DNA of 64,000 nt from Micromonospora sp. PLK6-60 (GTDB lineage: Bacteria; Actinomycetota; Actinomycetes; Mycobacteriales; Micromonosporaceae). The notes under the pieces were generated by a model that saw nothing but the letters and a program-made list of their open reading frames with translations, was not told where the DNA came from and did not search any database. The position numbers and the translations under genes are program-made. Below are positions 1 through 64,000 of this stretch, in pieces; positions within the stretch are counted from its first letter, which is position 1; every line of letters starts with the position of its first letter. The stretch covers positions 558,001-622,000 of the forward strand of contig NZ_JAIOAA010000001.1 of the NCBI RefSeq assembly GCF_019890675.1, given 5' to 3'.

Positions 1-475
1 CACCACCAGCGGGGCGATCAGCGCCAGCGTGCCGGCGCACGGCACGGTGGTGTACCGGGTCAGCGGCGGCGGCACCACCGAGCCCCCGCCGCCGAGCACC
101 TTCCGGCTGCGCAGCGAATCCTCCGGGCGCTGCCTCGACCTGGACAACTCCAACACCGCCAACGGCACCGGCACCCTCATCTGGGACTGCCACAGCAACC
201 CCAACCAGCAGATCAGCCAGAACGGCCAGACGCTGCGGATCCTCGGCAAGTGCCTGGAGGTGCCGACCAACGCCGCCAACGGCAGCCGGGTGCAGATCTG
301 GGACTGCAACGGCGGCACCAACCAGCAGTGGACCTTCAACGGCAACGGCACGATCAGCAACGTCCGCTTCCCCTCGCTCTGCGTCGACGTCAACAACGCG
401 GGCACGGCGAACGGCACCGCGGTGATCGTGTGGTCCTGCCACGGCAACACCAACCAGCGGTGGAGCCGGGCCTGA
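1..475 (+). CDS. C-terminus of a secreted glycoside hydrolase (probable GH27 alpha-galactosidase) with ricin-type lectin domain (5' end outside window)
   Basis: The reading frame is open from base 2 and ends at a TGA at 473-475; the start lies outside the window. The first 20 or so residues (ISASVPAHGTVVYRVSGG) resemble the last strand of the beta-sandwich domain that closes GH27 alpha-galactosidases. A proline-rich linker (TTEPPPPS) follows, then a ricin B-type trefoil (CBM13) of about 120 residues with three repeats ending in QIS, QQW and QRW. The catalytic part cannot be seen, so the GH27 call is an inference from the tail; the lectin domain is clear. CBM13 domains tether secreted hydrolases to polysaccharide. 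It lies 93 bp upstream of the GH43 gene on the same strand, with a hairpin between them, and belongs to the polysaccharide-degradation locus. Confidence 0.7.
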   Translation, partial: TTSGAISASVPAHGTVVYRVSGGGTTEPPPPSTFRLRSESSGRCLDLDNSNTANGTGTLIWDCHSNPNQQISQNGQTLRILGKCLEVPTNAANGSRVQIWDCNGGTNQQWTFNGNGTISNVRFPSLCVDVNNAGTANGTAVIVWSCHGNTNQRWSRA

Positions 476-499
476 CCGGCAGCCACCCACCGCACCGCA

Positions 500-532
500 G
501 GCGGGGATGGCCGGCTTCCGGTCATCCCCGCC
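500..532 (+). terminator. hairpin between two hydrolase genes
   Basis: Two 15-base arms, GGCGGGGATGGCCGG and CCGGTCATCCCCGCC, pair with one G-T wobble around a 3-base loop. There is no T-run. It lies 25 bp after the stop of the first gene, as expected for an actinobacterial terminator. Confidence 0.6.
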
Positions 533-568
533 ACCTCCCACCACCGTCCGACCCTCCTGGGGGTAGTC

Positions 569-2380
569 GTGAAGCTGCCAGTCCCCATCCGCTCCCGACC
601 GCGACGCCTCGTCGCCGTGGTCGCGGCCCTGCTCTGCGCCGTCGGCCTGCTGCCGGGCGTGGCGCGCGCCGACAACCCGATCGTCCAGCACATCTACACC
701 GCCGACCCGGCACCGCTGGTGCACAACGGGCGGGTGTACGTCTACACCGGACACGACGAGGACAACTCGACGTACTTCACCATGCGCGAGTGGCGGGTGT
801 TCTCCTCCGCCGACATGGTGAACTGGACCGACCACGGCGTACCGATGAACCTGGCCACGTTCAGCTGGGCCAGCGCCGACGCGTGGGCCGGCCAGGTCGT
901 CTACCGCAACGGCAACTTCTACTGGTACGTGCCGGTGAAGAACCGGGCGACCGGCCGGATGGCCATCGGGGTCGGCGTGTCCAGCAGCCCCACCGGCCCG
1001 TTCCGGGACGCCATCGGCCGGCCGCTGGTCGAGAACGGCGAGATCGACCCGCACGCCTTCATCGACGACAACGGGCAGGCGTACCTCTACTGGGGCAACC
1101 CCAACCTCTGGTACGTGCGGCTGAACACCGACATGATCTCGTACTCCGGCGGCCCGACCCAGATCCCGCTCACCACCGCCGGGTTCGGCACCCGCACCGG
1201 CAACGCGAGCCGCCCGACCCTCTACGAGGAGGGCCCCTGGGTCTACAAGCGCAACGGGCTCTACTACAACGTGTTCGCCGCGGAGTGCTGCTCGGAGTTC
1301 ATCGGCTACTCCACCGCGCCCGGCCCCACCGGCCCGTGGACCTACCGGGGGACGGTCATGCCCCGGCAGGGCGGCAGCTTCACCAACCACCCCGGGGTCG
1401 TCGACTTCAACGGCGGGTCCTACTTCTTCTACCACAACGGGGCACTGCCCGGCGGCGGCGGCTACACCCGCTCGGTGGCGGTGGAGAAGTTCAGCTACAA
1501 CGCCGACGGCACCATCCCCACGATCAACATGACCACCGCCGGCGCCCCGCAGGTCGGCACGCTCAACCCGTACGTGCGGCAGGAGGCCGAGACGATCGCC
1601 TGGGGGTCCGGCATCGAGACCGAGCCGGCCAGCGAGGGCGGCCTGAACGTCGGCTGGATCGACAACGGCGACTACCTCAAGGTCAAGGGGGTCGCCTTCG
1701 GCACCGGCGCCACCTCCTTCTCCGCCCGGGTGGCCTCCGCGTCCAGCGGCGGCCGGATCGAGGTACGGCTGGACGGCACGAGCGGCCCGCTGGTGGGCAC
1801 CTGCACCGTCGGCGGCACCGGCGGCTGGCAGAACTGGACGACCACCACCTGCCCGGTGAGCGGCGCCACCGGCACCCGGGACCTGTACCTGCGCTTCACC
1901 GGCGGCAGCGGCAGCCTGTTCAACGTCAACTGGTGGCAGTTCACCGGGGGCGGCGGCACCACCACGCCGGCGTACCGGATCACCAACCGCAACAGCGGTC
2001 AGGTGATGGACGTCCAGCAGCCCAACCTGGACAACCTCGCGGTGATCGGCCAGTGGACCAGCAACGGCAACGCCTGGCAGCAGTGGCGCTTCCTGGACGC
2101 CGGCAACGGCACCGTGCGGCTGCAGAGCGTGCACAGCGGCAAGTGCGCCGACGTGGTGAACGCCTCCACCGCCGACGGTGCGCAGCTGGTCCAGTACACC
2201 TGCCACGACGGGCTCAACCAGGCGTTCCGGTGGCAGTCGGCCGGCGGCGACTACTACCAGCTGGTCAACGTCAACAGCAACAAGTGCCTCAACGTGGTCG
2301 GCGGTTCCACCACCGCCGGCGCCGCCCTGGAGCAGCGCACCTGCGGCACCGCGACCAGCATGCAGTGGTCCCGCTCCTGA
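569..2380 (+). CDS. secreted GH43 glycosidase (arabinofuranosidase/xylosidase type) with CBM6 and ricin-type lectin domain
   Basis: This 603-residue protein starts at a GTG preceded by a GGGGG ribosome-binding site. Residues 1-34 form a Sec signal ending ARA before DNP. Residues 35 to about 330 are a five-bladed GH43 domain: the base aspartate lies in TADPAPLVHNG, the pKa-modulating aspartate in EIDPHAFIDD and the acid glutamate in YEEGPWVYK. The sequence most resembles arabinoxylan arabinofuranohydrolases (XynD type), which remove arabinose side chains, but GH43 specificities are hard to separate by eye. A CBM6-like domain follows (about 340-460, starting QEAETIAWGSG), then a ricin B-type lectin (about 465-603). 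It should act outside the cell on plant hemicellulose or arabinan. It is convergent with the GH95 gene; a repeat and a terminator lie between them. Confidence 0.88.
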   Translation: MKLPVPIRSRPRRLVAVVAALLCAVGLLPGVARADNPIVQHIYTADPAPLVHNGRVYVYTGHDEDNSTYFTMREWRVFSSADMVNWTDHGVPMNLATFSWASADAWAGQVVYRNGNFYWYVPVKNRATGRMAIGVGVSSSPTGPFRDAIGRPLVENGEIDPHAFIDDNGQAYLYWGNPNLWYVRLNTDMISYSGGPTQIPLTTAGFGTRTGNASRPTLYEEGPWVYKRNGLYYNVFAAECCSEFIGYSTAPGPTGPWTYRGTVMPRQGGSFTNHPGVVDFNGGSYFFYHNGALPGGGGYTRSVAVEKFSYNADGTIPTINMTTAGAPQVGTLNPYVRQEAETIAWGSGIETEPASEGGLNVGWIDNGDYLKVKGVAFGTGATSFSARVASASSGGRIEVRLDGTSGPLVGTCTVGGTGGWQNWTTTTCPVSGATGTRDLYLRFTGGSGSLFNVNWWQFTGGGGTTTPAYRITNRNSGQVMDVQQPNLDNLAVIGQWTSNGNAWQQWRFLDAGNGTVRLQSVHSGKCADVVNASTADGAQLVQYTCHDGLNQAFRWQSAGGDYYQLVNVNSNKCLNVVGGSTTAGAALEQRTCGTATSMQWSRS

Positions 2381-2386
2381 CCGTGC

Positions 2387-2438
2387 AAGGAAGGGGCCCC
2401 TGTTAACGCATTCTGCATAGCAGGGGCCCCTTGTTAAC
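2387..2438. repeat. dispersed hairpin repeat with GGGGCCCC arms
   Basis: The 12-base arms AAGGGGCCCCTG (2391-2402) and CAGGGGCCCCTT (2421-2432) are perfect reverse complements around an 18-base loop containing TTAAC; GTTAAC recurs just after the second arm. I remember very similar elements scattered between genes in Micromonospora genomes. It sits between the GH43 stop and the terminator. The match to that family is from memory; the inverted repeat is read directly. Confidence 0.7.
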
Positions 2439-2456
2439 AGCTTGCTCGGCTGAGCC

Positions 2457-2486
2457 GGTCGGCGCCGGAGGTCTCCGGCGCCGACC
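2457..2486. terminator. bidirectional terminator between convergent GH43 and GH95 genes
   Basis: A perfect 14-base inverted repeat, GGTCGGCGCCGGAG and CTCCGGCGCCGACC, is separated by only GT. It lies 8 bp beyond the GH95 stop and 77 bp beyond the GH43 stop, so it can serve both strands. Confidence 0.75.
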
Positions 2487-2493
2487 CGCGCGA

Positions 2494-5490
2494 TCAGGCC
2501 CCGATCGCGATGGCGAAGACGTGCATGGTCGGCACGCCGGACGCCGCCCGGGCGCTGATGTTCGGCAGCTCGACCCGGACCACCTGCTTGCTCTGCAACG
2601 CCACGCCCACGTAGTAGACGCAGGCCGCCACGTTCGTGCGCTGGTTGTTCGGCCGGTTCTGGTACGCCGTCACGATGGCGGCGGTCCCGCCGGCGTGCGG
2701 TCCGCCGTACCAGTCGGGGGTGGCGAGGGTGAACGTCTGGCGGGTGCCGTCGGCGTAGACCACCGCCGCGGTGCCCGACACGGCGCCGTAGGTGCCGGTC
2801 GCCAGGAAGCCGAGCGTACGGCCGGAGCCGGTCACGCTTATCGACTGCCCGGAGGCGATGGCGTTGTCGGCGCCGCCCGCGGCGACGGCGGGCCAGCGGA
2901 AGTTCACCCCGTTGCGGCTCACGGTGCTGCCCGGGGTGACGCCGGCCGCCGCCAGGGCCTGCGCGGACAGGGTGGCCCCGCCGCCGTCGAAGTTACCGGC
3001 GCCGGTGTTGGTGTCGTTGGTGGTGCTGACGTTGGTGAAGCTCTGCTCCAGGGTCGGCGTGGTGCTGGCCCCGGCGGTGGCCCGGTAGGTGCGCCCGGCC
3101 TGCGCCGTGAGCTCGATGAGGTCGCTCTCGATCCGGGTGGTCCGGGCGGTCGTGCCGTCGGTGGTGTCCACCACGGTGGGGGTGCCGGCGAAGATCCGGC
3201 CGCGCAGCCGCACGGTGCCGCCACGGTCCGCCCGTACGAGCACCTCGCTGGCCTGACCGTTGCTCCAGGTGATGTCGACGGTGTGCCCGCCGCGGGCGCG
3301 CAGGCCGCTCACCCGCCCGCTGGGCCAGGCCGGCGGCAGGGCCGGCAGCACGTGCACCTCGCCGGCGTGGCTCTGCACCAGCATCTCGGCGATGCCGGCG
3401 GTGGCGCCGAAGTTGCCGTCGATCTGGAACGGTGGGTGCAGGTCGAACATGTTCGGGGCGAGCCGGGCGGTGGTGGCGAGGTAGCGGATGAGGTCGTGGG
3501 CGCGTTTACCCTCCTCCATCCGGGCCCAGAAATTGATCTTCCAGGCCAGGGACCAGCCGGTGCCGTCGTCACCGCGCAGTTCCAGGGTCCGCCGGGCGGC
3601 CTCGAACAGCTGCGGGGTGCCGCGCTTGGTGATCTGGTTGCTGGGCGCCAGCCCGTACAGGTGCGAGACGTGCCGGTGGTTGCGCTCGGTCTCCACCCAG
3701 TCGTAGAGCCACTCCTGGATGTTGCCGCGCGAGCCGACCTTCATCGGCGCGAGCCGGTCCCGGGTGGCCCGCACCTGGGCCCGGAAGGTGGCGTCGGTGT
3801 TGAGGATCTCGCTGGCCCGGGCGCACCCGTCGAACAGGTCGCGCAGGATCTGGTTGTCCATGGTGGGGCCGGCGCACACGCTGGCGTTCGCGTGGTGGCC
3901 GAGCTCGGGCGAGTTCGACGGGTTGGTGACCAGGTAGCCGAGGGCGGGCTCGGTGACCAGCGTGTCGAGGAAGAACTGCGCGGCGCCCTTCATCGCCGGG
4001 TAGTTGGCGCGCAGGAACTCGATGTCGCCGTTGAACAGGTAGTGGTCCCAGATCATGGTGGCCAGCCAGGCGCCGCCGGTCTGCCACATCCCCCAGAACG
4101 CCCCGTCGACCACCGAGGTGGCCCGCCAGGCGTCGGTGTTGTGGTGGGTCACCCAGCCGCCGGCGCCGTACTGCACCTGGGCGGTGCGGGCGCCGGCGAC
4201 CGAGAGGTCCCTGATCATGTCGAAAACCGGGCCGTGGCACTCGGCCAGGTTTGTGGTGTTGGCCGGCCAGTAGTTCATCGGCAGGTTGGCGTTGATCGTG
4301 TACTTCGAATCCCAGGAGGGGGTGAGCGAGTCGTTCCAGATGCCCTGGAGGTTGGCCGGCTGGGTGCCGGGCCGCGAGGAGGAGATGAGCAGGTACCGGC
4401 CGAACTGGAAGAGCAGGGCCGAGAACTGCGGGTCGTTGACGCTGTTGTGCTGGGCGATCCGTACGTCGGTCGGCTGGTCCGCGGCGGAGGTGCGCCCGAG
4501 GTCGAGGCTGACCCGCCCGAACAGCGCCTGGTAGTCGGCCACGTGCCGGCTGCGCAGCTGGTCGTAGCTGCTGGCCCGCGCCGCGGTGAGGTGCCGCCGG
4601 GCGATGCCCTGGTAATCCCCGCCCACGTTGCGGTAGTTGACGTAGCTCGAGCCGATGGAGACCAGCAGGGTCACGCTGGTGGCGTTGGTGACCCGCAACG
4701 TACCGCCGGAACTGCTCACCGTGCCGCCGCTGACCGTGGCGTTGGCCAGCACGTGGAAGCGGACGGCCCCGGTGACGCCCTCCTGGTTGCCGGAGACGCC
4801 GTCGAGGGCGATCGTGGTGCCGTCCGGGCTGGACACCGTGGTGCGTTGCGGGCTGTCGAAGGTGGCGGTGAAGCTGATCGAGTTGGCCCGGTCGGCGGTC
4901 AGCCGCATCGCGATCACCTGGTCCGGCGCGCTGGCGAACACCTCGCGCTGGTAGCGGACGCCGTTCGCCACGTACGTCACGGAGGTGGTGGCGGTGGTCA
5001 GGTCGAGCTGCCGGTTGTACTGCGACGTGGTGCCGGGGGCGGGGAAGGCCAACCGGAGGTTGCCCACGGTCTGGTAGGCGAGCTGCCCGACCGGGTTGCC
5101 GAGCATGTTCTGGTTGATCAGGTCCTGGGCCTGGGTCCACTGGTTGGCGAAGACCAGCCGGCGGATCTCGGCCAGCGCCCCCAGCCCGCGCGGGTTGCTG
5201 GGCTCGTGCGGCCCGCCGGCCCACACGGTGTCCTCGTTGAGCTGGAGGCGCTCGGTGTCCGCGTTGCCGAACACCATGGCACCGAGCCGGCCGTTGCCGA
5301 TCGGCAGGGCGCGCAGCCAGTCGGTGCCGGCGGCGCCGTTGTACCAGAGCGCCAGATCGTCGGCGGCGAGCACCTGTGGTGGTGCCGCCGATCCCGCACG
5401 GGCCACGGCGGTCCACGGCAGTGGCAGCATGGCGCCCCCGGCGCCGGCCGCGCCGATCTTGAGGGCCTGCCGTCGGGTCAGGTCTGACAT
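2494..5490 (-). CDS. Tat-exported GH95 alpha-L-fucosidase (or alpha-L-galactosidase) with C-terminal accessory domain
   Basis: The 998-residue protein begins at an ATG preceded by GGAGGAGCG. Its N-terminus (MSDLTRRQALKIGAAGAGGA) is a twin-arginine signal. The body is a typical GH95 enzyme: LWYNGAAGTDWLRALPIGNG near the start, INANLPMNYWP carrying the asparagines that activate water in the family, and FQIDGNFGATAGIAEML with the catalytic aspartate. GH95 enzymes invert and remove terminal alpha-1,2-L-fucose or L-galactose, for example from xyloglucan. The last 180 or so residues form an extra beta-rich domain (FDGGGATLSAQALAAAGV onward) seen at the ends of various actinobacterial hydrolases; its role is unknown to me. 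The promoter and operator at 5614-5665 match those of the GH29 gene at 9.4 kb, so the two are probably co-regulated by the GntR protein between them. Confidence 0.9.
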   Translation of the reverse strand: MSDLTRRQALKIGAAGAGGAMLPLPWTAVARAGSAAPPQVLAADDLALWYNGAAGTDWLRALPIGNGRLGAMVFGNADTERLQLNEDTVWAGGPHEPSNPRGLGALAEIRRLVFANQWTQAQDLINQNMLGNPVGQLAYQTVGNLRLAFPAPGTTSQYNRQLDLTTATTSVTYVANGVRYQREVFASAPDQVIAMRLTADRANSISFTATFDSPQRTTVSSPDGTTIALDGVSGNQEGVTGAVRFHVLANATVSGGTVSSSGGTLRVTNATSVTLLVSIGSSYVNYRNVGGDYQGIARRHLTAARASSYDQLRSRHVADYQALFGRVSLDLGRTSAADQPTDVRIAQHNSVNDPQFSALLFQFGRYLLISSSRPGTQPANLQGIWNDSLTPSWDSKYTINANLPMNYWPANTTNLAECHGPVFDMIRDLSVAGARTAQVQYGAGGWVTHHNTDAWRATSVVDGAFWGMWQTGGAWLATMIWDHYLFNGDIEFLRANYPAMKGAAQFFLDTLVTEPALGYLVTNPSNSPELGHHANASVCAGPTMDNQILRDLFDGCARASEILNTDATFRAQVRATRDRLAPMKVGSRGNIQEWLYDWVETERNHRHVSHLYGLAPSNQITKRGTPQLFEAARRTLELRGDDGTGWSLAWKINFWARMEEGKRAHDLIRYLATTARLAPNMFDLHPPFQIDGNFGATAGIAEMLVQSHAGEVHVLPALPPAWPSGRVSGLRARGGHTVDITWSNGQASEVLVRADRGGTVRLRGRIFAGTPTVVDTTDGTTARTTRIESDLIELTAQAGRTYRATAGASTTPTLEQSFTNVSTTNDTNTGAGNFDGGGATLSAQALAAAGVTPGSTVSRNGVNFRWPAVAAGGADNAIASGQSISVTGSGRTLGFLATGTYGAVSGTAAVVYADGTRQTFTLATPDWYGGPHAGGTAAIVTAYQNRPNNQRTNVAACVYYVGVALQSKQVVRVELPNISARAASGVPTMHVFAIAIGA

Positions 5491-5613
5491 CGCTCCTCCA
5501 GGTGGTGACCGGTCCGGCCGCCGGCGAAGCGGGCGGTGAGCAGCCGACACGCCGGGTCGCTCGGTGCCGGAAAGGGGCGTCGCTCGGCCGGGCCGCCGGC
5601 AGCCCATGGACCG

Positions 5614-5665
5614 CAGACGTCTGATGTGTTTCGCGAACGTTACTCCGACACGACAAGATAGGCAA
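5614..5665 (-). promoter_or_regulatory. GH95 promoter with GntR-type operator
   Basis: On the minus strand TTGCCT (5660-5665) lies 17 bases before TAACGT (5637-5642). Ten to 20 bases further downstream is CAGACGTCTG (5614-5623), a perfect palindrome whose extended half-site reads ACATCAGACG on the minus strand (5618-5627). The operator would sit at the start of transcription. The GH29 promoter has the same -10 box and the same half-site. Confidence 0.6.
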
Positions 5666-5798
5666 TGGTCGATAGCGATGCCGTCTGTGCGCCCGCCTAT
5701 CGGTGTTTAGCTGGGAAAACACGCAGCCTGAAGGGCCCGCCAGCGACCGGCGTCCGGCCCGGCGGCGGGCGTCGGTCACGGGCAGGCCACCCGCGATT

Positions 5799-5808
5799 TG
5801 TCTGATGT
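5799..5808. promoter_or_regulatory. additional GntR-type operator half-site
   Basis: TGTCTGATGT differs by one base from the CGTCTGATGT half-site found at both fucosidase promoters. It lies about 135 bp upstream of the GH95 -35 box, where an auxiliary site could allow looping. One half-site alone is weak evidence. Confidence 0.4.
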
Positions 5809-6088
5809 AGAGGCGGGATCGAGACGGATGTCCGGGGGCGACTTCCCGTGCCGGGTCGCCCCCGGACATCCGCCGTCACGGGCCGGCCGCCGGCGTTTTC
5901 CGGCCGCGCGCAGCCGCGTCGGTCGGGCGTCGCGGGACGCCCGGCTCGACCGGCCGCGTCGGACCGGCGGCGGGCCGCCCAACGCCCGCCAGAGAATCAC
6001 CCGCCACGACCGTGCCGCCGAGGTCGGCCGGCAGCGGTCGACGCCCGTGCGGAGCACGGCGGGTGACGTCGGCTCCTGCCTCGAAAGA

Positions 6089-6108
6089 TATAATGTTATC
6101 GATAACAT
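6089..6108 (+). promoter_or_regulatory. TATAAT box overlapping a 16-bp palindromic operator
   Basis: TATAAT (6089-6094) overlaps the perfect palindrome ATGTTATCGATAACAT (6093-6108). Palindromes of this shape, with CG at the centre, are typical LacI-family operators in front of sugar-utilisation genes. The only gene downstream on this strand is the GntR regulator, 245 bp away. No good -35 box was found at the usual spacing. Confidence 0.5.
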
Positions 6109-6352
6109 CGCAAGGCGCGGCGGCGACCGGACCGGACCCCGGCAGGTGTCGCCGAACCGGGCCGGGGCAGGGCCACCCGGCATCACCCGCTGCGGTGCGG
6201 ACCCGCGCCCGCCCGACGCGGGTCGGACCCGCGCGGAAACCGCCAGGGCGGCAAACGTCGGACGTATCTATAGTGGTGACGGCCGTCGGCGGCGCCGCGA
6301 GCGGCGGTCCCCCGTCGACGGCGCACGGAGGGCCGGTCCGAAGGGGGCGTGG

Positions 6353-7045
6353 ATGGCACTGACCGACGACGCGATCGCCAAGATCCGCAGCATGATCTCC
6401 AGCGGCGAGCTGCCGCCGGGCGCGCGACTGCCACCGGAGCCGCAGTTGGCCGCGCAGATGGGACTGTCGCGCAGCGGGGTCCGGGAGGCCGTCAAGGTGC
6501 TCGAGTCGGCGCGGGTGCTCGACGTGCGACGTGGCGACGGCACGTACGTCACCAGCCTGGCGCCGCGGCTGCTGCTGGAGGGGCTGGGCGTCGCGGTCGA
6601 GTTGCTGCGCGGCGACACCCTGCTGGAGGTCATGGAGGTGCGCCGGATGCTGGAACCGGTGGCGACCGGCCTGGCGGCGCTGCGGATGACCGACGCCCAG
6701 TTGGAGGAGCTCGGCCAGATCCTGGCGGACATGCGGGCGGCGGCCGACGACGCCGAGAAGCTGATCCAGTTCGACACCGCGTTCCACCACACCGTCATCG
6801 CCGCCACCGGCAACGAGACGCTGACCTCACTGCTGGACGGGCTGTCCGGCCGTACGCTGCGGGCCCGGGTGTGGCGCGGGCTGATCGAGGGCAACGCGGC
6901 GCACAAGACGATCGACGAGCACCACGCCATCTATCTCGCGCTGCGCTCGCGCGACCAGCTGCTCGCCCAGGCCAGCGCCCTGATGCACGTCAACACCTCC
7001 GAGGCGTGGCTGCGTACGGTGCTCGCCGCGACGGCGGAGACCTGA
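6353..7045 (+). CDS. GntR-family (FadR/FCD subfamily) transcriptional regulator
   Basis: The 230-residue protein starts at an ATG after GAAGGGGGCG. Residues 1-70 are the winged-helix DNA-binding domain (ISSGELPPGARLPPEPQLAA, then LSRSGVREAVKVLES). Residues 85-225 are the FCD ligand-binding domain; the metal-ligand pattern of that family is visible in QFDTAFHHTVIAATGN and DEHHAIY. FadR-type regulators usually repress catabolic genes and are released by a sugar acid or related metabolite. It lies between the GH95 and GH29 genes, both transcribed on the other strand, and four copies of a likely binding half-site flank it at 5618, 5799, 9412 and 9520. Control of the fucosidase genes is an inference from this arrangement. 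The ligand is unknown; L-fuconate or a related acid would be a natural guess. Confidence 0.88.
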   Translation: MALTDDAIAKIRSMISSGELPPGARLPPEPQLAAQMGLSRSGVREAVKVLESARVLDVRRGDGTYVTSLAPRLLLEGLGVAVELLRGDTLLEVMEVRRMLEPVATGLAALRMTDAQLEELGQILADMRAAADDAEKLIQFDTAFHHTVIAATGNETLTSLLDGLSGRTLRARVWRGLIEGNAAHKTIDEHHAIYLALRSRDQLLAQASALMHVNTSEAWLRTVLAATAET

Positions 7046-7096
7046 GACCGCGCGGCGCCGCGACCCCGGGGGATCACGGCGCCGCGCGCCGACGGC

Positions 7097-9352
7097 TCAC
7101 GCTGCGGTGATGGTCCAGAGCAGGTTGGTGCTGCCGTCCCAGCTCCACTGCTTGACCGGGGAGCCGGAGGCGACCTGGCCGCCGCCGTCGAGCACCAGCC
7201 CGGTCGTCCGGTTGGCGATCCGGTAGCGCCGGTTGCCCTGGTCGGTGAGCTGCCACTGTTGGTTGTTGCCGCCGTTCCACGGGGCCTGCTGGGCGGCGGC
7301 GCCGTTGCCGGTCAGGCCGTAGCCGTCCACGACCATGCCGTTGGTGCGGTTGACGATCCGGTGGTACCCGTTGCCCAGGTCGACGACCTGCCACTGCAGG
7401 TTGCTGCTGCTGTCCCAGCTCCACTGCTTGAGCGGCGACCCGGCGGCGACGTTGCCGCCACTGTCCAGGGCGAGTCCGTTCGTCACGTTGGTGATCCGCT
7501 GGTACGTCGCCGGGTTGAAGGTCACCCGCAGCGAGGCGATGGCGTCGTTGTTGCCGGTGTTGCGCAGGTCGGCGTTGTCGCTGTTGAAGGTCCAGCTGGT
7601 GCCGCTGAAGTTGTCGTTGGCGTAGCCGATGAGCTGGTGACCCGCGGTGACCCGGACCGACGAGATGGTCCGCAGGCCGATGCCGGCCGACTGCAACTGC
7701 GCGGCGGTGTAGCTGCCGACCGACAGGTTGGCCCCGCCGTCGTAGCCGGTGTTCTGATAGACGCTGACCGGCGCCGAGACCGTGGCCCCGCCGCCGAGCG
7801 TGGGGATCGGCCCGGTGAAGGTCAGCTTCACCACGTACGCGGAGGCGCTGAACGGCGCGCCGGCCGACGGCATGGTGATCCGCAGCCCGCCGGCGTCCTG
7901 GGTACGGTTCGGCAGGTTGACGTAGCCGCCGGGAGTGGAGTCGAGCAGTTGCACGCCGGCCAGCGAGCTGAGGTTGATCCGGCTCGACGACAGCGTGGTG
8001 ATGGTCAACGAGCTGCCCGGCCAGCCGAGGACGGTGGCGTACAGCACCTGGTTGTTCTTGCTGCGGGTGAACCGGATGTCCTGGGCGGTGCCCGCGCGCG
8101 GCTGGGTGAAGGATCCGCCGCCCATCTGGGTCGGCCCCTCGCCGTGGGTCGTCCAGGCCCGGGTGGCGTAGACGGACTCGCCGAAGCGCCGCAGGTAGTC
8201 GCCCATGCCGAGCAGGACGGTGCGCTGCCCGGCGGGAATGGTGCCGTCCGCCATCGGCGCGATGTTGAGCACCATGTTGCCGTTCTTGCTGACCCGGTCG
8301 ATGAGCGAGTGCAGCATCTGGTTGACCGAGTAGTAGCCGATCCCGGTGGTGTAGCACCAGCTGGAGCTGCTGATGCTGTCGTCGGTGAGCCAGTAGGGCT
8401 CGCGCAGCGCGGCGGGGCCGCCTCGTTCGTAGTCGTAGACCGTGCCGCCGCGCTCCAGGCCGTCCTTGTAGGTGGCGACGACCTCCTTGTCCCAGGCCAC
8501 CGCGCGGTTGTAGTAGTACGCCAGGAACCGCAGGCGCTGCGCCTCGCTGATCCGGGCCAGGTCGAAGTCCTGCCAGATGACGTCCGGCTGGGCCTGGTCG
8601 ATGACCTCCCGCAGCTTGTCGAACCAGAGCTGCTCCTGGGCGGCGGTGCCCAGTTGGCCGTAGAGCTTGCGCAGGCTCGGATCGGACTGTTGCGGCGCCC
8701 ACTGGTAGAAGCCGGTGAAGTTGAAGGCGTGGTGCATGGCGACGAAGACCTTCAGGCCCCGGGCCCGGATCGCGTCGGTGTGCAGCCGCAACAGGTCCAG
8801 CCGCGGCCCACGGGCCACCGAGTTCCACTCGTTGACCTGGCTGTTCCACATGGAGAAGCCGTCGTGGTGCTCGGCCACCGGGCCGGCGAACCGGGCGCCG
8901 GCGTCGACGAACAACTGCGCCCAGTCGGCCGGGTCGAAGTTGCCGCCGGCCGAGCGCAGCCGGGGCGCGAACTGCACGAACCGGCCCGACCGGTCGTTCG
9001 CCCCGTTGATGAAGTTGTGGTACGGCCAGACCGACGGATCGCCGTACGTGTTGCGGTGGTGGTTGTTCTCGTTCGAGCCCGGGTTGTACATGTTGCGCGG
9101 GTACCACTCGTTGGCGAACGCCGGGACGCTGAACACGCCCCAGTGGTAGTAGATGCCGAACTTGGCGTCCTGGAACCATTCCGCCGCGGCGGGGTGCTGC
9201 CCCACCGACGCCCACGTCTCGGCATAGCTGGACGGTCCGGGGATGGCGGCACGGACGGGCAGGGGACGCAGGAGGCCGCCGACGGCTGCCGCGGCGCCAC
9301 CGGCGCCGATGGCGGCCAGCAGCGAGCGTCGGGTGAGCGGGGGACGGGACAT
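7097..9352 (-). CDS. Tat-exported GH29 alpha-L-fucosidase with crystallin-like and ricin-type lectin domains
   Basis: This 751-residue protein starts at an ATG after GGAAGGGAT. The N-terminus (MSRPPLTRRSLLAAIGAGG) is a twin-arginine signal. The GH29 barrel is recognised by KFGIYYHWGVFSVPAFANEW, EHHDGFSMWNS and VIWQDFDLA, the last carrying the likely nucleophile aspartate. GH29 enzymes retain configuration and release alpha-L-fucose from xyloglucan, mucin-like or other glycans. After the barrel-associated sandwich comes a short domain (VSVYQNTGYDGGANLSVGSY, about residues 535-620) resembling a beta/gamma-crystallin fold, then a ricin B-type trefoil (about 625-751) with repeated QWSWD or QQAPWN motifs. 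The two fucosidase families with different binding modules, 1.6 kb apart and with matching operators, suggest joint action on one fucosylated polymer. Confidence 0.9.
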   Translation of the reverse strand: MSRPPLTRRSLLAAIGAGGAAAAVGGLLRPLPVRAAIPGPSSYAETWASVGQHPAAAEWFQDAKFGIYYHWGVFSVPAFANEWYPRNMYNPGSNENNHHRNTYGDPSVWPYHNFINGANDRSGRFVQFAPRLRSAGGNFDPADWAQLFVDAGARFAGPVAEHHDGFSMWNSQVNEWNSVARGPRLDLLRLHTDAIRARGLKVFVAMHHAFNFTGFYQWAPQQSDPSLRKLYGQLGTAAQEQLWFDKLREVIDQAQPDVIWQDFDLARISEAQRLRFLAYYYNRAVAWDKEVVATYKDGLERGGTVYDYERGGPAALREPYWLTDDSISSSSWCYTTGIGYYSVNQMLHSLIDRVSKNGNMVLNIAPMADGTIPAGQRTVLLGMGDYLRRFGESVYATRAWTTHGEGPTQMGGGSFTQPRAGTAQDIRFTRSKNNQVLYATVLGWPGSSLTITTLSSSRINLSSLAGVQLLDSTPGGYVNLPNRTQDAGGLRITMPSAGAPFSASAYVVKLTFTGPIPTLGGGATVSAPVSVYQNTGYDGGANLSVGSYTAAQLQSAGIGLRTISSVRVTAGHQLIGYANDNFSGTSWTFNSDNADLRNTGNNDAIASLRVTFNPATYQRITNVTNGLALDSGGNVAAGSPLKQWSWDSSSNLQWQVVDLGNGYHRIVNRTNGMVVDGYGLTGNGAAAQQAPWNGGNNQQWQLTDQGNRRYRIANRTTGLVLDGGGQVASGSPVKQWSWDGSTNLLWTITAA

Positions 9353-9411
9353 GGCGATCCCTTCCGGAACACGGTGGTGGGTGGGGTGGTGGGGTAGCTC
9401 AGGCGCCCGAT

Positions 9412-9448
9412 ACATCAGACGTTAAGCGCTTCCATCGCATAACGTCAA
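9412..9448 (-). promoter_or_regulatory. GH29 promoter with overlapping GntR-type operator
   Basis: On the minus strand TTGACG (9443-9448) is followed after 18 bases by TAACGT (9419-9424). The operator half-site ACATCAGACG in plus-strand orientation (9412-9421) overlaps the -10 box. A bound regulator would block polymerase, so repression is the likely mode. Confidence 0.65.
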
Positions 9449-9519
9449 TGCCTTGGCTGGGCCAGACCACGCGCCGCTGGGCGGGATTCCGGCGAGGAGC
9501 GCCCGCAGCTCGGCGCCAC

Positions 9520-9529
9520 ACATCAGACG
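9520..9529. promoter_or_regulatory. additional GntR-type operator half-site
   Basis: ACATCAGACG is an exact copy of the half-site in the GH29 promoter, 108 bp further upstream. It mirrors the pair of sites in front of the GH95 gene. Confidence 0.5.
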
Positions 9530-9821
9530 AATGAGCCGGCCCACCGGCCAGGGCAGGCTGCGCGGGACGAGCGCGCGGGACCATATGGGAACGCTAACAT
9601 CGACCAGTTTGAAGTTGCCAGCGGCCTGCACGGCACCGCGCCAGCGCCTGACCCGGAGACCGCGGCCGATCCGAATCGGCGGGCTCAGCCGGGAACTTCC
9701 CGGCCCAACGACCCGACTACGTCACCTGAGAGCGGTACGAGGGTCCGCACCGACGCGGAGCCGAGAAGGTCGTGCCCACGTCAACGCCCGCGCCACGCGC
9801 CGGAACACGGATCGGATCACC

Positions 9822-11282
9822 ATGTCTGTCACTGAGCTGTCCGGCGAACTGCCGCCGGACCCCACCGCGCCCGCCACCGAACCCGCCCGGCCGGCACGGC
9901 GTTCGTCGGCGCTGGCGGCCCTGCTGCTGCGCCTGCACTTCTACGCCGGCGTGCTGGTCGCCCCCTTCCTCGTCGTGGCCGCCCTGACCGGCCTGGCATA
10001 CACCGTCACCCCGCAACTGGACCAGGTCCGCTACGGCGACACGCTCACCACCGCCCGCACCGGCGACCAGCCGCGCCCGCTGGCCGAGCAGATCGCCGCC
10101 GCGCGGGCGACGCACCCCGACGGCGCGCTGGCCGCCGTGCAACCGGGCACCGACGAGCGGACCACCCGCGTCGTCTTCGCCCAACCCGAGCTGGGCGACC
10201 GGCAGCACACCGTCTACGTCGACCCGTACACCGCGCGGGTCACCGGACAGCTCACCACCTGGTGGGGCTCGACGCCGGCCACCACCTGGCTCGACGACCT
10301 GCACCGCAACCTGCACCTGGGCGACCTCGGCCGGCACTACTCCGAGATCGCCGCGAGCTGGCTGTGGGTGGTGGCGCTGGGCGGACTGGTGCTGTGGTGG
10401 CGACGGCGCGGACCGGCCCGCCGCCGGTTGGCGCACCTGTTCGTGCCGGACCTCTCCGCCGGCCGGGGCGTACGCCGTACCCGCGGCTGGCACGCGACCA
10501 CCGGGGTCTGGCTCGCCGTCGGCCTGCTCTTCCTCTCCGCCACCGGCCTGACCTGGTCCCGCTACGCCGGGGCCCACTTCGGCGAGGGCCTCGACGCCCT
10601 GCGGGCCGGCACCCCGGAGATCTCCACCGCCCTCGCCGGCCCGCCCGCCGGAGAGGGCGGCCCGCACCAGCACGGCGGCACGCCGACCGGGGCGGCGGCG
10701 GACCCGGCGACGTACGACCGGGTGCTGGCGGTGGCCCGCGACGCCGGCCTGTCCGGCCCAGTGGAGATCGCCGCGGCGGAGCAGGCCGGCACCGCCTGGC
10801 TGGTGGCCCAGATCGACAACACCTGGCCGGTCGGCTACGACCGGATCGCGGTGGATCCGGCCACCGGCGACGTCACGGCCCGCAGCGACTTCGCCGACTG
10901 GCCGATGCTGGCGAAGCTCAGCAAACTCGGCGTCCAGGCCCACATGGGTCAGCTCCTGGGGCCGGTCAACCAGATCCTGCTCGCCGCCCTCGCCCTCGGC
11001 CTGCTCTGCGTCGTCGTCTGGGGCTACCGGATGTGGTGGCAGCGCCGTCCCACCCGCGCCGACCGCCGCGCCCCGCTCGGCGCCGCACCGGATCGCGGCG
11101 GCCTGCGCGGGCTGCCGCGCTGGGCGTTGCTGCTCGGTGTGCCGCTGACCGCCGCCGTGGGCTGGGCGCTGCCCTGGTTCGGCGGCCCGCTGCTCGGCTT
11201 CCTGGTCATCGACCTCGTGGTGGGGGCGGTGCGGCGACGCCGGCCGGCCGTCCCGGTCAGCCCCGCTCCGGCCGGCCGCTGA
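9822..11282 (+). CDS. PepSY-associated transmembrane protein
   Basis: The 486-residue protein has the layout of the PepSY-TM family: a cytoplasmic N-terminus rich in proline and alanine, a first membrane helix (LRLHFYAGVLVAPFLVVAAL), an outside PepSY domain, a second helix near WLWVVALGGLVLWW followed by a basic loop, a third near TTGVWLAVGLLFLSATGLTW, a second PepSY region and C-terminal helices (NQILLAALALGLLCVVVWGY and a final pair). Members often sit with iron-siderophore or copper genes and are proposed to act in metal reduction or transport, but the biochemistry is unsettled. A histidine cluster (GGPHQHGGT) lies in the second outer loop. It is convergent with a CopC-like protein, consistent with a metal role. 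The ATG was chosen as the first residue before recognisable sequence; its ribosome-binding site is weak. Confidence 0.8.
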   Translation: MSVTELSGELPPDPTAPATEPARPARRSSALAALLLRLHFYAGVLVAPFLVVAALTGLAYTVTPQLDQVRYGDTLTTARTGDQPRPLAEQIAAARATHPDGALAAVQPGTDERTTRVVFAQPELGDRQHTVYVDPYTARVTGQLTTWWGSTPATTWLDDLHRNLHLGDLGRHYSEIAASWLWVVALGGLVLWWRRRGPARRRLAHLFVPDLSAGRGVRRTRGWHATTGVWLAVGLLFLSATGLTWSRYAGAHFGEGLDALRAGTPEISTALAGPPAGEGGPHQHGGTPTGAAADPATYDRVLAVARDAGLSGPVEIAAAEQAGTAWLVAQIDNTWPVGYDRIAVDPATGDVTARSDFADWPMLAKLSKLGVQAHMGQLLGPVNQILLAALALGLLCVVVWGYRMWWQRRPTRADRRAPLGAAPDRGGLRGLPRWALLLGVPLTAAVGWALPWFGGPLLGFLVIDLVVGAVRRRRPAVPVSPAPAGR

Positions 11283-11286
11283 CCCG

Positions 11287-11323
11287 CCGGGCTCGGCCGA
11301 TCCCCCGGATCGGTCGAGCCCGG
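11287..11323. terminator. strong bidirectional terminator between convergent PepSY and CopC-like genes
   Basis: CCGGGCTCG-G-CCGATCC pairs with GGATCGG-T-CGAGCCCGG, a 17-bp stem with a single G-T wobble and a 3-base loop. It fills the 53-bp gap between the two stop codons. Confidence 0.8.
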
Positions 11324-11335
11324 ACCCGGGCCCGC

Positions 11336-13318
11336 TCAGCTCAGGTCGAGCGTGTACGACGCGGTGTGCACCGTCCCGTCGACCTGGAAGTCGAAGAACG
11401 CCCGGTACCGGCCGGCGCTCGGCGCGGTCAGCCAGACCTTGACCGCGCCGTCGACCAGTTCCGGCTCCGGGTGCACGTGCACGTAGCCGAGATCCCCTTC
11501 CCGCACCACGACCAGATGCCCGTACGCGCCCAGGTAGCGCTCCAGCGGCACCGGGCCGGCCGGGCCGGTGCGGCCCACCCGGAACAGCAGCGGCACGGAC
11601 ACGCCGACGGTGGGCGTGCCGTCCAACGCCACCGTGAACGGCCCGGTGCGCGCCTGCGGCTGCGGCGGCGGCAGTTCCGCCGGGGCGTGCGCGCCCGGCA
11701 CGTGGTGGTCGACGCCCAGGACCAGCGGCAACGCGCTGCCCTCGGCCGTGGTCACCGAGAAGTCGGCGTAGACACGGTAGGTGCCGGCCCGGGCCAGCCG
11801 CAGCGGGACGCTCCACGTCCCGTCGGCGGCCATGGTGGGGTGCAGGTGCTGGTAGCCGCTCAGGTCGCGGCCCACCACGATCAGGTGCAGCGGCTTGTCG
11901 TGGACGACGGTGAACCGGGTCGCCGCCTGGCGGTCGGCCCCGACGATCCGGAACCGGTAGTCCACACCCGCCCCGGCCGGCTGGGACCGCCGCTGCGGCT
12001 CCAGGGTGTACCCGGCGGCGCTGACCGTCGTCCCGGCCGGCTGCGTCTGGTCCGCGCCGCCGTCACCCGGGTGGGTGTGCGCGCCGGCGCCCGCCGCGTG
12101 CTGGTGTCCGGCCCCCACCGCCGCACCGGCGGCCGGCCCGCTGGTGGCTGCCGGCGGGGTCGGTGTGCCGGCGGCGGTGCTCCCGTTGGCGGCGCCGACC
12201 CGGCCGAGCCCGAAGCCGGCCACCAGGGCCACCACCACCCCGCCGACGACCAGCGCGAGCCGCACGTCGCTCAGCCGACGCCCGGGCGGTCCGTCGTCCG
12301 CACCGGACGGGGGCGAGGAGCCGGCCGCCGGCGGCGGCTCGTCGACCGTCGCGGTGCGGGCCGACGCGTCCGGCTCTCCGGCCGGGGCGGCCGTCCGCGC
12401 GGTGACCGGCGCGCCGCGCTTGCGCGCCGCCGCGAGGGTGGTCGAGCGTCCCTTGCCGCCGCTCCGGGCGCCGGCCGCCCCCGTTCCGCCTCCGGCCCGG
12501 GTTCCGCCGCCGCGCGGGCGGGCGGTCCCCGCCGGGCCGCGGGGCCGGCCGGTGGTCCGGCCCGCCGGGGCGGTGCGGCGGCGCCAGCCGACGACACCGG
12601 CCGCCGCGGCGGCGGCCACCAGCCACCCGGACCAGGCGAGCCAGCCGGGCCCACCGTCGTCGGTCCGGGCCGTCGGCGCGGCGGCCGGCGCGGGCGGGGC
12701 CGACGACACCGGGGACGCCACCGGCGGGGGCGCCGCCGCGGACTGCCCACCGGAGCCGTGCCCGGCGTCCGCGTGCTGGTCGGCGGCGGCCACCAGCGCC
12801 GGGTCCGGCTGGTTGGTCGGCGGCTGCCAGCCCTGCGGCGCCGCCGTCACCGGCCCGGTGTAGCGGAACTTCATCGTGCCGCGCACCGCCTCGCCGTCCG
12901 AGGCCACCGACAGGTACGTCACCGAGTACTCCCCCACCGCCGGCAGGTGCGCCACGGTGACCACCGCCGGGAAGCCCGTCGCGTACTCGCGCGGCTCGAA
13001 CTTCCCGTCGACCAGGAAGTATTCCCGGACGGGCTGGGCCAGCGGCTTGGGTGACCCGTGCGCCCAGCCGTTGTCGACCCGGCCGCCGCCCGGCGCGGTG
13101 ACGGTGAAGTAGGCGTTGCCGGCGACCTGCTCGGTGAAGTAGAGCTCCACCGCCGTCAGCGGCCGGTCCACCGTGGCCCCCTCGGCCGGGGTGGACATCG
13201 CCAGGGTGCCGTGCGCCGCCGCGGGCGGGGCGAGCCCGAGGACGGCGACCGCGCAGGCGAGCACGACGGCGAACAGGCCCGCGACGGCGCGCCCGGGAGC
13301 CGGAGAGAGACGACGCAT
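11336..13318 (-). CDS. membrane-anchored CopC-domain protein fused to a histidine-rich exported metal-handling domain
   Basis: The 660-residue protein starts at an ATG after GGGAGGATG. After a Sec signal ending PPAAA the mature chain begins HGTLAMSTPAEGATV, the CopC copper-binding start, with the domain running to about residue 155. A low-complexity linker leads to a first membrane helix (about 205-228) and a basic Arg/Gly/Pro-rich stretch of about 100 residues, then a second helix (RLALVVGGVVVALVAGFGL). A His-rich segment (HQHAAGAGAHTHPGDGG) and two beta-sandwich repeats follow, with DKPLHLIVVGRDLSGYQHLH and LVVVREGDLGYVHVHPEPE. The C-terminal part is usually a separate secreted protein in actinobacteria. 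The predicted topology puts both metal-type domains outside and the basic linker inside, so the fusion looks functional rather than an accident. Metal specificity, copper being most likely, is an inference. Confidence 0.75.
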   Translation of the reverse strand: MRRLSPAPGRAVAGLFAVVLACAVAVLGLAPPAAAHGTLAMSTPAEGATVDRPLTAVELYFTEQVAGNAYFTVTAPGGGRVDNGWAHGSPKPLAQPVREYFLVDGKFEPREYATGFPAVVTVAHLPAVGEYSVTYLSVASDGEAVRGTMKFRYTGPVTAAPQGWQPPTNQPDPALVAAADQHADAGHGSGGQSAAAPPPVASPVSSAPPAPAAAPTARTDDGGPGWLAWSGWLVAAAAAAGVVGWRRRTAPAGRTTGRPRGPAGTARPRGGGTRAGGGTGAAGARSGGKGRSTTLAAARKRGAPVTARTAAPAGEPDASARTATVDEPPPAAGSSPPSGADDGPPGRRLSDVRLALVVGGVVVALVAGFGLGRVGAANGSTAAGTPTPPAATSGPAAGAAVGAGHQHAAGAGAHTHPGDGGADQTQPAGTTVSAAGYTLEPQRRSQPAGAGVDYRFRIVGADRQAATRFTVVHDKPLHLIVVGRDLSGYQHLHPTMAADGTWSVPLRLARAGTYRVYADFSVTTAEGSALPLVLGVDHHVPGAHAPAELPPPQPQARTGPFTVALDGTPTVGVSVPLLFRVGRTGPAGPVPLERYLGAYGHLVVVREGDLGYVHVHPEPELVDGAVKVWLTAPSAGRYRAFFDFQVDGTVHTASYTLDLS

Positions 13319-13465
13319 CAGAGCATCCTCCCGGGCGTCGAGTTTTAATCAAGGCATCGGCATCTTTTTATTCAGATGATAAAAGTTCTGTGACGCGCGG
13401 ACTTATCATCCGGGCCGGGGCCCGGAAGCCTTTGTGCCATCGGGCGCCAGACGGAGGGAGGGACG

Positions 13466-14422
13466 GTGACGGCAGCGGCGGACGTGGTGGTCGTCGGCGG
13501 TGGCGTCGTCGGGATGACCGCGGCGCTGGCCCTCCAGGCACGCGGGGCGCGGGTGACCGTGCTGGCGGCCGACGACCCGGCGGACACGGTGTCCACGGTG
13601 GCCGCCGCCGTCTGGTATCCGAGCCACACCGACGAGGACCCCCGGGTGCTGCGCTGGGCCTGGGAGACCCGCGCCGAGCTGGGCCGCCAGGCCGCCGCCG
13701 GGGTGCCGGGGGTGGTCGAACGGCCGACCCGGATGCTGCTGCGCCGGCCGCACGCCGGGCCGCCGTGGTGGGCGCCGGCGTGCCCGGACCTGGTGGCGGA
13801 GCCGGCCCCGCCGCCGTACACCGGGCAGCTGCGGTTCACCGCGCCCACCGTGGAGATGACGCCCTACCTGGCCTGGCTGCGGCAGCGGCTGACGGCCGGC
13901 GGCGGCCAGCTGCTGCGCCGCCGGGTGCGTCGGCTGGCCGACGCGTTCGACACCGCGCCGACGCTTGTCAACGCCACCGGCCTGGCCGCCGGGCGGCTCG
14001 CCGCCGACCCGGCCGTGCACCCGGTGCGCGGACACGTGGTGCTGGTGGCCAACCCGGGCCTGACCGTCTCCGTCCGCGACGAGGACGACCCGGCCGGGAT
14101 CACCTACGTGCACCCGCGCCGGCACGACGTGGTGCTCGGCGGCACGTACCAGCCGGGGGTGGCGCACACCGCGCCCGACCCGGACACGGCGGCGGCGATC
14201 CGGCGCCGCTGTGTCGCGCTGGTGCCGGAGCTGGCGGCGGCCCCGGTGCGCGGCGAGCGGATCGGGCTGCGGCCGGCCCGCCACGGCGGCCCGCGGGTCG
14301 AGGTGGACCCGGCGGGCCCGCCCGGCGGCCGGCTGGTGCACGCGTACGGCCACGGCGGGGCCGGGGTGACCCTGTCCTGGGGGTGCGCCGCCGAGGTGGC
14401 GGAGCTGGCCCTGGGCGGTTGA
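13466..14422 (+). CDS. D-amino-acid oxidase (FAD-dependent)
   Basis: The 318-residue protein starts at a GTG after GGAGGGAGGGACG. It opens with the FAD-binding Rossmann motif VVVVGGGVVGMTAALALQ and ends with YGHGGAGVTLSWG, the conserved C-terminal FAD/substrate motif of D-amino-acid and D-aspartate oxidases. AAVWYPSH and the arginine in GLRPARHGG (carboxylate binding in the family) are also present. The length matches the family (about 320-345). The reaction is oxidative deamination of D-amino acids to 2-oxo acids with release of ammonia and hydrogen peroxide. No operon partner: it is divergent from the CopC gene and convergent with the ABC exporter, whose stop is 12 bp away. Confidence 0.88.
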   Translation: MTAAADVVVVGGGVVGMTAALALQARGARVTVLAADDPADTVSTVAAAVWYPSHTDEDPRVLRWAWETRAELGRQAAAGVPGVVERPTRMLLRRPHAGPPWWAPACPDLVAEPAPPPYTGQLRFTAPTVEMTPYLAWLRQRLTAGGGQLLRRRVRRLADAFDTAPTLVNATGLAAGRLAADPAVHPVRGHVVLVANPGLTVSVRDEDDPAGITYVHPRRHDVVLGGTYQPGVAHTAPDPDTAAAIRRRCVALVPELAAAPVRGERIGLRPARHGGPRVEVDPAGPPGGRLVHAYGHGGAGVTLSWGCAAEVAELALGG

Positions 14423-14433
14423 CCGGGCGCCGG

Positions 14434-16197
14434 TCAGCGGCCGGTCCCGCCGTGCCAGGAGCGCCACAGGGCGGCGTAGGCGCCCCCGGCGCGCACCAGC
14501 TCGTCGTGGCTGCCGAGCTCGGTGATCCGGCCGTCCTCCAGCACCGTCACCCGGTCGGCGTCGTGGGCGGTGTTGAGCCGGTGCGCGATGGCGATGACGG
14601 TGCGCCCGGTGACCACGGCGGCGAGCGACCGCTCGGTACGCCGGGCGGTGGTCGGGTCGAGCGCGGCGGTGGCCTCGTCGAGGATCAGCGTGTGCGGGTC
14701 GGCCAGCACGACCCGGGCCAGCGCGAGCTGCTGGGCGTCGGCGGCGGCCAGTTCGCGCCCACCGTCGCCGACCGGGGTGTCCAGGCCCTGCGGCAGGCCC
14801 TCATACCAGTCCGCGCCCACCGCCGCCAGCGCGGCGCGCATCTGCTCGTCGGTCGCGCCGGGCGCGGCGAAGGCGAGGTTGTCGCGCAGCGAGCCGATGA
14901 AGACGTGGTGTTCCTGCGTGACCAGGGCGATCCGGCGGCGCCGCTGCGCCGGGTCCAGGTCGGTGACCGGGCGACCGTCGACGCTGACCACGCCCTCGCG
15001 GGGCGCGTCGATGCCGGCGAGCAGCCGGGCGAGGGTGGACTTCCCGGCGCCCGAGGGGCCGACGACGGCGAGCCGCTCGCCGGGGCGTACCTCGAGGTCG
15101 ATGCCGTGCAGCACGTCGGGACCGTCGCCGTAGGAGTATCGCGCGCCGCGCACCACGAGCCGCTGGGCCTTCCCACCGCGCGGCTCGGGCACCGCCGGCG
15201 CGGCCGGGCCGGCGCGGTCCGGCGCCGGCTGGCCCACGCCGACCACCCGGGCGAACGAGGCCAACCCGCGTTGCGCCTGCTCCACCTGCTGGAGCAGCTG
15301 GTCCATCGGGTCGACCGCCTGCTGGAGATAGAGCGCGGCGGCCACCACCGCGCCGAGCGTCACCGTGCCGTCGGCCAGCAGGAAACCACCGGTGAGCAGC
15401 ACCGCGGCGATCGGCAGCGGGTAGCTTGCCTCCACCACCGGGAAGAAGACCGACCGCAGCGCCAGGGTGGCCCGGCGGGCCTCCCACACCCGGCGGATGC
15501 GCCGCCGGCCGTACGCGACGCGGTCGCCGTCGAGGCGCAGCGCCTCGACGGTGCGGGCGCCCTCCGCGGTGGTGGTCAGCGCCTCGGTCAGCTCGGCGGT
15601 CGCCGCCCCCTCGGCGAGGTACGCCGGCCGGGCGCGGCGCAGGTACCAGCGGGTGACCGCGGCGATCGACGGCAGCCCGGCCAGGGCGACCAGGCCGAGC
15701 AGCGGGTGCAGCAGGAAGATCGCGCCGAACAGCAGCAGCAGCTGGGTGGCGGCGATGACGATGACGGGCAGCACGTCCCGGACCGTGGTGCCGACGGTCG
15801 TCACGTCGACCGAGCTGCGGGTGGCGAGGTCACCGGTGCCGGCCCGCTCGACGACGGAGACCGGCAGGTCCAGCGCCCGCGACACGAACCGCTCGCGCAG
15901 CCGGGCGATGGCCCGCTCACCCAGCCGGTGGCCGGCGTACCGGGCGTACCGGACGAGCAGGCCCTGGGCCAGCACGCAGCAAGCGATGGCGAGGGCCAGC
16001 CGGTCCACGGTGGCGGCGCCGGCGCCGGCGGTGACCTCGTCCACGATCCGGCCGAGCAGCCACGGCGGGGCGAGCCCGGCGACCGCGGCGGCGCCGTGCA
16101 GCACCAGCATGCCGGCGACCGCGCGGCGGTCCCGGGCGATCAGGTCCCGGGCCGCCCGGCGCACCGCCGTCCGGTCGGCGACGGGCAGGCCGGTCAT
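14434..16197 (-). CDS. ABC exporter half-transporter with canonical Walker motifs and degenerate signature motif
   Basis: The 587-residue protein has an N-terminal six-helix exporter domain (about 1-310) and a C-terminal nucleotide-binding domain. Walker A is normal (VVGPSGAGKSTLARLL), as are Walker B with the catalytic glutamate (HTLILDEATAALD) and the switch histidine (IAIAHRL). The signature motif, normally LSGGQ, is replaced by ELAAADAQQLALAR. Its ATG overlaps the stop of the upstream half-transporter by 4 bases (ATGA), so the two are translationally coupled and almost certainly form a heterodimer. The upstream partner has the opposite defect, leaving one complete ATP site made from this Walker A and the partner's signature. 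The substrate is unknown; the family exports lipids, peptides or drugs. Confidence 0.87.
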   Translation of the reverse strand: MTGLPVADRTAVRRAARDLIARDRRAVAGMLVLHGAAAVAGLAPPWLLGRIVDEVTAGAGAATVDRLALAIACCVLAQGLLVRYARYAGHRLGERAIARLRERFVSRALDLPVSVVERAGTGDLATRSSVDVTTVGTTVRDVLPVIVIAATQLLLLFGAIFLLHPLLGLVALAGLPSIAAVTRWYLRRARPAYLAEGAATAELTEALTTTAEGARTVEALRLDGDRVAYGRRRIRRVWEARRATLALRSVFFPVVEASYPLPIAAVLLTGGFLLADGTVTLGAVVAAALYLQQAVDPMDQLLQQVEQAQRGLASFARVVGVGQPAPDRAGPAAPAVPEPRGGKAQRLVVRGARYSYGDGPDVLHGIDLEVRPGERLAVVGPSGAGKSTLARLLAGIDAPREGVVSVDGRPVTDLDPAQRRRRIALVTQEHHVFIGSLRDNLAFAAPGATDEQMRAALAAVGADWYEGLPQGLDTPVGDGGRELAAADAQQLALARVVLADPHTLILDEATAALDPTTARRTERSLAAVVTGRTVIAIAHRLNTAHDADRVTVLEDGRITELGSHDELVRAGGAYAALWRSWHGGTGR

Positions 16198-17939
16198 CCG
16201 CGCGCCCCGTCGACGCCGGCGGGCACATCGTCGCGGGACACCAGCGCCCGGTAGCCCCGGTCCCGTGCGAGCAGCTCGACGTGGGTGCCGGTGGCCACGA
16301 CCCGGCCGTCGGCGAGGTACGCCACGGTGTCCGCGCGGTCGAGCAGCAGCGGCGAGGTGGTCAGCACGACGGTGGTCCGCCCGGCGCGCGCCGCCCGCAG
16401 TCGCCGCGCGATACGCCCCTCGGTGTGCGCGTCCACGGCCGAGGTCGGTTCGAGCAGGAGCAGCACCTCCGGTTCGGCGAGCAGGGCCCGGGCGAGGCGC
16501 ACGCGCTGCCGCTGCCCGCCGGAGAGCGTGCGGGCGCGGGCGCCGATCGGCGTGTCGAGCCCGTCGGGCAGGGCGTCGACGACGTCCTCGGCCGAGGCCG
16601 TACGCAGGGCGGCGGCGATCTCGGCGTCCCCGGTGCCGGCGCGGGTGGACAGCATCTCCCGCAGCGTCCCGGCGAACAGGTAGGAGTCGTGGTCGGCGAC
16701 GAGGATCCGGGACCGCACGTCGTCGAGCGGAACACCGGCCAGCGGGACACCGCCCCAGGTCACGTCGCTGGCGACGAAACGGCCGAGGCGGTCGGCCAGC
16801 GCGCCGGCCGCGGCCGGGTCGTCGGCGGCGACGGCGAGCAGCCGCCCCGCCGGCACGGTCAGCCCGGTGGCCGGGTCGTGCAGGTCGGCCGGACGCCGTG
16901 GCGGGGCCACCGGGGCGCCGGTGCCGGCCGGCGGCGCGGCGTGGTCGGGGGCCACGTCGAGCACACCGATGATCCGCCGGGCCGCGACCCGGCCGCGGAT
17001 CAGCTGGTGACCGCCCTCCAGCAGGAACCACACCGGCACGACGAGGACCGCCACGTACCCGTAGACGGCGACCAGCTGCCCGATGGTGATGTCACCGGCC
17101 GCGGCCATCCGGGCCGCCAACCACACCACGGCGGCCAGGAAGAGCCCCGGCACGGCGATGGTCAGCGCCTCGATCCAGCTGTTCACCGCGCCGACCCGGT
17201 AGCCCTCGGCCAGCAACGTGCGCGAACGGGCCGCGTACCGGTCGGCGAACAGGCCGCGCCCGCCGACCCCGGCGAGCACACGCAGCCCGGCCACGATGTC
17301 CCCGGCCCGGGTGGTGAGCAGGCCCTGCTGCTGCCGGTAGACCGACTCGGCCCGTTCCAGCCGGCGCAGCAGCGGCGCGACGACGAGCACCACGGCGGGC
17401 ACGCCGAGCAGCACGAACAAGGCCAGCAGCGGGGAGACCGACCAGAGGACCACGGCGACGAACCCGTACGCGAGGACCGCCCCCACGCCGGGCCCGGTCA
17501 CGGTCAGCACCGCCGAGGTGTGGGTGATGTCGACGCCGCCGACGGTGGCGACCTCACCGGCGGCGAGCCGGCGCGGCAGCACCGCACCGACCCGGGACAG
17601 GTGGCGCAGCAGCACGGCCGCGGAGCGGACCGACGCGTCCTCCCGGACGAACGTCATCGTACGGTGCCGCATGATGCCCAGGTATGCCAGAGCCACCCCG
17701 GCGACGACGATCGCGGCCACCCACCACAGCAGCGCCCGGTGGTCGCCGGGGCGCAGCCCGTCGTCGATGGCGCGGGCGACGAGGTACGGCCGGACGGACA
17801 ACCCGAGCATCCAGGCGCTGCCGATCAGGCTGCCGCGCAGCACCCGCCACGGCTGGCAGCGGACCAGCCACCAGAGGTACCGCAGCGGCCCGCTGGTGTC
17901 CGGCTCGCCGGGCTCGGGAAGGGGGAGCTGCGGGGGCAC
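16194..17939 (-). CDS. ABC exporter half-transporter with degenerate Walker A and B but intact signature motif
   Basis: This 581-residue protein has an N-terminal membrane domain (first helices near WRVLRGSLIGSAWMLGL) and a C-terminal ABC domain. The Walker A region reads LLAVAADDPAAAGALADRLG, with no GxxGxGK[ST]. Walker B reads EVLLLLEPTSAVDAHTE, with leucine for the magnesium aspartate. The signature LSGGQRQRVRLARALL is perfect. It is the first gene of the pair, starting at a GTG with a poor ribosome-binding site, and overlaps the second by 4 bases. Heterodimeric exporters with one dead site are known (TM287/288, TmrAB, BmrCD); here the dead site has lost all its motifs. The assignment as exporter is sure, the substrate is not. 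Confidence 0.87.
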   Translation of the reverse strand: MPPQLPLPEPGEPDTSGPLRYLWWLVRCQPWRVLRGSLIGSAWMLGLSVRPYLVARAIDDGLRPGDHRALLWWVAAIVVAGVALAYLGIMRHRTMTFVREDASVRSAAVLLRHLSRVGAVLPRRLAAGEVATVGGVDITHTSAVLTVTGPGVGAVLAYGFVAVVLWSVSPLLALFVLLGVPAVVLVVAPLLRRLERAESVYRQQQGLLTTRAGDIVAGLRVLAGVGGRGLFADRYAARSRTLLAEGYRVGAVNSWIEALTIAVPGLFLAAVVWLAARMAAAGDITIGQLVAVYGYVAVLVVPVWFLLEGGHQLIRGRVAARRIIGVLDVAPDHAAPPAGTGAPVAPPRRPADLHDPATGLTVPAGRLLAVAADDPAAAGALADRLGRFVASDVTWGGVPLAGVPLDDVRSRILVADHDSYLFAGTLREMLSTRAGTGDAEIAAALRTASAEDVVDALPDGLDTPIGARARTLSGGQRQRVRLARALLAEPEVLLLLEPTSAVDAHTEGRIARRLRAARAGRTTVVLTTSPLLLDRADTVAYLADGRVVATGTHVELLARDRGYRALVSRDDVPAGVDGARG

Positions 17940-18285
17940 CGGGCCAGGCTACCGACCGCCCCGCCGGCGCACCGCCCGGTTTCACCCGTCGGTGGGCACC
18001 CGCACCTCGGGCAGATCCCCAGCGCGCGGACCACGGTCACGGCGGCGTAGCCGTCGGCCAGCCAGGCCAGGTCGGTGCCCGGAACCGGGCGGGCGGCGGC
18101 CGCGCCAATCACCGCGGTCGGCAGCTCGTCGGTCGGGCGTGAGATGGCTGCCGGGAGGGCAAGAACACCTGTGGCTAAGCTAGGAGACCGCACTGGTGGC
18201 ACATTCAACCGGCCCGGTTATGGCGCCTCAGCGGCTACGTGATCTGGACGAGCGGGATCTGTGGTGATGAGGGAGACTTCGGGCG
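17940..18285. other. 346-bp divergent intergenic region
   Basis: It lies between the ABC exporter and the large kinase gene, which start in opposite directions. A GAGGGAG about 14 bases before the kinase ATG is its likely ribosome-binding site. No other feature was recognised. Confidence 0.5.
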
Positions 18286-21200
18286 ATGAACGGCGCTGAC
18301 AGCGACCCGCGGGCCCGCGCCGACGTGTTCGCCGTCGACGGTGAGATCGGTCCCGATCTCGCCCGGGTCGACTGGTCGACGTCGCCCCTGGGCACGCCGG
18401 AGACCTGGCCGCAGAGTTTGCAGACCGCGGTGCGCATCCTGCTGTCGTCCCGGTTCCCCATGTGGATGGCGTGGGGCCCCGAGTTGACCTTCTTCTGCAA
18501 CGCCGCGTACCGGCGCAGCACGCTGGGCCGCAAGTACCCGTGGGCGTTGGGCCGGCCGGCGAACCAGGTCTGGACGGAGATCTGGGACGACATCGGCCCC
18601 CGGATCGACACCGTGCTCCGGACCGGCAACGCGACCTGGGACGAGGCGCTGCTGCTCTTCCTGGAGCGGTCCGGTTACCGGGAGGAGACGTACCACACCT
18701 TCTCCTACAGTCCGCTGCGCGACGACGACGGCGCGCTGGTCGGGATGCTCTGCGTGGTGAGCGAGGACACCGACCGGGTCATCGGCGAGCGACGGATGGC
18801 GACCCTGCGGGACCTGGGCTCGGACCCCAGCGTGGTCCGCACCGAGCAGGAGATGCTCGCCTTCGCCAGCCGGCAGCTGGGCCGCAACCGGTGGGACCTG
18901 CCGTTCACGCTGACCTACCTCTTCGGTGACGAGGGCGAGGCCCGGCTGGCGGAGACGACCGGCGTCTCGGACGGGCACCCGGCGGCGCCGACCACGCTGT
19001 CCCTGACCGACGCCGGGGCGGTCTGGCCCGTGGCCCGGCTGGCCGACGGCGAGTCGGTGCGGGTGGCGCTCGACGGCCCGGTCTTCGCCGGCCTGCCGGC
19101 GGGCGAGTGGCCCGATCCCCCGACGGAGGCGCTGCTGGTGCCGCTGCGGCAGCAGGGTGGCGCGCCGTACGGGTTCCTGGTCGCCGGGCTGAACCGCTAC
19201 CGGGCGCTGGACGACGGCTACCGCGGCTTCGTGGAGCTGGCCGCCGGGCACGTGGCGACCGGGATCGGCAGCGCCCGCAGCTATCAGGCCCAGCAGCGAC
19301 GCGCCGAGGAACTGGCCGAGCTGGACCGGGCCAAGACCGCGTTCTTCTCCAACATCAGCCACGAGTTCCGCACCCCGCTGACGCTGATCACCGGGCCGGT
19401 GGAGGAGCTGCGCGGGCGGCTGGCGGACGCCGACGAGCAGGTGCGCGAGGAACTCGACGTCATCCGTCGCAACGGGCTGCGGTTGGGCAAACTGGTCAAC
19501 AGCCTGCTCGACTTCTCGCGGATCGAGGCCGGGCGCATGCAGGCGCGTTACGAGCCGGTGGACCTGGCCGCCGTGACCGTCGACCTGGCCAGCGTCTTCC
19601 GCTCGGCGATCGAACGCGCCGGCCTGACCTTCGAGGTGGACTGCCCGCCGCTGCCGGAACCGGTGCACATCGACCGGGGCATGTGGGAGAAGGTGGTGCT
19701 CAACCTGCTCAGCAACGCGCTGAAGTTCACCTTCCAGGGCGCCGTCCGGGTGCTGCTGCGCGCCGAGGCCGGGCAGGCCGTGCTGCGGGTCGAGGACACC
19801 GGCATCGGCGTTCCCCCCGACGAGATGCCGCGACTGTTCGAGCGCTTCCACCGGATCGAGAACGCCCGCTCCCGGTCGGACGAGGGCAGCGGGATCGGCC
19901 TGGCCCTGGTCAAGGAGTTGGTCGGGCTGCACAGCGGCAGCATCACCGCGACCAGCGTGGTGGGCCAGGGCACCGCCTTCACGATCCGTCTGCCGTTCGG
20001 CACCGCCCACCTGCCGGCCGACGCGCTGGCAACCGCCGGCCCGGACCGGGTCTCGGTCGCGGCGGAGCCGTTCGTGCAGGAGGCCCTGCGCTGGCTGCCC
20101 GCCGACCCGGCGACGCAGACCGGCCCCGACGACGCGCCACCGGCGGAGGGGCCGGTCGCGCCCCTGGTGAGTGGGCCGGCGGCCCGCGTCCTGGTCGCCG
20201 ACGACAACGCCGACATGCGGGAATACCTGACCCGCCTGCTGCGCTCCGCCGGGCACCTGGTGGAGGCGGTCCCCGACGGGCAGGCGGCGCTGGACGCCGC
20301 CCGGACGCAGACCCCCGACCTGGTGATCAGCGACGTGATGATGCCGGGGCTGGACGGCCTGCAACTGGTGGCCGCCCTGCGCACCGACCCGCGGACCGCG
20401 AGCACCCCGGTGCTGCTGCTGTCGGCCCGCGCCGGGCAGGAGGCGTCCATCGAGGGGCTGGAGGCCGGCGCCGACGACTACCTGGTGAAACCGTTCGCGG
20501 CGGCCGAGCTGCTGGCGCGGGTACGGGCGAACGTCGAGCTGGCGCGGCTGCGCAACCACCACGCCCGCTGGCGTACCGCGCTGATCGACTCGTTGCAGGA
20601 GGCGTTCTTCGTCTGCGACGAGGACGGCTCGGTCATCGAGATCAACACCGCGTTCACCGACATCCTCGGCTACGGGCCGGAGGACCTCCCCTACCCGCCG
20701 CTCCCGCCGTGGTGGCCGGACCCGGAGACCGAGCCGGAGGCGCACCGGCAGGCGACCGAGGGGTTCTCCGTGCTGCTGGGCCAGACCCAGGGCAGCTACA
20801 CCGTGCCGGTGACGCACCGCGACGGTCACCGGCTGTGGGTGGCGGCCGCCTTCAGCCAGGTGACCGACCCGGACACCGGTCGACAGGTGATCGTCGGCAC
20901 CTTCCGGGACGTCACTGCGGAGCACTACGCGGTGCAGCGCGAGAGCGCGCTGGCCGCGATCAACGTACGGCTGTCCCAGGCGGAGGATCTCGACGACGCC
21001 CTGCACGGCGTCCTGGCGGAGCTGCGCCGGCTGTGGCGGGCCAGCACCGTGCTCGCCGCCGTCTTCGACGACTCCCCGGCACCCACGGTCACCGCGACGG
21101 ACCCCCGGCTGCACTGGGAGTCGCTGCCGGAGGACCGCCGCCGCGGCCTGGTCGAGATGCGCGACACGCCGCTGCTCACCCCGGTCGCGGCGCGGACCGA

Positions 21201-22440
21201 CGGCGCCGGCATCGCGGTGGACCACCCGCACGGCACGATGGCGATCTGGATCGACCTGGGCGAGAAGCGCCCGTTCACGGAGCAGGACCAGATGCTGCTG
21301 GCCCTGCTCGCCGGCCAGCTCGGCCAGGGCCTGCACCGGGTGCACCAGATCGACCAGCAGCGCGAGACGGCGCTGGCCCTGCAACGGGCCATCCTCGGCC
21401 CGGCACAGCTGCCCGCCGGCTTCGCGGTGCGCTACTCCCCCGCCGCCCGCCCACTGAAGGTCGGCGGCGACTGGTACGACACCGTCGAACTGCCCGACGG
21501 GCGCATCGGCATCGTCGTCGGCGACTGCGTCGGCCACGGCCTGCGGGCCGCCACGGTGATGGGACAGCTGCGCAGCGCCTGCCGGGCCCTGCTGCTGCAG
21601 GACCCCAGCCCGGCCGGGACCCTGATGGCCCTGGACCGGTTCGCCGCCCTGCTGCCCGGCGCGGCCAGCGCCACGGTCTTCTGCGGCGTGCTGGACCCGG
21701 CCACCGGGGAGCTGCGCTACGCCAGCGCCGGGCACCCACCGGCCATCGTCGTCCACCCCGACGGCACCACCCAACTACTCGAGGCGGGTCGCTCGCGGCC
21801 GCTCGCCGTGCAACCGGGCCGACAGCGACCGGAGGCGACGACCGTCGTGCCGGCCCGGGCGACGCTCATGCTGTACACCGACGGGCTCGTCGAACGCCGC
21901 CGCCAACCGCTGACCACCGGCATCGCCTCGGCCACCGCCGCCATCCAGCAGGGCCGGGGCGCCCCCGTCGAGTCCCTCGCCAGCCAGGTGATGGAGCAGC
22001 TCACCCCCGATGGCGGGTACGACGACGACGTGGCCCTGCTCCTCTACCGCCACCCGGGGCCACTGGAACTGGACTTCCCGGCCGAGTCCACGCACCTGGC
22101 CACCGTCCGCAGCGCGCTGCGTGGCTGGCTCGACCGGTGCGGGCTGGAACCGGCCAACGCCTACAACGTGCTGGTGGCCGCCGGTGAGGCGTGCGCCAAC
22201 GCCATCGAGCACGGCCATCGGGACAGCCCCGGCGGCCTGATCCGGCTGCGGGCCGCCGCCACCGCCGACGCGCTGCGCCTGAGCGTCACCGACACGGGAC
22301 ACTGGCGGATCCCGGACCCGCCGGCCGGTTCCCATCGCGGTCGAGGGCTCGTCCTCATGCGCGCCCTCATGGACAGCATCACCGTCATTCCCGGCGCCAC
22401 GGGCACCACCGTGGACATGCAGGCAAGGATCGTCCGATGA
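18286..22440 (+). CDS. multidomain sensor: PAS - histidine kinase - receiver - PAS - GAF - PP2C phosphatase - anti-sigma-type kinase
   Basis: This 1384-residue protein carries six signalling modules in one chain. An N-terminal PAS-like domain (about 1-170, with WPQSLQTAVRILLSSRFPMW) and a GAF-like region lead to the phosphoacceptor helix SNISHEFRTPLTLITGPVEE (His359) and a HATPase domain (GIGVPPDEMPRLFERF, GSGIGLALVKELV). A receiver domain follows with phosphoacceptor Asp683 in ISDVMMPGLDG. Next are a second PAS (about 765-885) and a GAF-type segment, then a SpoIIE/RsbU-like PP2C phosphatase (about 1040-1240; GGDWYDTVELPDGRIGIVVG) and an RsbW-like HATPase at the end (AAGEACANAIEHGH). It should sense a signal and both phosphorylate and dephosphorylate a STAS partner to control a sigma factor. 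Its stop overlaps the STAS gene by 4 bases. No transmembrane segment was seen, so it is cytoplasmic. Confidence 0.88.
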   Translation: MNGADSDPRARADVFAVDGEIGPDLARVDWSTSPLGTPETWPQSLQTAVRILLSSRFPMWMAWGPELTFFCNAAYRRSTLGRKYPWALGRPANQVWTEIWDDIGPRIDTVLRTGNATWDEALLLFLERSGYREETYHTFSYSPLRDDDGALVGMLCVVSEDTDRVIGERRMATLRDLGSDPSVVRTEQEMLAFASRQLGRNRWDLPFTLTYLFGDEGEARLAETTGVSDGHPAAPTTLSLTDAGAVWPVARLADGESVRVALDGPVFAGLPAGEWPDPPTEALLVPLRQQGGAPYGFLVAGLNRYRALDDGYRGFVELAAGHVATGIGSARSYQAQQRRAEELAELDRAKTAFFSNISHEFRTPLTLITGPVEELRGRLADADEQVREELDVIRRNGLRLGKLVNSLLDFSRIEAGRMQARYEPVDLAAVTVDLASVFRSAIERAGLTFEVDCPPLPEPVHIDRGMWEKVVLNLLSNALKFTFQGAVRVLLRAEAGQAVLRVEDTGIGVPPDEMPRLFERFHRIENARSRSDEGSGIGLALVKELVGLHSGSITATSVVGQGTAFTIRLPFGTAHLPADALATAGPDRVSVAAEPFVQEALRWLPADPATQTGPDDAPPAEGPVAPLVSGPAARVLVADDNADMREYLTRLLRSAGHLVEAVPDGQAALDAARTQTPDLVISDVMMPGLDGLQLVAALRTDPRTASTPVLLLSARAGQEASIEGLEAGADDYLVKPFAAAELLARVRANVELARLRNHHARWRTALIDSLQEAFFVCDEDGSVIEINTAFTDILGYGPEDLPYPPLPPWWPDPETEPEAHRQATEGFSVLLGQTQGSYTVPVTHRDGHRLWVAAAFSQVTDPDTGRQVIVGTFRDVTAEHYAVQRESALAAINVRLSQAEDLDDALHGVLAELRRLWRASTVLAAVFDDSPAPTVTATDPRLHWESLPEDRRRGLVEMRDTPLLTPVAARTDGAGIAVDHPHGTMAIWIDLGEKRPFTEQDQMLLALLAGQLGQGLHRVHQIDQQRETALALQRAILGPAQLPAGFAVRYSPAARPLKVGGDWYDTVELPDGRIGIVVGDCVGHGLRAATVMGQLRSACRALLLQDPSPAGTLMALDRFAALLPGAASATVFCGVLDPATGELRYASAGHPPAIVVHPDGTTQLLEAGRSRPLAVQPGRQRPEATTVVPARATLMLYTDGLVERRRQPLTTGIASATAAIQQGRGAPVESLASQVMEQLTPDGGYDDDVALLLYRHPGPLELDFPAESTHLATVRSALRGWLDRCGLEPANAYNVLVAAGEACANAIEHGHRDSPGGLIRLRAAATADALRLSVTDTGHWRIPDPPAGSHRGRGLVLMRALMDSITVIPGATGTTVDMQARIVR

Positions 22441-22736
22441 CCACGGCCCTCACCCTCACCACCAGCAGCCGTCCCGACGGCGTCCGCGTGCTGACCGCGG
22501 TCGGTGAGATCGACATGAGCAACGCGGCCTCGTTCGCCACCGCGCTGGGTGACGCCGTGACGGCCGACGGTGCGCCCCTGGTCGTGGACCTGACCGCGGT
22601 GGAATACCTCGACAGCGCGGGCCTGTCCGTGCTGTTCCCGCACGCCGACCGGATCGCGCTGGTCGCCAGCCCGTTGCTGGAGCCGCTGCTCACCATCTCC
22701 GGCCTGGCCGACCTCACCACGGTGCGCGGCCAGTAG
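22437..22736 (+). CDS. STAS-domain anti-anti-sigma factor (RsbV/SpoIIAA type)
   Basis: This 99-residue single-domain protein starts at an ATG that overlaps the kinase/phosphatase stop (ATGA). VVDLTAVEYLDSAGLSVLF holds the conserved serine of SpoIIAA-type proteins, phosphorylated by an RsbW-type kinase and dephosphorylated by a PP2C phosphatase. Both activities are predicted in the upstream protein, so this is its likely substrate. In its unphosphorylated form it would bind an anti-sigma factor. No sigma-B-type gene is adjacent, so the sigma target is elsewhere. Confidence 0.88.
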   Translation: MTTALTLTTSSRPDGVRVLTAVGEIDMSNAASFATALGDAVTADGAPLVVDLTAVEYLDSAGLSVLFPHADRIALVASPLLEPLLTISGLADLTTVRGQ

Positions 22737-22829
22737 GGCGGCGCACCGGCCGGCCCCGCCGACCGGCGAACCGGTCGCGGCGCCGGTGGGCCCCGGCACC
22801 GGCCGGGCGCGCCGGGTGACAGGTGCGGG

Positions 22830-22856
22830 GCCCGCCCCGGTCGAGCCGGGGCGGGC
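22830..22856. terminator. bidirectional terminator after the STAS gene
   Basis: GCCCGCCCCGG and CCGGGGCGGGC form a perfect 11-bp stem around TCGAG, between the convergent STAS and RibD-type reductase genes. Confidence 0.75.
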
Positions 22857-22876
22857 GGGCCCGCACCCGCGAGGGC

Positions 22877-23491
22877 CTACTCCCCGGCGGGCACCTGGTC
22901 CTTGACGTCGTCGTAGCCGGCCGCGCCCGGCGCGTCGGCCGGCGTGTAGATCACCCGGATCACCCCGGTCGGGTAGGTCTCCGTCGCGGTCACCTTGAGG
23001 TGGTACGGCGTGTCGCCGTCGTCGAACAGCCGGCGGCCCTTGCGCGCCGCCACCGGGTGCACCAGCAGCCGCAGCTCGTCGACCAGCCCGGCGGCGAGCA
23101 GTTGCTGCACCACGGAGATGGACCCGGGGATGAGGACGCCGCGCACGCCGGGGTCGGCCTTGAGCGCGGCGACCGCCGCCAGCAGGTCGCCGTCGACCAG
23201 CTCGGAGTTGCGCCAGGAGAACTCCAGCGGCTGCCGGGAGACGACCACCTTGCGCACGTCGCCGAGCTGCTTGGCGAACGGCGCGTCCTCCCCGCCGGCG
23301 GCCTCCCGCTCCGGCCACGCGCCGGCGAAGCTGTCGTAGGTCGCGCGGCCGATGAGCAGCACGTCCGACGTGTCGTAGTCCTCGGTGACGGCACGGCCCA
23401 TGTTCTCGTCGAAGTACGGGAAGTGCCAATCGGGGTCGATCTCGGCCACCCCGTCGGCCGAGATGAACAGGGTGGAGACGACCTTCGCCAT
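22877..23491 (-). CDS. RibD C-terminal/dihydrofolate-reductase-like protein
   Basis: The 204-residue protein starts at an ATG after GGAAGGGATC. It opens MAKVVSTLFISADGVAEID, the usual start of the RibD_C (DHFR-fold) family. LLIGRATYDSFAGAWP and GVLIPGSISVVQQLLAAGLV are the NADPH-binding elements. Stand-alone members are abundant in actinobacteria and mostly of unknown substrate; this is not the riboflavin or folate gene on present evidence. It appears monocistronic. A second member lies at 32174-32752; they share only the fold. Confidence 0.82.
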   Translation of the reverse strand: MAKVVSTLFISADGVAEIDPDWHFPYFDENMGRAVTEDYDTSDVLLIGRATYDSFAGAWPEREAAGGEDAPFAKQLGDVRKVVVSRQPLEFSWRNSELVDGDLLAAVAALKADPGVRGVLIPGSISVVQQLLAAGLVDELRLLVHPVAARKGRRLFDDGDTPYHLKVTATETYPTGVIRVIYTPADAPGAAGYDDVKDQVPAGE

Positions 23492-23616
23492 CGCGATGAT
23501 CCCTTCCGGTCAGGTGTTGTCGAGAAGGTGACTGCCGCAGCATCGCAGACGCCTCCGACACTCGCCGCCCGGTCAGCGCGGCGAGTCGCGCGATCCGCCC
23601 CTCGCGGCGGGCGTGA

Positions 23617-24594
23617 TCAGCGGGCCGGCTCGGCGCGGCACGCGTCGTCGCGTACTCCGGCGAGCAGGTCGGCGGTGGTGTGTGCCCGGACGCCGGGCTG
23701 GGCGCCGTCGGTGAACCGCGCGACGACCGCCCGGACGTGCCGCTCGGCGGGTTCGGCGAGGCCGTCGTAGACCGCCGCGAACAGGTCCCGGGCCGGCTGC
23801 CGGAGCCAGCCCGCCGGGAGCAGTTCCACGGGCAGCTGCGGGTCGAGGGTGGGGAAACGCCGGAAGGTGTCCATCACCTGCGCCCGCGTCCGCACCGCCG
23901 CCGCGCCGTCGACCTGGCCGGAGGCCACCCGTGGCAGCAGCGGTGTCCACCGCCGGAGGAACGCCTCGTAGTGCCGGCTGATGGCGTCGATGTCCCAGGC
24001 GTCGATGGGCGCCCGGCGGCTGGTCCCGTCGAGCGGAAGATGCGGCCCGCGGAAGACCGTGACGGCGCCGCGGGTGAGCTCGGTGAGCCGCGCCCGCGCC
24101 GGCCGGGTCATCTCGTACGGCGAGATCCACAGCCCGTCGTACAGCGGCGCGTAGCCGAGCCAGCGGAGCTGGCCGCGCAGGGCCCGGCGCTGCGCGCTGC
24201 GGTCCTGCGGCAGCGAGAAGGCGACGATCGTCCAGCACCCGTCCCATTCCCCCGCCGAGGTGGTCGAGGCGAGGATCCAGCGGCCACCGATGGAGAGGTC
24301 GGCGGCGGCGGCGCGGCTGAGCCGGTAGGAGCTGCGTCGGCCCTGCCGGCTGCCTTCCAGGACGCCGCGGCGGGCCAGCCGGCTGATCGCGGTGCGGGCG
24401 CCGGCCGTGGTCACGCCGGCCTCGGCGAGCAGCGCGACGATGGCGGCGGACGGCAACGCGGCCCGGGTCCGCAGCGTGTAGTCCGCCAGCAGGGTCACCG
24501 CCACCCCCTGCGGCGAGTTGCCGGCCTGTCGTCGGGGCAACCGGAGCGAGCGGTCGTCGGGATACATCTCCTCGATGTCGTACGGGCTTGCCAC
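23617..24594 (-). CDS. PaaX-family transcriptional regulator
   Basis: The 325-residue protein starts at a GTG after GGAGCG; an ATG nine codons further in is a possible alternative. It has an N-terminal winged helix (SAAIVALLAEAGVTTAGARTAISRLARRGVL) and the central PaaX signature (DGCWTIVAFSLPQDRSAQRRALRGQL, then YAPLYDGLWISPYE), with the long C-terminal domain typical of the family. PaaX represses phenylacetate degradation through phenylacetyl-CoA; many actinobacterial homologues control other pathways. No phenylacetate genes are present here. It is divergent from the CE1-like esterase, 267 bp away, which could be its target. Confidence 0.83.
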   Translation of the reverse strand: MASPYDIEEMYPDDRSLRLPRRQAGNSPQGVAVTLLADYTLRTRAALPSAAIVALLAEAGVTTAGARTAISRLARRGVLEGSRQGRRSSYRLSRAAAADLSIGGRWILASTTSAGEWDGCWTIVAFSLPQDRSAQRRALRGQLRWLGYAPLYDGLWISPYEMTRPARARLTELTRGAVTVFRGPHLPLDGTSRRAPIDAWDIDAISRHYEAFLRRWTPLLPRVASGQVDGAAAVRTRAQVMDTFRRFPTLDPQLPVELLPAGWLRQPARDLFAAVYDGLAEPAERHVRAVVARFTDGAQPGVRAHTTADLLAGVRDDACRAEPAR

Positions 24595-24861
24595 AGGCGC
24601 TCCGGGCTCGGCTCAGGGACGGTGTCTCGACTGTAGACGGATCACCGGCCGGTCGGGATCGCCGCGACCGGCCGAATCTCGATCGAGGTCTGTCGATTGA
24701 CACTTGTCGGGCCGGAGGGAACACTATCTGCTAAGCGACGCCGCACCGAGCCGGGCAGGGCGTACCACCGCAGCGGGCGATGCGCGATCACCGCGGGGCC
24801 GGGCACCCGCGACCGACGCGCGGGCCCGATCCAGCCTCCGTGATCGAAGGAGTCGTCCCCC

Positions 24862-26211
24862 GTGAGAATCAGAAGGAAACTGCTGCTCGGCCTGGCCGCG
24901 TCGCTGGCGGCGCTCGGCCTGGTGATCCCCGCCTTCCAACCCGCGTACGCGGCGTCGCTGACCGAGGTGACCAACTTCGGCGACAACCCGGGCCGGATGC
25001 GCATGCACATCTACGTGCCGGACTCCCGCCCCGCCCGGCCGGCCACCGTCGTCGCCATGCACGGCTGCGGCGGGTCGGGCCCCGGCTTCTATTCCGGCAG
25101 CGAGTTCGCCGGCCTGGCCGACCGCTACGGGTTCATCGTGATCTACCCGACCGCCACCCAGCAGGCCGGCTTCGGCAACTGCTTCGACACCTGGTCCGAC
25201 GCCGCCAAGCGGCGCGGCGGCGGCAGCGACCCGGTGTCGATCATCTCCATGATCCGCTACGCCCAGCAGCAGTACGGCGCGGACCCCGACCGGGTCTACG
25301 CCACCGGCAGCTCGTCGGGCGGCATGATGACCAACCACATGCTGGCCCTCTATCCCGACGTGTTCAAGGCCGGCGCGGCGTTCATGGGCGTGCCCTACAA
25401 CTGCTTCGCCAACGCGGCGGACTACCCGCCCGGCAGCAGCCAGTGCACCGGCGGGAACATGAACCGGACCCCGCAGCAGTGGGGCGACGCGGTCCGGGCG
25501 GCCTACCCCGGCTACACCGGCCCCCGGCCCCGGGTGCAGTTGTGGCACGGCACCAACGACACGCTCGTGCCGTACTCGCTGCTGCAGGAGACGATCGAGC
25601 AGTGGACCAACGTGTTCGGGCTCAGCCAGACCCCCACCTCGACCGACACGCCGCAGACCAACTGGAACCGGCGCCGGTACGCCGACTCCAGCGGCACGGT
25701 GCAGGTGGAGGCGTACAGCATCCAGGGCGCCGGGCACAGCCTGCCCGCGGGCGGCATGGCCGCGGCCGCCGTGCAGTTCTTCGGCCTGACCACCACGCCC
25801 AGCCCGACCACCTCGCCGACCACCTCGCCGACCACCTCGCCCAGCCCGACCACGTCACCGAGCCCGACGGCGTCGCCGACCCCGCCGCCCGGCTCCGGCG
25901 CCTGCCGGGTGACCGTCAACGTCAACGCCTGGAACAACGGGTTGACCGAGGACATCACCGTCACCAACACCGGCGCCGCCATCAACGGGTGGTCGCTGGT
26001 CTTCACCCTGCCCGCCGGGCAGACCATCACCTCGGGATGGAACGCCACCTACTCGCCCGCCTCCGGGCAGGTGACGGCCAGGAACGTCGGCTACAACGCG
26101 GCGATCCCGGCCAACGGGTCGGTCTCCATCGGCTTCCAGGCCACGCACAGCGGTAACACCGCCCGGCCGAGCTCGTTCACCCTCAACGGCGCGTCCTGCA
26201 CGATCGCCTGA
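24862..26211 (+). CDS. secreted CE1-like esterase (PHB depolymerase/acetylxylan esterase type) with CBM2
   Basis: The 449-residue protein begins at a GTG after GAAGGAG. Its Sec signal ends PAYA before ASLTEV. The alpha/beta-hydrolase domain (about 31-315) shows VVAMHGCGGSGPGFYSGS (oxyanion region), the nucleophile serine in YATGSSSGGMMTNHM, and likely Asp and His in LWHGTNDTLVPY and IQGAGHSLP. A Thr/Pro/Ser linker of repeated TTSP units follows, then a CBM2 domain (about 348-449; INGWSLVFTLPAGQTITSGW) that binds cellulose or xylan. The architecture matches secreted acetylxylan or feruloyl esterases better than storage-polymer depolymerases. Likely role: removing ester groups from hemicellulose. 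It is monocistronic, with a terminator at 26224-26252. Confidence 0.87.
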   Translation: MRIRRKLLLGLAASLAALGLVIPAFQPAYAASLTEVTNFGDNPGRMRMHIYVPDSRPARPATVVAMHGCGGSGPGFYSGSEFAGLADRYGFIVIYPTATQQAGFGNCFDTWSDAAKRRGGGSDPVSIISMIRYAQQQYGADPDRVYATGSSSGGMMTNHMLALYPDVFKAGAAFMGVPYNCFANAADYPPGSSQCTGGNMNRTPQQWGDAVRAAYPGYTGPRPRVQLWHGTNDTLVPYSLLQETIEQWTNVFGLSQTPTSTDTPQTNWNRRRYADSSGTVQVEAYSIQGAGHSLPAGGMAAAAVQFFGLTTTPSPTTSPTTSPTTSPSPTTSPSPTASPTPPPGSGACRVTVNVNAWNNGLTEDITVTNTGAAINGWSLVFTLPAGQTITSGWNATYSPASGQVTARNVGYNAAIPANGSVSIGFQATHSGNTARPSSFTLNGASCTIA

Positions 26212-26223
26212 CGACGGCGGACT

Positions 26224-26252
26224 CCGGGGGTCGCCACCCGCGCGACCCCCGG
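26224..26252. terminator. bidirectional terminator between esterase and PIG-L deacetylase genes
   Basis: CCGGGGGTCGC and GCGACCCCCGG form a perfect 11-bp stem with a 7-base loop, in the 54-bp gap between convergent stop codons. Confidence 0.75.
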
Positions 26253-26265
26253 GGCCCGCGCCGGC

Positions 26266-27096
26266 TCAGCGCAGGCCGGCGAACAGATCGTCCTCGGGCG
26301 TCGGCGCACCGGTGGTGTCCCGGACCCGGACGAAGGTCTCCGTCCCCATCAGCTCGGTGAACCGGTCCTGGCCGAGCTGGAGGAAGAAGATGTTCTCGGC
26401 CTGGCTGGCGTGCGCGGCCAGCGACTCGAACTTCTGCCCACCGTAGGCGGTGGTGTCCACCCAGGTGGTGATCTCGTCGTCGGGCAGGCCCAGCTCCGGC
26501 ATCTCCTCGGCCGGCCCGTCCGGCTCCGGGAACTCGACGCCGATCTCCTTCATGACCCGGCCGAACTCCTCGAACGCGCTGCGCGGCACGGTGGTCCAGT
26601 AGACCTTCGCGGGGATGCCCGTCCGCTCGACGGCGGCCATGGTGATCCGGTGGGCCTGGATGTGGTCCGGGTGGCCGTAGAAACCGTTCTCGTCGTAGGT
26701 GACGACGACGTCGGGCCGGTAGCGCCGGATCAGCTCGGCCAGCCGGTCGGCCGCCTCCGCCACCGGGGTGTTCCAGAACGCGCCCGGCGCGTCGTTTGTC
26801 GCCCAGCCCATCATGCCGGAGTCGGCATAGCCGAGCGTCTCCAGGTGGGTGACCGCCAACGCGGCGCAGCTGGCCGTCAGCTCGGCCTCGCGCAGCGCCA
26901 CCACGGCCTGCGGGTCGTGGCCGGGGTCGCCCGGCTTGACCCCGCCGGGCCCGTCGCCGCACCGCCCGTCGGTGCAGGTCACGAGCACCGTCGTGACTCC
27001 CTCTGCCGCATACCGGGCGAGAATGCCGCCCGTGCTCGTCGCCTCGTCGTCGGGGTGTGCGTGCACCGCCATCAACGTCAGCCCTCGATCCGCCAC
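26266..27096 (-). CDS. PIG-L family deacetylase (MshB/Mca-like)
   Basis: The 276-residue protein starts at a GTG after GGGTGGGGGC. The zinc-binding motif AVHAHPDDEATSTGGI and the later YGHPDHIQAHRITM provide the His-Asp-His metal site of the LmbE/PIG-L family. In actinobacteria the closest roles are MshB (removing acetate from GlcNAc-inositol in mycothiol synthesis) and Mca (cleaving mycothiol conjugates). The length and the segment GDGPGGVKPGDPGHD are compatible with either, and with the general family; I would not choose. It is transcribed in the same direction as katG but is separated from it by a strong terminator. Confidence 0.8.
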   Translation of the reverse strand: MADRGLTLMAVHAHPDDEATSTGGILARYAAEGVTTVLVTCTDGRCGDGPGGVKPGDPGHDPQAVVALREAELTASCAALAVTHLETLGYADSGMMGWATNDAPGAFWNTPVAEAADRLAELIRRYRPDVVVTYDENGFYGHPDHIQAHRITMAAVERTGIPAKVYWTTVPRSAFEEFGRVMKEIGVEFPEPDGPAEEMPELGLPDDEITTWVDTTAYGGQKFESLAAHASQAENIFFLQLGQDRFTELMGTETFVRVRDTTGAPTPEDDLFAGLR

Positions 27097-27151
27097 GCCC
27101 CCACCCTACGACGGGGGTCCGACGCGTCGGCGTCGCCTCGGCCGGACGCGC

Positions 27152-27188
27152 ACGAGCCCCGGTCGATCAGCGATCGACCGGGGCTCGT
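27152..27188 (-). terminator. katG terminator
   Basis: A perfect 17-bp stem, ACGAGCCCCGGTCGATC with GATCGACCGGGGCTCGT, closes a 3-base loop 14 bp beyond the katG stop. It is one of the strongest hairpins in the window. Confidence 0.8.
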
Positions 27189-27201
27189 CGTTCCTGCCGG
27201 A

Positions 27202-29967
<2,766 letters not shown>

Positions 29968-30040
29968 TTAATCCTCGACCCTGACCCCAGCCGACCCACG
30001 GATCGGCCACCGGGTGACCGACCGGCCACTCACCGGCTCG

Positions 30041-31309
30041 TCACCGCAGCCGGCCCAGCGGCACCGCGGCGGCCATCGCCGCCATGCCGGCGTCGTTCGG
30101 GTGCAGGTGGTCGCCGCTGTCGTACGCCGGGTCGAGGCGCAGCGGGTCGGCCCGGTCGCGCACGGCCGCGTCGAAGTCGACCACGGCGTCGTACTCCCCC
30201 GAGGTGCGGATCCAGTGGTTGAGGGCCGCACGCTTCCGCTCGTTCTCCGGCGACCAGAAGCCGAGCGTGTCGCCCCGGAACGGCAGGATCGTCCCGCCGA
30301 TCGCGCGAAGCCCGGCCTCGTGCGCCCGGCCGACGAGCTGGCGGTGACCGAAGATCAGGTCGGCCGCCGAGACCACCTCCGAGGCCGGCGCGGTGGTGCC
30401 GGGGTGGCCCAGGTCGTTCACGCCGAGCAGCACGATGAGGAAGCGGGCGCCGGGCTGGGCGACCACGTCCCGGTCGAACCGGCGCAGGGCGCTGTGCCCG
30501 AAGTACGCCGCGAAGCCCACCGCGGGGGTGCCGGCCGGCGGGTGGGGATCGTGCAGCAGCCGGTTGCCGGAGATGCCGACGTTGGCGATGCCGCGGTCGA
30601 TCCGGGCGGCGCGCAGCCGTGCGGCCAGCAGGTCCGGCCAGCGGTGGTTGAGGTTGTTCCCGGTGTTCGCCCCGTTGGTGATCGAGTCACCGAGGGTGAC
30701 CACGGCCTGCCCCCGGCTGCGCACCGCGACACCGGACAGGAACAGGTACTGGGTGGTCCTGGCGACGGGGTCGACCGTGCGGGCGGCCGTCACGTCGCCG
30801 TCGGCGATGACGTTCTCCTGGAACGCGAACGCGGCCAGCGTGGTGACCGGCGTGCGGGCCGGCAGATAGAGGCTGACCACCAGGTCGCCACCCGGCGCGA
30901 GCCGCAGCGGCACCGGGTCGCTGACCAGCGGGGCGCCGGCCGGGACGGTCACGTCCGGGCGGCCACCGAAGGTGACCCGGCGGTCGGTGCCGGGCAGCGC
31001 GTCGGTGCTGGCGCCCTGCCCGGCCCGCACCGCGACGTGCACCGCGCCCACCCGCAGCGGGGTGGCGCCGAACTCGTTGGTCAGCCGGAGGCGCAGCTCG
31101 TCGCCACCGGCGCTGCAGTGCACGACGTGCCGGACCGTCTGCCGCTCCAGCACGGCGGGCGGGGTGGGCGGGATCGTGGTGGGCGCGGCGGCCCAGGTGG
31201 CGACCCAACCACGGCGGTCGCCGGCGGAGGCCGGTGCGGGCGCGCCGAGGCCGGCGGCGGTGACCGCGGCGCCGGAGGCCGCGGCCAGCAGTTCACGTCT
31301 GGTGGACAA
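30041..31309 (-). CDS. secreted SGNH/GDSL-type hydrolase
   Basis: The 422-residue protein has no ATG or GTG near the natural N-terminus. The start chosen is a TTG seven bases after GGAGGAAC, giving MSTRRELLAAASGAAVTAAGL, a twin-arginine-like export signal. An N-terminal beta-domain (about 35-190) precedes the SGNH core: block I VVTLGDSITNGANTG with the serine nucleophile, block II glycine in GISGNRLL, block III asparagine in VLLGVNDLG and block V SGDHLHPND with the Asp-His pair. The family includes secreted lipases, esterases and carbohydrate deacetylases. The promoter at 31386-31414 is about 80 bp upstream. It is divergent from an AraC-type gene. Confidence 0.85.
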   Translation of the reverse strand: MSTRRELLAAASGAAVTAAGLGAPAPASAGDRRGWVATWAAAPTTIPPTPPAVLERQTVRHVVHCSAGGDELRLRLTNEFGATPLRVGAVHVAVRAGQGASTDALPGTDRRVTFGGRPDVTVPAGAPLVSDPVPLRLAPGGDLVVSLYLPARTPVTTLAAFAFQENVIADGDVTAARTVDPVARTTQYLFLSGVAVRSRGQAVVTLGDSITNGANTGNNLNHRWPDLLAARLRAARIDRGIANVGISGNRLLHDPHPPAGTPAVGFAAYFGHSALRRFDRDVVAQPGARFLIVLLGVNDLGHPGTTAPASEVVSAADLIFGHRQLVGRAHEAGLRAIGGTILPFRGDTLGFWSPENERKRAALNHWIRTSGEYDAVVDFDAAVRDRADPLRLDPAYDSGDHLHPNDAGMAAMAAAVPLGRLR

Positions 31310-31385
31310 CGGGTTCCTCCTCCGTGGCGCGGCCGGCGGCGCGGTCGTCGCGGCGGCACCGATGTAGCGGAAGGCACGAATCCGT

Positions 31386-31414
31386 AACGTATAGTCGTAT
31401 TTCGATATCGTCAA
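31386..31414 (-). promoter_or_regulatory. promoter of the SGNH hydrolase gene
   Basis: On the minus strand TTGACG (31409-31414) is followed after 17 bases by TACGTT (31386-31391), in an AT-rich patch containing the palindrome CGATATCG (31403-31410). The palindrome overlaps the -35 region and could bind a regulator. Confidence 0.55.
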
Positions 31415-31481
31415 GGTCGGGGCGGCGCGGGCGCGGGCGCGGCCTTCGCGGCGTCGACAGGCGCCGCCGTATCCTCCTGGC

Positions 31482-32192
31482 GTGGGATTACGGTTCGCCA
31501 CCCGCCCGTCCGACTCCGCCTGGGTCGACACCGTCTGGACCTGCACCAGCGAGCAGGTCGCGGAGATGACCTCCGTCGCGACGGCGTGCTGGGGTCTGCT
31601 GTTCTGGCGGCGCGAGGATCGGGCGTACGCGGCGGTCTCCGGGCCGGAGACCAGGACCCGGACGGCACCGGTGCCGGAGGGTGCGACCTTCGTCGGCATC
31701 GAGTTCGCCGTGGGCACCTCGCCACGGGCGGTACCCACGCCGGCCCTGGTCGACGCCGGCGCCGCACTGCCCGACGTCACGCGCCGGACCTTCCGGCTGG
31801 ACGGGGTCCGCTGGGAGACGCCCGGCGTCGACGACGTCGAGGCCCTGGTCGACCGGCTCGTCCGGGCCGGGGCGGTGGTCCGTGACCCGCTGGTCGCCGA
31901 GCTGCGTCGAGGTCACCGGCCCGGGGTGTCCACGCGGACCGTCGAACGCCGGTTCCGCGCGGCGACCGGGCTCACCCAGGGCGCGGTACGCCAGATCGAA
32001 CGCGCCCGCCGCGCGTCGGAGCTGCTGGCCGCCGGGGTCCCGGTCGCCGACGTCGTCGCCCGGCTGGGGTACTTCGACGAGCCGCACCTGGCCCGCGCGC
32101 TGCACCGGTACGTCGGACGTACGGCGGGGCAACTGCGCGCGGGCGCAGGCGGTGCGCTCGGCCTGGACGTGGGTCAGCCGGCCACGTCGTAG
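31482..32192 (+). CDS. AraC-family transcriptional regulator
   Basis: The 236-residue protein has a variable N-terminal domain (about 1-120; first residues MGLRFATRPSDSAWVDTVWT) and a C-terminal AraC double helix-turn-helix (VSTRTVERRFRAATGLTQG, then VADVVARLGYFDEPHLARALHRY). It starts at a GTG; the ribosome-binding site is weak. Its last 19 bases overlap the end of the RibD-type reductase gene, which runs toward it. Such regulator/reductase pairs are common in actinobacteria and suggest control of the reductase, but no operator was identified. Confidence 0.83.
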   Translation: MGLRFATRPSDSAWVDTVWTCTSEQVAEMTSVATACWGLLFWRREDRAYAAVSGPETRTRTAPVPEGATFVGIEFAVGTSPRAVPTPALVDAGAALPDVTRRTFRLDGVRWETPGVDDVEALVDRLVRAGAVVRDPLVAELRRGHRPGVSTRTVERRFRAATGLTQGAVRQIERARRASELLAAGVPVADVVARLGYFDEPHLARALHRYVGRTAGQLRAGAGGALGLDVGQPATS

Positions 32193-32752
32193 ATCAGCTT
32201 GACGATGCCGTTCGGGTAGGCCGCGGACTCCCGCAGGCGCAACATCTGCTTGTCCTTGTCCGCCTCGCTGAACAGGCCCTTGCCGGCGCCGAGCAGGACG
32301 GGAAAGACGAGCAGGTGGTACCGGCTGATCAGGCCGGCGTCCGCCAGGCGGCGGGCAAGCTCCGCGCTGCCGTGGATGAAGATCGCCCCGCCCTCGCTCT
32401 TGCGGAGCGCGACGATGTCGTCGATCGAACGCAGGATCGTCGTCGGCCCCCATCCGTCGAGCAGGGCGTCCTCGGAGAGCGTGCCCGACACCACGTACTT
32501 GGGCAGTTCCTTGTAGGCGGCGTGGTCCTCGGAGTCGCGCCAGGTCGGGGCGAACGCCTCGTAGCTGCGGCGGCCGAACATCAGCGCCGTGGTGTCCGCG
32601 AGCTCCTCCTCCTTGAGCGAGAATGACTCGGGCAGGAACTCGACGTCCTTGACCACCCAGCCGCCGCTGCGATGGTCCTCGCCCGGCCCACCGCCCGGCG
32701 AGTCCACCACGCCGTCGAGCGACATGAACCCGGTGTAGACCAGATCACGCAT
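32174..32752 (-). CDS. RibD C-terminal/dihydrofolate-reductase-like protein
   Basis: The 192-residue protein has the DHFR-fold start MRDLVYTGFMSLDGVVDSPG, then LMFGRRSYEAFAPTW and an NADPH loop (GAIFIHGSAELARRLADAGL). It is a stand-alone RibD_C reductase of unknown substrate. The stop lies inside the end of the convergent AraC-type gene (19-bp overlap), so the pair has no terminator between the coding regions. Confidence 0.82.
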   Translation of the reverse strand: MRDLVYTGFMSLDGVVDSPGGGPGEDHRSGGWVVKDVEFLPESFSLKEEELADTTALMFGRRSYEAFAPTWRDSEDHAAYKELPKYVVSGTLSEDALLDGWGPTTILRSIDDIVALRKSEGGAIFIHGSAELARRLADAGLISRYHLLVFPVLLGAGKGLFSEADKDKQMLRLRESAAYPNGIVKLIYDVAG

Positions 32753-32903
32753 ATCTCTTGTTCTCCCCAATGCCGTGTGCCGACGTTCGACAGGCCCGCC
32801 ACGATCCCGCCCGGGGGGCGGCGTCCGGACCGCCGCCGATGCTAGGCACCCGCCGGCCCCGCCGTCTTGTACGGAAACGACGGCGCGGCGTCCGGTCCCG
32901 CGC

Positions 32904-33260
32904 TCAGGGCAGCGGCACCACGTAGGAGTCGACCCGGGCGATGCGCCCGTCGCGGAAGGTGAACAGGTCGTTGAAGGCGAAGCGGAACGGGCCGTGTTCG
33001 ACGCTGACGCCGCGGCCCTCGCCCGTGGTGACGACGACCGGGCCGTCCTCGTGGACGCGCTGGACGTCGAGCTCCGGACTGCCGGTGAAGGCGGGATTCT
33101 CGATCTCACCGTCGAACTCGGCCTTGCCGCGGGTCCTCCGGTGGCCGTGGATGACCCACTCGACGTCGTCGGTGAGGGTGGCCAGGATCCGCCGGTGATC
33201 GCTGGTGCGGAAGCCGGCGAAGTATTCCGCGACGAGGTCGCGCTGGGCGCTGCGGGTCAT
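32904..33260 (-). CDS. SnoaL-like (NTF2-fold) protein
   Basis: The 118-residue protein has the NTF2/SnoaL pattern: a helical start (DLVAEYFAGFRTSDHRRILATL), DDVEWVIHGHRRTRGKAEF, and FRFAFNDLFTFRDGRIARVDSYV with the closing sheet. It is the third gene of an ArsR-SRPBCC-SnoaL operon, its ATG overlapping the preceding stop by 4 bases. Such proteins are often annotated as ketosteroid-isomerase-like; the substrate cannot be told from sequence. Confidence 0.8.
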   Translation of the reverse strand: MTRSAQRDLVAEYFAGFRTSDHRRILATLTDDVEWVIHGHRRTRGKAEFDGEIENPAFTGSPELDVQRVHEDGPVVVTTGEGRGVSVEHGPFRFAFNDLFTFRDGRIARVDSYVVPLP

Positions 33261-33721
33261 GGTGTGCTCCGTTCTGTGCTGGGCCGGTGGTGCCGCAGGT
33301 GTGCGGCGAGGCGGTCGAGGATCGAGGCGAGCCCGTCGGCCGCCTGGGCGGTCCGCAGTTCCGGCGGAAGTCGCCGCTGGTGCACGGTGAGGTGGGTGCC
33401 GTCGCCCGCGGGCCGCACGGTGACGGTCGTGCGCAGACCGGTGGTGGGCTCGTCGAACACCAGCTCGTGTGGCGGGTCGATGGTCACGTAGACGAACCGG
33501 AGCCGGCGGGTGGCGCCGCTCGGCGCGCGCGTGTCGAGCGCGAACTCACCGCCGGGGCGCAGGTCGACGGTGACCGACTCGGTGGGCACGGTGGCGTGCG
33601 ACCCGCCCCAGAACGCCGCGATGCTCGCCGGCGAGGTGAAGGCGCCCCAGACGCGCGCGGGCTCCGCCGGGAGGTGCCGCTCGGCGATCAGCTCGTCGCC
33701 GCGCAGTTCACCGTTGCTCAA
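33257..33721 (-). CDS. SRPBCC (AHSA1/START-like) protein
   Basis: The 154-residue protein belongs to the AHSA1 branch of the SRPBCC fold: AERHLPAEPARVWGAFTSPASI, DLRPGGEFALDTRAP and FVYVTIDPPHELVFDEP. There is no ATG or GTG at the right place; the start is a TTG seven bases after AGGAG, inside the end of the ArsR gene (14-bp overlap). Members of this branch are regularly paired with an upstream ArsR regulator and bind small hydrophobic ligands. It is the middle gene of a coupled three-gene operon. Confidence 0.82.
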   Translation of the reverse strand: MSNGELRGDELIAERHLPAEPARVWGAFTSPASIAAFWGGSHATVPTESVTVDLRPGGEFALDTRAPSGATRRLRFVYVTIDPPHELVFDEPTTGLRTTVTVRPAGDGTHLTVHQRRLPPELRTAQAADGLASILDRLAAHLRHHRPSTERSTP

Positions 33722-34064
33722 CGTGCCGCTCCTGGTCGCGGAGGTGCTGTTCGAGGACGCCGAGCCGGTCGTCCCAGACGCGGCGCTGCTCGGCGATCCA
33801 CCCGCCGAGCAGCGCCAGCTGGTCGATCCTGAGCCGGCAGGGCCGCCGGGCGCCCTCGCGGCGCTGCTCGACCAGGCCACACCGGCGCAGCACGCCGACG
33901 TGGTGGGAGATGGCCTGCTGGGTCAGGTCGAACGGCTCGGCCAGCTCGCCCACCGTGGCGTCGCTGTGCGCGAGGCGCGCCACCAGGGCGCGACGGACGG
34001 GGTCACCCAGGGCGGCGAAGGCCGCGCCGAGGTCGGCGGGCGGGTCGGTGAGGGCGGTGGCCAT
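33708..34064 (-). CDS. ArsR-family transcriptional regulator
   Basis: The 118-residue winged-helix protein reads FAALGDPVRRALVARLAHSD, then LTQQAISHHVGVLRRCGLVEQ. No metal-binding cysteine pair is visible in the recognition helix, so it is the metal-independent type that precedes SRPBCC genes. It should repress its own operon through the inverted repeat at 34074-34117, which directly precedes its ATG. Overlap with the next gene means that the two are co-translated. Confidence 0.87.
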   Translation of the reverse strand: MATALTDPPADLGAAFAALGDPVRRALVARLAHSDATVGELAEPFDLTQQAISHHVGVLRRCGLVEQRREGARRPCRLRIDQLALLGGWIAEQRRVWDDRLGVLEQHLRDQERHVEQR

Positions 34065-34073
34065 ACCCCTGAC

Positions 34074-34117
34074 CCTAATACAAACACTTATTTGTGCAAG
34101 CGTTCGTTTGTATTAGG
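34074..34117. promoter_or_regulatory. ArsR operator: AT-rich inverted repeat
   Basis: CCTAATACAAAC (34074-34085) and GTTTGTATTAGG (34106-34117) are perfect 12-base inverted arms, 20 bases apart. Within, ACAAA-CACTTA-TTTGT forms a smaller inverted repeat. This is the most AT-rich stretch for kilobases and starts 9 bp before the ArsR ATG, so it contains both promoter and autoregulatory operator. Confidence 0.7.
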
Positions 34118-34151
34118 TGGCAGCGCCGCCGCGACGTCGGCCGCGCCAGAC

Positions 34152-34195
34152 CCGTTCGGGCGAGGTTGCCGACCGGCCTGCCCCCGCCCGAACGG
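34152..34195 (-). terminator. hairpin after the DUF574-type methyltransferase gene
   Basis: CCGTTCGGGCG and CGCCCGAACGG form a perfect 11-bp stem with a 22-base loop, 10 bp beyond the stop of the methyltransferase gene. There is no T-run. Confidence 0.5.
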
Positions 34196-34205
34196 TCGCG
34201 TCAGT

Positions 34206-35033
34206 TCACGGTTTGCGGGCGAGAACCCCGACGAAGGTGTGGTAGGTGTCGGTCTGCTCCGGAGCGGCCGCGCCCGGCTCCGGGCGCCACTCGGCCAGCG
34301 GCACCAGCCCGGGCTCCACCGGCGTCAGGCCGTCGACGAAGGTGAGGATCTCCTCGTCGGTGCGCCAGCGGCCGGTGCCGAGCGACTCGTTGAAGATCCG
34401 CTCGACCTCGCGTGCCTTCCGGGAACCCTCCGGGTCCCGCTCGCCCGGGTCCCTGAAGTGGGAGACCGCCACGTAGCTGCCGGACGGCAGGGCGTCGATC
34501 AGGGCCGCGGCCACCGCTCGCGGGTCCTCGTCGTCTCCGATGTGGTGCAGGATGGCGAAGAGCAGCAACCCGACGGGCCGGTCGAAGTCGAGGAATCGGC
34601 GCACGTCCGGGTGGTCCAGGATCTCCTGTGGAGACCGGATGTCGGCCTGGATCACCGTCGCGACGCCGTCCGCGGCGAGCAGGGCCCGCCCGTGCGCCAG
34701 CACGATCGGGTCATTGTCCACATACACCACCCGGGCCTTCGGGTTGTGCTCGGTGGCCACCTCGTGCACGTTGCCCTGGGTGGGCAACCCCGACCCGATG
34801 TCGAGGAACTGGTCGATGCCCGCCTCGGTGACGAGGAACCGGACCACCCGACGCAGGAAGGCCCGGTTCGCCTGGCCCGCCGCCGGCCCGTCCGGGGTGA
34901 TCCGCAGGGCGTGCTCGGCGACCTTGCGGTCGACCTCGAAGTTGTCCTTGCCGCCCAGGAAATAGTCGTAGACCCGCGCGACGCTGGGAACGTTGGGGTC
35001 GATTCCGGGCGGTGCCGCCTTGTCACGGCTCAC
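34206..35033 (-). CDS. SAM-dependent methyltransferase, DUF574 family
   Basis: The protein is about 275 residues. It has the family hallmarks PSVARVYDYFLGGKDNFEVDR near the start and FLDIGSGLPTQGNVHEVA (SAM-binding motif I), followed by ARVVYVDNDPIVLAHGRALL and the 3' motif TPVEPGLVPLAEWRPE. DUF574 proteins are expanded in actinomycetes and of unknown substrate. The GTG used here follows GGAG by six bases; an ATG four codons upstream (35045) has no ribosome-binding site but cannot be excluded. It is monocistronic. Confidence 0.85.
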   Translation of the reverse strand: MSRDKAAPPGIDPNVPSVARVYDYFLGGKDNFEVDRKVAEHALRITPDGPAAGQANRAFLRRVVRFLVTEAGIDQFLDIGSGLPTQGNVHEVATEHNPKARVVYVDNDPIVLAHGRALLAADGVATVIQADIRSPQEILDHPDVRRFLDFDRPVGLLLFAILHHIGDDEDPRAVAAALIDALPSGSYVAVSHFRDPGERDPEGSRKAREVERIFNESLGTGRWRTDEEILTFVDGLTPVEPGLVPLAEWRPEPGAAAPEQTDTYHTFVGVLARKP

Positions 35034-35248
35034 AGGGGTCTCCATTCAGGTCGGTCGGCACCCGCCGGAACCTGCGGACGGCTCCGGCGATGCCGGGAGT
35101 CTATCCATCTCCGCCGCTCCGTTGGTATCGCTCCCATCGAGCCTCGGTGACCAGGGCGATTGCCCGGCCGGGTACGCCGATCCGCCGACCCGACGGCGGC
35201 GACGACCGGCGGGGGCGGCGCGTTGCCGCCACCCCCGCCGGTGGTGCG

Positions 35249-36307
35249 TTACCGCGCCGCGCAGGTGAGCGTGGGTGTGGCGTTGGTGCCGCTCCACGCG
35301 CCGTTGAAGCCGAAACTGGTGCTGCCGTTGGCGCCCAGGGCGCCGTTGTAGCTGACGTTCGTGGCGGTGACCGACGATCCGCTGGAGGTCACCGTCGCGT
35401 TCCAGGCGCTGGTGATGCTCTGGCCGTTGGGCCAGGTCCAGTTCACCGTCCACCCGGAGATGGCGGCGTTACCGGCCCGCACGGTGACCTCGGCGCCGAA
35501 GCCACCGGACCACTCGTTGGTCTTGCGGTAGGTGGCGGTGCAGGCCCCGTTGCCGGCCGGCGGCGGCGTGGTCGGCGGCGGGACGGTCGGCGACGGGCTG
35601 GTCGGCGGCGGCGTGGTGGTGGGCGGCGGGTTGGTGCCGCCACCGCCGAAGATCACGTCGCTGCACAGGTAGTACGACTGGTCCAGGTGGGATGCCTGCC
35701 AGATGGTGTAGACGACGTGCCGCCCGGTGCGGGTGCCCGCGTTCACGTCGGTCTCGTACAGCCCGGTGGTCGGGTAGCTGCCGGTGCGCTTCACCAACTC
35801 CAGGCTGTTCCAGGTGAGTGGCTGGGTGGTCGGATCGAAGCCCTGCTTGGTGATGTAGACCAGCAGGTAGTCGGCGCCGTGCTTGGCGCCGTCGGTAAGC
35901 GTCAGCTTGAAGTTGTTCGGCATCGGCTTCGCGGTCCACGCACCGACCGCGTCCAGCGAGGCGTAGAAGCCGCCCTGGGTACGACCGCCACTGCACAGCT
36001 GACCGTCCGGAATGGCGGCCTGGTGGTTGCCGGCGACACCCTCGCGGTACAGGCCGTTCCAGTTCCACATCGTGTTCGGGTTGGCCTGCCAGGCCTGCCA
36101 GCACATCGGGTCGCTCTGGGCCATGGCGGGGTTGAGGTGGTCCGAGCCCCAGCGCTCCCAGCAGCCGTAGTTGCGCGACGGCGGGTTGGTCACGGATCCG
36201 TGCGCCGAGGCCGGGCCGGCCTGGTTGACGACGACCATCGTGAACGCGGCGGCGAGCACGGTGACCGCGCCGATTCCCAGACGGCGTGCTGTTCGTGAGA
36301 GTTTCAT
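35249..36307 (-). CDS. secreted AA10 lytic polysaccharide monooxygenase with CBM2
   Basis: The 352-residue protein starts at an ATG after GGAGCATTG. Signal cleavage after GPASA exposes the N-terminal histidine of HGSVTNPPSRNYGCW, half of the copper histidine brace; the other half is mature His108 in GAKHGADYLLVYITKQGFD. The axial phenylalanine is in CSDVIF. NPAMAQSDPMCWQAWQANP and MWNWNGLYREG match the actinobacterial AA10 clade that includes Streptomyces cellulose/chitin-active enzymes. A Pro/Thr linker and a CBM2 domain (about 245-352) follow. It cleaves crystalline cellulose or chitin oxidatively with copper and hydrogen peroxide or oxygen. It complements the esterase and glycosidases elsewhere in the window. 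Confidence 0.93.
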   Translation of the reverse strand: MKLSRTARRLGIGAVTVLAAAFTMVVVNQAGPASAHGSVTNPPSRNYGCWERWGSDHLNPAMAQSDPMCWQAWQANPNTMWNWNGLYREGVAGNHQAAIPDGQLCSGGRTQGGFYASLDAVGAWTAKPMPNNFKLTLTDGAKHGADYLLVYITKQGFDPTTQPLTWNSLELVKRTGSYPTTGLYETDVNAGTRTGRHVVYTIWQASHLDQSYYLCSDVIFGGGGTNPPPTTTPPPTSPSPTVPPPTTPPPAGNGACTATYRKTNEWSGGFGAEVTVRAGNAAISGWTVNWTWPNGQSITSAWNATVTSSGSSVTATNVSYNGALGANGSTSFGFNGAWSGTNATPTLTCAAR

Positions 36308-36590
36308 CAATGCTCCAGTTGGTCCGCCGACGCCGGTTTCGCTCGCCGGGATGCCCAACCCGTCGAGGAGCCCACGCCTGGCGGTTTCAGACGAAAATGG
36401 CGGGCGACAGCGCTGCGCTGCCCGCGACGACCTGACGGCTCCCAGCCGCGAGCGTACTCGGTTGATCGGGATGTGTCGATATGGGCGGACCGCCGGGTGG
36501 CGGCCATGACGGCGGCCTCGGACACCGGGCGGCGGCGGGGTCCGTGACAGGCGGCTAACCTGGCCGCACGAGCGACCGGGGGGAGGATCG

Positions 36591-37487
36591 GTGGCGGGAG
36601 ATCTCGACGAGGCGGCGTCGATCTTCGCCGGGGTGCGGCCGCGCCTGTTCGGGATCGCCTACCGGATGCTCGGCAGCGCCAGCGAGGCCGAGGACCTGGT
36701 GCAGGAGGTCTGGCTGCGCTGGCAGGCGACGGACCGCGCGGTGGTGGCCAACCCCGGCGCGTTCCTGGCCACGACCACGACCCGGCTGGCGATCAACGAG
36801 CTGCGCTCGGCGCGGGCCCGGCGCGAGACGTACCTCGGGCCGTGGCTGCCGGAGCCGGTCGACACGAGCGCGGACCCGTTCCTGGGCGCCGAGCGCGGGG
36901 AGGCGCTGGAGCTCGCGGTGCTGCTGCTGATGGAGCGGTTGACGCCGCACGAGCGGGCGGCGTACGTGCTGCGCGAGGCGTTCGACTACCCGTACCCGCA
37001 GCTCGCCGAGGTGCTGCGGTCCACGGAGCCGGCGGTCCGCCAGCTGGTCAGCCGGGCGCGCCGGCACATCGCCGCCGAGCGCCGGGCCCCGGTGCCGGAG
37101 GCCGCCCAGCGGCAGCTGCTGGTGGCCTTCGTCGACGCCGCCCGCGGCGGTGATCTCGCCGCGCTGGAGCGGCTGTTCGCGGCCGACGCGGCGAGCATCT
37201 CCGACGGCAACGGGGCGCGGCGGACCGCCCGCAAGCCGATCGTCGGGGGCGCGCAGGTGGCGCGGTTCGTCGCGACGGTCTCGACCTGGTTCTGGGCCGG
37301 TGTGGACGTGCGGCGGGTCACCACGAACGGGCAGACCAGCGTGGTGCTGCGCCGGGACGGCGAGCTGTTCGGCATGATCACGGTCGCCGGTTCCGCGGCC
37401 GGCATCGATCGACTGCTGTGGATGATGAACCCCGCCAAGCTCACCGCCTTCGCTGCTGTCACGCCCGAGCCGCCCGCCCGGTCATAG
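36591..37487 (+). CDS. ECF41-type RNA polymerase sigma factor with fused SnoaL domain (SigJ-like)
   Basis: The 298-residue protein starts at a GTG after GGGGGGAGGATCG. Region 2 (IAYRMLGSASEAEDLVQEVW) and region 4 (LTPHERAAYVLREAFDYPYPQ, then TEPAVRQLVSRARR) are intact. The linker motif WLPEP (residues 85-89), a DGNGA motif at the place of DGGGK, and MMNPAKL near the C-terminus identify ECF41, in which a C-terminal SnoaL_2 domain replaces the usual anti-sigma factor and controls activity from within. ECF41 factors typically drive a COE gene (carboxymuconolactone decarboxylase, oxidoreductase or epimerase); an oxidoreductase/epimerase-like gene with matching promoter motifs lies at 42525-43256. 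No ECF41-type motif was found in front of the sigma gene itself. Confidence 0.92.
   Translation: MAGDLDEAASIFAGVRPRLFGIAYRMLGSASEAEDLVQEVWLRWQATDRAVVANPGAFLATTTTRLAINELRSARARRETYLGPWLPEPVDTSADPFLGAERGEALELAVLLLMERLTPHERAAYVLREAFDYPYPQLAEVLRSTEPAVRQLVSRARRHIAAERRAPVPEAAQRQLLVAFVDAARGGDLAALERLFAADAASISDGNGARRTARKPIVGGAQVARFVATVSTWFWAGVDVRRVTTNGQTSVVLRRDGELFGMITVAGSAAGIDRLLWMMNPAKLTAFAAVTPEPPARS
37457..37483 (+). promoter_or_regulatory. ECF41-type promoter motif inside the end of the sigma gene
   Basis: TGTCACG (37457-37463), 16 bases, then GGTC (37480-37483) followed by ATAGC. The published ECF41 consensus, as I recall it, is TGTCACA-N16-CGTC. The site would drive the short SnoaL-domain gene downstream. 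The spacing and the trailing TAGC agree with the two copies before the oxidoreductase gene. Confidence 0.55.
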
Positions 37488-37567
37488 CTGCCGACAGCGA
37501 GGGACAAGGGGGACGACCGTGGGCACGATGCCGAACGTCGACGCCGCGGCGGGGGTCCGGGCGCACG

Positions 37568-37924
37568 ATGCCCGCCGGCCCTGACGAGGCCGTACGCCGG
37601 CTCGCCGCCGCCTGCCACCCGGGCGACGCCGACGCGATCGAGGCCGCCCTGCACCCGGACGCCGTCGCGGTGTCCGACAGCGGCGCTCCGGCGCCGGCGG
37701 CGGCCCAGGCGGCGCGGGGCGCGGCCGGGGTGGCCCGGCTGCTGCGCGCGCTGCTGCCCGGCACCGACGTGACCACCGAGAGCGTCAACGGTCGCGCCGG
37801 GCTGGTGCTGCGCCGGGCCGGCGTCGCCGTCGCCGTGATCGCCGTCAGCCACGACGAGGCCCGGGCCACGGCCCTGTGGATCGTGCGGAATCCGGCGAAG
37901 CTGCGCGGCTGGCACCGCCGGTGA
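37568..37924 (+). CDS. free-standing SnoaL-like domain resembling the C-terminus of the ECF sigma factor
   Basis: The 118-residue protein has no sigma regions. It opens VRRLAAACHPGDADAIEAALHPDAVAVSDSG and closes ATALWIVRNPAKLRGW, the NPAKL ending also present in the ECF41-type factor just upstream (MMNPAKL). It is thus a stand-alone copy of the regulatory domain. The ATG lacks a ribosome-binding site, but a 21-codon reading frame with a good one (GTG at 37519) ends 17 bases inside it, so translation may be coupled. Its 3' end overlaps that of the convergent second sigma gene by 80 bp. It might regulate a sigma factor in trans; that is an inference. Confidence 0.7.
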   Translation: MPAGPDEAVRRLAAACHPGDADAIEAALHPDAVAVSDSGAPAPAAAQAARGAAGVARLLRALLPGTDVTTESVNGRAGLVLRRAGVAVAVIAVSHDEARATALWIVRNPAKLRGWHRR

Positions 37925-38639
37925 GCCCGCCGCCGACCTTCCCTCGTCGCGGGCTGACCGGCTCCCTCGCCACCTCGACGAGAGCGGCCGGATCCCCGGT
38001 GCGGGCGACCTCCCCGAACGCCGCGAGCAGCCGGAGTTGTTCCACGGGCGACGCCGGCCCGCCGGTGGCGGCGGTCAGCCGGACCCGGGCCCGCCGGAGC
38101 AGTTGGCGCGCGTTGGCGTCGGTCAGCCCGAGCGCGGCACCGATCTGCCGGTGCGGGAAGCCGAACGCCTCGCGGAGCAGGTAGGCGGCCCGCTCCCGGG
38201 GTGCGAGTCGCTCGACGAGCAGCCGCAGCGCGGCGCGTAGTTCCTCCGCCCGTTCCACCACCACCGTCGGGTCGTCGCCCCGGTCCGGGCGTTCCACCTG
38301 CCACGCGGGCGCCGCGCTGCGGTGGCGCACGTGCGCGGTCTGGATCGCGTTGATCGACAACAGGGTGGTGGTCCGGTAGAGGAAGGCCGGCACGTTGCGC
38401 ACCTCGCCGCGATCCGAACGGTCCCAGCGCAGCCACGCGTCCTGCACGACGTCCTCGGCGTCGGTCTCGTCGCCGACGATGCGGCCGGCGATGCGCAGCA
38501 GCCGGTCGCGCACGTCGAGGAAGTCGGCGAGGTGTGGCGGGTGGGCACGGGGCCGGGCCGCCGGCCGGCGGGACCGCGCGGCGGCCTGGCGGGACGTGGC
38601 CTGCGCGGGGCCGGTGGATTCGAGCAGGGCTTCGGACAT
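37845..38639 (-). CDS. ECF sigma factor lacking a complete SnoaL domain
   Basis: The 264-residue protein has region 2 (RIVGDETDAEDVVQDAWLRW) and region 4 (LAPRERAAYLLREAFGFPHRQ, then LTDANARQLLRRARVRL). After region 4 the sequence begins like a SnoaL domain (VEQLRLLAAFGEVARTGDPAAL) and then becomes an Arg/Gly/Ser-rich tail without domain character. The last 80 bp overlap the convergent SnoaL gene, so the tail is probably not conserved. WLPEP is absent, so it is a relative of ECF41 at best. The domain looks lost or truncated. The start is an ATG; upstream is a 280-bp region shared with the SARP-LAL gene. Confidence 0.75.
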   Translation of the reverse strand: MSEALLESTGPAQATSRQAAARSRRPAARPRAHPPHLADFLDVRDRLLRIAGRIVGDETDAEDVVQDAWLRWDRSDRGEVRNVPAFLYRTTTLLSINAIQTAHVRHRSAAPAWQVERPDRGDDPTVVVERAEELRAALRLLVERLAPRERAAYLLREAFGFPHRQIGAALGLTDANARQLLRRARVRLTAATGGPASPVEQLRLLAAFGEVARTGDPAALVEVAREPVSPRRGKVGGGLTGGASRAASPDSARSTGPWPGPRRG

Positions 38640-38807
38640 CGACGCCTCCTGGTCGGTGACTCTCGGTGATCTCGACGCTAGGAGCGCGTAGTGCGGATGC
38701 AGTGCCGAGGAAGTGCCGGCGTCAGTGACGGTCCAGTGATGTCGGCCGGTCGACGGCGACGACCCCGTCACCCGCGCCACGGTGTGGTCTGGATCACTTC
38801 GCGCTGC

Positions 38808-38834
38808 TGTCACACCCAGGAACGCGACCCTGTC
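38808..38834 (+). promoter_or_regulatory. ECF41-type promoter motif upstream of the SARP-LAL gene
   Basis: TGTCACA (38808-38814), 16 bases, then TGTC (38831-38834). The -35 element is exact against the remembered ECF41 consensus and the -10 has one difference. It lies 86 bp before the ATG of the regulator on the same strand. Confidence 0.5.
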
Positions 38835-38919
38835 TCGGCTCGTGGAACCGGAGAACGGAGGGCGACGTGCGAACCACTTTCTGGCCGCGCTGGCCGGCTC
38901 GGCAAGGCACGCCCGGCGC

Positions 38920-41900
38920 ATGACCGACGTCCGGTTCACCATCCTCGGTCCGGTACGGGTCCAACGCGGCAGCACCGACCTCGACCTCGGCGGTCGCCAG
39001 CAGCGGCTCGTCCTCGCCCTGCTGCTGGCCCGGACCGGCTCGGTGGTCAGCGTGACCGAACTGGTCGACGCGGTCTGGGACGACGACCCACCGGCCAGCG
39101 CGGTGAACGTCGTGCACCGCTACATCGGCGCGCTCCGCCGGCTGATCGAACCGGAGCTGCCGGTCCGGGCCACCGGCCGGTACCTGATCCGGCAGGCGGC
39201 CGGGTACCAGCTCCGGGTCACCGCGGACTCACTCGACCTGCTGCGCTTCCGCGCTCTGCTGGCCCGGGCCCGGGAGGCGACCGACCCGCACCAGGCGGTA
39301 CGCCTGCACGTCGAGGCGTTGTCGCTGTGGCAGGGCCGGTGCGCCGCGGGACTGGAACCGACCGCGCGTACCCACCCCACCTTCGTCGCGGTGCAGGCCG
39401 AGCGCGCCCAGGCCGTGCGGGACGCCGCCGACACGGCGCTGCGGACCGGGCAGGCAAGTGCCGTCATCCCCGTGCTGCGCCAGGCCACCGGCGACGATCC
39501 GCTGGACGAGGCGCTGCAGGCCCGGCTCGTGCTGGCCCTCGCCGCCGACGGCCGGCAGGCGGAGGCCGTCGACCTGTTCCGCGACATCCGCCGGCGGCTC
39601 CGCGACGAACTGGGCATCAGCCCCGGGCCGGAGCTGCTCGACGCGTACGACCGGATGCTGCACCAACGCACCGGACCCGGCACCGCCGCGCCGGCCCCGC
39701 CACCCCCGGCGCCGCCACCGCCCGCGCCGGCCCCCGCCCGACCCGACAACCGGGCCACCGCCGGTGCCGCGCCACCGATGGTCGGCCGGGACGCCGAACT
39801 GCGGGCCCTGCGTCGCCGGCTCGCCGACGCCGCCACCGGGCACGGGTCCACGCTGCTGGTGCACGGCATGGCCGGCGTCGGCAAGTCGGCGCTGCTGCGT
39901 ACGGTCGCGGCCGACGCCGCGCAGCGCGGCTTCGTCGTCCTGTCGACGGCCGGGGTGGAGACCGAGCGGTGGTTCCCCTTCGCCGCCCTGCACCTGCTGC
40001 TCCAGCCGGTCACCCGACACATCGAGGACCTGCCGGAGGCGCACCGGCTGGCCCTGCGCGCCGCGTTCGGTGACGCCGGGAGCCAGCCGGACGCGCACCG
40101 GGTCGCCTTCGCGGTGCTGGAACTGCTCGTCGACCGGGCCCACCGGCAGCCGATCCTGCTGCTCTGCGACGACCTGCAGTGGTTCGACTCCCCCAGCCGG
40201 GAGGTGCTGGGCTTCGTAGCCCGGCGCACCCGGGACCACCCGATCCAGATGTTCGGCGCCGCCCGCACCGACGGTGCCGGCTGGCGCGGCACGCTGAGCC
40301 ATCCCGACCTGCCCCTCGAACCCCTCGACCGGACGGCCGCCGCCGAACTCCTCGACGCCGGCGCGCCGGACCTGCCGCCGTCGGTACGGACGCTGATCCT
40401 GGACCGGTCCGCGGGCAACCCGCTCGCCCTGGTCGAACTGCCCAAGGCGGCCCAACAGGGTCCGCACCAGGGGATGCCCGACCTGCCGCTGACCCAGCGG
40501 CTGGAGGCCGCCTTCGCCGCCCGTACCGACGAGACGAGCGCCGCCTGCCGCACGTTCCTGCTCGTCCTGGCCGCCGAGCCGACCGCGCCGGTGAGCCAGC
40601 TGCTGGCGGTGTCCAGCCAGGTCGCCGGCGCGGCGGTGACCGAGGACGCGGTTCGCGAGGCCGTCGAGGCGGGGCTGGTCACCTTCGTCGAGCACCGGCC
40701 GGAGTTCCGGCACCCGCTGATGCGCTCCGCCAGCTACGAACGCGCCCCGCTCGCCGATCGGCTGGCCGTGCACCGCGCCCTGGCCGCGCTGCTCGACGAC
40801 GTCCCGGAACGCCAGCTCACCCACCTCGTCGCGGCCACCCTCGGCCCCGACGACAAGCTGGCCGGCCGGCTCGAACGCTTCGCCGACACCGCGCAGGCGG
40901 TGGGCAAGGTCGCCGCGGCCGTACCGGCGCTGAGCCGGGCCGCGGGGCTGGTCACCGACCCCCGCCACCGGACCCGGATCCTGGTCCGGGCCGCCGAGCT
41001 GTCCAGCGACCTCAACGACCGCCACCAGACCCGGGCGCTGCTGGCCCGCGCGGACCTGCACGGGCTGGGCCCGGTCGAACGCGCCCGCCTGCTGCTCGTC
41101 TCCGACAACGCCGCGTTCGAACCGGACCAACCACACCGCCGGATCCGGGAGATGACCCGCGCCGCGGCCGGGGCGTACGACGACGGCGCCCGCGACGTCG
41201 CCGAGAACCTGCTGTGGCGGGCCGCGGCACGCTGCTTCTTCCAGGACGGCGACGCGCGGACCCGCGCCGGGACGGCCGCCGAACTGGACCGCTGGGACGC
41301 CGACCCGGACAGCGCCAACGTGCTGTCGGTACGGGCGTACACCGAGCCGTACCGGCACGGCGCCGACGTGATCGCCCGCCTCGCCCGCGCCACCCCGGAC
41401 CCGCGGGGCGGCCGGAACCTGCACTTCCTCGGCACCGCCGGGATGGTCCTCGGTGACTTCACCCACGGCACCCGCTACCTGGAGCAGGCGTCGACGATCT
41501 GGCGCTCGCAGGGCCGCCTCGGTCTGCTGGCCCGGTCGCTTGCCGGCTCGTGGCCCCGGGTCTACCTGGGCCAGCTCGACCAGGCCCGGGCCGAGGCCGA
41601 GGAGGGCTACCTGCTGGCGAAGGAGACCGGGGAGACGATCGCCCTGCTGGGGCTGACCGTCACGGCGGCCCTGGTGGCGGCGCTGCGCGGGGAGACGGTG
41701 GCGGCGCGGCGGCTGGTGACGGAGCTGCGGGCCGCCGAGCTGTTCGGGCACATGCCCTTCGCCACCGTGATGGCGCAGCAGGTCGACGGCCTCCTCGCCC
41801 TGTTCGCCGGCCGCGCCGTCGAGGCGTACGACCTGCTCGCGCACGTCTTCGACCCGGCCGGCCCGCACCACCACTCGGTGAGCTGCTGGCTGGTGGCGCC

Positions 41901-42549
41901 GGACCTGGCCGACGCCGCGGTGGCCGCCGGTGCCGTCGGACCGGCGCGGAAGCTGCTGACCGACCTGCCCGAGCTGGCCCGGCTGCTGCCCTCGGAGATG
42001 ATGTCGACGGCGCAGGCGTACACCGGTGCGGTGCTCGCTCCGGACGACGAGGCGGAGCGGCGCTACCGGGACGCGTTGGTCGCGCTGCCGGCCGGCTGCC
42101 GGCTGGCCCGCGCCCGGCTGCACCTGCACCACGGCCGGTGGCTGGGGGCGCGGCACCGCCGCGTCGAGGCCCGCGACCTGCTGCGCGCCGCCCGCGACGA
42201 GTTCGACCGGCTCGGCGCCCTGCCCTGGGCGGAGACGGCCCGGGGCCAGCTGCGGGCGTTCGGCGAGGTGAGCGGCCGGCGCCAGGCGAACATCAGCGAG
42301 CGGCTGTCCGCGCCGGAACTGCGGATCGCGACGCTGGCCGCGCAGGGGCTCAGCGATCAGGAGATCGCCGAGCGGCTGTTCATCTCCCACCGCACGGTCG
42401 GTGCGCAACTGGCGCAGATCTGCCCGCGGTTGGGGGTGACCGGCCGGGACGAGCTGGCCGCCGCGCTCGCCGTGGACGGCGACGGCCGGCACCCCGCGGG
42501 GGGTGCCGGCCGCCGGCCCGGCGGTCAGCGGGCGAGCCACTCCCGATAG
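38920..42549 (+). CDS. large SARP-LAL regulator: winged helix - BTAD - ATPase - LuxR helix-turn-helix
   Basis: The 1209-residue protein has an OmpR-type DNA-binding domain at residues 1-95 (GGRQQRLVLALLLARTGSVV) and a bacterial transcriptional activation domain to about 245 (LSLWQGRCAAGLEP, DELGISPGPELLDAYDRM). A proline-rich linker leads to an AAA ATPase with Walker A GMAGVGKS at 316-323 and Walker B LLLCDDLQWFD near 410. A long TPR-like helical region follows, and a C-terminal LuxR helix-turn-helix at about 1130-1195 (AAQGLSDQEIAERLFISHRT). Having DNA-binding domains at both ends makes it a SARP-LAL fusion; such proteins activate secondary-metabolite clusters. No cluster is adjacent. An ECF41-like motif lies upstream. 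The ribosome-binding site is weak, so the start is not certain. Confidence 0.87.
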   Translation: MTDVRFTILGPVRVQRGSTDLDLGGRQQRLVLALLLARTGSVVSVTELVDAVWDDDPPASAVNVVHRYIGALRRLIEPELPVRATGRYLIRQAAGYQLRVTADSLDLLRFRALLARAREATDPHQAVRLHVEALSLWQGRCAAGLEPTARTHPTFVAVQAERAQAVRDAADTALRTGQASAVIPVLRQATGDDPLDEALQARLVLALAADGRQAEAVDLFRDIRRRLRDELGISPGPELLDAYDRMLHQRTGPGTAAPAPPPPAPPPPAPAPARPDNRATAGAAPPMVGRDAELRALRRRLADAATGHGSTLLVHGMAGVGKSALLRTVAADAAQRGFVVLSTAGVETERWFPFAALHLLLQPVTRHIEDLPEAHRLALRAAFGDAGSQPDAHRVAFAVLELLVDRAHRQPILLLCDDLQWFDSPSREVLGFVARRTRDHPIQMFGAARTDGAGWRGTLSHPDLPLEPLDRTAAAELLDAGAPDLPPSVRTLILDRSAGNPLALVELPKAAQQGPHQGMPDLPLTQRLEAAFAARTDETSAACRTFLLVLAAEPTAPVSQLLAVSSQVAGAAVTEDAVREAVEAGLVTFVEHRPEFRHPLMRSASYERAPLADRLAVHRALAALLDDVPERQLTHLVAATLGPDDKLAGRLERFADTAQAVGKVAAAVPALSRAAGLVTDPRHRTRILVRAAELSSDLNDRHQTRALLARADLHGLGPVERARLLLVSDNAAFEPDQPHRRIREMTRAAAGAYDDGARDVAENLLWRAAARCFFQDGDARTRAGTAAELDRWDADPDSANVLSVRAYTEPYRHGADVIARLARATPDPRGGRNLHFLGTAGMVLGDFTHGTRYLEQASTIWRSQGRLGLLARSLAGSWPRVYLGQLDQARAEAEEGYLLAKETGETIALLGLTVTAALVAALRGETVAARRLVTELRAAELFGHMPFATVMAQQVDGLLALFAGRAVEAYDLLAHVFDPAGPHHHSVSCWLVAPDLADAAVAAGAVGPARKLLTDLPELARLLPSEMMSTAQAYTGAVLAPDDEAERRYRDALVALPAGCRLARARLHLHHGRWLGARHRRVEARDLLRAARDEFDRLGALPWAETARGQLRAFGEVSGRRQANISERLSAPELRIATLAAQGLSDQEIAERLFISHRTVGAQLAQICPRLGVTGRDELAAALAVDGDGRHPAGGAGRRPGGQRASHSR

Positions 42550-43256
42550 CTGGTCTCCGCGAGGACCGCGCCCTCCGGCGCGGTCAGCACGTCGCCCGGC
42601 ACCACGCCGAAGATGCCGGCGGTGGGGTCGACGACGACGGTCCGGGTGTCGCCGCCGGCGGCCAGGGCGACCCGGCCCCACTCGTCGAGCCGGAGCACCT
42701 CCGGGCCGGCCACGTTCCGGACGCCGTTGAGCGGGGCGCCCACGGCGGCCCGGGCCACCGCCTTCGCCACGTCGGCCGAGGCCATCGGCTGCACCGGCGT
42801 GGCGGGCAGCCGTACGGTGTCGCTGTCGCTGGTCCAGGACATGATCGCGCCGATGAACTCGTAGAACTGGGTGGCCCGGACGATCGTGTACGGCACCGGG
42901 CCGGCCCGCAGGATCTCCTCCTGGAGCACCTTGGCCCGGTAGTAGGGGTCCGGCACCTGGTCGACCCCGACGATGGAAAGGATCACCACGTGGCCGACCT
43001 GCTCCCGCTGCGCCGCCGCCAGCAGGTTCTCCATCGACGTGCGGAAGAAGTCGGCCGACTTCTCGTCGAAGGTGGGCGAGTTGGTCAGGTTCAGCGCCAC
43101 GTCGGCGCCCTTGAGCCCGGCGTCCAGACCCTCGCCCGTGAGCAGGTCCACCCCGTTGGACGGGGACAGCGGCACCGCCTCGTGACCATGCTGCTGAAGC
43201 ATCGTGACAGCCTGCGACCCGATGAGCCCGGTACCACCCAGCACGGCGATCTTCAT
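42525..43256 (-). CDS. NAD(P)-binding NmrA/epimerase-type oxidoreductase (likely ECF41-controlled COE protein)
   Basis: The 243-residue protein is an atypical short-chain dehydrogenase: MKIAVLGGTGLIGSQAVTML binds NAD(P), followed by VILSIVGVDQVPDPYYRAKV and PYTIVRATQFYEFIGAIM. Such NmrA-like oxidoreductases/epimerases are one of the three COE groups that ECF41 sigma factors control. The ATG follows GAGGAA. Two copies of an ECF41-type promoter motif lie upstream (43316-43342 and 43439-43465). The end overlaps the end of the convergent SARP-LAL gene by 25 bp. The substrate is unknown. Confidence 0.83.
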   Translation of the reverse strand: MKIAVLGGTGLIGSQAVTMLQQHGHEAVPLSPSNGVDLLTGEGLDAGLKGADVALNLTNSPTFDEKSADFFRTSMENLLAAAQREQVGHVVILSIVGVDQVPDPYYRAKVLQEEILRAGPVPYTIVRATQFYEFIGAIMSWTSDSDTVRLPATPVQPMASADVAKAVARAAVGAPLNGVRNVAGPEVLRLDEWGRVALAAGGDTRTVVVDPTAGIFGVVPGDVLTAPEGAVLAETSYREWLAR

Positions 43257-43315
43257 TTCCTCACACCCTCGTCTCGGTCGGGTTGCCGGGGGCGTTCGCC
43301 CGCGACACCAGCTAG

Positions 43316-43342
43316 GACCGGGCAGCCGCACCGGTTGTGACG
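43316..43342 (-). promoter_or_regulatory. ECF41-type promoter motif, proximal copy
   Basis: On the minus strand CGTCACA, 16 bases, GGTC, then CTAGC. It lies 60 bp before the oxidoreductase ATG, a normal distance for its promoter. Confidence 0.6.
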
Positions 43343-43438
43343 CCACCCGCCCCGATCGCCCGGTGCCGGTCGTCACAGGGTCCGCCGGCAGGCAGCGGGC
43401 GGCGATCCGGTAGCCGCTCGCCCGGCGACGTCAGCCAG

Positions 43439-43465
43439 GACCGGGCAGCAGCACCGGATGTGACG
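43439..43465 (-). promoter_or_regulatory. ECF41-type promoter motif, distal copy
   Basis: On the minus strand CGTCACA, 16 bases, GGTC, then CTGGC. It is an almost exact copy of the proximal motif 123 bp upstream. Confidence 0.55.
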
Positions 43466-43562
43466 GGCCGTTCCGGTCACCGGCCACCCGGGATGTCCGG
43501 GCTCCGGCCGGCTGAGTACGGCGACTCAGGCGGCGACGAGGGGCCGTCCATACGTTGGACCC

Positions 43563-44105
43563 ATGACTTCCACGAGTGACCTCGACGGCCCGAACGGGAC
43601 CGCGCGGACGTCGCGGCGCCGGCCGTGGCTGGTCGGCCTGGTCGCGGTCGCCGCGGCGGCCGTGACGACGCTGGCCACGGCGACCGCGTACGTCGTGACG
43701 CATGCCGGGAATCGGTCGCCCGCCCCGGGCGCGCTCACGGTGGACGTGCACGCGGTGGACGAGTCGATCAGCACGGTGGTGGACCCGGCCGACCGGCCCG
43801 GCGTCCTCGGCCGGTTCTTCGGGATGTGCGACGCCGACACCTACTACCTGGAGGTGGACGGCACCGGGTCGTGCCTGGTACTAAGCGGCTCGCTGGGCAG
43901 GGTGCGGGTGACCAGCACCGGCCACGGCGTCGAACTCGACGCCGCCCAGGCGGCCACGGTCCGGGACCTGGTGCGGCGTGCGGAGAGCGACGGTTCCACC
44001 CGGGCCAGCCGGCTGCTGCTCGAGTACGACGGCGGCTGGGCGGGGCTGGTCGACGTCGCCGAGCTGAGTGCCGGTGGACCGGTGACCGGCCGCGCCGTCG
44101 GCTGA
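43563..44105 (+). CDS. small membrane-anchored protein of unknown function
   Basis: The 180-residue protein has one membrane helix near the N-terminus (WLVGLVAVAAAAVTTLATAT, preceded by three arginines), so the remaining 130 residues should lie outside the cell. This part (VDVHAVDESISTVVDPADRP to the end) includes two cysteines and resembles no family I recognise. It appears monocistronic; the ribosome-binding site is weak. Confidence 0.65.
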   Translation: MTSTSDLDGPNGTARTSRRRPWLVGLVAVAAAAVTTLATATAYVVTHAGNRSPAPGALTVDVHAVDESISTVVDPADRPGVLGRFFGMCDADTYYLEVDGTGSCLVLSGSLGRVRVTSTGHGVELDAAQAATVRDLVRRAESDGSTRASRLLLEYDGGWAGLVDVAELSAGGPVTGRAVG

Positions 44106-44571
44106 ACCCGGGCCGTGGCGCGGGACGGGCGCGGACCAGGGCGACATGCCTGATCGGAAACGGTCACGCACGATACGGGTGTCGCCGCCGAACGGGCCGG
44201 CGACCCGGCTCCGGAGGCGCCGTTGGACGCCCGCGGCAAGGCGTTCGCATTCCGGTCGCCGGCAGTCGGTTACGGTCGGCGGGTGGGGGCCCCCACGCCG
44301 AAGACCCGTCGATTACGGTGGAGGCGGCACCGCTTCCCGCCAATGCCTGCCCGGACGTGCGGTTCTCACAACGTAAGGCTCGGTTGGCAATTTGCAGAAC
44401 GGCACGCCAGCACCGCTGCCCGGCGCCCCGTTCACCATTCCGGGTAATTGACATGCGTAAATCTTGACTTCCCGGATCCGGTGCCGCACCGTGAAGGTGT
44501 CCGGCGGTACGCGGACCGCCCGGATGCGATTGACGATTTCGGTCGTCGATCCGGTGATTCGGGAGGCGGTC
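44106..44571. other. 466-bp intergenic region upstream of the P450 gene
   Basis: No gene was recognised. Bases 44380-44480 are more AT-rich and contain TTGACA at 44448, without a good -10 box at normal spacing. The P450 reading frame extends back to 44464, but codon pattern and ribosome-binding site favour 44572. Confidence 0.45.
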
Positions 44572-45855
44572 ATGCGCTTGGATCCGTTTGCCGGGGCCTA
44601 TCTGGCCGACCCGGCGCACGTGTGGCGGCGGCTCCTCGACGGCCCCGGCGGGGTGCACCACGACGAGGACCTCGGACTCTGGCTGATCACGGGCCACGCC
44701 GACGTACGGCGAGCCCTCGGCGACGCCGCGACCTTCGGCAACGCCCTCACCCTCGCGCCGGTCTACGACGTCTGCCCGCAGGCGATGGACATCATCGTGC
44801 AGATCGACGCGCCACCCACCACCGCCGCCGCGGACCCGCCGGTGCACCCACGGACCCGCCGGGCGCTGCGGGCCACGTTCGCCAACACCCCCGAGCGGGT
44901 GGCCCGGCAGTACGGCCCGATCGTCGCCCGCCGGGTCGACGAGCTGGTCGCCCGGCTCGCCACCCGCGCCGGCCGGCCCGTCGACCTCGTCCCGGAGTTC
45001 ACCGCCGAGCTGCCGCTGCTGGTGCTGCTGGACATCCTCGGCGTACCCGACGAGGACATCGGGCGGATCCGGGCCTGGGCGGACGGCCAGATCGCGCTGA
45101 TCTGGGGGCGGCCGGACCCGGCCGAACAGGTCCGACTCGCCCGCGACCTGCTCGCGTTCTGGCACTACTGCCAGGAGCTCGTCCGCGGCCGGCTCGACCG
45201 CGGCCGGTACGGCGACGGCTACGTCGACCGCCTGCTGGCCTACCGCGACGGCCACGACGAGGAGCTCACCGTCACCGAGGTGGCGAGCATCGTGTTCAAC
45301 CTCCTGGTCGCCGGGCACGAGACCACCGCGGGGCTGCTCGCCCACGCGCTGGACCAGGCACTGTCCGAGCCGGACCGCTGGCGGACGCTGGCCGCGGAAC
45401 CGGACCGGATTCCCGGCTTCCTCACCGAGACGTTGCGGTTCGCGCCCGCCATCGACGGGTGGCTGCGGGTGACCAACCGGCCGGTGACCCTCGGCGGCGC
45501 CGACATCCCGGCCGGGGCGCGCTGCCTGCTGCTGATCGGCGCGGCCAACCGGGACGGCGCGGTCTTCGCCCACCCGGACCGGTTCGACCCGGAGCGCCCC
45601 GACGTGCAGGACCACCTCTCCTTCGGGCACGGTCCGCACTTCTGCATCGGGGCGGCGCTGGCGCGACTGGAGGCGGAGACCGCGCTCGGGCGGCTCGTCG
45701 AGAGCCTGCCCGGGTTGCGCCTGGCACCCGGATACGACCGGTCGTTCCGGCCCAACGTGGCGTTCCGCGCGCACCGTGCCCTGCCCGTGGTCGTCGACGT
45801 GCCGGCGGGCGCCGCCGGCTGGTCGGTGCCGGCCGCCGAACTGCCGGCGGCGTGA
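44572..45855 (+). CDS. cytochrome P450
   Basis: The 427-residue protein starts at an ATG after GGGAGG. The I-helix oxygen-activation motif is AGHETT (247-252), the K-helix ExxR is Glu286 to Arg289, and the heme-binding loop FGHGPHFCIG contains the thiolate ligand Cys358. It resembles the soluble bacterial class I P450s, which need a ferredoxin and reductase; none is encoded nearby. Substrate unknown: the gene is alone and not linked to biosynthetic genes on either side. Confidence 0.93.
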   Translation: MRLDPFAGAYLADPAHVWRRLLDGPGGVHHDEDLGLWLITGHADVRRALGDAATFGNALTLAPVYDVCPQAMDIIVQIDAPPTTAAADPPVHPRTRRALRATFANTPERVARQYGPIVARRVDELVARLATRAGRPVDLVPEFTAELPLLVLLDILGVPDEDIGRIRAWADGQIALIWGRPDPAEQVRLARDLLAFWHYCQELVRGRLDRGRYGDGYVDRLLAYRDGHDEELTVTEVASIVFNLLVAGHETTAGLLAHALDQALSEPDRWRTLAAEPDRIPGFLTETLRFAPAIDGWLRVTNRPVTLGGADIPAGARCLLLIGAANRDGAVFAHPDRFDPERPDVQDHLSFGHGPHFCIGAALARLEAETALGRLVESLPGLRLAPGYDRSFRPNVAFRAHRALPVVVDVPAGAAGWSVPAAELPAA

Positions 45856-46092
45856 CCGGCGCCCCCGGGCCGCGGGTCGACCGGTGGGCGGGGCCCGCGC
45901 GGGCGGCCCGGCGAGCCGCGACGGCGTACGGTCCGGGTCGCCGCCGGCCACCGCGACGACCACTCAGCGCAGTGACGTCTTCACAGCCGGCGCTGAATGG
46001 GTTAAGAATTGTCCCCTGCGAATGTCTGGTCATCGTCCGACCGTTGGCCGACGTCCACGCCGTCGCCGGCGCGGCGTCGTGAAGGTGAGCAC

Positions 46093-46542
46093 ATGGATCG
46101 CCCGCCCCCGTCCAGCGCCGCTCACGCCGGTGCCAGCGATCGGTTCCGGCTGGAACTTCGTCGCTGGCGGACCGGGCAGGGGCTGACCCAGCGGGCGCTG
46201 GCGGAGCGGGTGCGGTTCAGCCGGGAGACGGTCGCCGCGGTCGAGGCCGGCCGCCGGTTCGGCAGCCACGAGTTCGCAGTCCGCTGCGACGAGGTGCTCG
46301 GTGCCGACGGGCGGCTCCTGGCCCTGTGGCCCAAGGTCGCGGCGGAGCAACTCGCCGCCGACGGCCGGCGCGGGCCCCGGGCCGTGCCGCTCGAGATGCC
46401 GGCCCCGGTGCCGCCGCCCCGGCGCGACGCGCGCGATCCCGAGGTGGTGGTGGCGGCGATCGACGAGCTGCGGGAGCTGATCGGGCAGGTGCTCGCCCAG
46501 CCGGAGCCCGACGCGCCACCTCCGCCGCCCGGGCCGCGCTGA
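46093..46542 (+). CDS. XRE-type helix-turn-helix regulator
   Basis: The 149-residue protein starts at an ATG after GAAGGTGAG. Residues 15-85 form a Cro/C1-type helix-turn-helix (LELRRWRTGQGLTQRALAER, VRFSRETVAAVEAGRRFGS). The rest is a proline-rich linker and a short helix (EVVVAAIDELRELIGQVLAQ) that could dimerise. It lies 176 bp upstream of the kinase/roadblock/transport operon on the same strand and may regulate it. Confidence 0.8.
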   Translation: MDRPPPSSAAHAGASDRFRLELRRWRTGQGLTQRALAERVRFSRETVAAVEAGRRFGSHEFAVRCDEVLGADGRLLALWPKVAAEQLAADGRRGPRAVPLEMPAPVPPPRRDARDPEVVVAAIDELRELIGQVLAQPEPDAPPPPPGPR

Positions 46543-46718
46543 CCTGCGAGCCCACCCGGCACGGTCGGCGATCCGGCCGCGGACACGTTGGGTACAGATG
46601 CTGGTACGGGCTGTTTGTACCACGGTCAGGTCTGGCCTACGCCCATGGCTTCCGGCGCAATGAGACGTGCAATCGGCAAGTGCAGATTGATATTTGCGAA
46701 TGAGCGCGGGAGTCAGTC

Positions 46719-49193
46719 TTGGCGTCGAGCAGGAAGTCCCACGCGGCCAGACCCTACCCGACCCGCCGCCGTGGCTGGCGGATCGCCACCCGGATGCGCC
46801 TCATCGTGGCGGCCCCCCTGGTCGCCGTGATGGGCTTCGCCGGCCTGGCACTGACCGAGAGCGCCCACCAGACCGCCCGGGCCAGCGACCTGGGGCTGCT
46901 GGCCCAGGTCGGCGTCGAGGCGGGCGACCTGGCCCACCGGCTGCAACACGAGCGCATCACCGCCGCGTACCTGCTGGCCGAGGGCAGCACGGCGCAGCAG
47001 GAGACCTTCGCCGCCGCGGCCGACGCCACCGACGCCGCCGTCGCCCACTACCGGCGGCAGCGTGCGAAGCTCCCCGCCGACCTCGACGCCGGCCGCGCCG
47101 TGCTGGCCCACATCGACGCCGCGCTGGCCGGCCTGCCACCGCTGCGCGCCCAGGTACGGACCGCCGCGCACGCCTCCGTGTCGGCGATGACCTTCAGCTA
47201 TCGGATCGTCATCGCCGAACTGATCACCCTCCGCGAGAGCGTCACCCTGGGCGTGGTCGACGCGCGGATCGCCGACAGCATCCGCGCCTCCGCGGCGCTG
47301 TCCAAGGCGGCCGAGGCGGTCGGCCAACAGCAGGTCGCGGTCCTGCGGGCGATCACCGCCGGCCAGCTGACGCCCGCCCTCCAGCAGGACATCACCGCCG
47401 CCCGCACCGCCTTCACCGAGTCGGGCCTGTCCTTCCTGGCCCTCGCCCGGCCCGGCTGGCGGGCCTGGTGGGAGCAGGCCGGCAGCGGCGAGGACGCCGT
47501 GGCGCTGCAACGCATGCAGGACGAGGTGTCCCGGGCCGTCACCGGCAGCCAGCCGCGGCTGGGCCTCGACGCCTGGGTGACCGCCACCCAGCGGTGGTCC
47601 GTCCGGCTGGCCGAGGTGCGCCAGCGGGTCGACGCGGCGGTGCTCGGCGACATCCGCGTCGCGCACGCGGAGCAGCAGCGGCGCACCATCGCCGAGGCGG
47701 GCGCCGCGGTGGGCGCGCTGCTGCTCACCGCGCTGGTGACCTGGGCGGTGGCCCGGCGGATCACCCGCCGGCTGCGCCGGCTGCGCGACGCCGCCAACAC
47801 CGTCGCGTACGACCAGCTGCCGCAGGTGGTGGCCCGGCTCCAGCACCCGGACAGCAGCGCGGTGGACCCGGACGAACTGGCCCGGCGGGAGAGCGCCGAG
47901 GCCCTGGAGGCGGCCAGCGGCGACGAGATCGGCGAGCTGGGGCAGGCGTTCAGCGCGGTGCACCGGGCGGCGGTGCGGACCGCCGCCGAGCAGGCGGTGA
48001 TGCGGGCCAACACGGCGGACATCTTCATCCACCTCAGCCGCCGCGAGCAGCGGCTGGTCGACGCGGTGCTGGCCCAGGTCGACCGGGTCGAGCAGGACGA
48101 GACCGACCCGGAGCGGCTGCAACGGCTCTACACGCTTGACAACCTGGCCACCCGGATGGGCCGGATCAACGCCAGCCTGCTGGTGCTCGGCGGCGTGGGC
48201 GTCGGACGGGTGCGCCACCACGACGTACCGCTGCAACAGGTGCTCCAGGCGGCGCAGAGCCAGATCGAGCACTACGTCCGGATCCGCCTGGGCGCGGTCG
48301 ACGGCGACGTCGCGGTCGCCGCGGACCCGGTCGACGAGGTCGTGCACCTGCTGGCCGAGCTGATGGACAACGCCACCGGGTACGCCCCGCCGGAGACCGA
48401 CGCCTGGGTGACCGGTCGCAGCCTGGGCGACCGGGTGATCATCCAGATCAGCGACGAGGGTGTGGGGTTGACCCCGCAGCGGCGGCAGCAGCTCAACGAA
48501 CTGCTCAGCCGCCCGCCCGCCATCGACGTCGCCGCCGTGCGGGCGATGGGCCTGGTCGTCGTCGGGCACCTCGCCGCGCGGCTGGGGGTGGCCGTCCAGC
48601 TCCGTCCCGGCCCACGCCGCGGCACCATCGCCGAGGTGGCGCTCCCGGCGACGATGATCCGGCCGCTGCCCCCGGAGGAGTACCTGCTCTCCCCCACCCG
48701 GCCGTCCCGGCGGGCGGCCCGGACGGCCACGGTGCCGCCGGTGGTCGACCGGGGCGCCCCGCTGCCCGCCGCCGCCGACCGGGCCGCCCCGCTGCCCTCG
48801 GCCGGCCGGGCGACGATCGACCGATCGCTGCCCGTGGCGCCGGTCTTCCGGCCCGCCGCGCCGGACGACGCCCCCACCGAAGAGCTCGTCATCTTCCACC
48901 AGGTCAACCACTGGTTCCAGGCGCACAGCCCGAACGGCGGGAACGGGACGCCGTGGGCCACCCCGGCCGACGACGCCTGGCGCACGGCCGCCCGGGCCGA
49001 GGCGCCCGAGGTCGTCACCACCACCTCGTCCGGGCTGCCCCGACGGCAGCCGCAACAGCAGCTCGTGCCGGGCGGCGTCACGGTCCCGCAGCAGCGCGGC
49101 ACCGAGCACCGCGACCCGGCCCAGGTGGCCACCGCGATGGCCGCGTACGCGCGGGGCGTCGCCGGTCGGCGGCCGATGTTGACCAACAACTGA
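46719..49193 (+). CDS. NIT-domain sensor histidine kinase-like protein (conservon CvnA type)
   Basis: The 824-residue protein starts at a TTG six bases after GGAG. A first membrane helix (about 27-46) and a second ([13 protein letters not shown], about 335-350) enclose an outer all-helical domain like the nitrate/nitrite-sensing NIT domain ([17 protein letters not shown]). A HAMP-like linker follows, then the kinase core: [31 protein letters not shown] and the HATPase motifs [21 protein letters not shown] and [15 protein letters not shown]. Related Cvn kinases, as I recall, have LDHLATR here; an asparagine replaces the histidine, so ordinary phosphotransfer is doubtful. The disordered Pro/Arg-rich tail is typical. 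It is followed 17 bp later by a roadblock gene. Confidence 0.82.
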
Positions 49194-49210
49194 TCCCCCA
49201 GGGAGAGCAC

Positions 49211-49615
49211 GTGACCGACCACCAGGATCTCGGCTGGCTGCTGGACGCGTTCGCGGAACGAGCCAGCGAGGTCAGCCATGCGATCGCCATCTCCAGTGAC
49301 GGCCTGATGGTGGCCGCCACCCGGGGGCTGCCGGCGGACCGGGCGGACCAGTTGGCGGCCACCGGCAGCGGGCTGGTCAGCCTGCTGCGCGGCGCGGCGG
49401 CCTTCTTCGACGCCGGCGCGGTGATCTCCAACGTCACCCAGTTGGAGGGCGGCTTCATGTTCTCCATGGCCTTCAACGACGGCGCGTCCCTGCTGGTGCT
49501 CGCCGATCCGCAGTGCGACGTCGGCAAGGTCTCCTACGAGATGACCGAGCTGGCGAACCGCATCGGCGACGCGCTGACCCCGGCGGCCCGGGCGGCGCTG
49601 AGCCGCAGCCGCTGA
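49211..49615 (+). CDS. roadblock/LC7-domain protein (CvnB type)
   Basis: The 134-residue protein starts at a GTG after CAGGGAGAG. It has the roadblock pattern of conservon CvnB proteins (LGWLLDAFAERASEVSHAIAISSDGLMVA). In Streptomyces conservons this partner works with a CvnA kinase, a DUF742 protein and a Ras-like GTPase (CvnD); here the latter two are missing and an ABC importer follows. It probably binds the upstream kinase at the membrane. Confidence 0.86.
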   Translation: MTDHQDLGWLLDAFAERASEVSHAIAISSDGLMVAATRGLPADRADQLAATGSGLVSLLRGAAAFFDAGAVISNVTQLEGGFMFSMAFNDGASLLVLADPQCDVGKVSYEMTELANRIGDALTPAARAALSRSR

Positions 49616-49660
49616 CCGTCGCCGCTTACCCGCACATCCCATCCCTCGTAGGAGAACAGC

Positions 49661-50854
49661 ATGTCCCTGAGCAATCCCCGGCGCCGACGCGCCTGCCTCG
49701 CGGCCCTGTCGGCGCTGATCCTGCTGCCGGCCGCCGGCTGCGCCGACGGCGAGCCCGCCGCCGGCCCCGGCAAATCGATCAAGATCGGCCTGCTGGCCTC
49801 GCTCTCCGGCACGTACCAGGCGGTCGGCAAGGAGATCCGCGACGGCTTCCAGCTCTACCTGTCCAGCCACGACGGCCGGCTCGGCGGCCACGAGGTGCAG
49901 CTCGTCGTCGCCGACGAGGGCAACGGCGCGGCCACCGCCGTGCCGGCCGCCACCAAGCTGCTCAAGCAGGACCGGGTGGCCGCGCTGACCGGCATCGTCG
50001 GCGGCGGCTCGGTGGCCGCGGTCTATCCGCTGCTCAACGAGACGAAGGTGCCGTTCGTCGGCTCCAACGGCCGTCCCGAGCTCAAGGACGTCTCCCGGGT
50101 CTGGCACACGTCCTACCTCTCCGACGAGCCGGGCGAGGCGATCGCCCAGCACGTGCGCGACAACGTCAAGGGCAGCGTGTACGCGATCGGCCCCGACTAC
50201 CAGGGTGGCTGGGACGAGTTGCGCGGCTTCACCGACGCCTTCGTCAAGGCCGGCGGGAAGCTGGCCAACCCCGACGGCAAGACCACCTTCACCCCGTTCC
50301 CGGCCACCACCAACTTCACCCCGTACTTCGCGGGCATCAAGGCCTCCGGCGCGGAGGCCGTCTACACCTTCTACGCCGGCAGCGCGGCCGTCGACTTCGT
50401 CAAGCAGTACGCCCAGTCGGAGATCAAGGACATCCCGCTCTACGCCGCGGGCTTCCTGACCGAGGGCGGGGTGCTCGACGCGCAGGGCGACGCCGCCCGG
50501 GACATCTACTCGGTGCTCAACTACTCGCCGGACCTGGACAACGCCGAGAACCGCGACTTCGTGGCCGCCTGGAAGGCCAAGAACGACGGCTCCCCCACCA
50601 CGTACGCGATGGCCTCCTACGACGCCGCCGCCGTGCTGGACCGGGCCATCGCCGCGGCCGGCGACAACCCCACGCCGGAGCGCATCAACGCGGCGATCGG
50701 CCAACTCGGCCAGATCTCCAGCCCGCGCGGCACCTGGCAGTTCTCGCCCAGCACCCACGCGCCGGTGCAGAAGTGGTATCTGCGCCAGGTCCGCCAGGAC
50801 GGGCGGGCGTTGTCCAACACCGTCGTGGGTGACCTCGCCACCGTCGGCGGCTGA
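49661..50854 (+). CDS. lipoprotein substrate-binding protein of a branched-chain amino-acid/urea-type ABC importer
   Basis: The 397-residue protein starts at an ATG after GTAGGAG. The lipobox LPAAGC puts it on the outer face of the membrane. The rest is a type I periplasmic binding protein (Peripla_BP_6): KIGLLASLSGTYQAVGKEIRDG, VVADEGNGAATAVPAATKLL and VPFVGSNGRPELKD. The ligand, a branched-chain amino acid, amide or urea, cannot be settled by eye. It is the first of five transport genes with short gaps or overlaps; its stop is 4 bp before the permease GTG. Confidence 0.86.
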   Translation: MSLSNPRRRRACLAALSALILLPAAGCADGEPAAGPGKSIKIGLLASLSGTYQAVGKEIRDGFQLYLSSHDGRLGGHEVQLVVADEGNGAATAVPAATKLLKQDRVAALTGIVGGGSVAAVYPLLNETKVPFVGSNGRPELKDVSRVWHTSYLSDEPGEAIAQHVRDNVKGSVYAIGPDYQGGWDELRGFTDAFVKAGGKLANPDGKTTFTPFPATTNFTPYFAGIKASGAEAVYTFYAGSAAVDFVKQYAQSEIKDIPLYAAGFLTEGGVLDAQGDAARDIYSVLNYSPDLDNAENRDFVAAWKAKNDGSPTTYAMASYDAAAVLDRAIAAAGDNPTPERINAAIGQLGQISSPRGTWQFSPSTHAPVQKWYLRQVRQDGRALSNTVVGDLATVGG

Positions 50855-50858
50855 CCCG

Positions 50859-51743
50859 GTGGCGGCCGACCTCGGGTTCGACCCGTACCTGGTGCCCGCC
50901 GTGGACGGGGTGGCCTACGGGTTGCTGGTGTTCGTCGCCGCGTCGGGGCTGGTGCTCTGCTTCGGCGTCGCCGACATCCTGAACCTGGCCCACGGCACCC
51001 TGTACGCCATCGGCGGCTACACCGCCGCCGCGCTGCTGGACGGCGGCTGGTCGAGCCTGGTGCTGGCCCTCGCCGTCGGGGTCGCCGCCGCCACCACCGC
51101 CGGCGCGCTGGTCGCCGTCCTGCTCACCCGGGCGGCCCGGCGCAACCACCTCACCCAGGCGCTGCTGACCTTCGGGCTGGCGCTGGTCGGGGGCAGCCTG
51201 CTGGTGAGCGCGTTCGGGCCGGACCAGCCACCGGTGCGGGTACCGGCCGCGCTGGACGGGTCGGTCGTCATCGCCGGGCACCGCTATGCGGCGTACCGGC
51301 TGGTCTTCATCGGGGTGGCCGCGCTCATCGCCGGCCTGCTGCACCTCGCGGTCCGCCGCACCCGGGCCGGCATGCTGGTCCGGGCGGCGGTCGACGACGC
51401 CGAGATGGTCGCCGTCCTCGGGGTGAACCCGGCCCGGGTCCGGGTCGGCGTGCTCGCCGCCGCCGGGGCGCTGGCCGGCGTCGCGGGGGTGCTCGGCGCC
51501 CCGATCATCGGCCCCGGACCCGGCACCGCCGACGTCGTGCTGCTGCTGTCCCTGGTGGTCGTGGTGCTCGGCGGGCTCGGGTCGATGGGCGGCACCCTGC
51601 TCGCCGCCCTGGCCGTCGGCCAGATCCAGACCCTCGGTGTCGCGCTCGCCCCGTCCGCCGCCCCCTTTCTCCTCTTCGCGGCGATGGCGGCGGTGCTCGC
51701 GGTGCGGGCCCGCGGCCTGGCCACCGCCCGGCGGGCGGCGTGA
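50859..51743 (+). CDS. ABC importer permease, LivH type
   Basis: The permease has about 295 residues and at least eight hydrophobic segments. The typical LivH start region reads FGVADILNLAHGTLYAIGGY, and the conserved cytoplasmic loop is MLVRAAVDDAEMVAVLGVNPARV. The GTG used lies 4 bp after the binding-protein stop; another GTG at 50829 would overlap it by 26 bp. The gene ends in a 4-base overlap with the second permease. Confidence 0.87.
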   Translation: MAADLGFDPYLVPAVDGVAYGLLVFVAASGLVLCFGVADILNLAHGTLYAIGGYTAAALLDGGWSSLVLALAVGVAAATTAGALVAVLLTRAARRNHLTQALLTFGLALVGGSLLVSAFGPDQPPVRVPAALDGSVVIAGHRYAAYRLVFIGVAALIAGLLHLAVRRTRAGMLVRAAVDDAEMVAVLGVNPARVRVGVLAAAGALAGVAGVLGAPIIGPGPGTADVVLLLSLVVVVLGGLGSMGGTLLAALAVGQIQTLGVALAPSAAPFLLFAAMAAVLAVRARGLATARRAA

Positions 51744-52753
51744 TGCCGCGGGCGTTGCGCGCACTGCGGCGCGGCATCACCGCGGTCGTGCTGGTCGGCC
51801 TGGTGCTGGCGCCGTCCGCGGTCGACGACTACACCGTGGCGCTGCTCGCCCGGACGCTGGCGCTGGGCCTGGTGGCGGTGAGCGTCGCGCTGCTGACCGG
51901 CGTCGCCGGGCTGCCCACCCTCGGGCAGACCGCGCCCTACGCGGCGGGCGCCTACGCCAGCGTGGTGGTCGGCGGCCAGCTCTCCGACGTCGGCCTGGTG
52001 CACCTCGGCGTCGCCGCGGCGGCCGGGGCGGCGCTGGCCGCGGCCACCGTGCCGCTGGTGGTGTCGGCGCGCGGAGTGGTGGTCCTGATGATCACCCTGG
52101 CGGTGGGCGAGCTGGTGGTGACGATCGTCGGGCGGTGGCGGTCGGTGACCGGCGGCACCGACGGGCTGGCCGGCATCCCGCCGGTGCGTCCACTGTGGGG
52201 TCTGCCGGTGCTGGCCACCGACCGGGCGCGCTACCTGTACGCCCTGGTCGTGGTGGCGGTGCTGGTGGGCGTGGTGCTGCTGGTCCTGCGTACCCGGGTC
52301 GGGCTGCTGCTGCGCGCCGGCCGGGACGACGAGGCCCGGCTGCGGGCCAGCGGCCACCGGGTGGCGCTGCACGTCGCCGGCGTGCACGTCGCGGCGGGGG
52401 CGGTGGCGGGGGCCGCGGGTTCCCTGCTGGTGGTGGCCCAGCAGTACGTCTCGCCGGCCGACTTCGGCTTCGACACCTCGGCGCTGCTGCTGCTCGCGGT
52501 GGTCATCGGGGGCACCTGGTCGGTGGGCGGCGCGCTGATCGGCGCCGCGATCGTCATCGCCTCCCGGGACTGGCTCTTCGGCGTGCTGCCCGGGCAGGCG
52601 CCGCTGGTGCTGGGGCTGGCCTTCGTCGCCACCGTCTATCTGCTGCCCGGCGCCGGCCACCGGCCGCCGGCCGTGCGCGGCCGGCTGCTGCCGCCGGCCC
52701 TGACCCGCCGGCCCGTCCCGGACCGGCCCAGCCCGACGGGAGTACGCGCATGA
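51740..52753 (+). CDS. ABC importer permease, LivM type
   Basis: The 337-residue permease has the LivM pattern: LTGVAGLPTLGQTAPYAAGAY and VGLLLRAGRDDEARLRASGH with many hydrophobic segments. The start may be the GTG at 51740 or the ATG immediately after it (51743); both overlap the LivH stop. The stop overlaps the LivG start by 4 bases. Confidence 0.87.
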   Translation: MMPRALRALRRGITAVVLVGLVLAPSAVDDYTVALLARTLALGLVAVSVALLTGVAGLPTLGQTAPYAAGAYASVVVGGQLSDVGLVHLGVAAAAGAALAAATVPLVVSARGVVVLMITLAVGELVVTIVGRWRSVTGGTDGLAGIPPVRPLWGLPVLATDRARYLYALVVVAVLVGVVLLVLRTRVGLLLRAGRDDEARLRASGHRVALHVAGVHVAAGAVAGAAGSLLVVAQQYVSPADFGFDTSALLLLAVVIGGTWSVGGALIGAAIVIASRDWLFGVLPGQAPLVLGLAFVATVYLLPGAGHRPPAVRGRLLPPALTRRPVPDRPSPTGVRA

Positions 52754-53493
52754 CACCGCTGTTGTCCGCCCACGGGGTCACCGTCCGGTACGGGTCGCTG
52801 GCCGCGCTGGACGGCGTCGACCTGCGCCTCGAACTGGGCCAGCGGCACGCCCTGATCGGTCCGAACGGCGCCGGCAAGACGACGCTGCTGGACGTGCTCG
52901 GCGGCCGTACCCGGCCGGCCGCCGGCCGGGTGCGGCTGGCCGGCCGGGACGTCACCCGGCTCGGCCCGGCCGCCCGGGCCCGCCGGGGCGTCAACCGGAT
53001 CCACCAGCGTCCCGCCGGGTGGCCGACCCTCACCGTACGGGAGAACGTGCTGGTGGCCGCGCTGCCCCGGGCCGCGCCGACCCGGCGGTGGTGGCCGGGC
53101 GGCGCCCGCCGGGCCGCCGCCCGCACCACCGGCGCGATGCTGGAACGGGTGGGCCTGGCCGGCCTCGGTGGGACCCTGGCCGGGCACCTCGCCCACGGGC
53201 AGCGCCGGCAGCTCGAGATCGCCATGGCGCTGGCCGGTCGGCCCCGGGTGCTGCTGCTCGACGAACCGGCCGCCGGGCTGTCCGCCGTCGAGGTCGAGTG
53301 GCTGGTGGAGTTCCTGCGGGTGCTGCCCCGCTCGGTCGCGGTGCTGCTGGTCGAGCACCGGCTGGACCTGGTGTACGCGCTCAGCGACACGGTCACCGTG
53401 CTGCGCGACGGCCGGACGCTGGCCACCGGCACCCCGGCGGAGATCCGGGCCGCCGAGCCGGTCCGGCAGGCGTACGCCGAGGGGGTGGCGTGA
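52750..53493 (+). CDS. ABC importer ATP-binding protein, LivG type
   Basis: The 247-residue ATPase has Walker A GPNGAGKTT, signature LAHGQRRQLEIAMAL and Walker B VLLLDEPAAGLS. The altered signature (LAHGQ) is close to that of LivG/UrtD proteins. It pairs with the LivF-type ATPase encoded next. ATGA overlap with the LivM gene; the stop TGA shares a base with the next ATG (TGATG). Confidence 0.9.
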   Translation: MTPLLSAHGVTVRYGSLAALDGVDLRLELGQRHALIGPNGAGKTTLLDVLGGRTRPAAGRVRLAGRDVTRLGPAARARRGVNRIHQRPAGWPTLTVRENVLVAALPRAAPTRRWWPGGARRAAARTTGAMLERVGLAGLGGTLAGHLAHGQRRQLEIAMALAGRPRVLLLDEPAAGLSAVEVEWLVEFLRVLPRSVAVLLVEHRLDLVYALSDTVTVLRDGRTLATGTPAEIRAAEPVRQAYAEGVA

Positions 53494-54323
53494 TGTTGCG
53501 GATCGACCGGGTCTGCGCGGGCTACGCCGGTGGCCTGGTGCTGCACGAGGCGAGCCTCGAGGTGGCCTCCGCCAGCGTGCAGGCGGTGCTGGGCCGCAAC
53601 GGCGCGGGCAAGAGCACCCTGGTGCACACGGTCGCCGGCCTGTTGCGCCCGTACTCGGGGCGGATCGAGATCGGCGGCCAGCAGGTGGCCGGCTGGCAGC
53701 CGCACCTGATCGCCCGGTGCGGGGTCGGCCTGGTCCCGCAGGGCCGGCGGGTCTTCTCCCGGCTGTCGGTGGCCGAGCACCTCGCCCTGGCCGCCGCGCC
53801 GTGGCGGGCCGCGCCACCCGGCGGCGAGGGGTGGACGGTCGCCCGGATCCTGGACCTGCTGCCCCGCCTGGCGTTGCGCCTGCGCCACCGCGGCGACCAG
53901 CTCTCCGGCGGTGAGCAGCAGATGCTGGCGATCGCCCGGGCGCTGCTCGGCCAGCCGCACGTGCTGCTGCTCGACGAGCCGTGCGAGGGGCTCGCCCCCG
54001 AGCTGGCGGCGCGGATCCGAGATCTCGTCGGCACGCTGGCCCGGGGCGGGCTGGCCGTGCTGATCGTCGAGCAGCAGCTGCGGCACGCGCTGGAGATCGC
54101 CGACCGGATCGCGGTGCTGGAGTACGGCCGGGTGGTCTACGACCGGCCGTCGGACGAGGCCCGGGCCGATCCGGGCGCACTGGCGGCGATGCTCAGCGTC
54201 GCCGCGGCCGGGAAGCCGTCGGCCTCCCGGCCCGTGCCCGGCCCGCGTTCCGGGTCCGGGTCCCTCACCTGGACAGCTACGACAGGGATGAGCAGCGATG
54301 CCGACCGACCACGATGGCAGTGA
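53493..54323 (+). CDS. ABC importer ATP-binding protein, LivF type
   Basis: The 276-residue ATPase has Walker A GRNGAGKST, the signature LSGGEQQMLAIARAL and Walker B VLLLDEPCEGLAP. The C-terminal 35 or so residues are an unstructured extension (from PSASRPVPGP) not usual in LivF, and the last 26 bp overlap the next gene. It completes a binding protein, two-permease, two-ATPase importer. Confidence 0.9.
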   Translation: MLRIDRVCAGYAGGLVLHEASLEVASASVQAVLGRNGAGKSTLVHTVAGLLRPYSGRIEIGGQQVAGWQPHLIARCGVGLVPQGRRVFSRLSVAEHLALAAAPWRAAPPGGEGWTVARILDLLPRLALRLRHRGDQLSGGEQQMLAIARALLGQPHVLLLDEPCEGLAPELAARIRDLVGTLARGGLAVLIVEQQLRHALEIADRIAVLEYGRVVYDRPSDEARADPGALAAMLSVAAAGKPSASRPVPGPRSGSGSLTWTATTGMSSDADRPRWQ

Positions 54324-55116
54324 GTACACCTTCGACAACGGCACCCCGGACGCGGTGCCCCAGCTGCGGGCGTTGGAGTCGTTCCTGGACCCGATCACCG
54401 CCCGCCGGCTGTCCCCGCCGGTGCTCACCCCCGGCGGCACCTGCTGGGAGGTCGGCGCCGGGGGCGGCTCGATCGCCCGCGGCATGGCGCGGGCGATCGG
54501 GCCCACCGGCCGGGTGCTGGCCACCGACATCGACACCGTGCACCTGACGGCCGCCGACAACCTCGACGTACGCCGGCACGACGTGCGCACCGAGCCGCTG
54601 CCCGGCGACGCCTTCGACCTGATCCACGCCCGGCTGGTGCTGCTGCACCTGCCGGAACGGCGGCGGGTGCTGGCCGCGCTGGCCGGCGGGCTGGCACCGG
54701 GGGGCTGGCTGGTCGTCGAGGAGTTCGACTGCACCGCGCCGCTGCGCGTGCTGACCGCGCCGAGCGACGACGCGGCGAAACTCTTCGCCGCGGTGACCGA
54801 CGCGATGCTCGACGTCCTGCAGGGCAACGGCGCGGACCTGGCCTGGGCGCAGGACGTGCACGCCGAGCTGGTCGGTGCCGGGCTGGTCGAGGTGGACACG
54901 ATCACCCACTCGCAGAGCTGGCCCGGCGGCTCCGCCGGGGCGTCGCTGTACGAGACGAACTCCCGCCAGCTGGAACCGCAACTGCTCGACGCGGGCCTGT
55001 CGCCGGGGCAGTTGGACGGGTTCCGCCGGCTGCTGCGGGATCCGGCGTTCAGCGTCATGTCCTACCAGTTCGTGTCGACGCGGGGCCGGCGACCGGTGGC
55101 GCAACCGCACGAGTGA
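54298..55116 (+). CDS. SAM-dependent methyltransferase, class I
   Basis: The 272-residue protein has SAM motif I CWEVGAGGGSIARGMARAI, acidic residue in VLATDIDTVHL, and DAFDLIHARLVLLHLPERRR as motif IV. The substrate is unknown. Its ATG lies 26 bp inside the end of the LivF gene, so it is the last gene of the transport operon and likely co-expressed; a link between methylation and the imported compound is an inference. The next gene begins a mobile-element remnant. Confidence 0.85.
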   Translation: MPTDHDGSEYTFDNGTPDAVPQLRALESFLDPITARRLSPPVLTPGGTCWEVGAGGGSIARGMARAIGPTGRVLATDIDTVHLTAADNLDVRRHDVRTEPLPGDAFDLIHARLVLLHLPERRRVLAALAGGLAPGGWLVVEEFDCTAPLRVLTAPSDDAAKLFAAVTDAMLDVLQGNGADLAWAQDVHAELVGAGLVEVDTITHSQSWPGGSAGASLYETNSRQLEPQLLDAGLSPGQLDGFRRLLRDPAFSVMSYQFVSTRGRRPVAQPHE

Positions 55117-55134
55117 CGACGCGCGCCCGGTGGG

Positions 55135-55407
55135 TCAATGCCGCTGTGGCGAGTTGGACCGCCTCTGTTGCCCGACCGGCACGGGGGCGGTCCGTCGTCG
55201 GATGATCAACCCCGCCGGCTGCACGAAGATCGACCGTCGGGCCACCGCCTCGCCCTTGTCGTTGAGCTGGTACCCGTCGAGCCACACCCACCGGTCGTAG
55301 GTCGGCCAGTCGAGTACGCGGATCATCCGGAACATGATCGGGTTGACGAACTGCACGCTGGCCGCTCGGGTCACCCGCACCAGGTCGCCAGCCTGGAGCT
55401 GGGTCAC
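55135..55407 (-). CDS. small conserved protein of an integrative element
   Basis: The 90-residue protein starts at a GTG that overlaps the stop of the preceding tiny gene (GTGA). Its core (LQAGDLVRVTRAASVQFVNP, then WVWLDGYQLNDKGEAVARRS) resembles short hypothetical proteins I recall from actinobacterial integrative elements. It has a beta-rich pattern and no known function. A longer version from 55488 is possible, but the overlap supports this start. It is the third gene of an overlapping operon. Confidence 0.7.
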   Translation of the reverse strand: MTQLQAGDLVRVTRAASVQFVNPIMFRMIRVLDWPTYDRWVWLDGYQLNDKGEAVARRSIFVQPAGLIIRRRTAPVPVGQQRRSNSPQRH

Positions 55408-55571
55408 CGAAGGTCCCTGACCCGTCGCCAGGCCAGGATCTGGGCACGCGAGAGCGCGACGCGGGGACACCAGCCGTCCGGATGGCACCAGGCACAGCGC
55501 TTGAAGGTGTGGTCATCGAGAACGAACCAGGCCACCTGCACCAGGAAGGGCACCTCGGGACGTTCGATCAC
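55404..55571 (-). CDS. 55-residue protein with a cysteine cluster (overlapping operon gene 2)
   Basis: Bases 55571 to 55404 encode 55 residues from a GTG, beginning MIERPEVPFLVQVAWFVLDD and containing KRCAWCHPDGWCPR, a CxxC-x6-C-like cluster that could hold zinc or iron. The GTG overlaps the stop of the upstream gene by 4 bases and its own stop overlaps the next GTG by 4 bases. The double overlap, with sensible composition, is good evidence that it is real. I do not recognise a family. Confidence 0.7.
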   Translation of the reverse strand: MIERPEVPFLVQVAWFVLDDHTFKRCAWCHPDGWCPRVALSRAQILAWRRVRDLR

Positions 55572-55744
55572 GACCCATCACCGAGCCAGTGCCCCCGGTT
55601 GATCGGGACACGATGCCTGGCCCGGCACGGCAGCTCCGCGCCACACCGGCAGACCTTCCGCCACTTGGCCCAGGACCACACCGGCCGATGCCGCCTGGCC
55701 AGGGTTAGAGCCGTTGCCAACAGGTATTCGTCGTAGCGGACCAT
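55568..55744 (-). CDS. 58-residue protein of an integrative element (overlapping operon gene 1)
   Basis: The protein starts at an ATG after GAGG (a GTG two codons earlier is possible). It is basic, with a CxC pair (KVCRCGAELPCRARHR) and Trp-rich WSWAKWRK, in keeping with small nucleic-acid-binding or zinc-binding proteins. Similar short proteins accompany GntR regulators in actinobacterial integrative elements, as far as I recall. It reads away from the GntR gene; the iterated operator lies between them. Confidence 0.65.
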   Translation of the reverse strand: MVRYDEYLLATALTLARRHRPVWSWAKWRKVCRCGAELPCRARHRVPINRGHWLGDGS

Positions 55745-55771
55745 TGGCACCTCACAACCTACGTTACTAGG

Positions 55772-55795
55772 TATACCGGGTGTACCGACTATACC
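55772..55795. promoter_or_regulatory. three 9-bp iterons between divergent small-protein operon and GntR gene
   Basis: TATACC (55772-55777), TGTACC (55781-55786) and TATACC (55790-55795) recur at exactly 9-bp spacing, the first two within GGTATACC and GGTGTACC. They lie 28 bp upstream of the ATG at 55744 and about 55 bp before the GntR ATG. They are likely the binding site of the adjacent GntR protein. Confidence 0.6.
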
Positions 55796-55849
55796 CCGTG
55801 TCGCCTGTCGTGGTGCCTTACGTGTTCTCTTGCGTGGGGAGGGCTACGG

Positions 55850-56071
55850 ATGGCTGAGCCGCTGTATCAACAGATCGCCGACGACATCACGCGCCAGATC
55901 GAGTCCGGCGTGTTGAAGCCAGGCGACCGCCTGCCCAGCACCCGGCAGCTCTGCGACATCTACGAAGTCAGCGAGACGGTCATCCGCTTCGTCATGATCC
56001 AGCTCAAGGCGCGGAACCTCGTGTACGGGCAGCCGGGCCGAGGCGTCTACGTCAATCCCCCGGCAGACTAG
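55850..56071 (+). CDS. minimal GntR-type DNA-binding protein
   Basis: The 73-residue protein consists of a GntR winged helix and nothing else: LYQQIADDITRQIESGVLKP, GDRLPSTRQLCDIYEV and YGQPGRGVYVNPPAD. It has no ligand-binding domain. The ATG follows GGGGAGGG. Such short GntR proteins are frequent in actinobacterial integrative elements, where they repress excision or transfer genes. It likely binds the 9-bp iterons upstream and thereby controls the overlapping small genes. Confidence 0.85.
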   Translation: MAEPLYQQIADDITRQIESGVLKPGDRLPSTRQLCDIYEVSETVIRFVMIQLKARNLVYGQPGRGVYVNPPAD

Positions 56072-56109
56072 ATCCAAGGGAGGCGACGGGCAGCAGCGTC
56101 CGTCGCCCG

Positions 56110-56223
56110 TCAGCCTGCGTGAAGCTCCAGCCGCCCACCCTCGCTGATCGCGGTGGCCCACTCGGTAAGCGCCGGCTCGCTGAGCGGCCCACCCGCGTGC
56201 TCCTCTAAGGCGGGGTCCGACAC
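56110..56223 (-). CDS. possible 37-residue protein
   Basis: A GTG-started frame of 38 codons encodes MSDPALEEHAGGPLSEPALT and ends LELHAG. The composition is protein-like and the frame is closed by an in-frame TAG two codons upstream of the GTG. There is no clear ribosome-binding site and no recognised family. It may be real or the remnant of a longer gene. Confidence 0.3.
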   Translation of the reverse strand: MSDPALEEHAGGPLSEPALTEWATAISEGGRLELHAG

Positions 56224-56224
56224 C

Positions 56225-56838
56225 CGCTACATCTGCCGGTTCAGCACCCGCCACCGACGATCGTCGCGGGCCGAGTTGGAGGCGGAGCTAGCCGCCGAGC
56301 AGATCACCCCGAAGATGGCCGGAGCAGCCGAACGGAAGTGGCTGGGCGAGGCCGAGCAGTTGGAGCAGCAAGAACGGGAACTGTCCGCTCCGCCCGCGCT
56401 GGCCGCCTTCCTCGGGGCCGGGGGGACGTTCAGGCCCGCTGGGACGCTGCCCCGATGCCGGCCCGTCGGGCGGTCGCCCGGGAGGTCTTGTCGCCGGCCC
56501 TGCTCGGACAGCTCCGGGTCGATCGGGTGAACGACAAGATCATCAGGGTGAAGTGCACAAAGCAGAAGAACGCGGCCGAGTTCGAGCCGCTGTCGCTCGG
56601 GCTCGACACAGAAGGCGAGTCGGCCGTGTTGAAGCCGGCCACACCGGTCCGCTGGGAGGAGCAAGAGCGGATCATCGCCTGGATGGACGAACTCGGCCTC
56701 CCGCTCAACATCGGTGCCCGACCCGCACAGGAGGCGTTGACCAGGGCCGGACACGAGCTGGCCCGACGAGCAGTCGAGGACGCCAATCGGGAGCGCAAGA
56801 CCCGGGCGCCCATCCCGAAGCCGACGGGCCCCAAGTAG
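56225..56838 (+). pseudogene. frameshifted serine-recombinase-like C-terminal fragment
   Basis: Two frames together read like the C-terminal part of a large serine recombinase. The first (to about 56440) has a coiled-coil-like stretch (RAELEAELAAEQITPKMAGA, then EAEQLEQQERELSAP). The second continues with WDAAPMPARRAVAREVLSP and LLGQLRVDRVND, matching the usual W-x-LPxxRRAV-x-LLSP pattern. A frameshift near 56443 separates them, and the catalytic N-terminal domain is missing. The second frame then runs on to 56838 with an acidic and basic tail I do not recognise. Without the N-terminal resolvase domain it cannot recombine, so the element is probably immobile. Confidence 0.55.
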
Positions 56839-56897
56839 GGGTATCGCGGCGGCCAGAGTAACCGGAGGGCACCGGTGACAAGACCCATACGACACGT

Positions 56898-56934
56898 GAC
56901 GAGGGCTTCCCACGGCTGGCGGGAAGCCCTCGTC
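56898..56934 (+). terminator. strong terminator hairpin
   Basis: GACGAGGGCTTCCC and GGGAAGCCCTCGTC form a perfect 14-bp stem with a 9-base loop, followed by TTGT. It lies 60 bp after the recombinase-like fragment. Confidence 0.75.
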
Positions 56935-56968
56935 TTGTAGGTACCCGCCCGGTCTTCCCACGAGGAGC

Positions 56969-57053
56969 GGGAAGCGATGGGAAGACAGGCCCCGACGAGT
57001 ACAGCGTGGCCGGTCAGAGCAATTGGAGGGCTTCCCGGGAAGCGATGGGAAGA
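56969..57053. repeat. 17-bp direct repeat
   Basis: GGGAAGCGATGGGAAGA occurs at 56969-56985 and exactly again at 57037-57053, 68 bp apart, in noncoding sequence. It could be an iteron or the trace of a duplication within the element. Confidence 0.6.
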
Positions 57054-57084
57054 GGCAGACAGCATGCACCGCCCCGTCCTCCCA

Positions 57085-57118
57085 CCCGCCCCACACCCCC
57101 CGGAGGGGTGTGGGCGGG
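57085..57118 (-). terminator. hairpin after the small membrane-protein genes
   Basis: CCCGCCCCACACCCC pairs with GGGGTGTGGGCGGG with one bulged base, 40 bp beyond the stop of the 67-residue membrane-protein gene. Confidence 0.55.
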
Positions 57119-57157
57119 AAGGAAGGACGGGCATCGATTGAAGAGAAAACCTAGAGG

Positions 57158-57361
57158 TCAGACATCTCGCCTTGTGAGGAAGTTGGCCGCCGCGAGAACC
57201 AGACTGACCATGCCGGCGAACGTCCCAGCACCAGAGGCAAGGGCCTTACCGATACTCGGCTCGGTGGCCCAAGAGATCCAGCTTGCGATGGTTCCCGCGA
57301 GGCTGGCCGCCAAAACGACCACTACCAGCCACAGGAGACGGACGGCGAGAGCATTGTCCAT
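57158..57361 (-). CDS. 67-residue two-helix membrane protein (paralogue 2)
   Basis: The ATG follows GGAGG. The protein has two hydrophobic helices (LWLVVVVLAASLAGTIASWI and ASGAGTFAGMVSLVLAAANF) joined by a short polar loop, and a charged end (RRDV). It can be aligned without gaps over its full length with the protein from 57521-57724, with 29 of 67 residues identical. Function unknown; it could be a holin-like or surface-exclusion-type membrane component of the element, which is only a guess. Confidence 0.7.
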   Translation of the reverse strand: MDNALAVRLLWLVVVVLAASLAGTIASWISWATEPSIGKALASGAGTFAGMVSLVLAAANFLTRRDV

Positions 57362-57520
57362 TCGTAAAACCTCCACGGGACACACTTGTCCCACTCGCCG
57401 GGCTGGTGAGACCCGTAGGAAAGTGATAGCCGTGGTTGGTTCGGTTGACCTCGACTGTGCAGCTGTGCGGCAGACGCTCGCAAGCGATCGTGATGGCAGT
57501 CACCCATCGGATCTACGGCA

Positions 57521-57724
57521 TCACTCGTCCCTGCCGCCGAGGAACCTGATAACCGTGAGGATCAGGAGCAGGGCACCAGCGAACGCGCCTGCACCAAACA
57601 GCAGCGCACCGCCGAGGTCGTGGTCGCCTAGCCAACGGATCACGCCGGCAGCGGTGCCGATGAAGGCGGCGACCAAGATCGCGATAGCCAGCCACTGGAG
57701 ACGAGCGGCAATGTCATTCCCCAT
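57521..57724 (-). CDS. 67-residue two-helix membrane protein (paralogue 1)
   Basis: The ATG follows GGGAGC. The two helices are WLAIAILVAAFIGTAAGVIR and LLFGAGAFAGALLLILTVIR, and the end is GGRDE. It is the same length as, and 43% identical to, the protein encoded 160 bp downstream, so the pair arose by tandem duplication and has diverged. No family was recognised. Confidence 0.7.
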   Translation of the reverse strand: MGNDIAARLQWLAIAILVAAFIGTAAGVIRWLGDHDLGGALLFGAGAFAGALLLILTVIRFLGGRDE

Positions 57725-58546
57725 CGGGGAAAGCTCCCTTCGAGACAGACTCCTCCCTTGTGGAGGAAGTGCTGCCCCGCGCTCCGCCTTGCTTCGCAAG
57801 ATGTCAGGCCTGGGTGGCCCACGTCAATAGGACTATGTCGCGGGTGAGCTGGGTCACGTTGCGCGTCAGCATGGAGCGAGCGCAGCTCGTTTTTTGGGCG
57901 ACGCTGCCACGGGCGACCCCGCCACTCGTCCGCTCTTCTCTCTCTCCGGCAATCCGGGGGCCGACCCCTCCGCTGGCTCTTGTCGTCCCGTGGCCGGTCA
58001 GGGGGTATGTCGATAGCCCTCGGGCCCTGCTCGTTCGAGGACGAGCACGAGGACGGGAGGGGGCCTCGTCGGTACCGTCCCGCTGGCCGCCGCCCGGGGT
58101 CCCGCTGTCAGGCCTGGGGGTGTCCTCGCCGGCTGAGGCTCCCGAAGCCTCCCGATATTGCCCCGCGGCCCATTAGATCGACGTGTTCCCAGGGGGGCAA
58201 ACGGGACTGCCGAACTGTTCCGTTCGTGGCGTCGGCGACGGTTACCGCTGAGTCACGTGCAGGCCAGCCGCGCGCAGCCGCAGCTCAAGCCGGCGTCCAT
58301 GTCTGCGGCGAGGCGCCGGACGTGCGCTTACGTCAGGTTCCCGGATGTCCTCCAGCACAACAGGCCCGTCTTCGGACCGACCCGCCTCGGCCCGCCTGCG
58401 CTCGTTCGATGCGGGTCGACAACGTGCGGATAGCTCCCCGGAATCAGGTGCATGCCAAACGACACGCGGCGCGCCGCTGGCCGCGAGTCAGCCCGATCCC
58501 GGCGTGCGCAACGTCGGAGACGTACGGCGGCGATCCCGCCGCGACA
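57725..58546. other. 822-bp intergenic region between the element remnant and the sugar cluster
   Basis: It contains one rho-independent-like terminator (57877-57895). Otherwise no gene, tRNA or obvious attachment site was seen. Composition shifts through the region from mixed to strongly GC-rich. The long open frames are arginine-, serine- and proline-rich and lack domain character. Confidence 0.5.
57877..57895 (+). terminator. classical intrinsic terminator with six T
   Basis: CGAGC-GCA-GCTCG is followed immediately by TTTTTT. Such T-runs are rare in this DNA, so it stands out. No gene on the plus strand lies directly upstream, so its source transcript is unclear. Confidence 0.55.
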
Positions 58547-59656
58547 ATGCCAGAGATGAGGGTTCCCTTTCTCGACCTGCGGGCGCCGTACGTCGAGCTG
58601 CGCGCCGAGATCGACGCGGCCTACGCGCGGGTGATGGAGTCCGGCTGGCACGTGCTCGGGCCCGAGGTGGAAGCCTTCGAGGCCGAGTTCGCGGCCTACT
58701 GCGGGGCGGCCCACTGCGTGACGGTCGGCAACGGCTGCGACGCGCTGGAGCTGACGTTGCGGGCCCTCGGGATCGGGCCGGGCGACGAGGTGCTCGTGCC
58801 GTCCCACACGTTCATCGCGACGTGGTTCGCGGTGACGGCGGTCGGCGCCCGACCGGTCCCCGTCGAGCCGGACGAGAAGACGTTCACCATCGACCCCGGG
58901 CGCGCCGAGGCGGCGGTCACCCCGCGTACCCGGGCGATCCTGCCGGTGCACCTGTACGGCCAGCCGGCCGACCTGAGTTCGCTGCGCGGCGTCGCGGAGC
59001 GGTACGGCCTGGCCGTGGTCGAGGACGCCGCGCAGGCGGCCGGCGCGCGTCATCGGGGCGACCGGATCGGCGCCGGGTCGACGGCGGTCGCGTTCAGTTT
59101 CTATCCGGCCAAGAACCTGGGGGCGGCCGGGGACAGCGGCGCGGTGGTCACCGACGACGCGGCACTGGCCGACCGGCTCCGGCTGGTACGCGGCTACGGC
59201 GCCCGGGCGAAGTACCGGCACGAGGTGATCGGCACGAACTCCCGCACCGACGAGGTGCAGGCGGCGATCCTGCGGGTCAAGCTGCGCCACCTGGACGACT
59301 GGAACGCCCGCCGCGCCGCCGTGGCGCAGCGCTACCTGGATGAGCTGGGCGGCGCGGGTGACCTGCTGCTGCCGGCGGTCGCCTCGTGGGCGGAGCACGC
59401 CTGGCACCTGTTCGTCGTGCGCACCGACCGGCGCGCGGAACTGCGCGACCGGCTCGCCGCGGACGGCGTCGAGACGATCATCCACTACCCGACCGCCGTG
59501 CACCGCTCCCCCGCGTACGCCGATCTGGGCTGGCCGGCCGGGGCCTTCCCGCTCGCCGAGCGGCTGGCCGCCGAGGTGCTGAGCCTGCCGATCGGACCGC
59601 ACCTGTCCGGCGAGCAGGCCGGCGCCGTGATCTCCGCCGTCCGCCGGGCCCGCTGA
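58547..59656 (+). CDS. PLP-dependent NDP-sugar aminotransferase (DegT/DnrJ/EryC1 family)
   Basis: The 369-residue protein is a sugar aminotransferase: VPFLDLRAPYVELRAEID, VGNGCDALELTLRALGIGPG, VVEDAAQAAGARHRG and SFYPAKNLGAAGDSG with the PLP-binding lysine. IHYPTAVHRSPAYADLGWP is typical of the DesV/EryCI/FdtB group, which forms TDP-3-amino-3,6-dideoxyhexoses from 3-keto sugars. An ATG three codons later (58556) is an equal candidate start; neither has a good ribosome-binding site. It is convergent with an N,N-dimethyltransferase gene that would act on its product. Confidence 0.9.
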   Translation: MPEMRVPFLDLRAPYVELRAEIDAAYARVMESGWHVLGPEVEAFEAEFAAYCGAAHCVTVGNGCDALELTLRALGIGPGDEVLVPSHTFIATWFAVTAVGARPVPVEPDEKTFTIDPGRAEAAVTPRTRAILPVHLYGQPADLSSLRGVAERYGLAVVEDAAQAAGARHRGDRIGAGSTAVAFSFYPAKNLGAAGDSGAVVTDDAALADRLRLVRGYGARAKYRHEVIGTNSRTDEVQAAILRVKLRHLDDWNARRAAVAQRYLDELGGAGDLLLPAVASWAEHAWHLFVVRTDRRAELRDRLAADGVETIIHYPTAVHRSPAYADLGWPAGAFPLAERLAAEVLSLPIGPHLSGEQAGAVISAVRRAR

Positions 59657-59664
59657 CACCCGGC

Positions 59665-59696
59665 GGACGGCGGTCCCGCCACTGTGGCCGCCGTCC
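59665..59696. terminator. hairpin between convergent aminotransferase and methyltransferase genes
   Basis: GGACGGCGG and CCGCCGTCC form a perfect 9-bp stem with a 14-base loop in the 57-bp gap between the two stop codons. Confidence 0.5.
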
Positions 59697-59713
59697 CGGC
59701 GGCTGTCGCCGGG

Positions 59714-60427
59714 CTATCGCCAGACGCCCACGAACAGCCCCCGGCCCGACGGCCCCCCGTCGAGGAGTTCCACCGTGCCGCCGGCGCGGCGGAAGGCGTC
59801 CTCGTACTGCTCCCGGGTGAACAGCGAGATGAGCAGGTCCTCGGTGAAGTGGCGCAGCCCGGTGTCGGCGTCGGCGACGGTGAAGTGCGCCGAGACGCGG
59901 GACGCGGCGCCCTCGCGGCGGGAGTGCGACACCCGCCCGATCACCCGCCCCTCGGTGCGGACCACGTCGCCGGTGACGTAGCCGTCGGCGAAGGTCTCCG
60001 GAAACCACCACGGCTCGACGACCACCACGCCGCCGGGGTTCAGGTGCGCGGCGAAACGGGCGAGCGTGGCGTCCAGCTCGGCGGTGCCGTGGGCGTGGCC
60101 GATGGAGCTGAACAGGCAGGTGATCGCGTCGAAGCGGCGGCCCAGCGCGAAGGAGCGCATGTCCGCCTGGTGCATGGTGAGCCAGGGTGACCTGCCGCGC
60201 CCGGCCTCGATCATGTCCCCGGACAGCTCCAGACCCTCGACGTGGTCGAAGAGGTCGTCGAAGTGGCGCAGGTGTTCGCCGGTGCCGCAGGCGACGTCCA
60301 GCAGCGAGCCGGCGTCGGGGTGCCGTTCGCGGATCACCTCCGCCACGCTGCGCGCCTCGGCGGCGTAGTCCCGGCCGCGGCCCCGGTAGATGGTGTCCCA
60401 GATCTCGGCCACTTCGCTGTCGTACAT
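59714..60427 (-). CDS. SAM-dependent N,N-dimethyltransferase of amino sugars (DesVI/TylM1 type)
   Basis: The 237-residue protein is the same length as DesVI and matches it from memory through much of the sequence: WDTIYRGRGRDYAAEARSVA, LLDVACGTGEHLRHF (SAM motif I), GLELSGDMIE, DAITCLFSSIGHAHG, PGGVVVVEPWWFPE and LDGGPSGRGLFVGVWR. DesVI and TylM1 add two methyl groups to the 3-amino group of TDP-3-amino-3,6-dideoxyhexoses (desosamine, mycaminose). The ATG follows GGGAG. It should act after the aminotransferase. The presence of an N-dimethyltransferase and an N-oxidase-like protein next to each other is unusual (see findings). Confidence 0.9.
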   Translation of the reverse strand: MYDSEVAEIWDTIYRGRGRDYAAEARSVAEVIRERHPDAGSLLDVACGTGEHLRHFDDLFDHVEGLELSGDMIEAGRGRSPWLTMHQADMRSFALGRRFDAITCLFSSIGHAHGTAELDATLARFAAHLNPGGVVVVEPWWFPETFADGYVTGDVVRTEGRVIGRVSHSRREGAASRVSAHFTVADADTGLRHFTEDLLISLFTREQYEDAFRRAGGTVELLDGGPSGRGLFVGVWR

Positions 60428-60660
60428 GTCGCGACTCCCGCCCGCCGGCATGGTTGCTGAAAAATAGAGGCGATTGCAGGGTATCGATGATGGCGGCACC
60501 CGTATTCGGGTGCGGAGCACACCGCATTCTGCGAGAAGGCCGCGCCGCAATCATGGAGATGTGCGGCCACGGCGGTCATGCCAGGCTCGGATGAGCTGAC
60601 GTGTCAATTGCCGCCTTCGGCGGTCTCTCCGCATTCCGGGAATCCTTGAGGGAGTCGACC

Positions 60661-61842
60661 GTGACAACCAGCCAGACACCGACGACAGAGGATCTCGTCC
60701 GCCGCGCCGCAGAGCTGGTTCCGCTGCTGCGGAAGCGGGCGAACTGGATGGAGGAGAACCGCCGACTGGCGGACGACGTGCTCGACGGGCTCGCGGACGC
60801 GGGCGTGTTCAAGATGCGCGTTCCGGCCCGGTACGGCGGCTACGAGTCCGACGTGCGCACGGTGTCCCGGGTGGTCGCCGAGCTCGCCCGCGGCGACGGC
60901 TCCACCGCCTGGACGGTGGCCGTGTGGAACATCAGCACCTGGATCGCCGGCCTGTTCCCGGACGCCACCCAGGACGAGATCTTCTCCGGGCCGGACGTGC
61001 GGGTGTGCGGCATCCTGAGCCCGACCGCCACCGCGGTACCGGTCGACGGCGGCGTCATCGTCAACGGCAAGTGGGCCTTCAACTCCGGGGTGCAGCAGAG
61101 CCACTGGAACACCAACGCGGTGATCCTGCTCAAGCCCGGCGGCGAACCCGAGCCGATCATGACGGCCATCCCGATCAAGGAACTGGAGATCGTCGACGAC
61201 TGGTACACCTCGGGCCTGCGCGGCTCGGGCAGCGTCAGCACGGTCGCCCGGGACGTGTTCGTGCCGCGCGAGCGGTTCCTGTCGATGGGCCCGGTGCTGC
61301 ACGAGCAGTACTCCTCCGAGCGCAACGCCGCCACCCCGATCTTCCGGGCGCCGTTGCTGCCCACCGCCTGTTCGACGGTCAGCGGCACCGCCCAGGGCCT
61401 GGCGAAGGCGGCCATCGAGGCGTTCCACGAGCGGCTGCCCGGCCGGAAGATCTCCTACACCGGGTACGCCGAGCAGCGCGAGGCGCCGCTGACCCACCTG
61501 CAGGTCGCCGAGGCCACCGTGAAGTCCGACGAGGCGGAGTTCCACGCCCAGCGCGCGGCCACGCTGGTGGACGTCAAGAGCCTCAACGGCGAGTCGTGGA
61601 CGACCGAGGAGCGGGCCCGGGTCCGGTTGGACATGGGCGCGGCCTGCCAGCGGGCCAAGGAGGCGGTGGAGGTGCTCAACACCGCCAGCGGCGGCTCGTC
61701 GATCTACAGCCACGTGCCGATCCAGCGCATCCTGCGCGACGTGCAGGCGCTCAACCTGCACGGCGTGATGCACCCGAACACGAACTACGAGCTGTACGGC
61801 CGCGTCCTGTGCGGCCTGGAGCCCAACACCCACTACCTGTGA
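60661..61842 (+). CDS. flavin-dependent monooxygenase of the acyl-CoA-dehydrogenase fold, like amino-sugar nitrososynthases
   Basis: The 393-residue protein starts at a GTG after GAGGGAG. It has the acyl-CoA dehydrogenase/class D flavin monooxygenase fold: VFKMRVPARYGGYESDVRTV, LARGDGSTAWTVAVWNIST, VNGKWAFNSGVQQSHWNTN, WYTSGLRGSGSVSTVARDVF and a C-terminal helical bundle ending YELYGRVLCGLEPNTHYL. This sequence closely resembles, from memory, the amino-sugar N-oxidases ORF36, EvdC, RubN8, KijD3 and DnmZ, which turn TDP-amino sugars into nitroso sugars on the way to nitro sugars, using flavin and oxygen. Neighbouring amino-sugar genes support this. The related HsaA/HpaB phenol hydroxylases are the alternative. 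A separate flavin reductase would be needed; none is seen. Confidence 0.82.
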   Translation: MTTSQTPTTEDLVRRAAELVPLLRKRANWMEENRRLADDVLDGLADAGVFKMRVPARYGGYESDVRTVSRVVAELARGDGSTAWTVAVWNISTWIAGLFPDATQDEIFSGPDVRVCGILSPTATAVPVDGGVIVNGKWAFNSGVQQSHWNTNAVILLKPGGEPEPIMTAIPIKELEIVDDWYTSGLRGSGSVSTVARDVFVPRERFLSMGPVLHEQYSSERNAATPIFRAPLLPTACSTVSGTAQGLAKAAIEAFHERLPGRKISYTGYAEQREAPLTHLQVAEATVKSDEAEFHAQRAATLVDVKSLNGESWTTEERARVRLDMGAACQRAKEAVEVLNTASGGSSIYSHVPIQRILRDVQALNLHGVMHPNTNYELYGRVLCGLEPNTHYL

Positions 61843-61909
61843 TCGGCGCGTGAGCGACGCGTCCTTTCCGGCAGCCGCCGTCCGGACGACTCTGCAGTGG
61901 AGCGACAGC

Positions 61910-63259
61910 ATGCGTTTTCTTCCAGACGACGACCTGACCGTCGCGGTCGTCGGCTTCGGGTACGTCGGATCCTGTCTGGCGGCCACGCTGGCCGACCGGG
62001 GTGTCGACGTCGTGGGCGTCGACACCAACGCCGCACTGGTCGCCGAGCTGACCGCCGGACGCTGCCGGTTGCGTGAGGACGGCCTCGCCGAGCTGATCGC
62101 CAGCGGTCTCGACTCCGGGCGGCTGCGCATCACCACCGACTACGCCGCGATCAGCGCCGCGGACGTCGTGCTCGTGACGGTCGGCACGCCCGTGCTCGAG
62201 GACGGTTCACTCGCCGACGGCCAGCTCCGTGCCGCGTGCACGGAGCTGAGCGGGCACATCCGCCCGGGCCAGCTCTTCGTCTTCAAGAGCACGGTGCCGC
62301 CGGGCACCACCCGCACCATCGTCCAGCCGATCCTGGAACGCGCCGGGATGACCGGCTCGGTCGACTTCGGGTTGGCCTTCTCACCGGAGCGCCTCTCCGA
62401 GGGCGTCGCGCTGCGCGAGCTGAACACCTTCCCCATCGTGGTGGGCGGCCTCGACCCGGACAGCGTGGCCGCCACCGCCGAGTTCTGGCGCCGCACGCTG
62501 GGGGTGCGGGCCATCCCGCTCGGGTCGTTGGAGGCCGCGGAGATCGTCAAGCTCGCGGACAACTGGTGGATCGACCTCAACATCGCGCTCGCCAACGAAC
62601 TCGCCAAGTTCTGCGCGGGGCACGACGTGGACGTGCTGGAGGTGATCGAGGCGGCCAACACCATCCCCAAGGGCTCCAGCACGATCAACATCCTGCTGCC
62701 CAGCGTGGGCGTCGGCGGCTCGTGCCTGACCAAGGACCCGTGGATGGTGTGGCGGTCGGCTCAGCAGCGCGGGCTGGACATCCAGACCGTGCCCACCGGC
62801 CGCGAGATCAACGCCGGGATGCCCGATTACACCGCCCAACTCGCCCTGTCGACCCTGGCCGAGCTCGGCAAGGATCCCGCCTCGACCACCATCGCCGTGC
62901 TCGGACTGGCGTTCAAGAACAACACCGGGGACCTTCGGGCCACCCCGACCCAGGGCGCGGTCGCGGCGTTCACCAAGGCGGGCGCCCGGGTCCGCATCTT
63001 CGACCCGCTCGTCGACCCCGCCGAGGCGGAGGAGATGTTCGGCCTGTCGCTGTCGCCGTCACTGGAGGAGGCCACCCGCGACGCCGACTGCCTCGCCGTG
63101 TTCGCGCTGCACAAGGAGTTCGAGGGCATCGACTTCGCGGCGCTCCCGGTGGGCGCCGACTGCCTGGTGCTCGACGGCCGGGCCTACTACTCGAAGGAGA
63201 AGATCGCGGTGCTGCGCGAGCTGGGTTACGTCTACCGCGGGATCGGGCGACAGGCATGA
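61910..63259 (+). CDS. UDP-glucose/GDP-mannose dehydrogenase family enzyme (UDP-glucose 6-dehydrogenase type)
   Basis: The 449-residue protein starts at an ATG seven bases after GGAG; a GTG at 61850 lacks such a site. It contains VAVVGFGYVGSCLAATLADR (NAD binding), VFKSTVPPGTTR, the central helix EIVKLADNWWIDLNIALANE and the catalytic cysteine in GVGGSCLTKDPW. The C-terminal domain begins VLGLAFKNNTGDLRATPTQG. It oxidises C6 of an NDP-hexose to the uronate with two NAD. Its stop overlaps the next start (ATGA). In calicheamicin- and everninomicin-type clusters this enzyme is followed by a decarboxylase for pentose sugars. Confidence 0.9.
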   Translation: MRFLPDDDLTVAVVGFGYVGSCLAATLADRGVDVVGVDTNAALVAELTAGRCRLREDGLAELIASGLDSGRLRITTDYAAISAADVVLVTVGTPVLEDGSLADGQLRAACTELSGHIRPGQLFVFKSTVPPGTTRTIVQPILERAGMTGSVDFGLAFSPERLSEGVALRELNTFPIVVGGLDPDSVAATAEFWRRTLGVRAIPLGSLEAAEIVKLADNWWIDLNIALANELAKFCAGHDVDVLEVIEAANTIPKGSSTINILLPSVGVGGSCLTKDPWMVWRSAQQRGLDIQTVPTGREINAGMPDYTAQLALSTLAELGKDPASTTIAVLGLAFKNNTGDLRATPTQGAVAAFTKAGARVRIFDPLVDPAEAEEMFGLSLSPSLEEATRDADCLAVFALHKEFEGIDFAALPVGADCLVLDGRAYYSKEKIAVLRELGYVYRGIGRQA

Positions 63260-64000
63260 GCCGCGTCCTGGTCACCGGCGGCTGCGGGTTCCTCGGCAGC
63301 CACCTCGTCGAACGCCTCGTCGCCCGCGGCGACGACGTCACCGTCTTCGACACCGTGCCACCGCCGGCGGACCAGGCCACCGCCCGCGAACACGCCCGGT
63401 TCGTCGAGGGCGACATCCGCGACGGCGCCCGGGTCGCCGACGCCGCCGCCGGGCAGGACGTCATCTACCACATGGCCGCGGTGGTCGGCGTGGACCGCTA
63501 CCTGTCCCGGCCGCTGGACGTCATCGACATCAACTTCTCCGGTACGCGCACGGTGCTGGACGCCGCCCTGCGCGCGGGCGCCCGGGTGGTGCACGCCAGC
63601 ACCAGCGAGGTGTTCGGCAAGAACCCCGCCGTGCCGTGGCGGGAGAACGACGACCGGGTGCTCGGGCCCACCTCCACCGACCGGTGGACGTACTCGTCGA
63701 GCAAGGCCCTGATCGAGCACCTGGTGTTCGCCTACGCGCGGCAGCACGGGCTGGCCGCCGCCGTCGTCCGCTACTTCAACGTCTACGGGCCGCGCCAGCG
63801 CCCGGCGTTCCTGCTCAGCCGCTCGGTGCACCGGGCGCTCAACAACCGCCCCGTCACCGTCTACGACCAGGGCCGGCAGACCCGCTGCCCCACCTTCGTG
63901 GACGACGCCATCGAGGGCACCGTGCTCGCCGGAACCCACCCGGGGGCGGTCGGTGAGGTCTTCAACATCGGCAGCATGACCGAGACCACCGTGCGCGAGG
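63256..64000 (+). CDS. NDP-sugar epimerase/dehydratase/decarboxylase, extended SDR family (3' end outside window)
   Basis: The 248 codons seen start at an ATG overlapping the dehydrogenase stop. VLVTGGCGFLGSHLVERLVA binds NAD, VIYHMAAVVGVDRYLSRPLD and HASTSEVFGKN carry the active-site Ser/Thr region, and WTYSSSKALIEHL holds the YxxxK pair. VRYFNVYGPRQRPAF is the usual substrate segment. Coupled to a UDP-glucose dehydrogenase it may be a UDP-glucuronate decarboxylase or a 4-epimerase. The C-terminus is cut by the window. Confidence 0.85.
   Translation, partial: MSRVLVTGGCGFLGSHLVERLVARGDDVTVFDTVPPPADQATAREHARFVEGDIRDGARVADAAAGQDVIYHMAAVVGVDRYLSRPLDVIDINFSGTRTVLDAALRAGARVVHASTSEVFGKNPAVPWRENDDRVLGPTSTDRWTYSSSKALIEHLVFAYARQHGLAAAVVRYFNVYGPRQRPAFLLSRSVHRALNNRPVTVYDQGRQTRCPTFVDDAIEGTVLAGTHPGAVGEVFNIGSMTETTVRE

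Follow-up and report, generated by a model that had tools for sequence, protein, structure and literature searches.

A compact ECF41 sigma-factor locus lies at positions 36591-43465 of the window (the whole 64,000-nucleotide stretch that was analyzed) from the soil bacterium Micromonospora sp. PLK6-60, where four family-type sites precede three neighboring genes, encoding a free SnoaL protein, a SARP-LAL regulator, and an NmrA-type protein (Table 1). We consider it likely that this is a locus with a regulon of its own, in which the full-length factor SigA, and most likely also a second factor, SigB, serve these sites. The three putative target genes named by the initial annotation are all there. 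The sigB gene, which that annotation lacked, lies between the free SnoaL and SARP-LAL genes, overlapping the 3' end of the former by 80 nt.

Table 1. Genes and promoter-like sites of the ECF41 locus (positions within the window)
Feature	Position	Strand	Description
sigA	36591..37487	+	298 aa; ECF41 sigma factor of full length, with WLPEP linker and NPAKL in a C-terminal SnoaL-type domain
Site at sigA stop codon, upstream of free SnoaL gene	37457..37491	+	matrix score 26.4; 1 mismatch to extended consensus
Free SnoaL gene	37568..37924	+	about 118 aa; akin to SigJ SnoaL domain; NPAKL kept
sigB	37845..38639	-	264 aa; ECF41-like sigma factor lacking both the SnoaL domain and WLPEP
Promoter-like site upstream of SARP-LAL gene	38808..38842	+	matrix score 16.0
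Short leader ORF	38867..38923	+	18 codons plus stop; TGA overlaps SARP-LAL ATG; read from sequence
SARP-LAL regulator	38920..42549	+	1209 aa; Trans_reg_C, BTAD, AAA_16, LuxR-type HTH
NmrA-type NAD(P)-binding oxidoreductase or epimerase	42525..43256	-	243 aa
Proximal NmrA promoter-like site	43308..43342 (motif 43316)	-	86 bp before NmrA-type ATG; matrix score 37.8; 0 mismatches
Distal NmrA promoter-like site	43431..43465 (motif 43439)	-	matrix score 29.1; 1 mismatch

The four matches to YGTCACR-N16-KGTC reported by the initial annotation are confirmed to the nucleotide (37457, 38808, 43316, and 43439), as is the TAGC- or TGGC-like end behind three of them, the site at 38808 having CGGC instead. 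In 100 dinucleotide shuffles of the window the motif matched 0.72 times on average, three times at most and never four times, and the density of matches in the whole genome (32, against 15 for a control pattern) predicts about 0.03 in 6 kb. A weight matrix trained on 71 sites from other genomes only (lowest training site 16.5), in which the invariance of the core is by construction, being set by the search pattern, returns exactly these four sites as the top four of the window, the next scoring 9.0, and also ranks them 1-4 among the 32 genome matches (27 positions). A genome-wide scan, as the annotation had suggested, was run as pattern searches and found strong sites confined to the locus: with up to three mismatches allowed, the extended consensus has three matches in 6.46 Mb, all of them in the locus (control, one), and the SARP-LAL site is missed. 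The density of sites scoring at least 16 is 0.34 per kb at the sigma gene and drops to 0.007 per kb at a distance of 7 kb, with about two such sites expected by chance per genome.

Compared with TGTCACA-N16-CGTC, the sites fit in the -35 box and the spacing, but their -10 box reads [GT]GTC in all four, and G or T comes first in 97/97 sites of relatives. The CGTC box named by the initial annotation holds for published ECF41 promoters, as given in the accessible parts of PMC3426412, but not for this subgroup. As a genome probe the published consensus was set aside, with GTCACA-N10..24-CGTC giving 84 matches in this genome against 54 for controls and no peak at spacer 16 (by hand count, 5 at N16, 11 at N17, and 10 at N14). 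The [GT]GTC box, together with the conserved spacer end and the conserved start region, offers a sharper rule for finding ECF41 targets.

SigA carries sigma2 and sigma4 domains with SigJ/SigX4-type relatedness, scoring above the NCBIfam cut-offs for SigX4 (TIGR02957, 326.7 vs 323.25 bits) and SigJ (PRK09636, 273.1 vs 271), and its closest solved relative is Mycobacterium tuberculosis SigJ (5xe7). The ECF41 hallmarks ascribed to it hold in that WLPEP stands at residue 85, between sigma2 and sigma4, although the supposed NPAKL "ending" is a loose description, the motif lying at residue 280 of 298. This NPDKL-like motif belongs to a SnoaL-type C-terminal extension that is covered by the SigJ and SigX4 models, which span the whole length of the protein; Pfam SnoaL_2 does not reach E 0.001 in SigA. 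The epimerase-type neighbor of ECF41 genes is also present, in that the NmrA-type protein exceeds the cut-off for Epimerase (PF01370, 22.7 bits vs 20.9) as well as for NAD_binding_10, but not for NmrA (23.7 bits, cut-off 27); its gene is about 5 kb from sigA, with other genes between. The free SnoaL protein matches PF12680 (28 bits), covers residues 174-290 of the SigJ model (63.6 bits), and aligns to residues 178-299 of 5xe7 (E 3.9e-8).

The sites recur in relatives. In the loci of other genomes the motif stands upstream of 97/111 NmrA homologs, and read backwards of 1/111; in PLK6-60 the distal NmrA site repeats the proximal one directly, in diverged form (39/48 bp alike). A site at the sigma stop codon is found in 19/79 relative loci, and its coupling to a free SnoaL gene is only loose (both in 9, site only in 10, gene only in 21). 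The inference of the initial annotation that the sigma factor controls all three genes gains from the recurrence of the NmrA and sigma-stop sites in other genomes and of the SARP-LAL site in a second species, and is partly supported, as more than one sigma factor of the genome could act at these sites.

In the mechanism that we propose, the fused SnoaL domain would restrain SigA, which, once released, would bring RNA polymerase to TGTCACA-N16-[GT]GTC promoters of the free SnoaL gene, the SARP-LAL regulator, and the NmrA-type gene, the last with two tandem copies. SigB, which has neither the SnoaL domain nor the linker motif reported as the contact of that domain, most likely reads the same promoters unbraked, and its output would track the amount of SigB because the SnoaL brake is absent. 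The SARP-LAL protein would then pass the signal on, and the free SnoaL protein may bind SigA in trans and damp the response, which is the least certain step. Sequence comparison establishes the genes and the sites, together with the conservation of the latter and their restriction to the locus, whereas use of the sites, and this by both factors, and a relay of the signal through SARP-LAL are what we infer.

A more classical arrangement would have SigA drive only the NmrA-type gene, perhaps with the SnoaL gene, the SARP-LAL match being due to chance or decay, and sigB and the SARP-LAL gene forming an inserted module with an unrelated promoter of its own. It would agree with the accessible parts of PMC3426412, which give a single target gene or operon per factor, and with the SARP-LAL site being the weakest of the four, scoring below the lowest training site and missed at three mismatches. 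The idea that SARP-LAL genes generally carry ECF41 sites was in fact rejected, as no site of at least 11 was found at the paralogous locus of the same genome (L130), at a counterpart in another genome (G150, locus L132), or at relatives in 13 other genus genomes (L133-L145), and of the 141 ORFs that follow strong sites in relatives only one is a SARP-LAL gene. This one, however, is the ortholog in Micromonospora endophytica (L131), where a strong site (31.4) stands at the same place and distance with the -35 box, the -10 box, and TCGGCT conserved and the spacer diverged; moreover, strong sites in relatives stand before several kinds of gene. On balance we regard the single-target arrangement as unlikely, though it is the most serious of the alternatives. 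The M. endophytica locus also has a leader ORF (19 codons) with the same TGA/ATG overlap with the SARP-LAL gene, and a leaderless SARP-LAL start at GTG 38842, which has no counterpart there, was dropped.

The remaining alternatives differ in which protein would work the sites. SigB might do so alone, with SigA silent or directed to some other target, and here another genome (G096) is the main argument: it has no sigA ortholog (best full-length match 45-48%) and keeps the NmrA-type gene (92%) followed by sigB, with sites scoring 35.1, 28.5, and 25.9. For this reason we think that SigB probably reads promoters of this type, even though other ECF41 genes of that genome are possible users of its sites. 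Most relatives with such sites, however, possess a full-length SigA-like gene but lack SigB, orthologs of which at 68% identity or more occur in only 3/160 genus genomes, and SigA retains all its domains and linker motifs, which makes exclusive use by SigB improbable. Less probable still is that the sites are real ECF41 promoters read by one of the five further full-length ECF41-like factors of this genome (39-45% identity): the -35 box is indeed common to published ECF41 promoters (PMC3426412, accessible parts), but across genomes such sites are concentrated around genes of the SigA and SigB type, and the strong sites of PLK6-60 are confined to this locus. Finally, the free SnoaL protein and SigB, complementary halves of one family model encoded by adjoining genes, could be imagined as a split ECF41 factor with core and regulatory domain from two genes. 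We find this very hard to credit, as SigB has no WLPEP linker, SigB occurs in G150 and G096, where the free SnoaL ortholog is absent and reduced to a 43-residue match, respectively, and full-length factors precede free SnoaL genes in 30/79 relative loci.

SigB aligns to SigX4 only up to model position 193 of 281, without a SnoaL-type extension, and the alignment has no WLPEP linker in it, so that on sequence criteria SigB is ECF41-derived and not a full member; its gene has a dN/dS (NG86) of 0.34-0.45 among three species. It is one of 14 SnoaL-less factors, including three SigB and three SigC orthologs, of which 11 also lack W[LI]PE and eight end at SigA-equivalent positions 199-208. A LAL gene lies within 3 kb of 12/14 of these factors and of 5/123 full-length ones, although detection may be favored at the former, as all five LAL queries were drawn from loci with truncated factors. 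Among factors flanked by 3 kb of sequence on either side, the comparison is 9/11 vs 5/123, with a Fisher p of 3.5e-9 that overstates the evidence, because a tree of 137 sigma cores needs three changes and offers no more than three independent pairs, of which one is on well-supported branches, a number that does not suffice for a test, and a single clade of truncated factors is not rejected (p-AU 0.54 on a thinned tree of 74 rows, with 13 of the 14 truncated and every second full-length factor, and with the long branches L098 and L163 excluded). The SnoaL-less factors may thus be one lineage, and we do not claim repeated independent gain of a LAL gene beside them. A frameshift check downstream of the 14 truncated genes found no same-strand SnoaL remnant at E 0.01; weak ones that miss this threshold occur at L130 (E 0.05) and L217 (E 0.07), and the strong SnoaL matches near the truncated genes of the window and of L147 come from the sigA and SnoaL genes on the opposite strand. 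We tentatively raise the idea of a SnoaL-less ECF41 subfamily in which a neighboring LAL-type ATPase regulator has taken over control from the fused ligand-binding domain; here the LAL, which is fused to a SARP domain, would itself be served by an ECF41-type promoter, so that an unbraked sigma factor and a large activator would be joined in a loop. No mention of SnoaL-less ECF41 factors next to LAL genes turned up in the open papers searched, which speaks weakly for the absence of such a report.

ECF41 factors are common in Actinobacteria. Known members (Ecf41Bli, Ecf41Rsp, and M. tuberculosis SigJ) resemble SigA in the sigma2 and sigma4 domains, the WLPEP linker, the SnoaL-type C-terminus with NPxKL, the -35 TGTCACA with N16, and the NmrA- or epimerase-type neighbor; the fused domain is described in the accessible parts of PMC3426412 as inhibitory, with no known signal and only one target found per factor. 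Unlike them, the locus studied here has, besides its [GT]GTC box, a free SnoaL gene, a SnoaL-less sister factor, and sites before several kinds of neighboring gene. The natural SnoaL-less factors are comparable to Ecf41Bli-204 and Ecf41Rsp-206, hyperactive truncations made in the laboratory (same source), in ending at a similar length as judged by SigA-equivalent positions, but they are natural genes, mostly also without W[LI]PE, and their activity is putative.

The SARP-LAL protein has both halves of its class, with Trans_reg_C, BTAD, AAA_16, and GerE all above cut-off. Large activators of this type are frequent in antibiotic pathways, and an ECF41 system would feed one of them if the SARP-LAL promoter is real. 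The tie to secondary metabolism proposed initially is not supported, as a Pfam scan of 21 window proteins found no polyketide or peptide synthase domain. In available descriptions PimR likewise combines a SARP half (winged helix, BTAD) and an AAA ATPase that carries a LuxR-type HTH; the setting here differs from that of PimR in the lack of such synthases among the window genes scanned, in the two adjoining ECF41-type sigma genes, and in the ECF41-type site upstream. A further parallel is the ECF56 pair SigG1-RsfG, as far as the accessible text of PMC7730460 describes it, in which a SnoaL_2-fused sigma factor also adjoins the gene of a protein partner; RsfG has no Pfam domain, whereas the neighbor here is a free SnoaL protein, a putative partner of SigA.

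The four copies of the ECF41-type motif YGTCACR-N16-KGTC lie in the window exactly where the initial annotation had placed them. In loci from other genomes, nearly all retrieved via ECF41-type sigma genes, the motif is found upstream of 73 of 84 NmrA homologues in a first set (spacers of 14-18 permitted), mostly 60-85 bp from the start codon, and, with a spacer of 16, upstream of 97/111 in a later set, against 1/111 when the same regions are read in reverse. Positions two to four of the -10 and the -35 core are invariant by construction, since the search pattern demanded them. Position one of the -10 was free to vary in the 97-site set and is G in 61 and T in 36, never C or A. A weight matrix built from 71 distinct sites, none from the own genome, adds CTGYCC ahead of the -10 and TAGCTG behind it, and scores the window's sites at 37.8, 29.1, 26.4 and 16.0, with all else in the window at 9.0 or below.

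Features of the locus and its surroundings (window coordinates)
Feature	Position	Strand	Remark
Small SnoaL_2 protein	32904-33260	-	47.8 bits; some 3.3 kb upstream of sigA
sigA	36591-37487	+	full-length ECF41 factor
SnoaL site	37457	+	overlaps sigA stop codon; upstream of free SnoaL gene
Short ORF	37519-37584		GTG start, good ribosome-binding site, overlaps free SnoaL start; read from sequence
Free SnoaL gene	37568-37924	+	
sigB	37845-38639	-	lacks WLPEP and SnoaL domain
SARP-LAL site	38808	+	112 bp to ATG
Leader ORF	38867-38923		18 codons
SARP-LAL	38920-42549	+	
NmrA-type gene	42525-43256	-	
Tandem promoter-like copies	43308-43465	-	ahead of NmrA; the two sites of the next rows
NmrA proximal site	43316	-	86 bp ahead of ATG
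NmrA distal site	43439	-	diverged copy of proximal site, 39/48 bp alike

Across the 6.46 Mb genome, of which the window is G000:C1:558001-622000, the motif has 32 matches, versus 15 for a control pattern, and the four sites rank 1-4 among them (scored on the first 27 matrix positions). The extended consensus with at most three mismatches occurs at three genome places, all in this locus (mismatches 0, 1 and 1; control 1), the SARP-LAL site being absent from these matches. Pattern searches and matrix ranking, the genome scan that had been proposed, establish that strong sites are confined to this locus. Across loci L039-L118, 80 in all, the density of sites scoring at least 16 drops from 0.34 per kb at the sigma gene itself to 0.007 at a distance of 7 kb; a dinucleotide model expects 2 of them per 12.8 million strand-bases (about one genome). 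The original observation is confirmed; a local regulon comprising the free SnoaL, SARP-LAL and NmrA-type genes is largely supported, and its attribution to a single sigma factor is not.

NmrA-type genes form the largest cluster (72) among the 141 ORFs behind 147 distinct sites scoring at least 22 in relatives. The remainder fall into several other families, one ORF being the SARP-LAL of L131, the Micromonospora endophytica (G150) locus. Sites in L119, L054, L048, L092, L104 and other loci precede NDH-2, LtrA, SDR, cupin, hydrolase, ferritin-like and histidine-kinase look-alikes, labels mostly assigned by eye from sequence; this is contrary to the published picture of ECF41 factors with a single target. 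M. endophytica and its congener G096 each have a single site facing NmrA, and the tandem copies are found only in the own genome among the three with sigB.

A site at the sigma stop codon recurs in 19/79 relative loci (of eight shifted control positions, seven had 0-1 sites each and +400 had 7), and a free SnoaL gene lies within 3.5 kb downstream of the sigma gene in 30/79; both occur in 9, the site alone in 10 and the gene alone in 21. In L054 (Paractinoplanes ovalisporus) the site is followed by an NDH-2-like gene, so labelled from Pyr_redox_2 in its G096 homologue, and then by a free SnoaL gene. NPxK is present in the free SnoaL of 21 of the 30 relatives. M. endophytica has no free SnoaL, and G096 only a 43-residue match. 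A matrix scan of the window places no ECF41-type site near the small SnoaL_2 gene.

The match of SigB to the SigX4 model ends at position 193 of 281. Among the matches listed from 160 genus genomes, only M. endophytica and G096 carry other proteins matching it at 68% or more; a second SnoaL-less paralogue, SigC (50-53%), is present in each of the three sigB genomes, and the nine next-best loci (L149-L157) all encode full-length factors. The best evidence that SigB may read such sites is the arrangement in G096, which combines sigB and sites without a sigA orthologue (best full-length matches 40-48%). NmrA is kept there (92%), with sigB about 190 bp further on; sites scoring 35.1 and 28.5 face an NDH-2-like gene and one of 25.9 faces NmrA. 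These sites could instead be read by other ECF41 genes of G096.

SnoaL-less factors make up 14 of 159 distinct ECF41-like proteins. W[LI]PE is present in all 145 with a full C-terminus and missing in 11 of the 14; on a smaller locus set, WLPEP occurs in 118/121 full-length versus 0/9 SnoaL-less proteins. Eight of the 14 end at SigA-equivalent positions 199-208, approximately the length of the laboratory deletions Ecf41Bli-204 and Ecf41Rsp-206. The published account of these deletions describes them as hyperactive and whole-extension deletions as inactive, the distal part of the extension being inhibitory and the first part required (PMC3426412); NPDKL, according to another report, connects the SnoaL domain with the linker motif (PMC7730460). 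Sequence comparison establishes the genes and the sites, with their conservation and their restriction to the locus; use of the sites as promoters and activity of SigB are probable, and SARP-LAL might serve as a relay and the free SnoaL as a damper. Of the 14 SnoaL-less factors, 12 have a LAL gene no more than 3 kb away; where at least 3 kb of sequence is available on both sides, the figures are 9/11 for SnoaL-less and 5/123 for full-length factors, SigA being one of the five; trees give no support for independent origins of these pairings. The suggested tie to secondary metabolism is possible but unsupported; Pfam searches with 21 proteins of the window showed no polyketide or peptide synthase domain.

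The SARP-LAL site is weak in the own genome; its counterpart in L131 scores 31.4 and lies 115 bp from the ATG, with the -35, the -10 and TCGGCT conserved and the spacer diverged. The leader ORF also has a counterpart there (L131:1265-1324, 19 codons), and in both genomes it has a good ribosome-binding site and overlaps the start of SARP-LAL at an ATGA. Because the frame is conserved despite a changed peptide, translational coupling to SARP-LAL is suggested. Compared with its M. endophytica orthologue (L115, L131), SigA is 88% identical in the core and 61% in the SnoaL domain, the regulatory domain being, by this measure, the faster diverging. A paralogous locus with SigC (own genome, L130, G000:C1:428000-447000; also L132) carries SARP and LAL as separate genes, in L130 each about 68% like the matching half of the fused gene; the split and fused forms are a fusion or fission pair.
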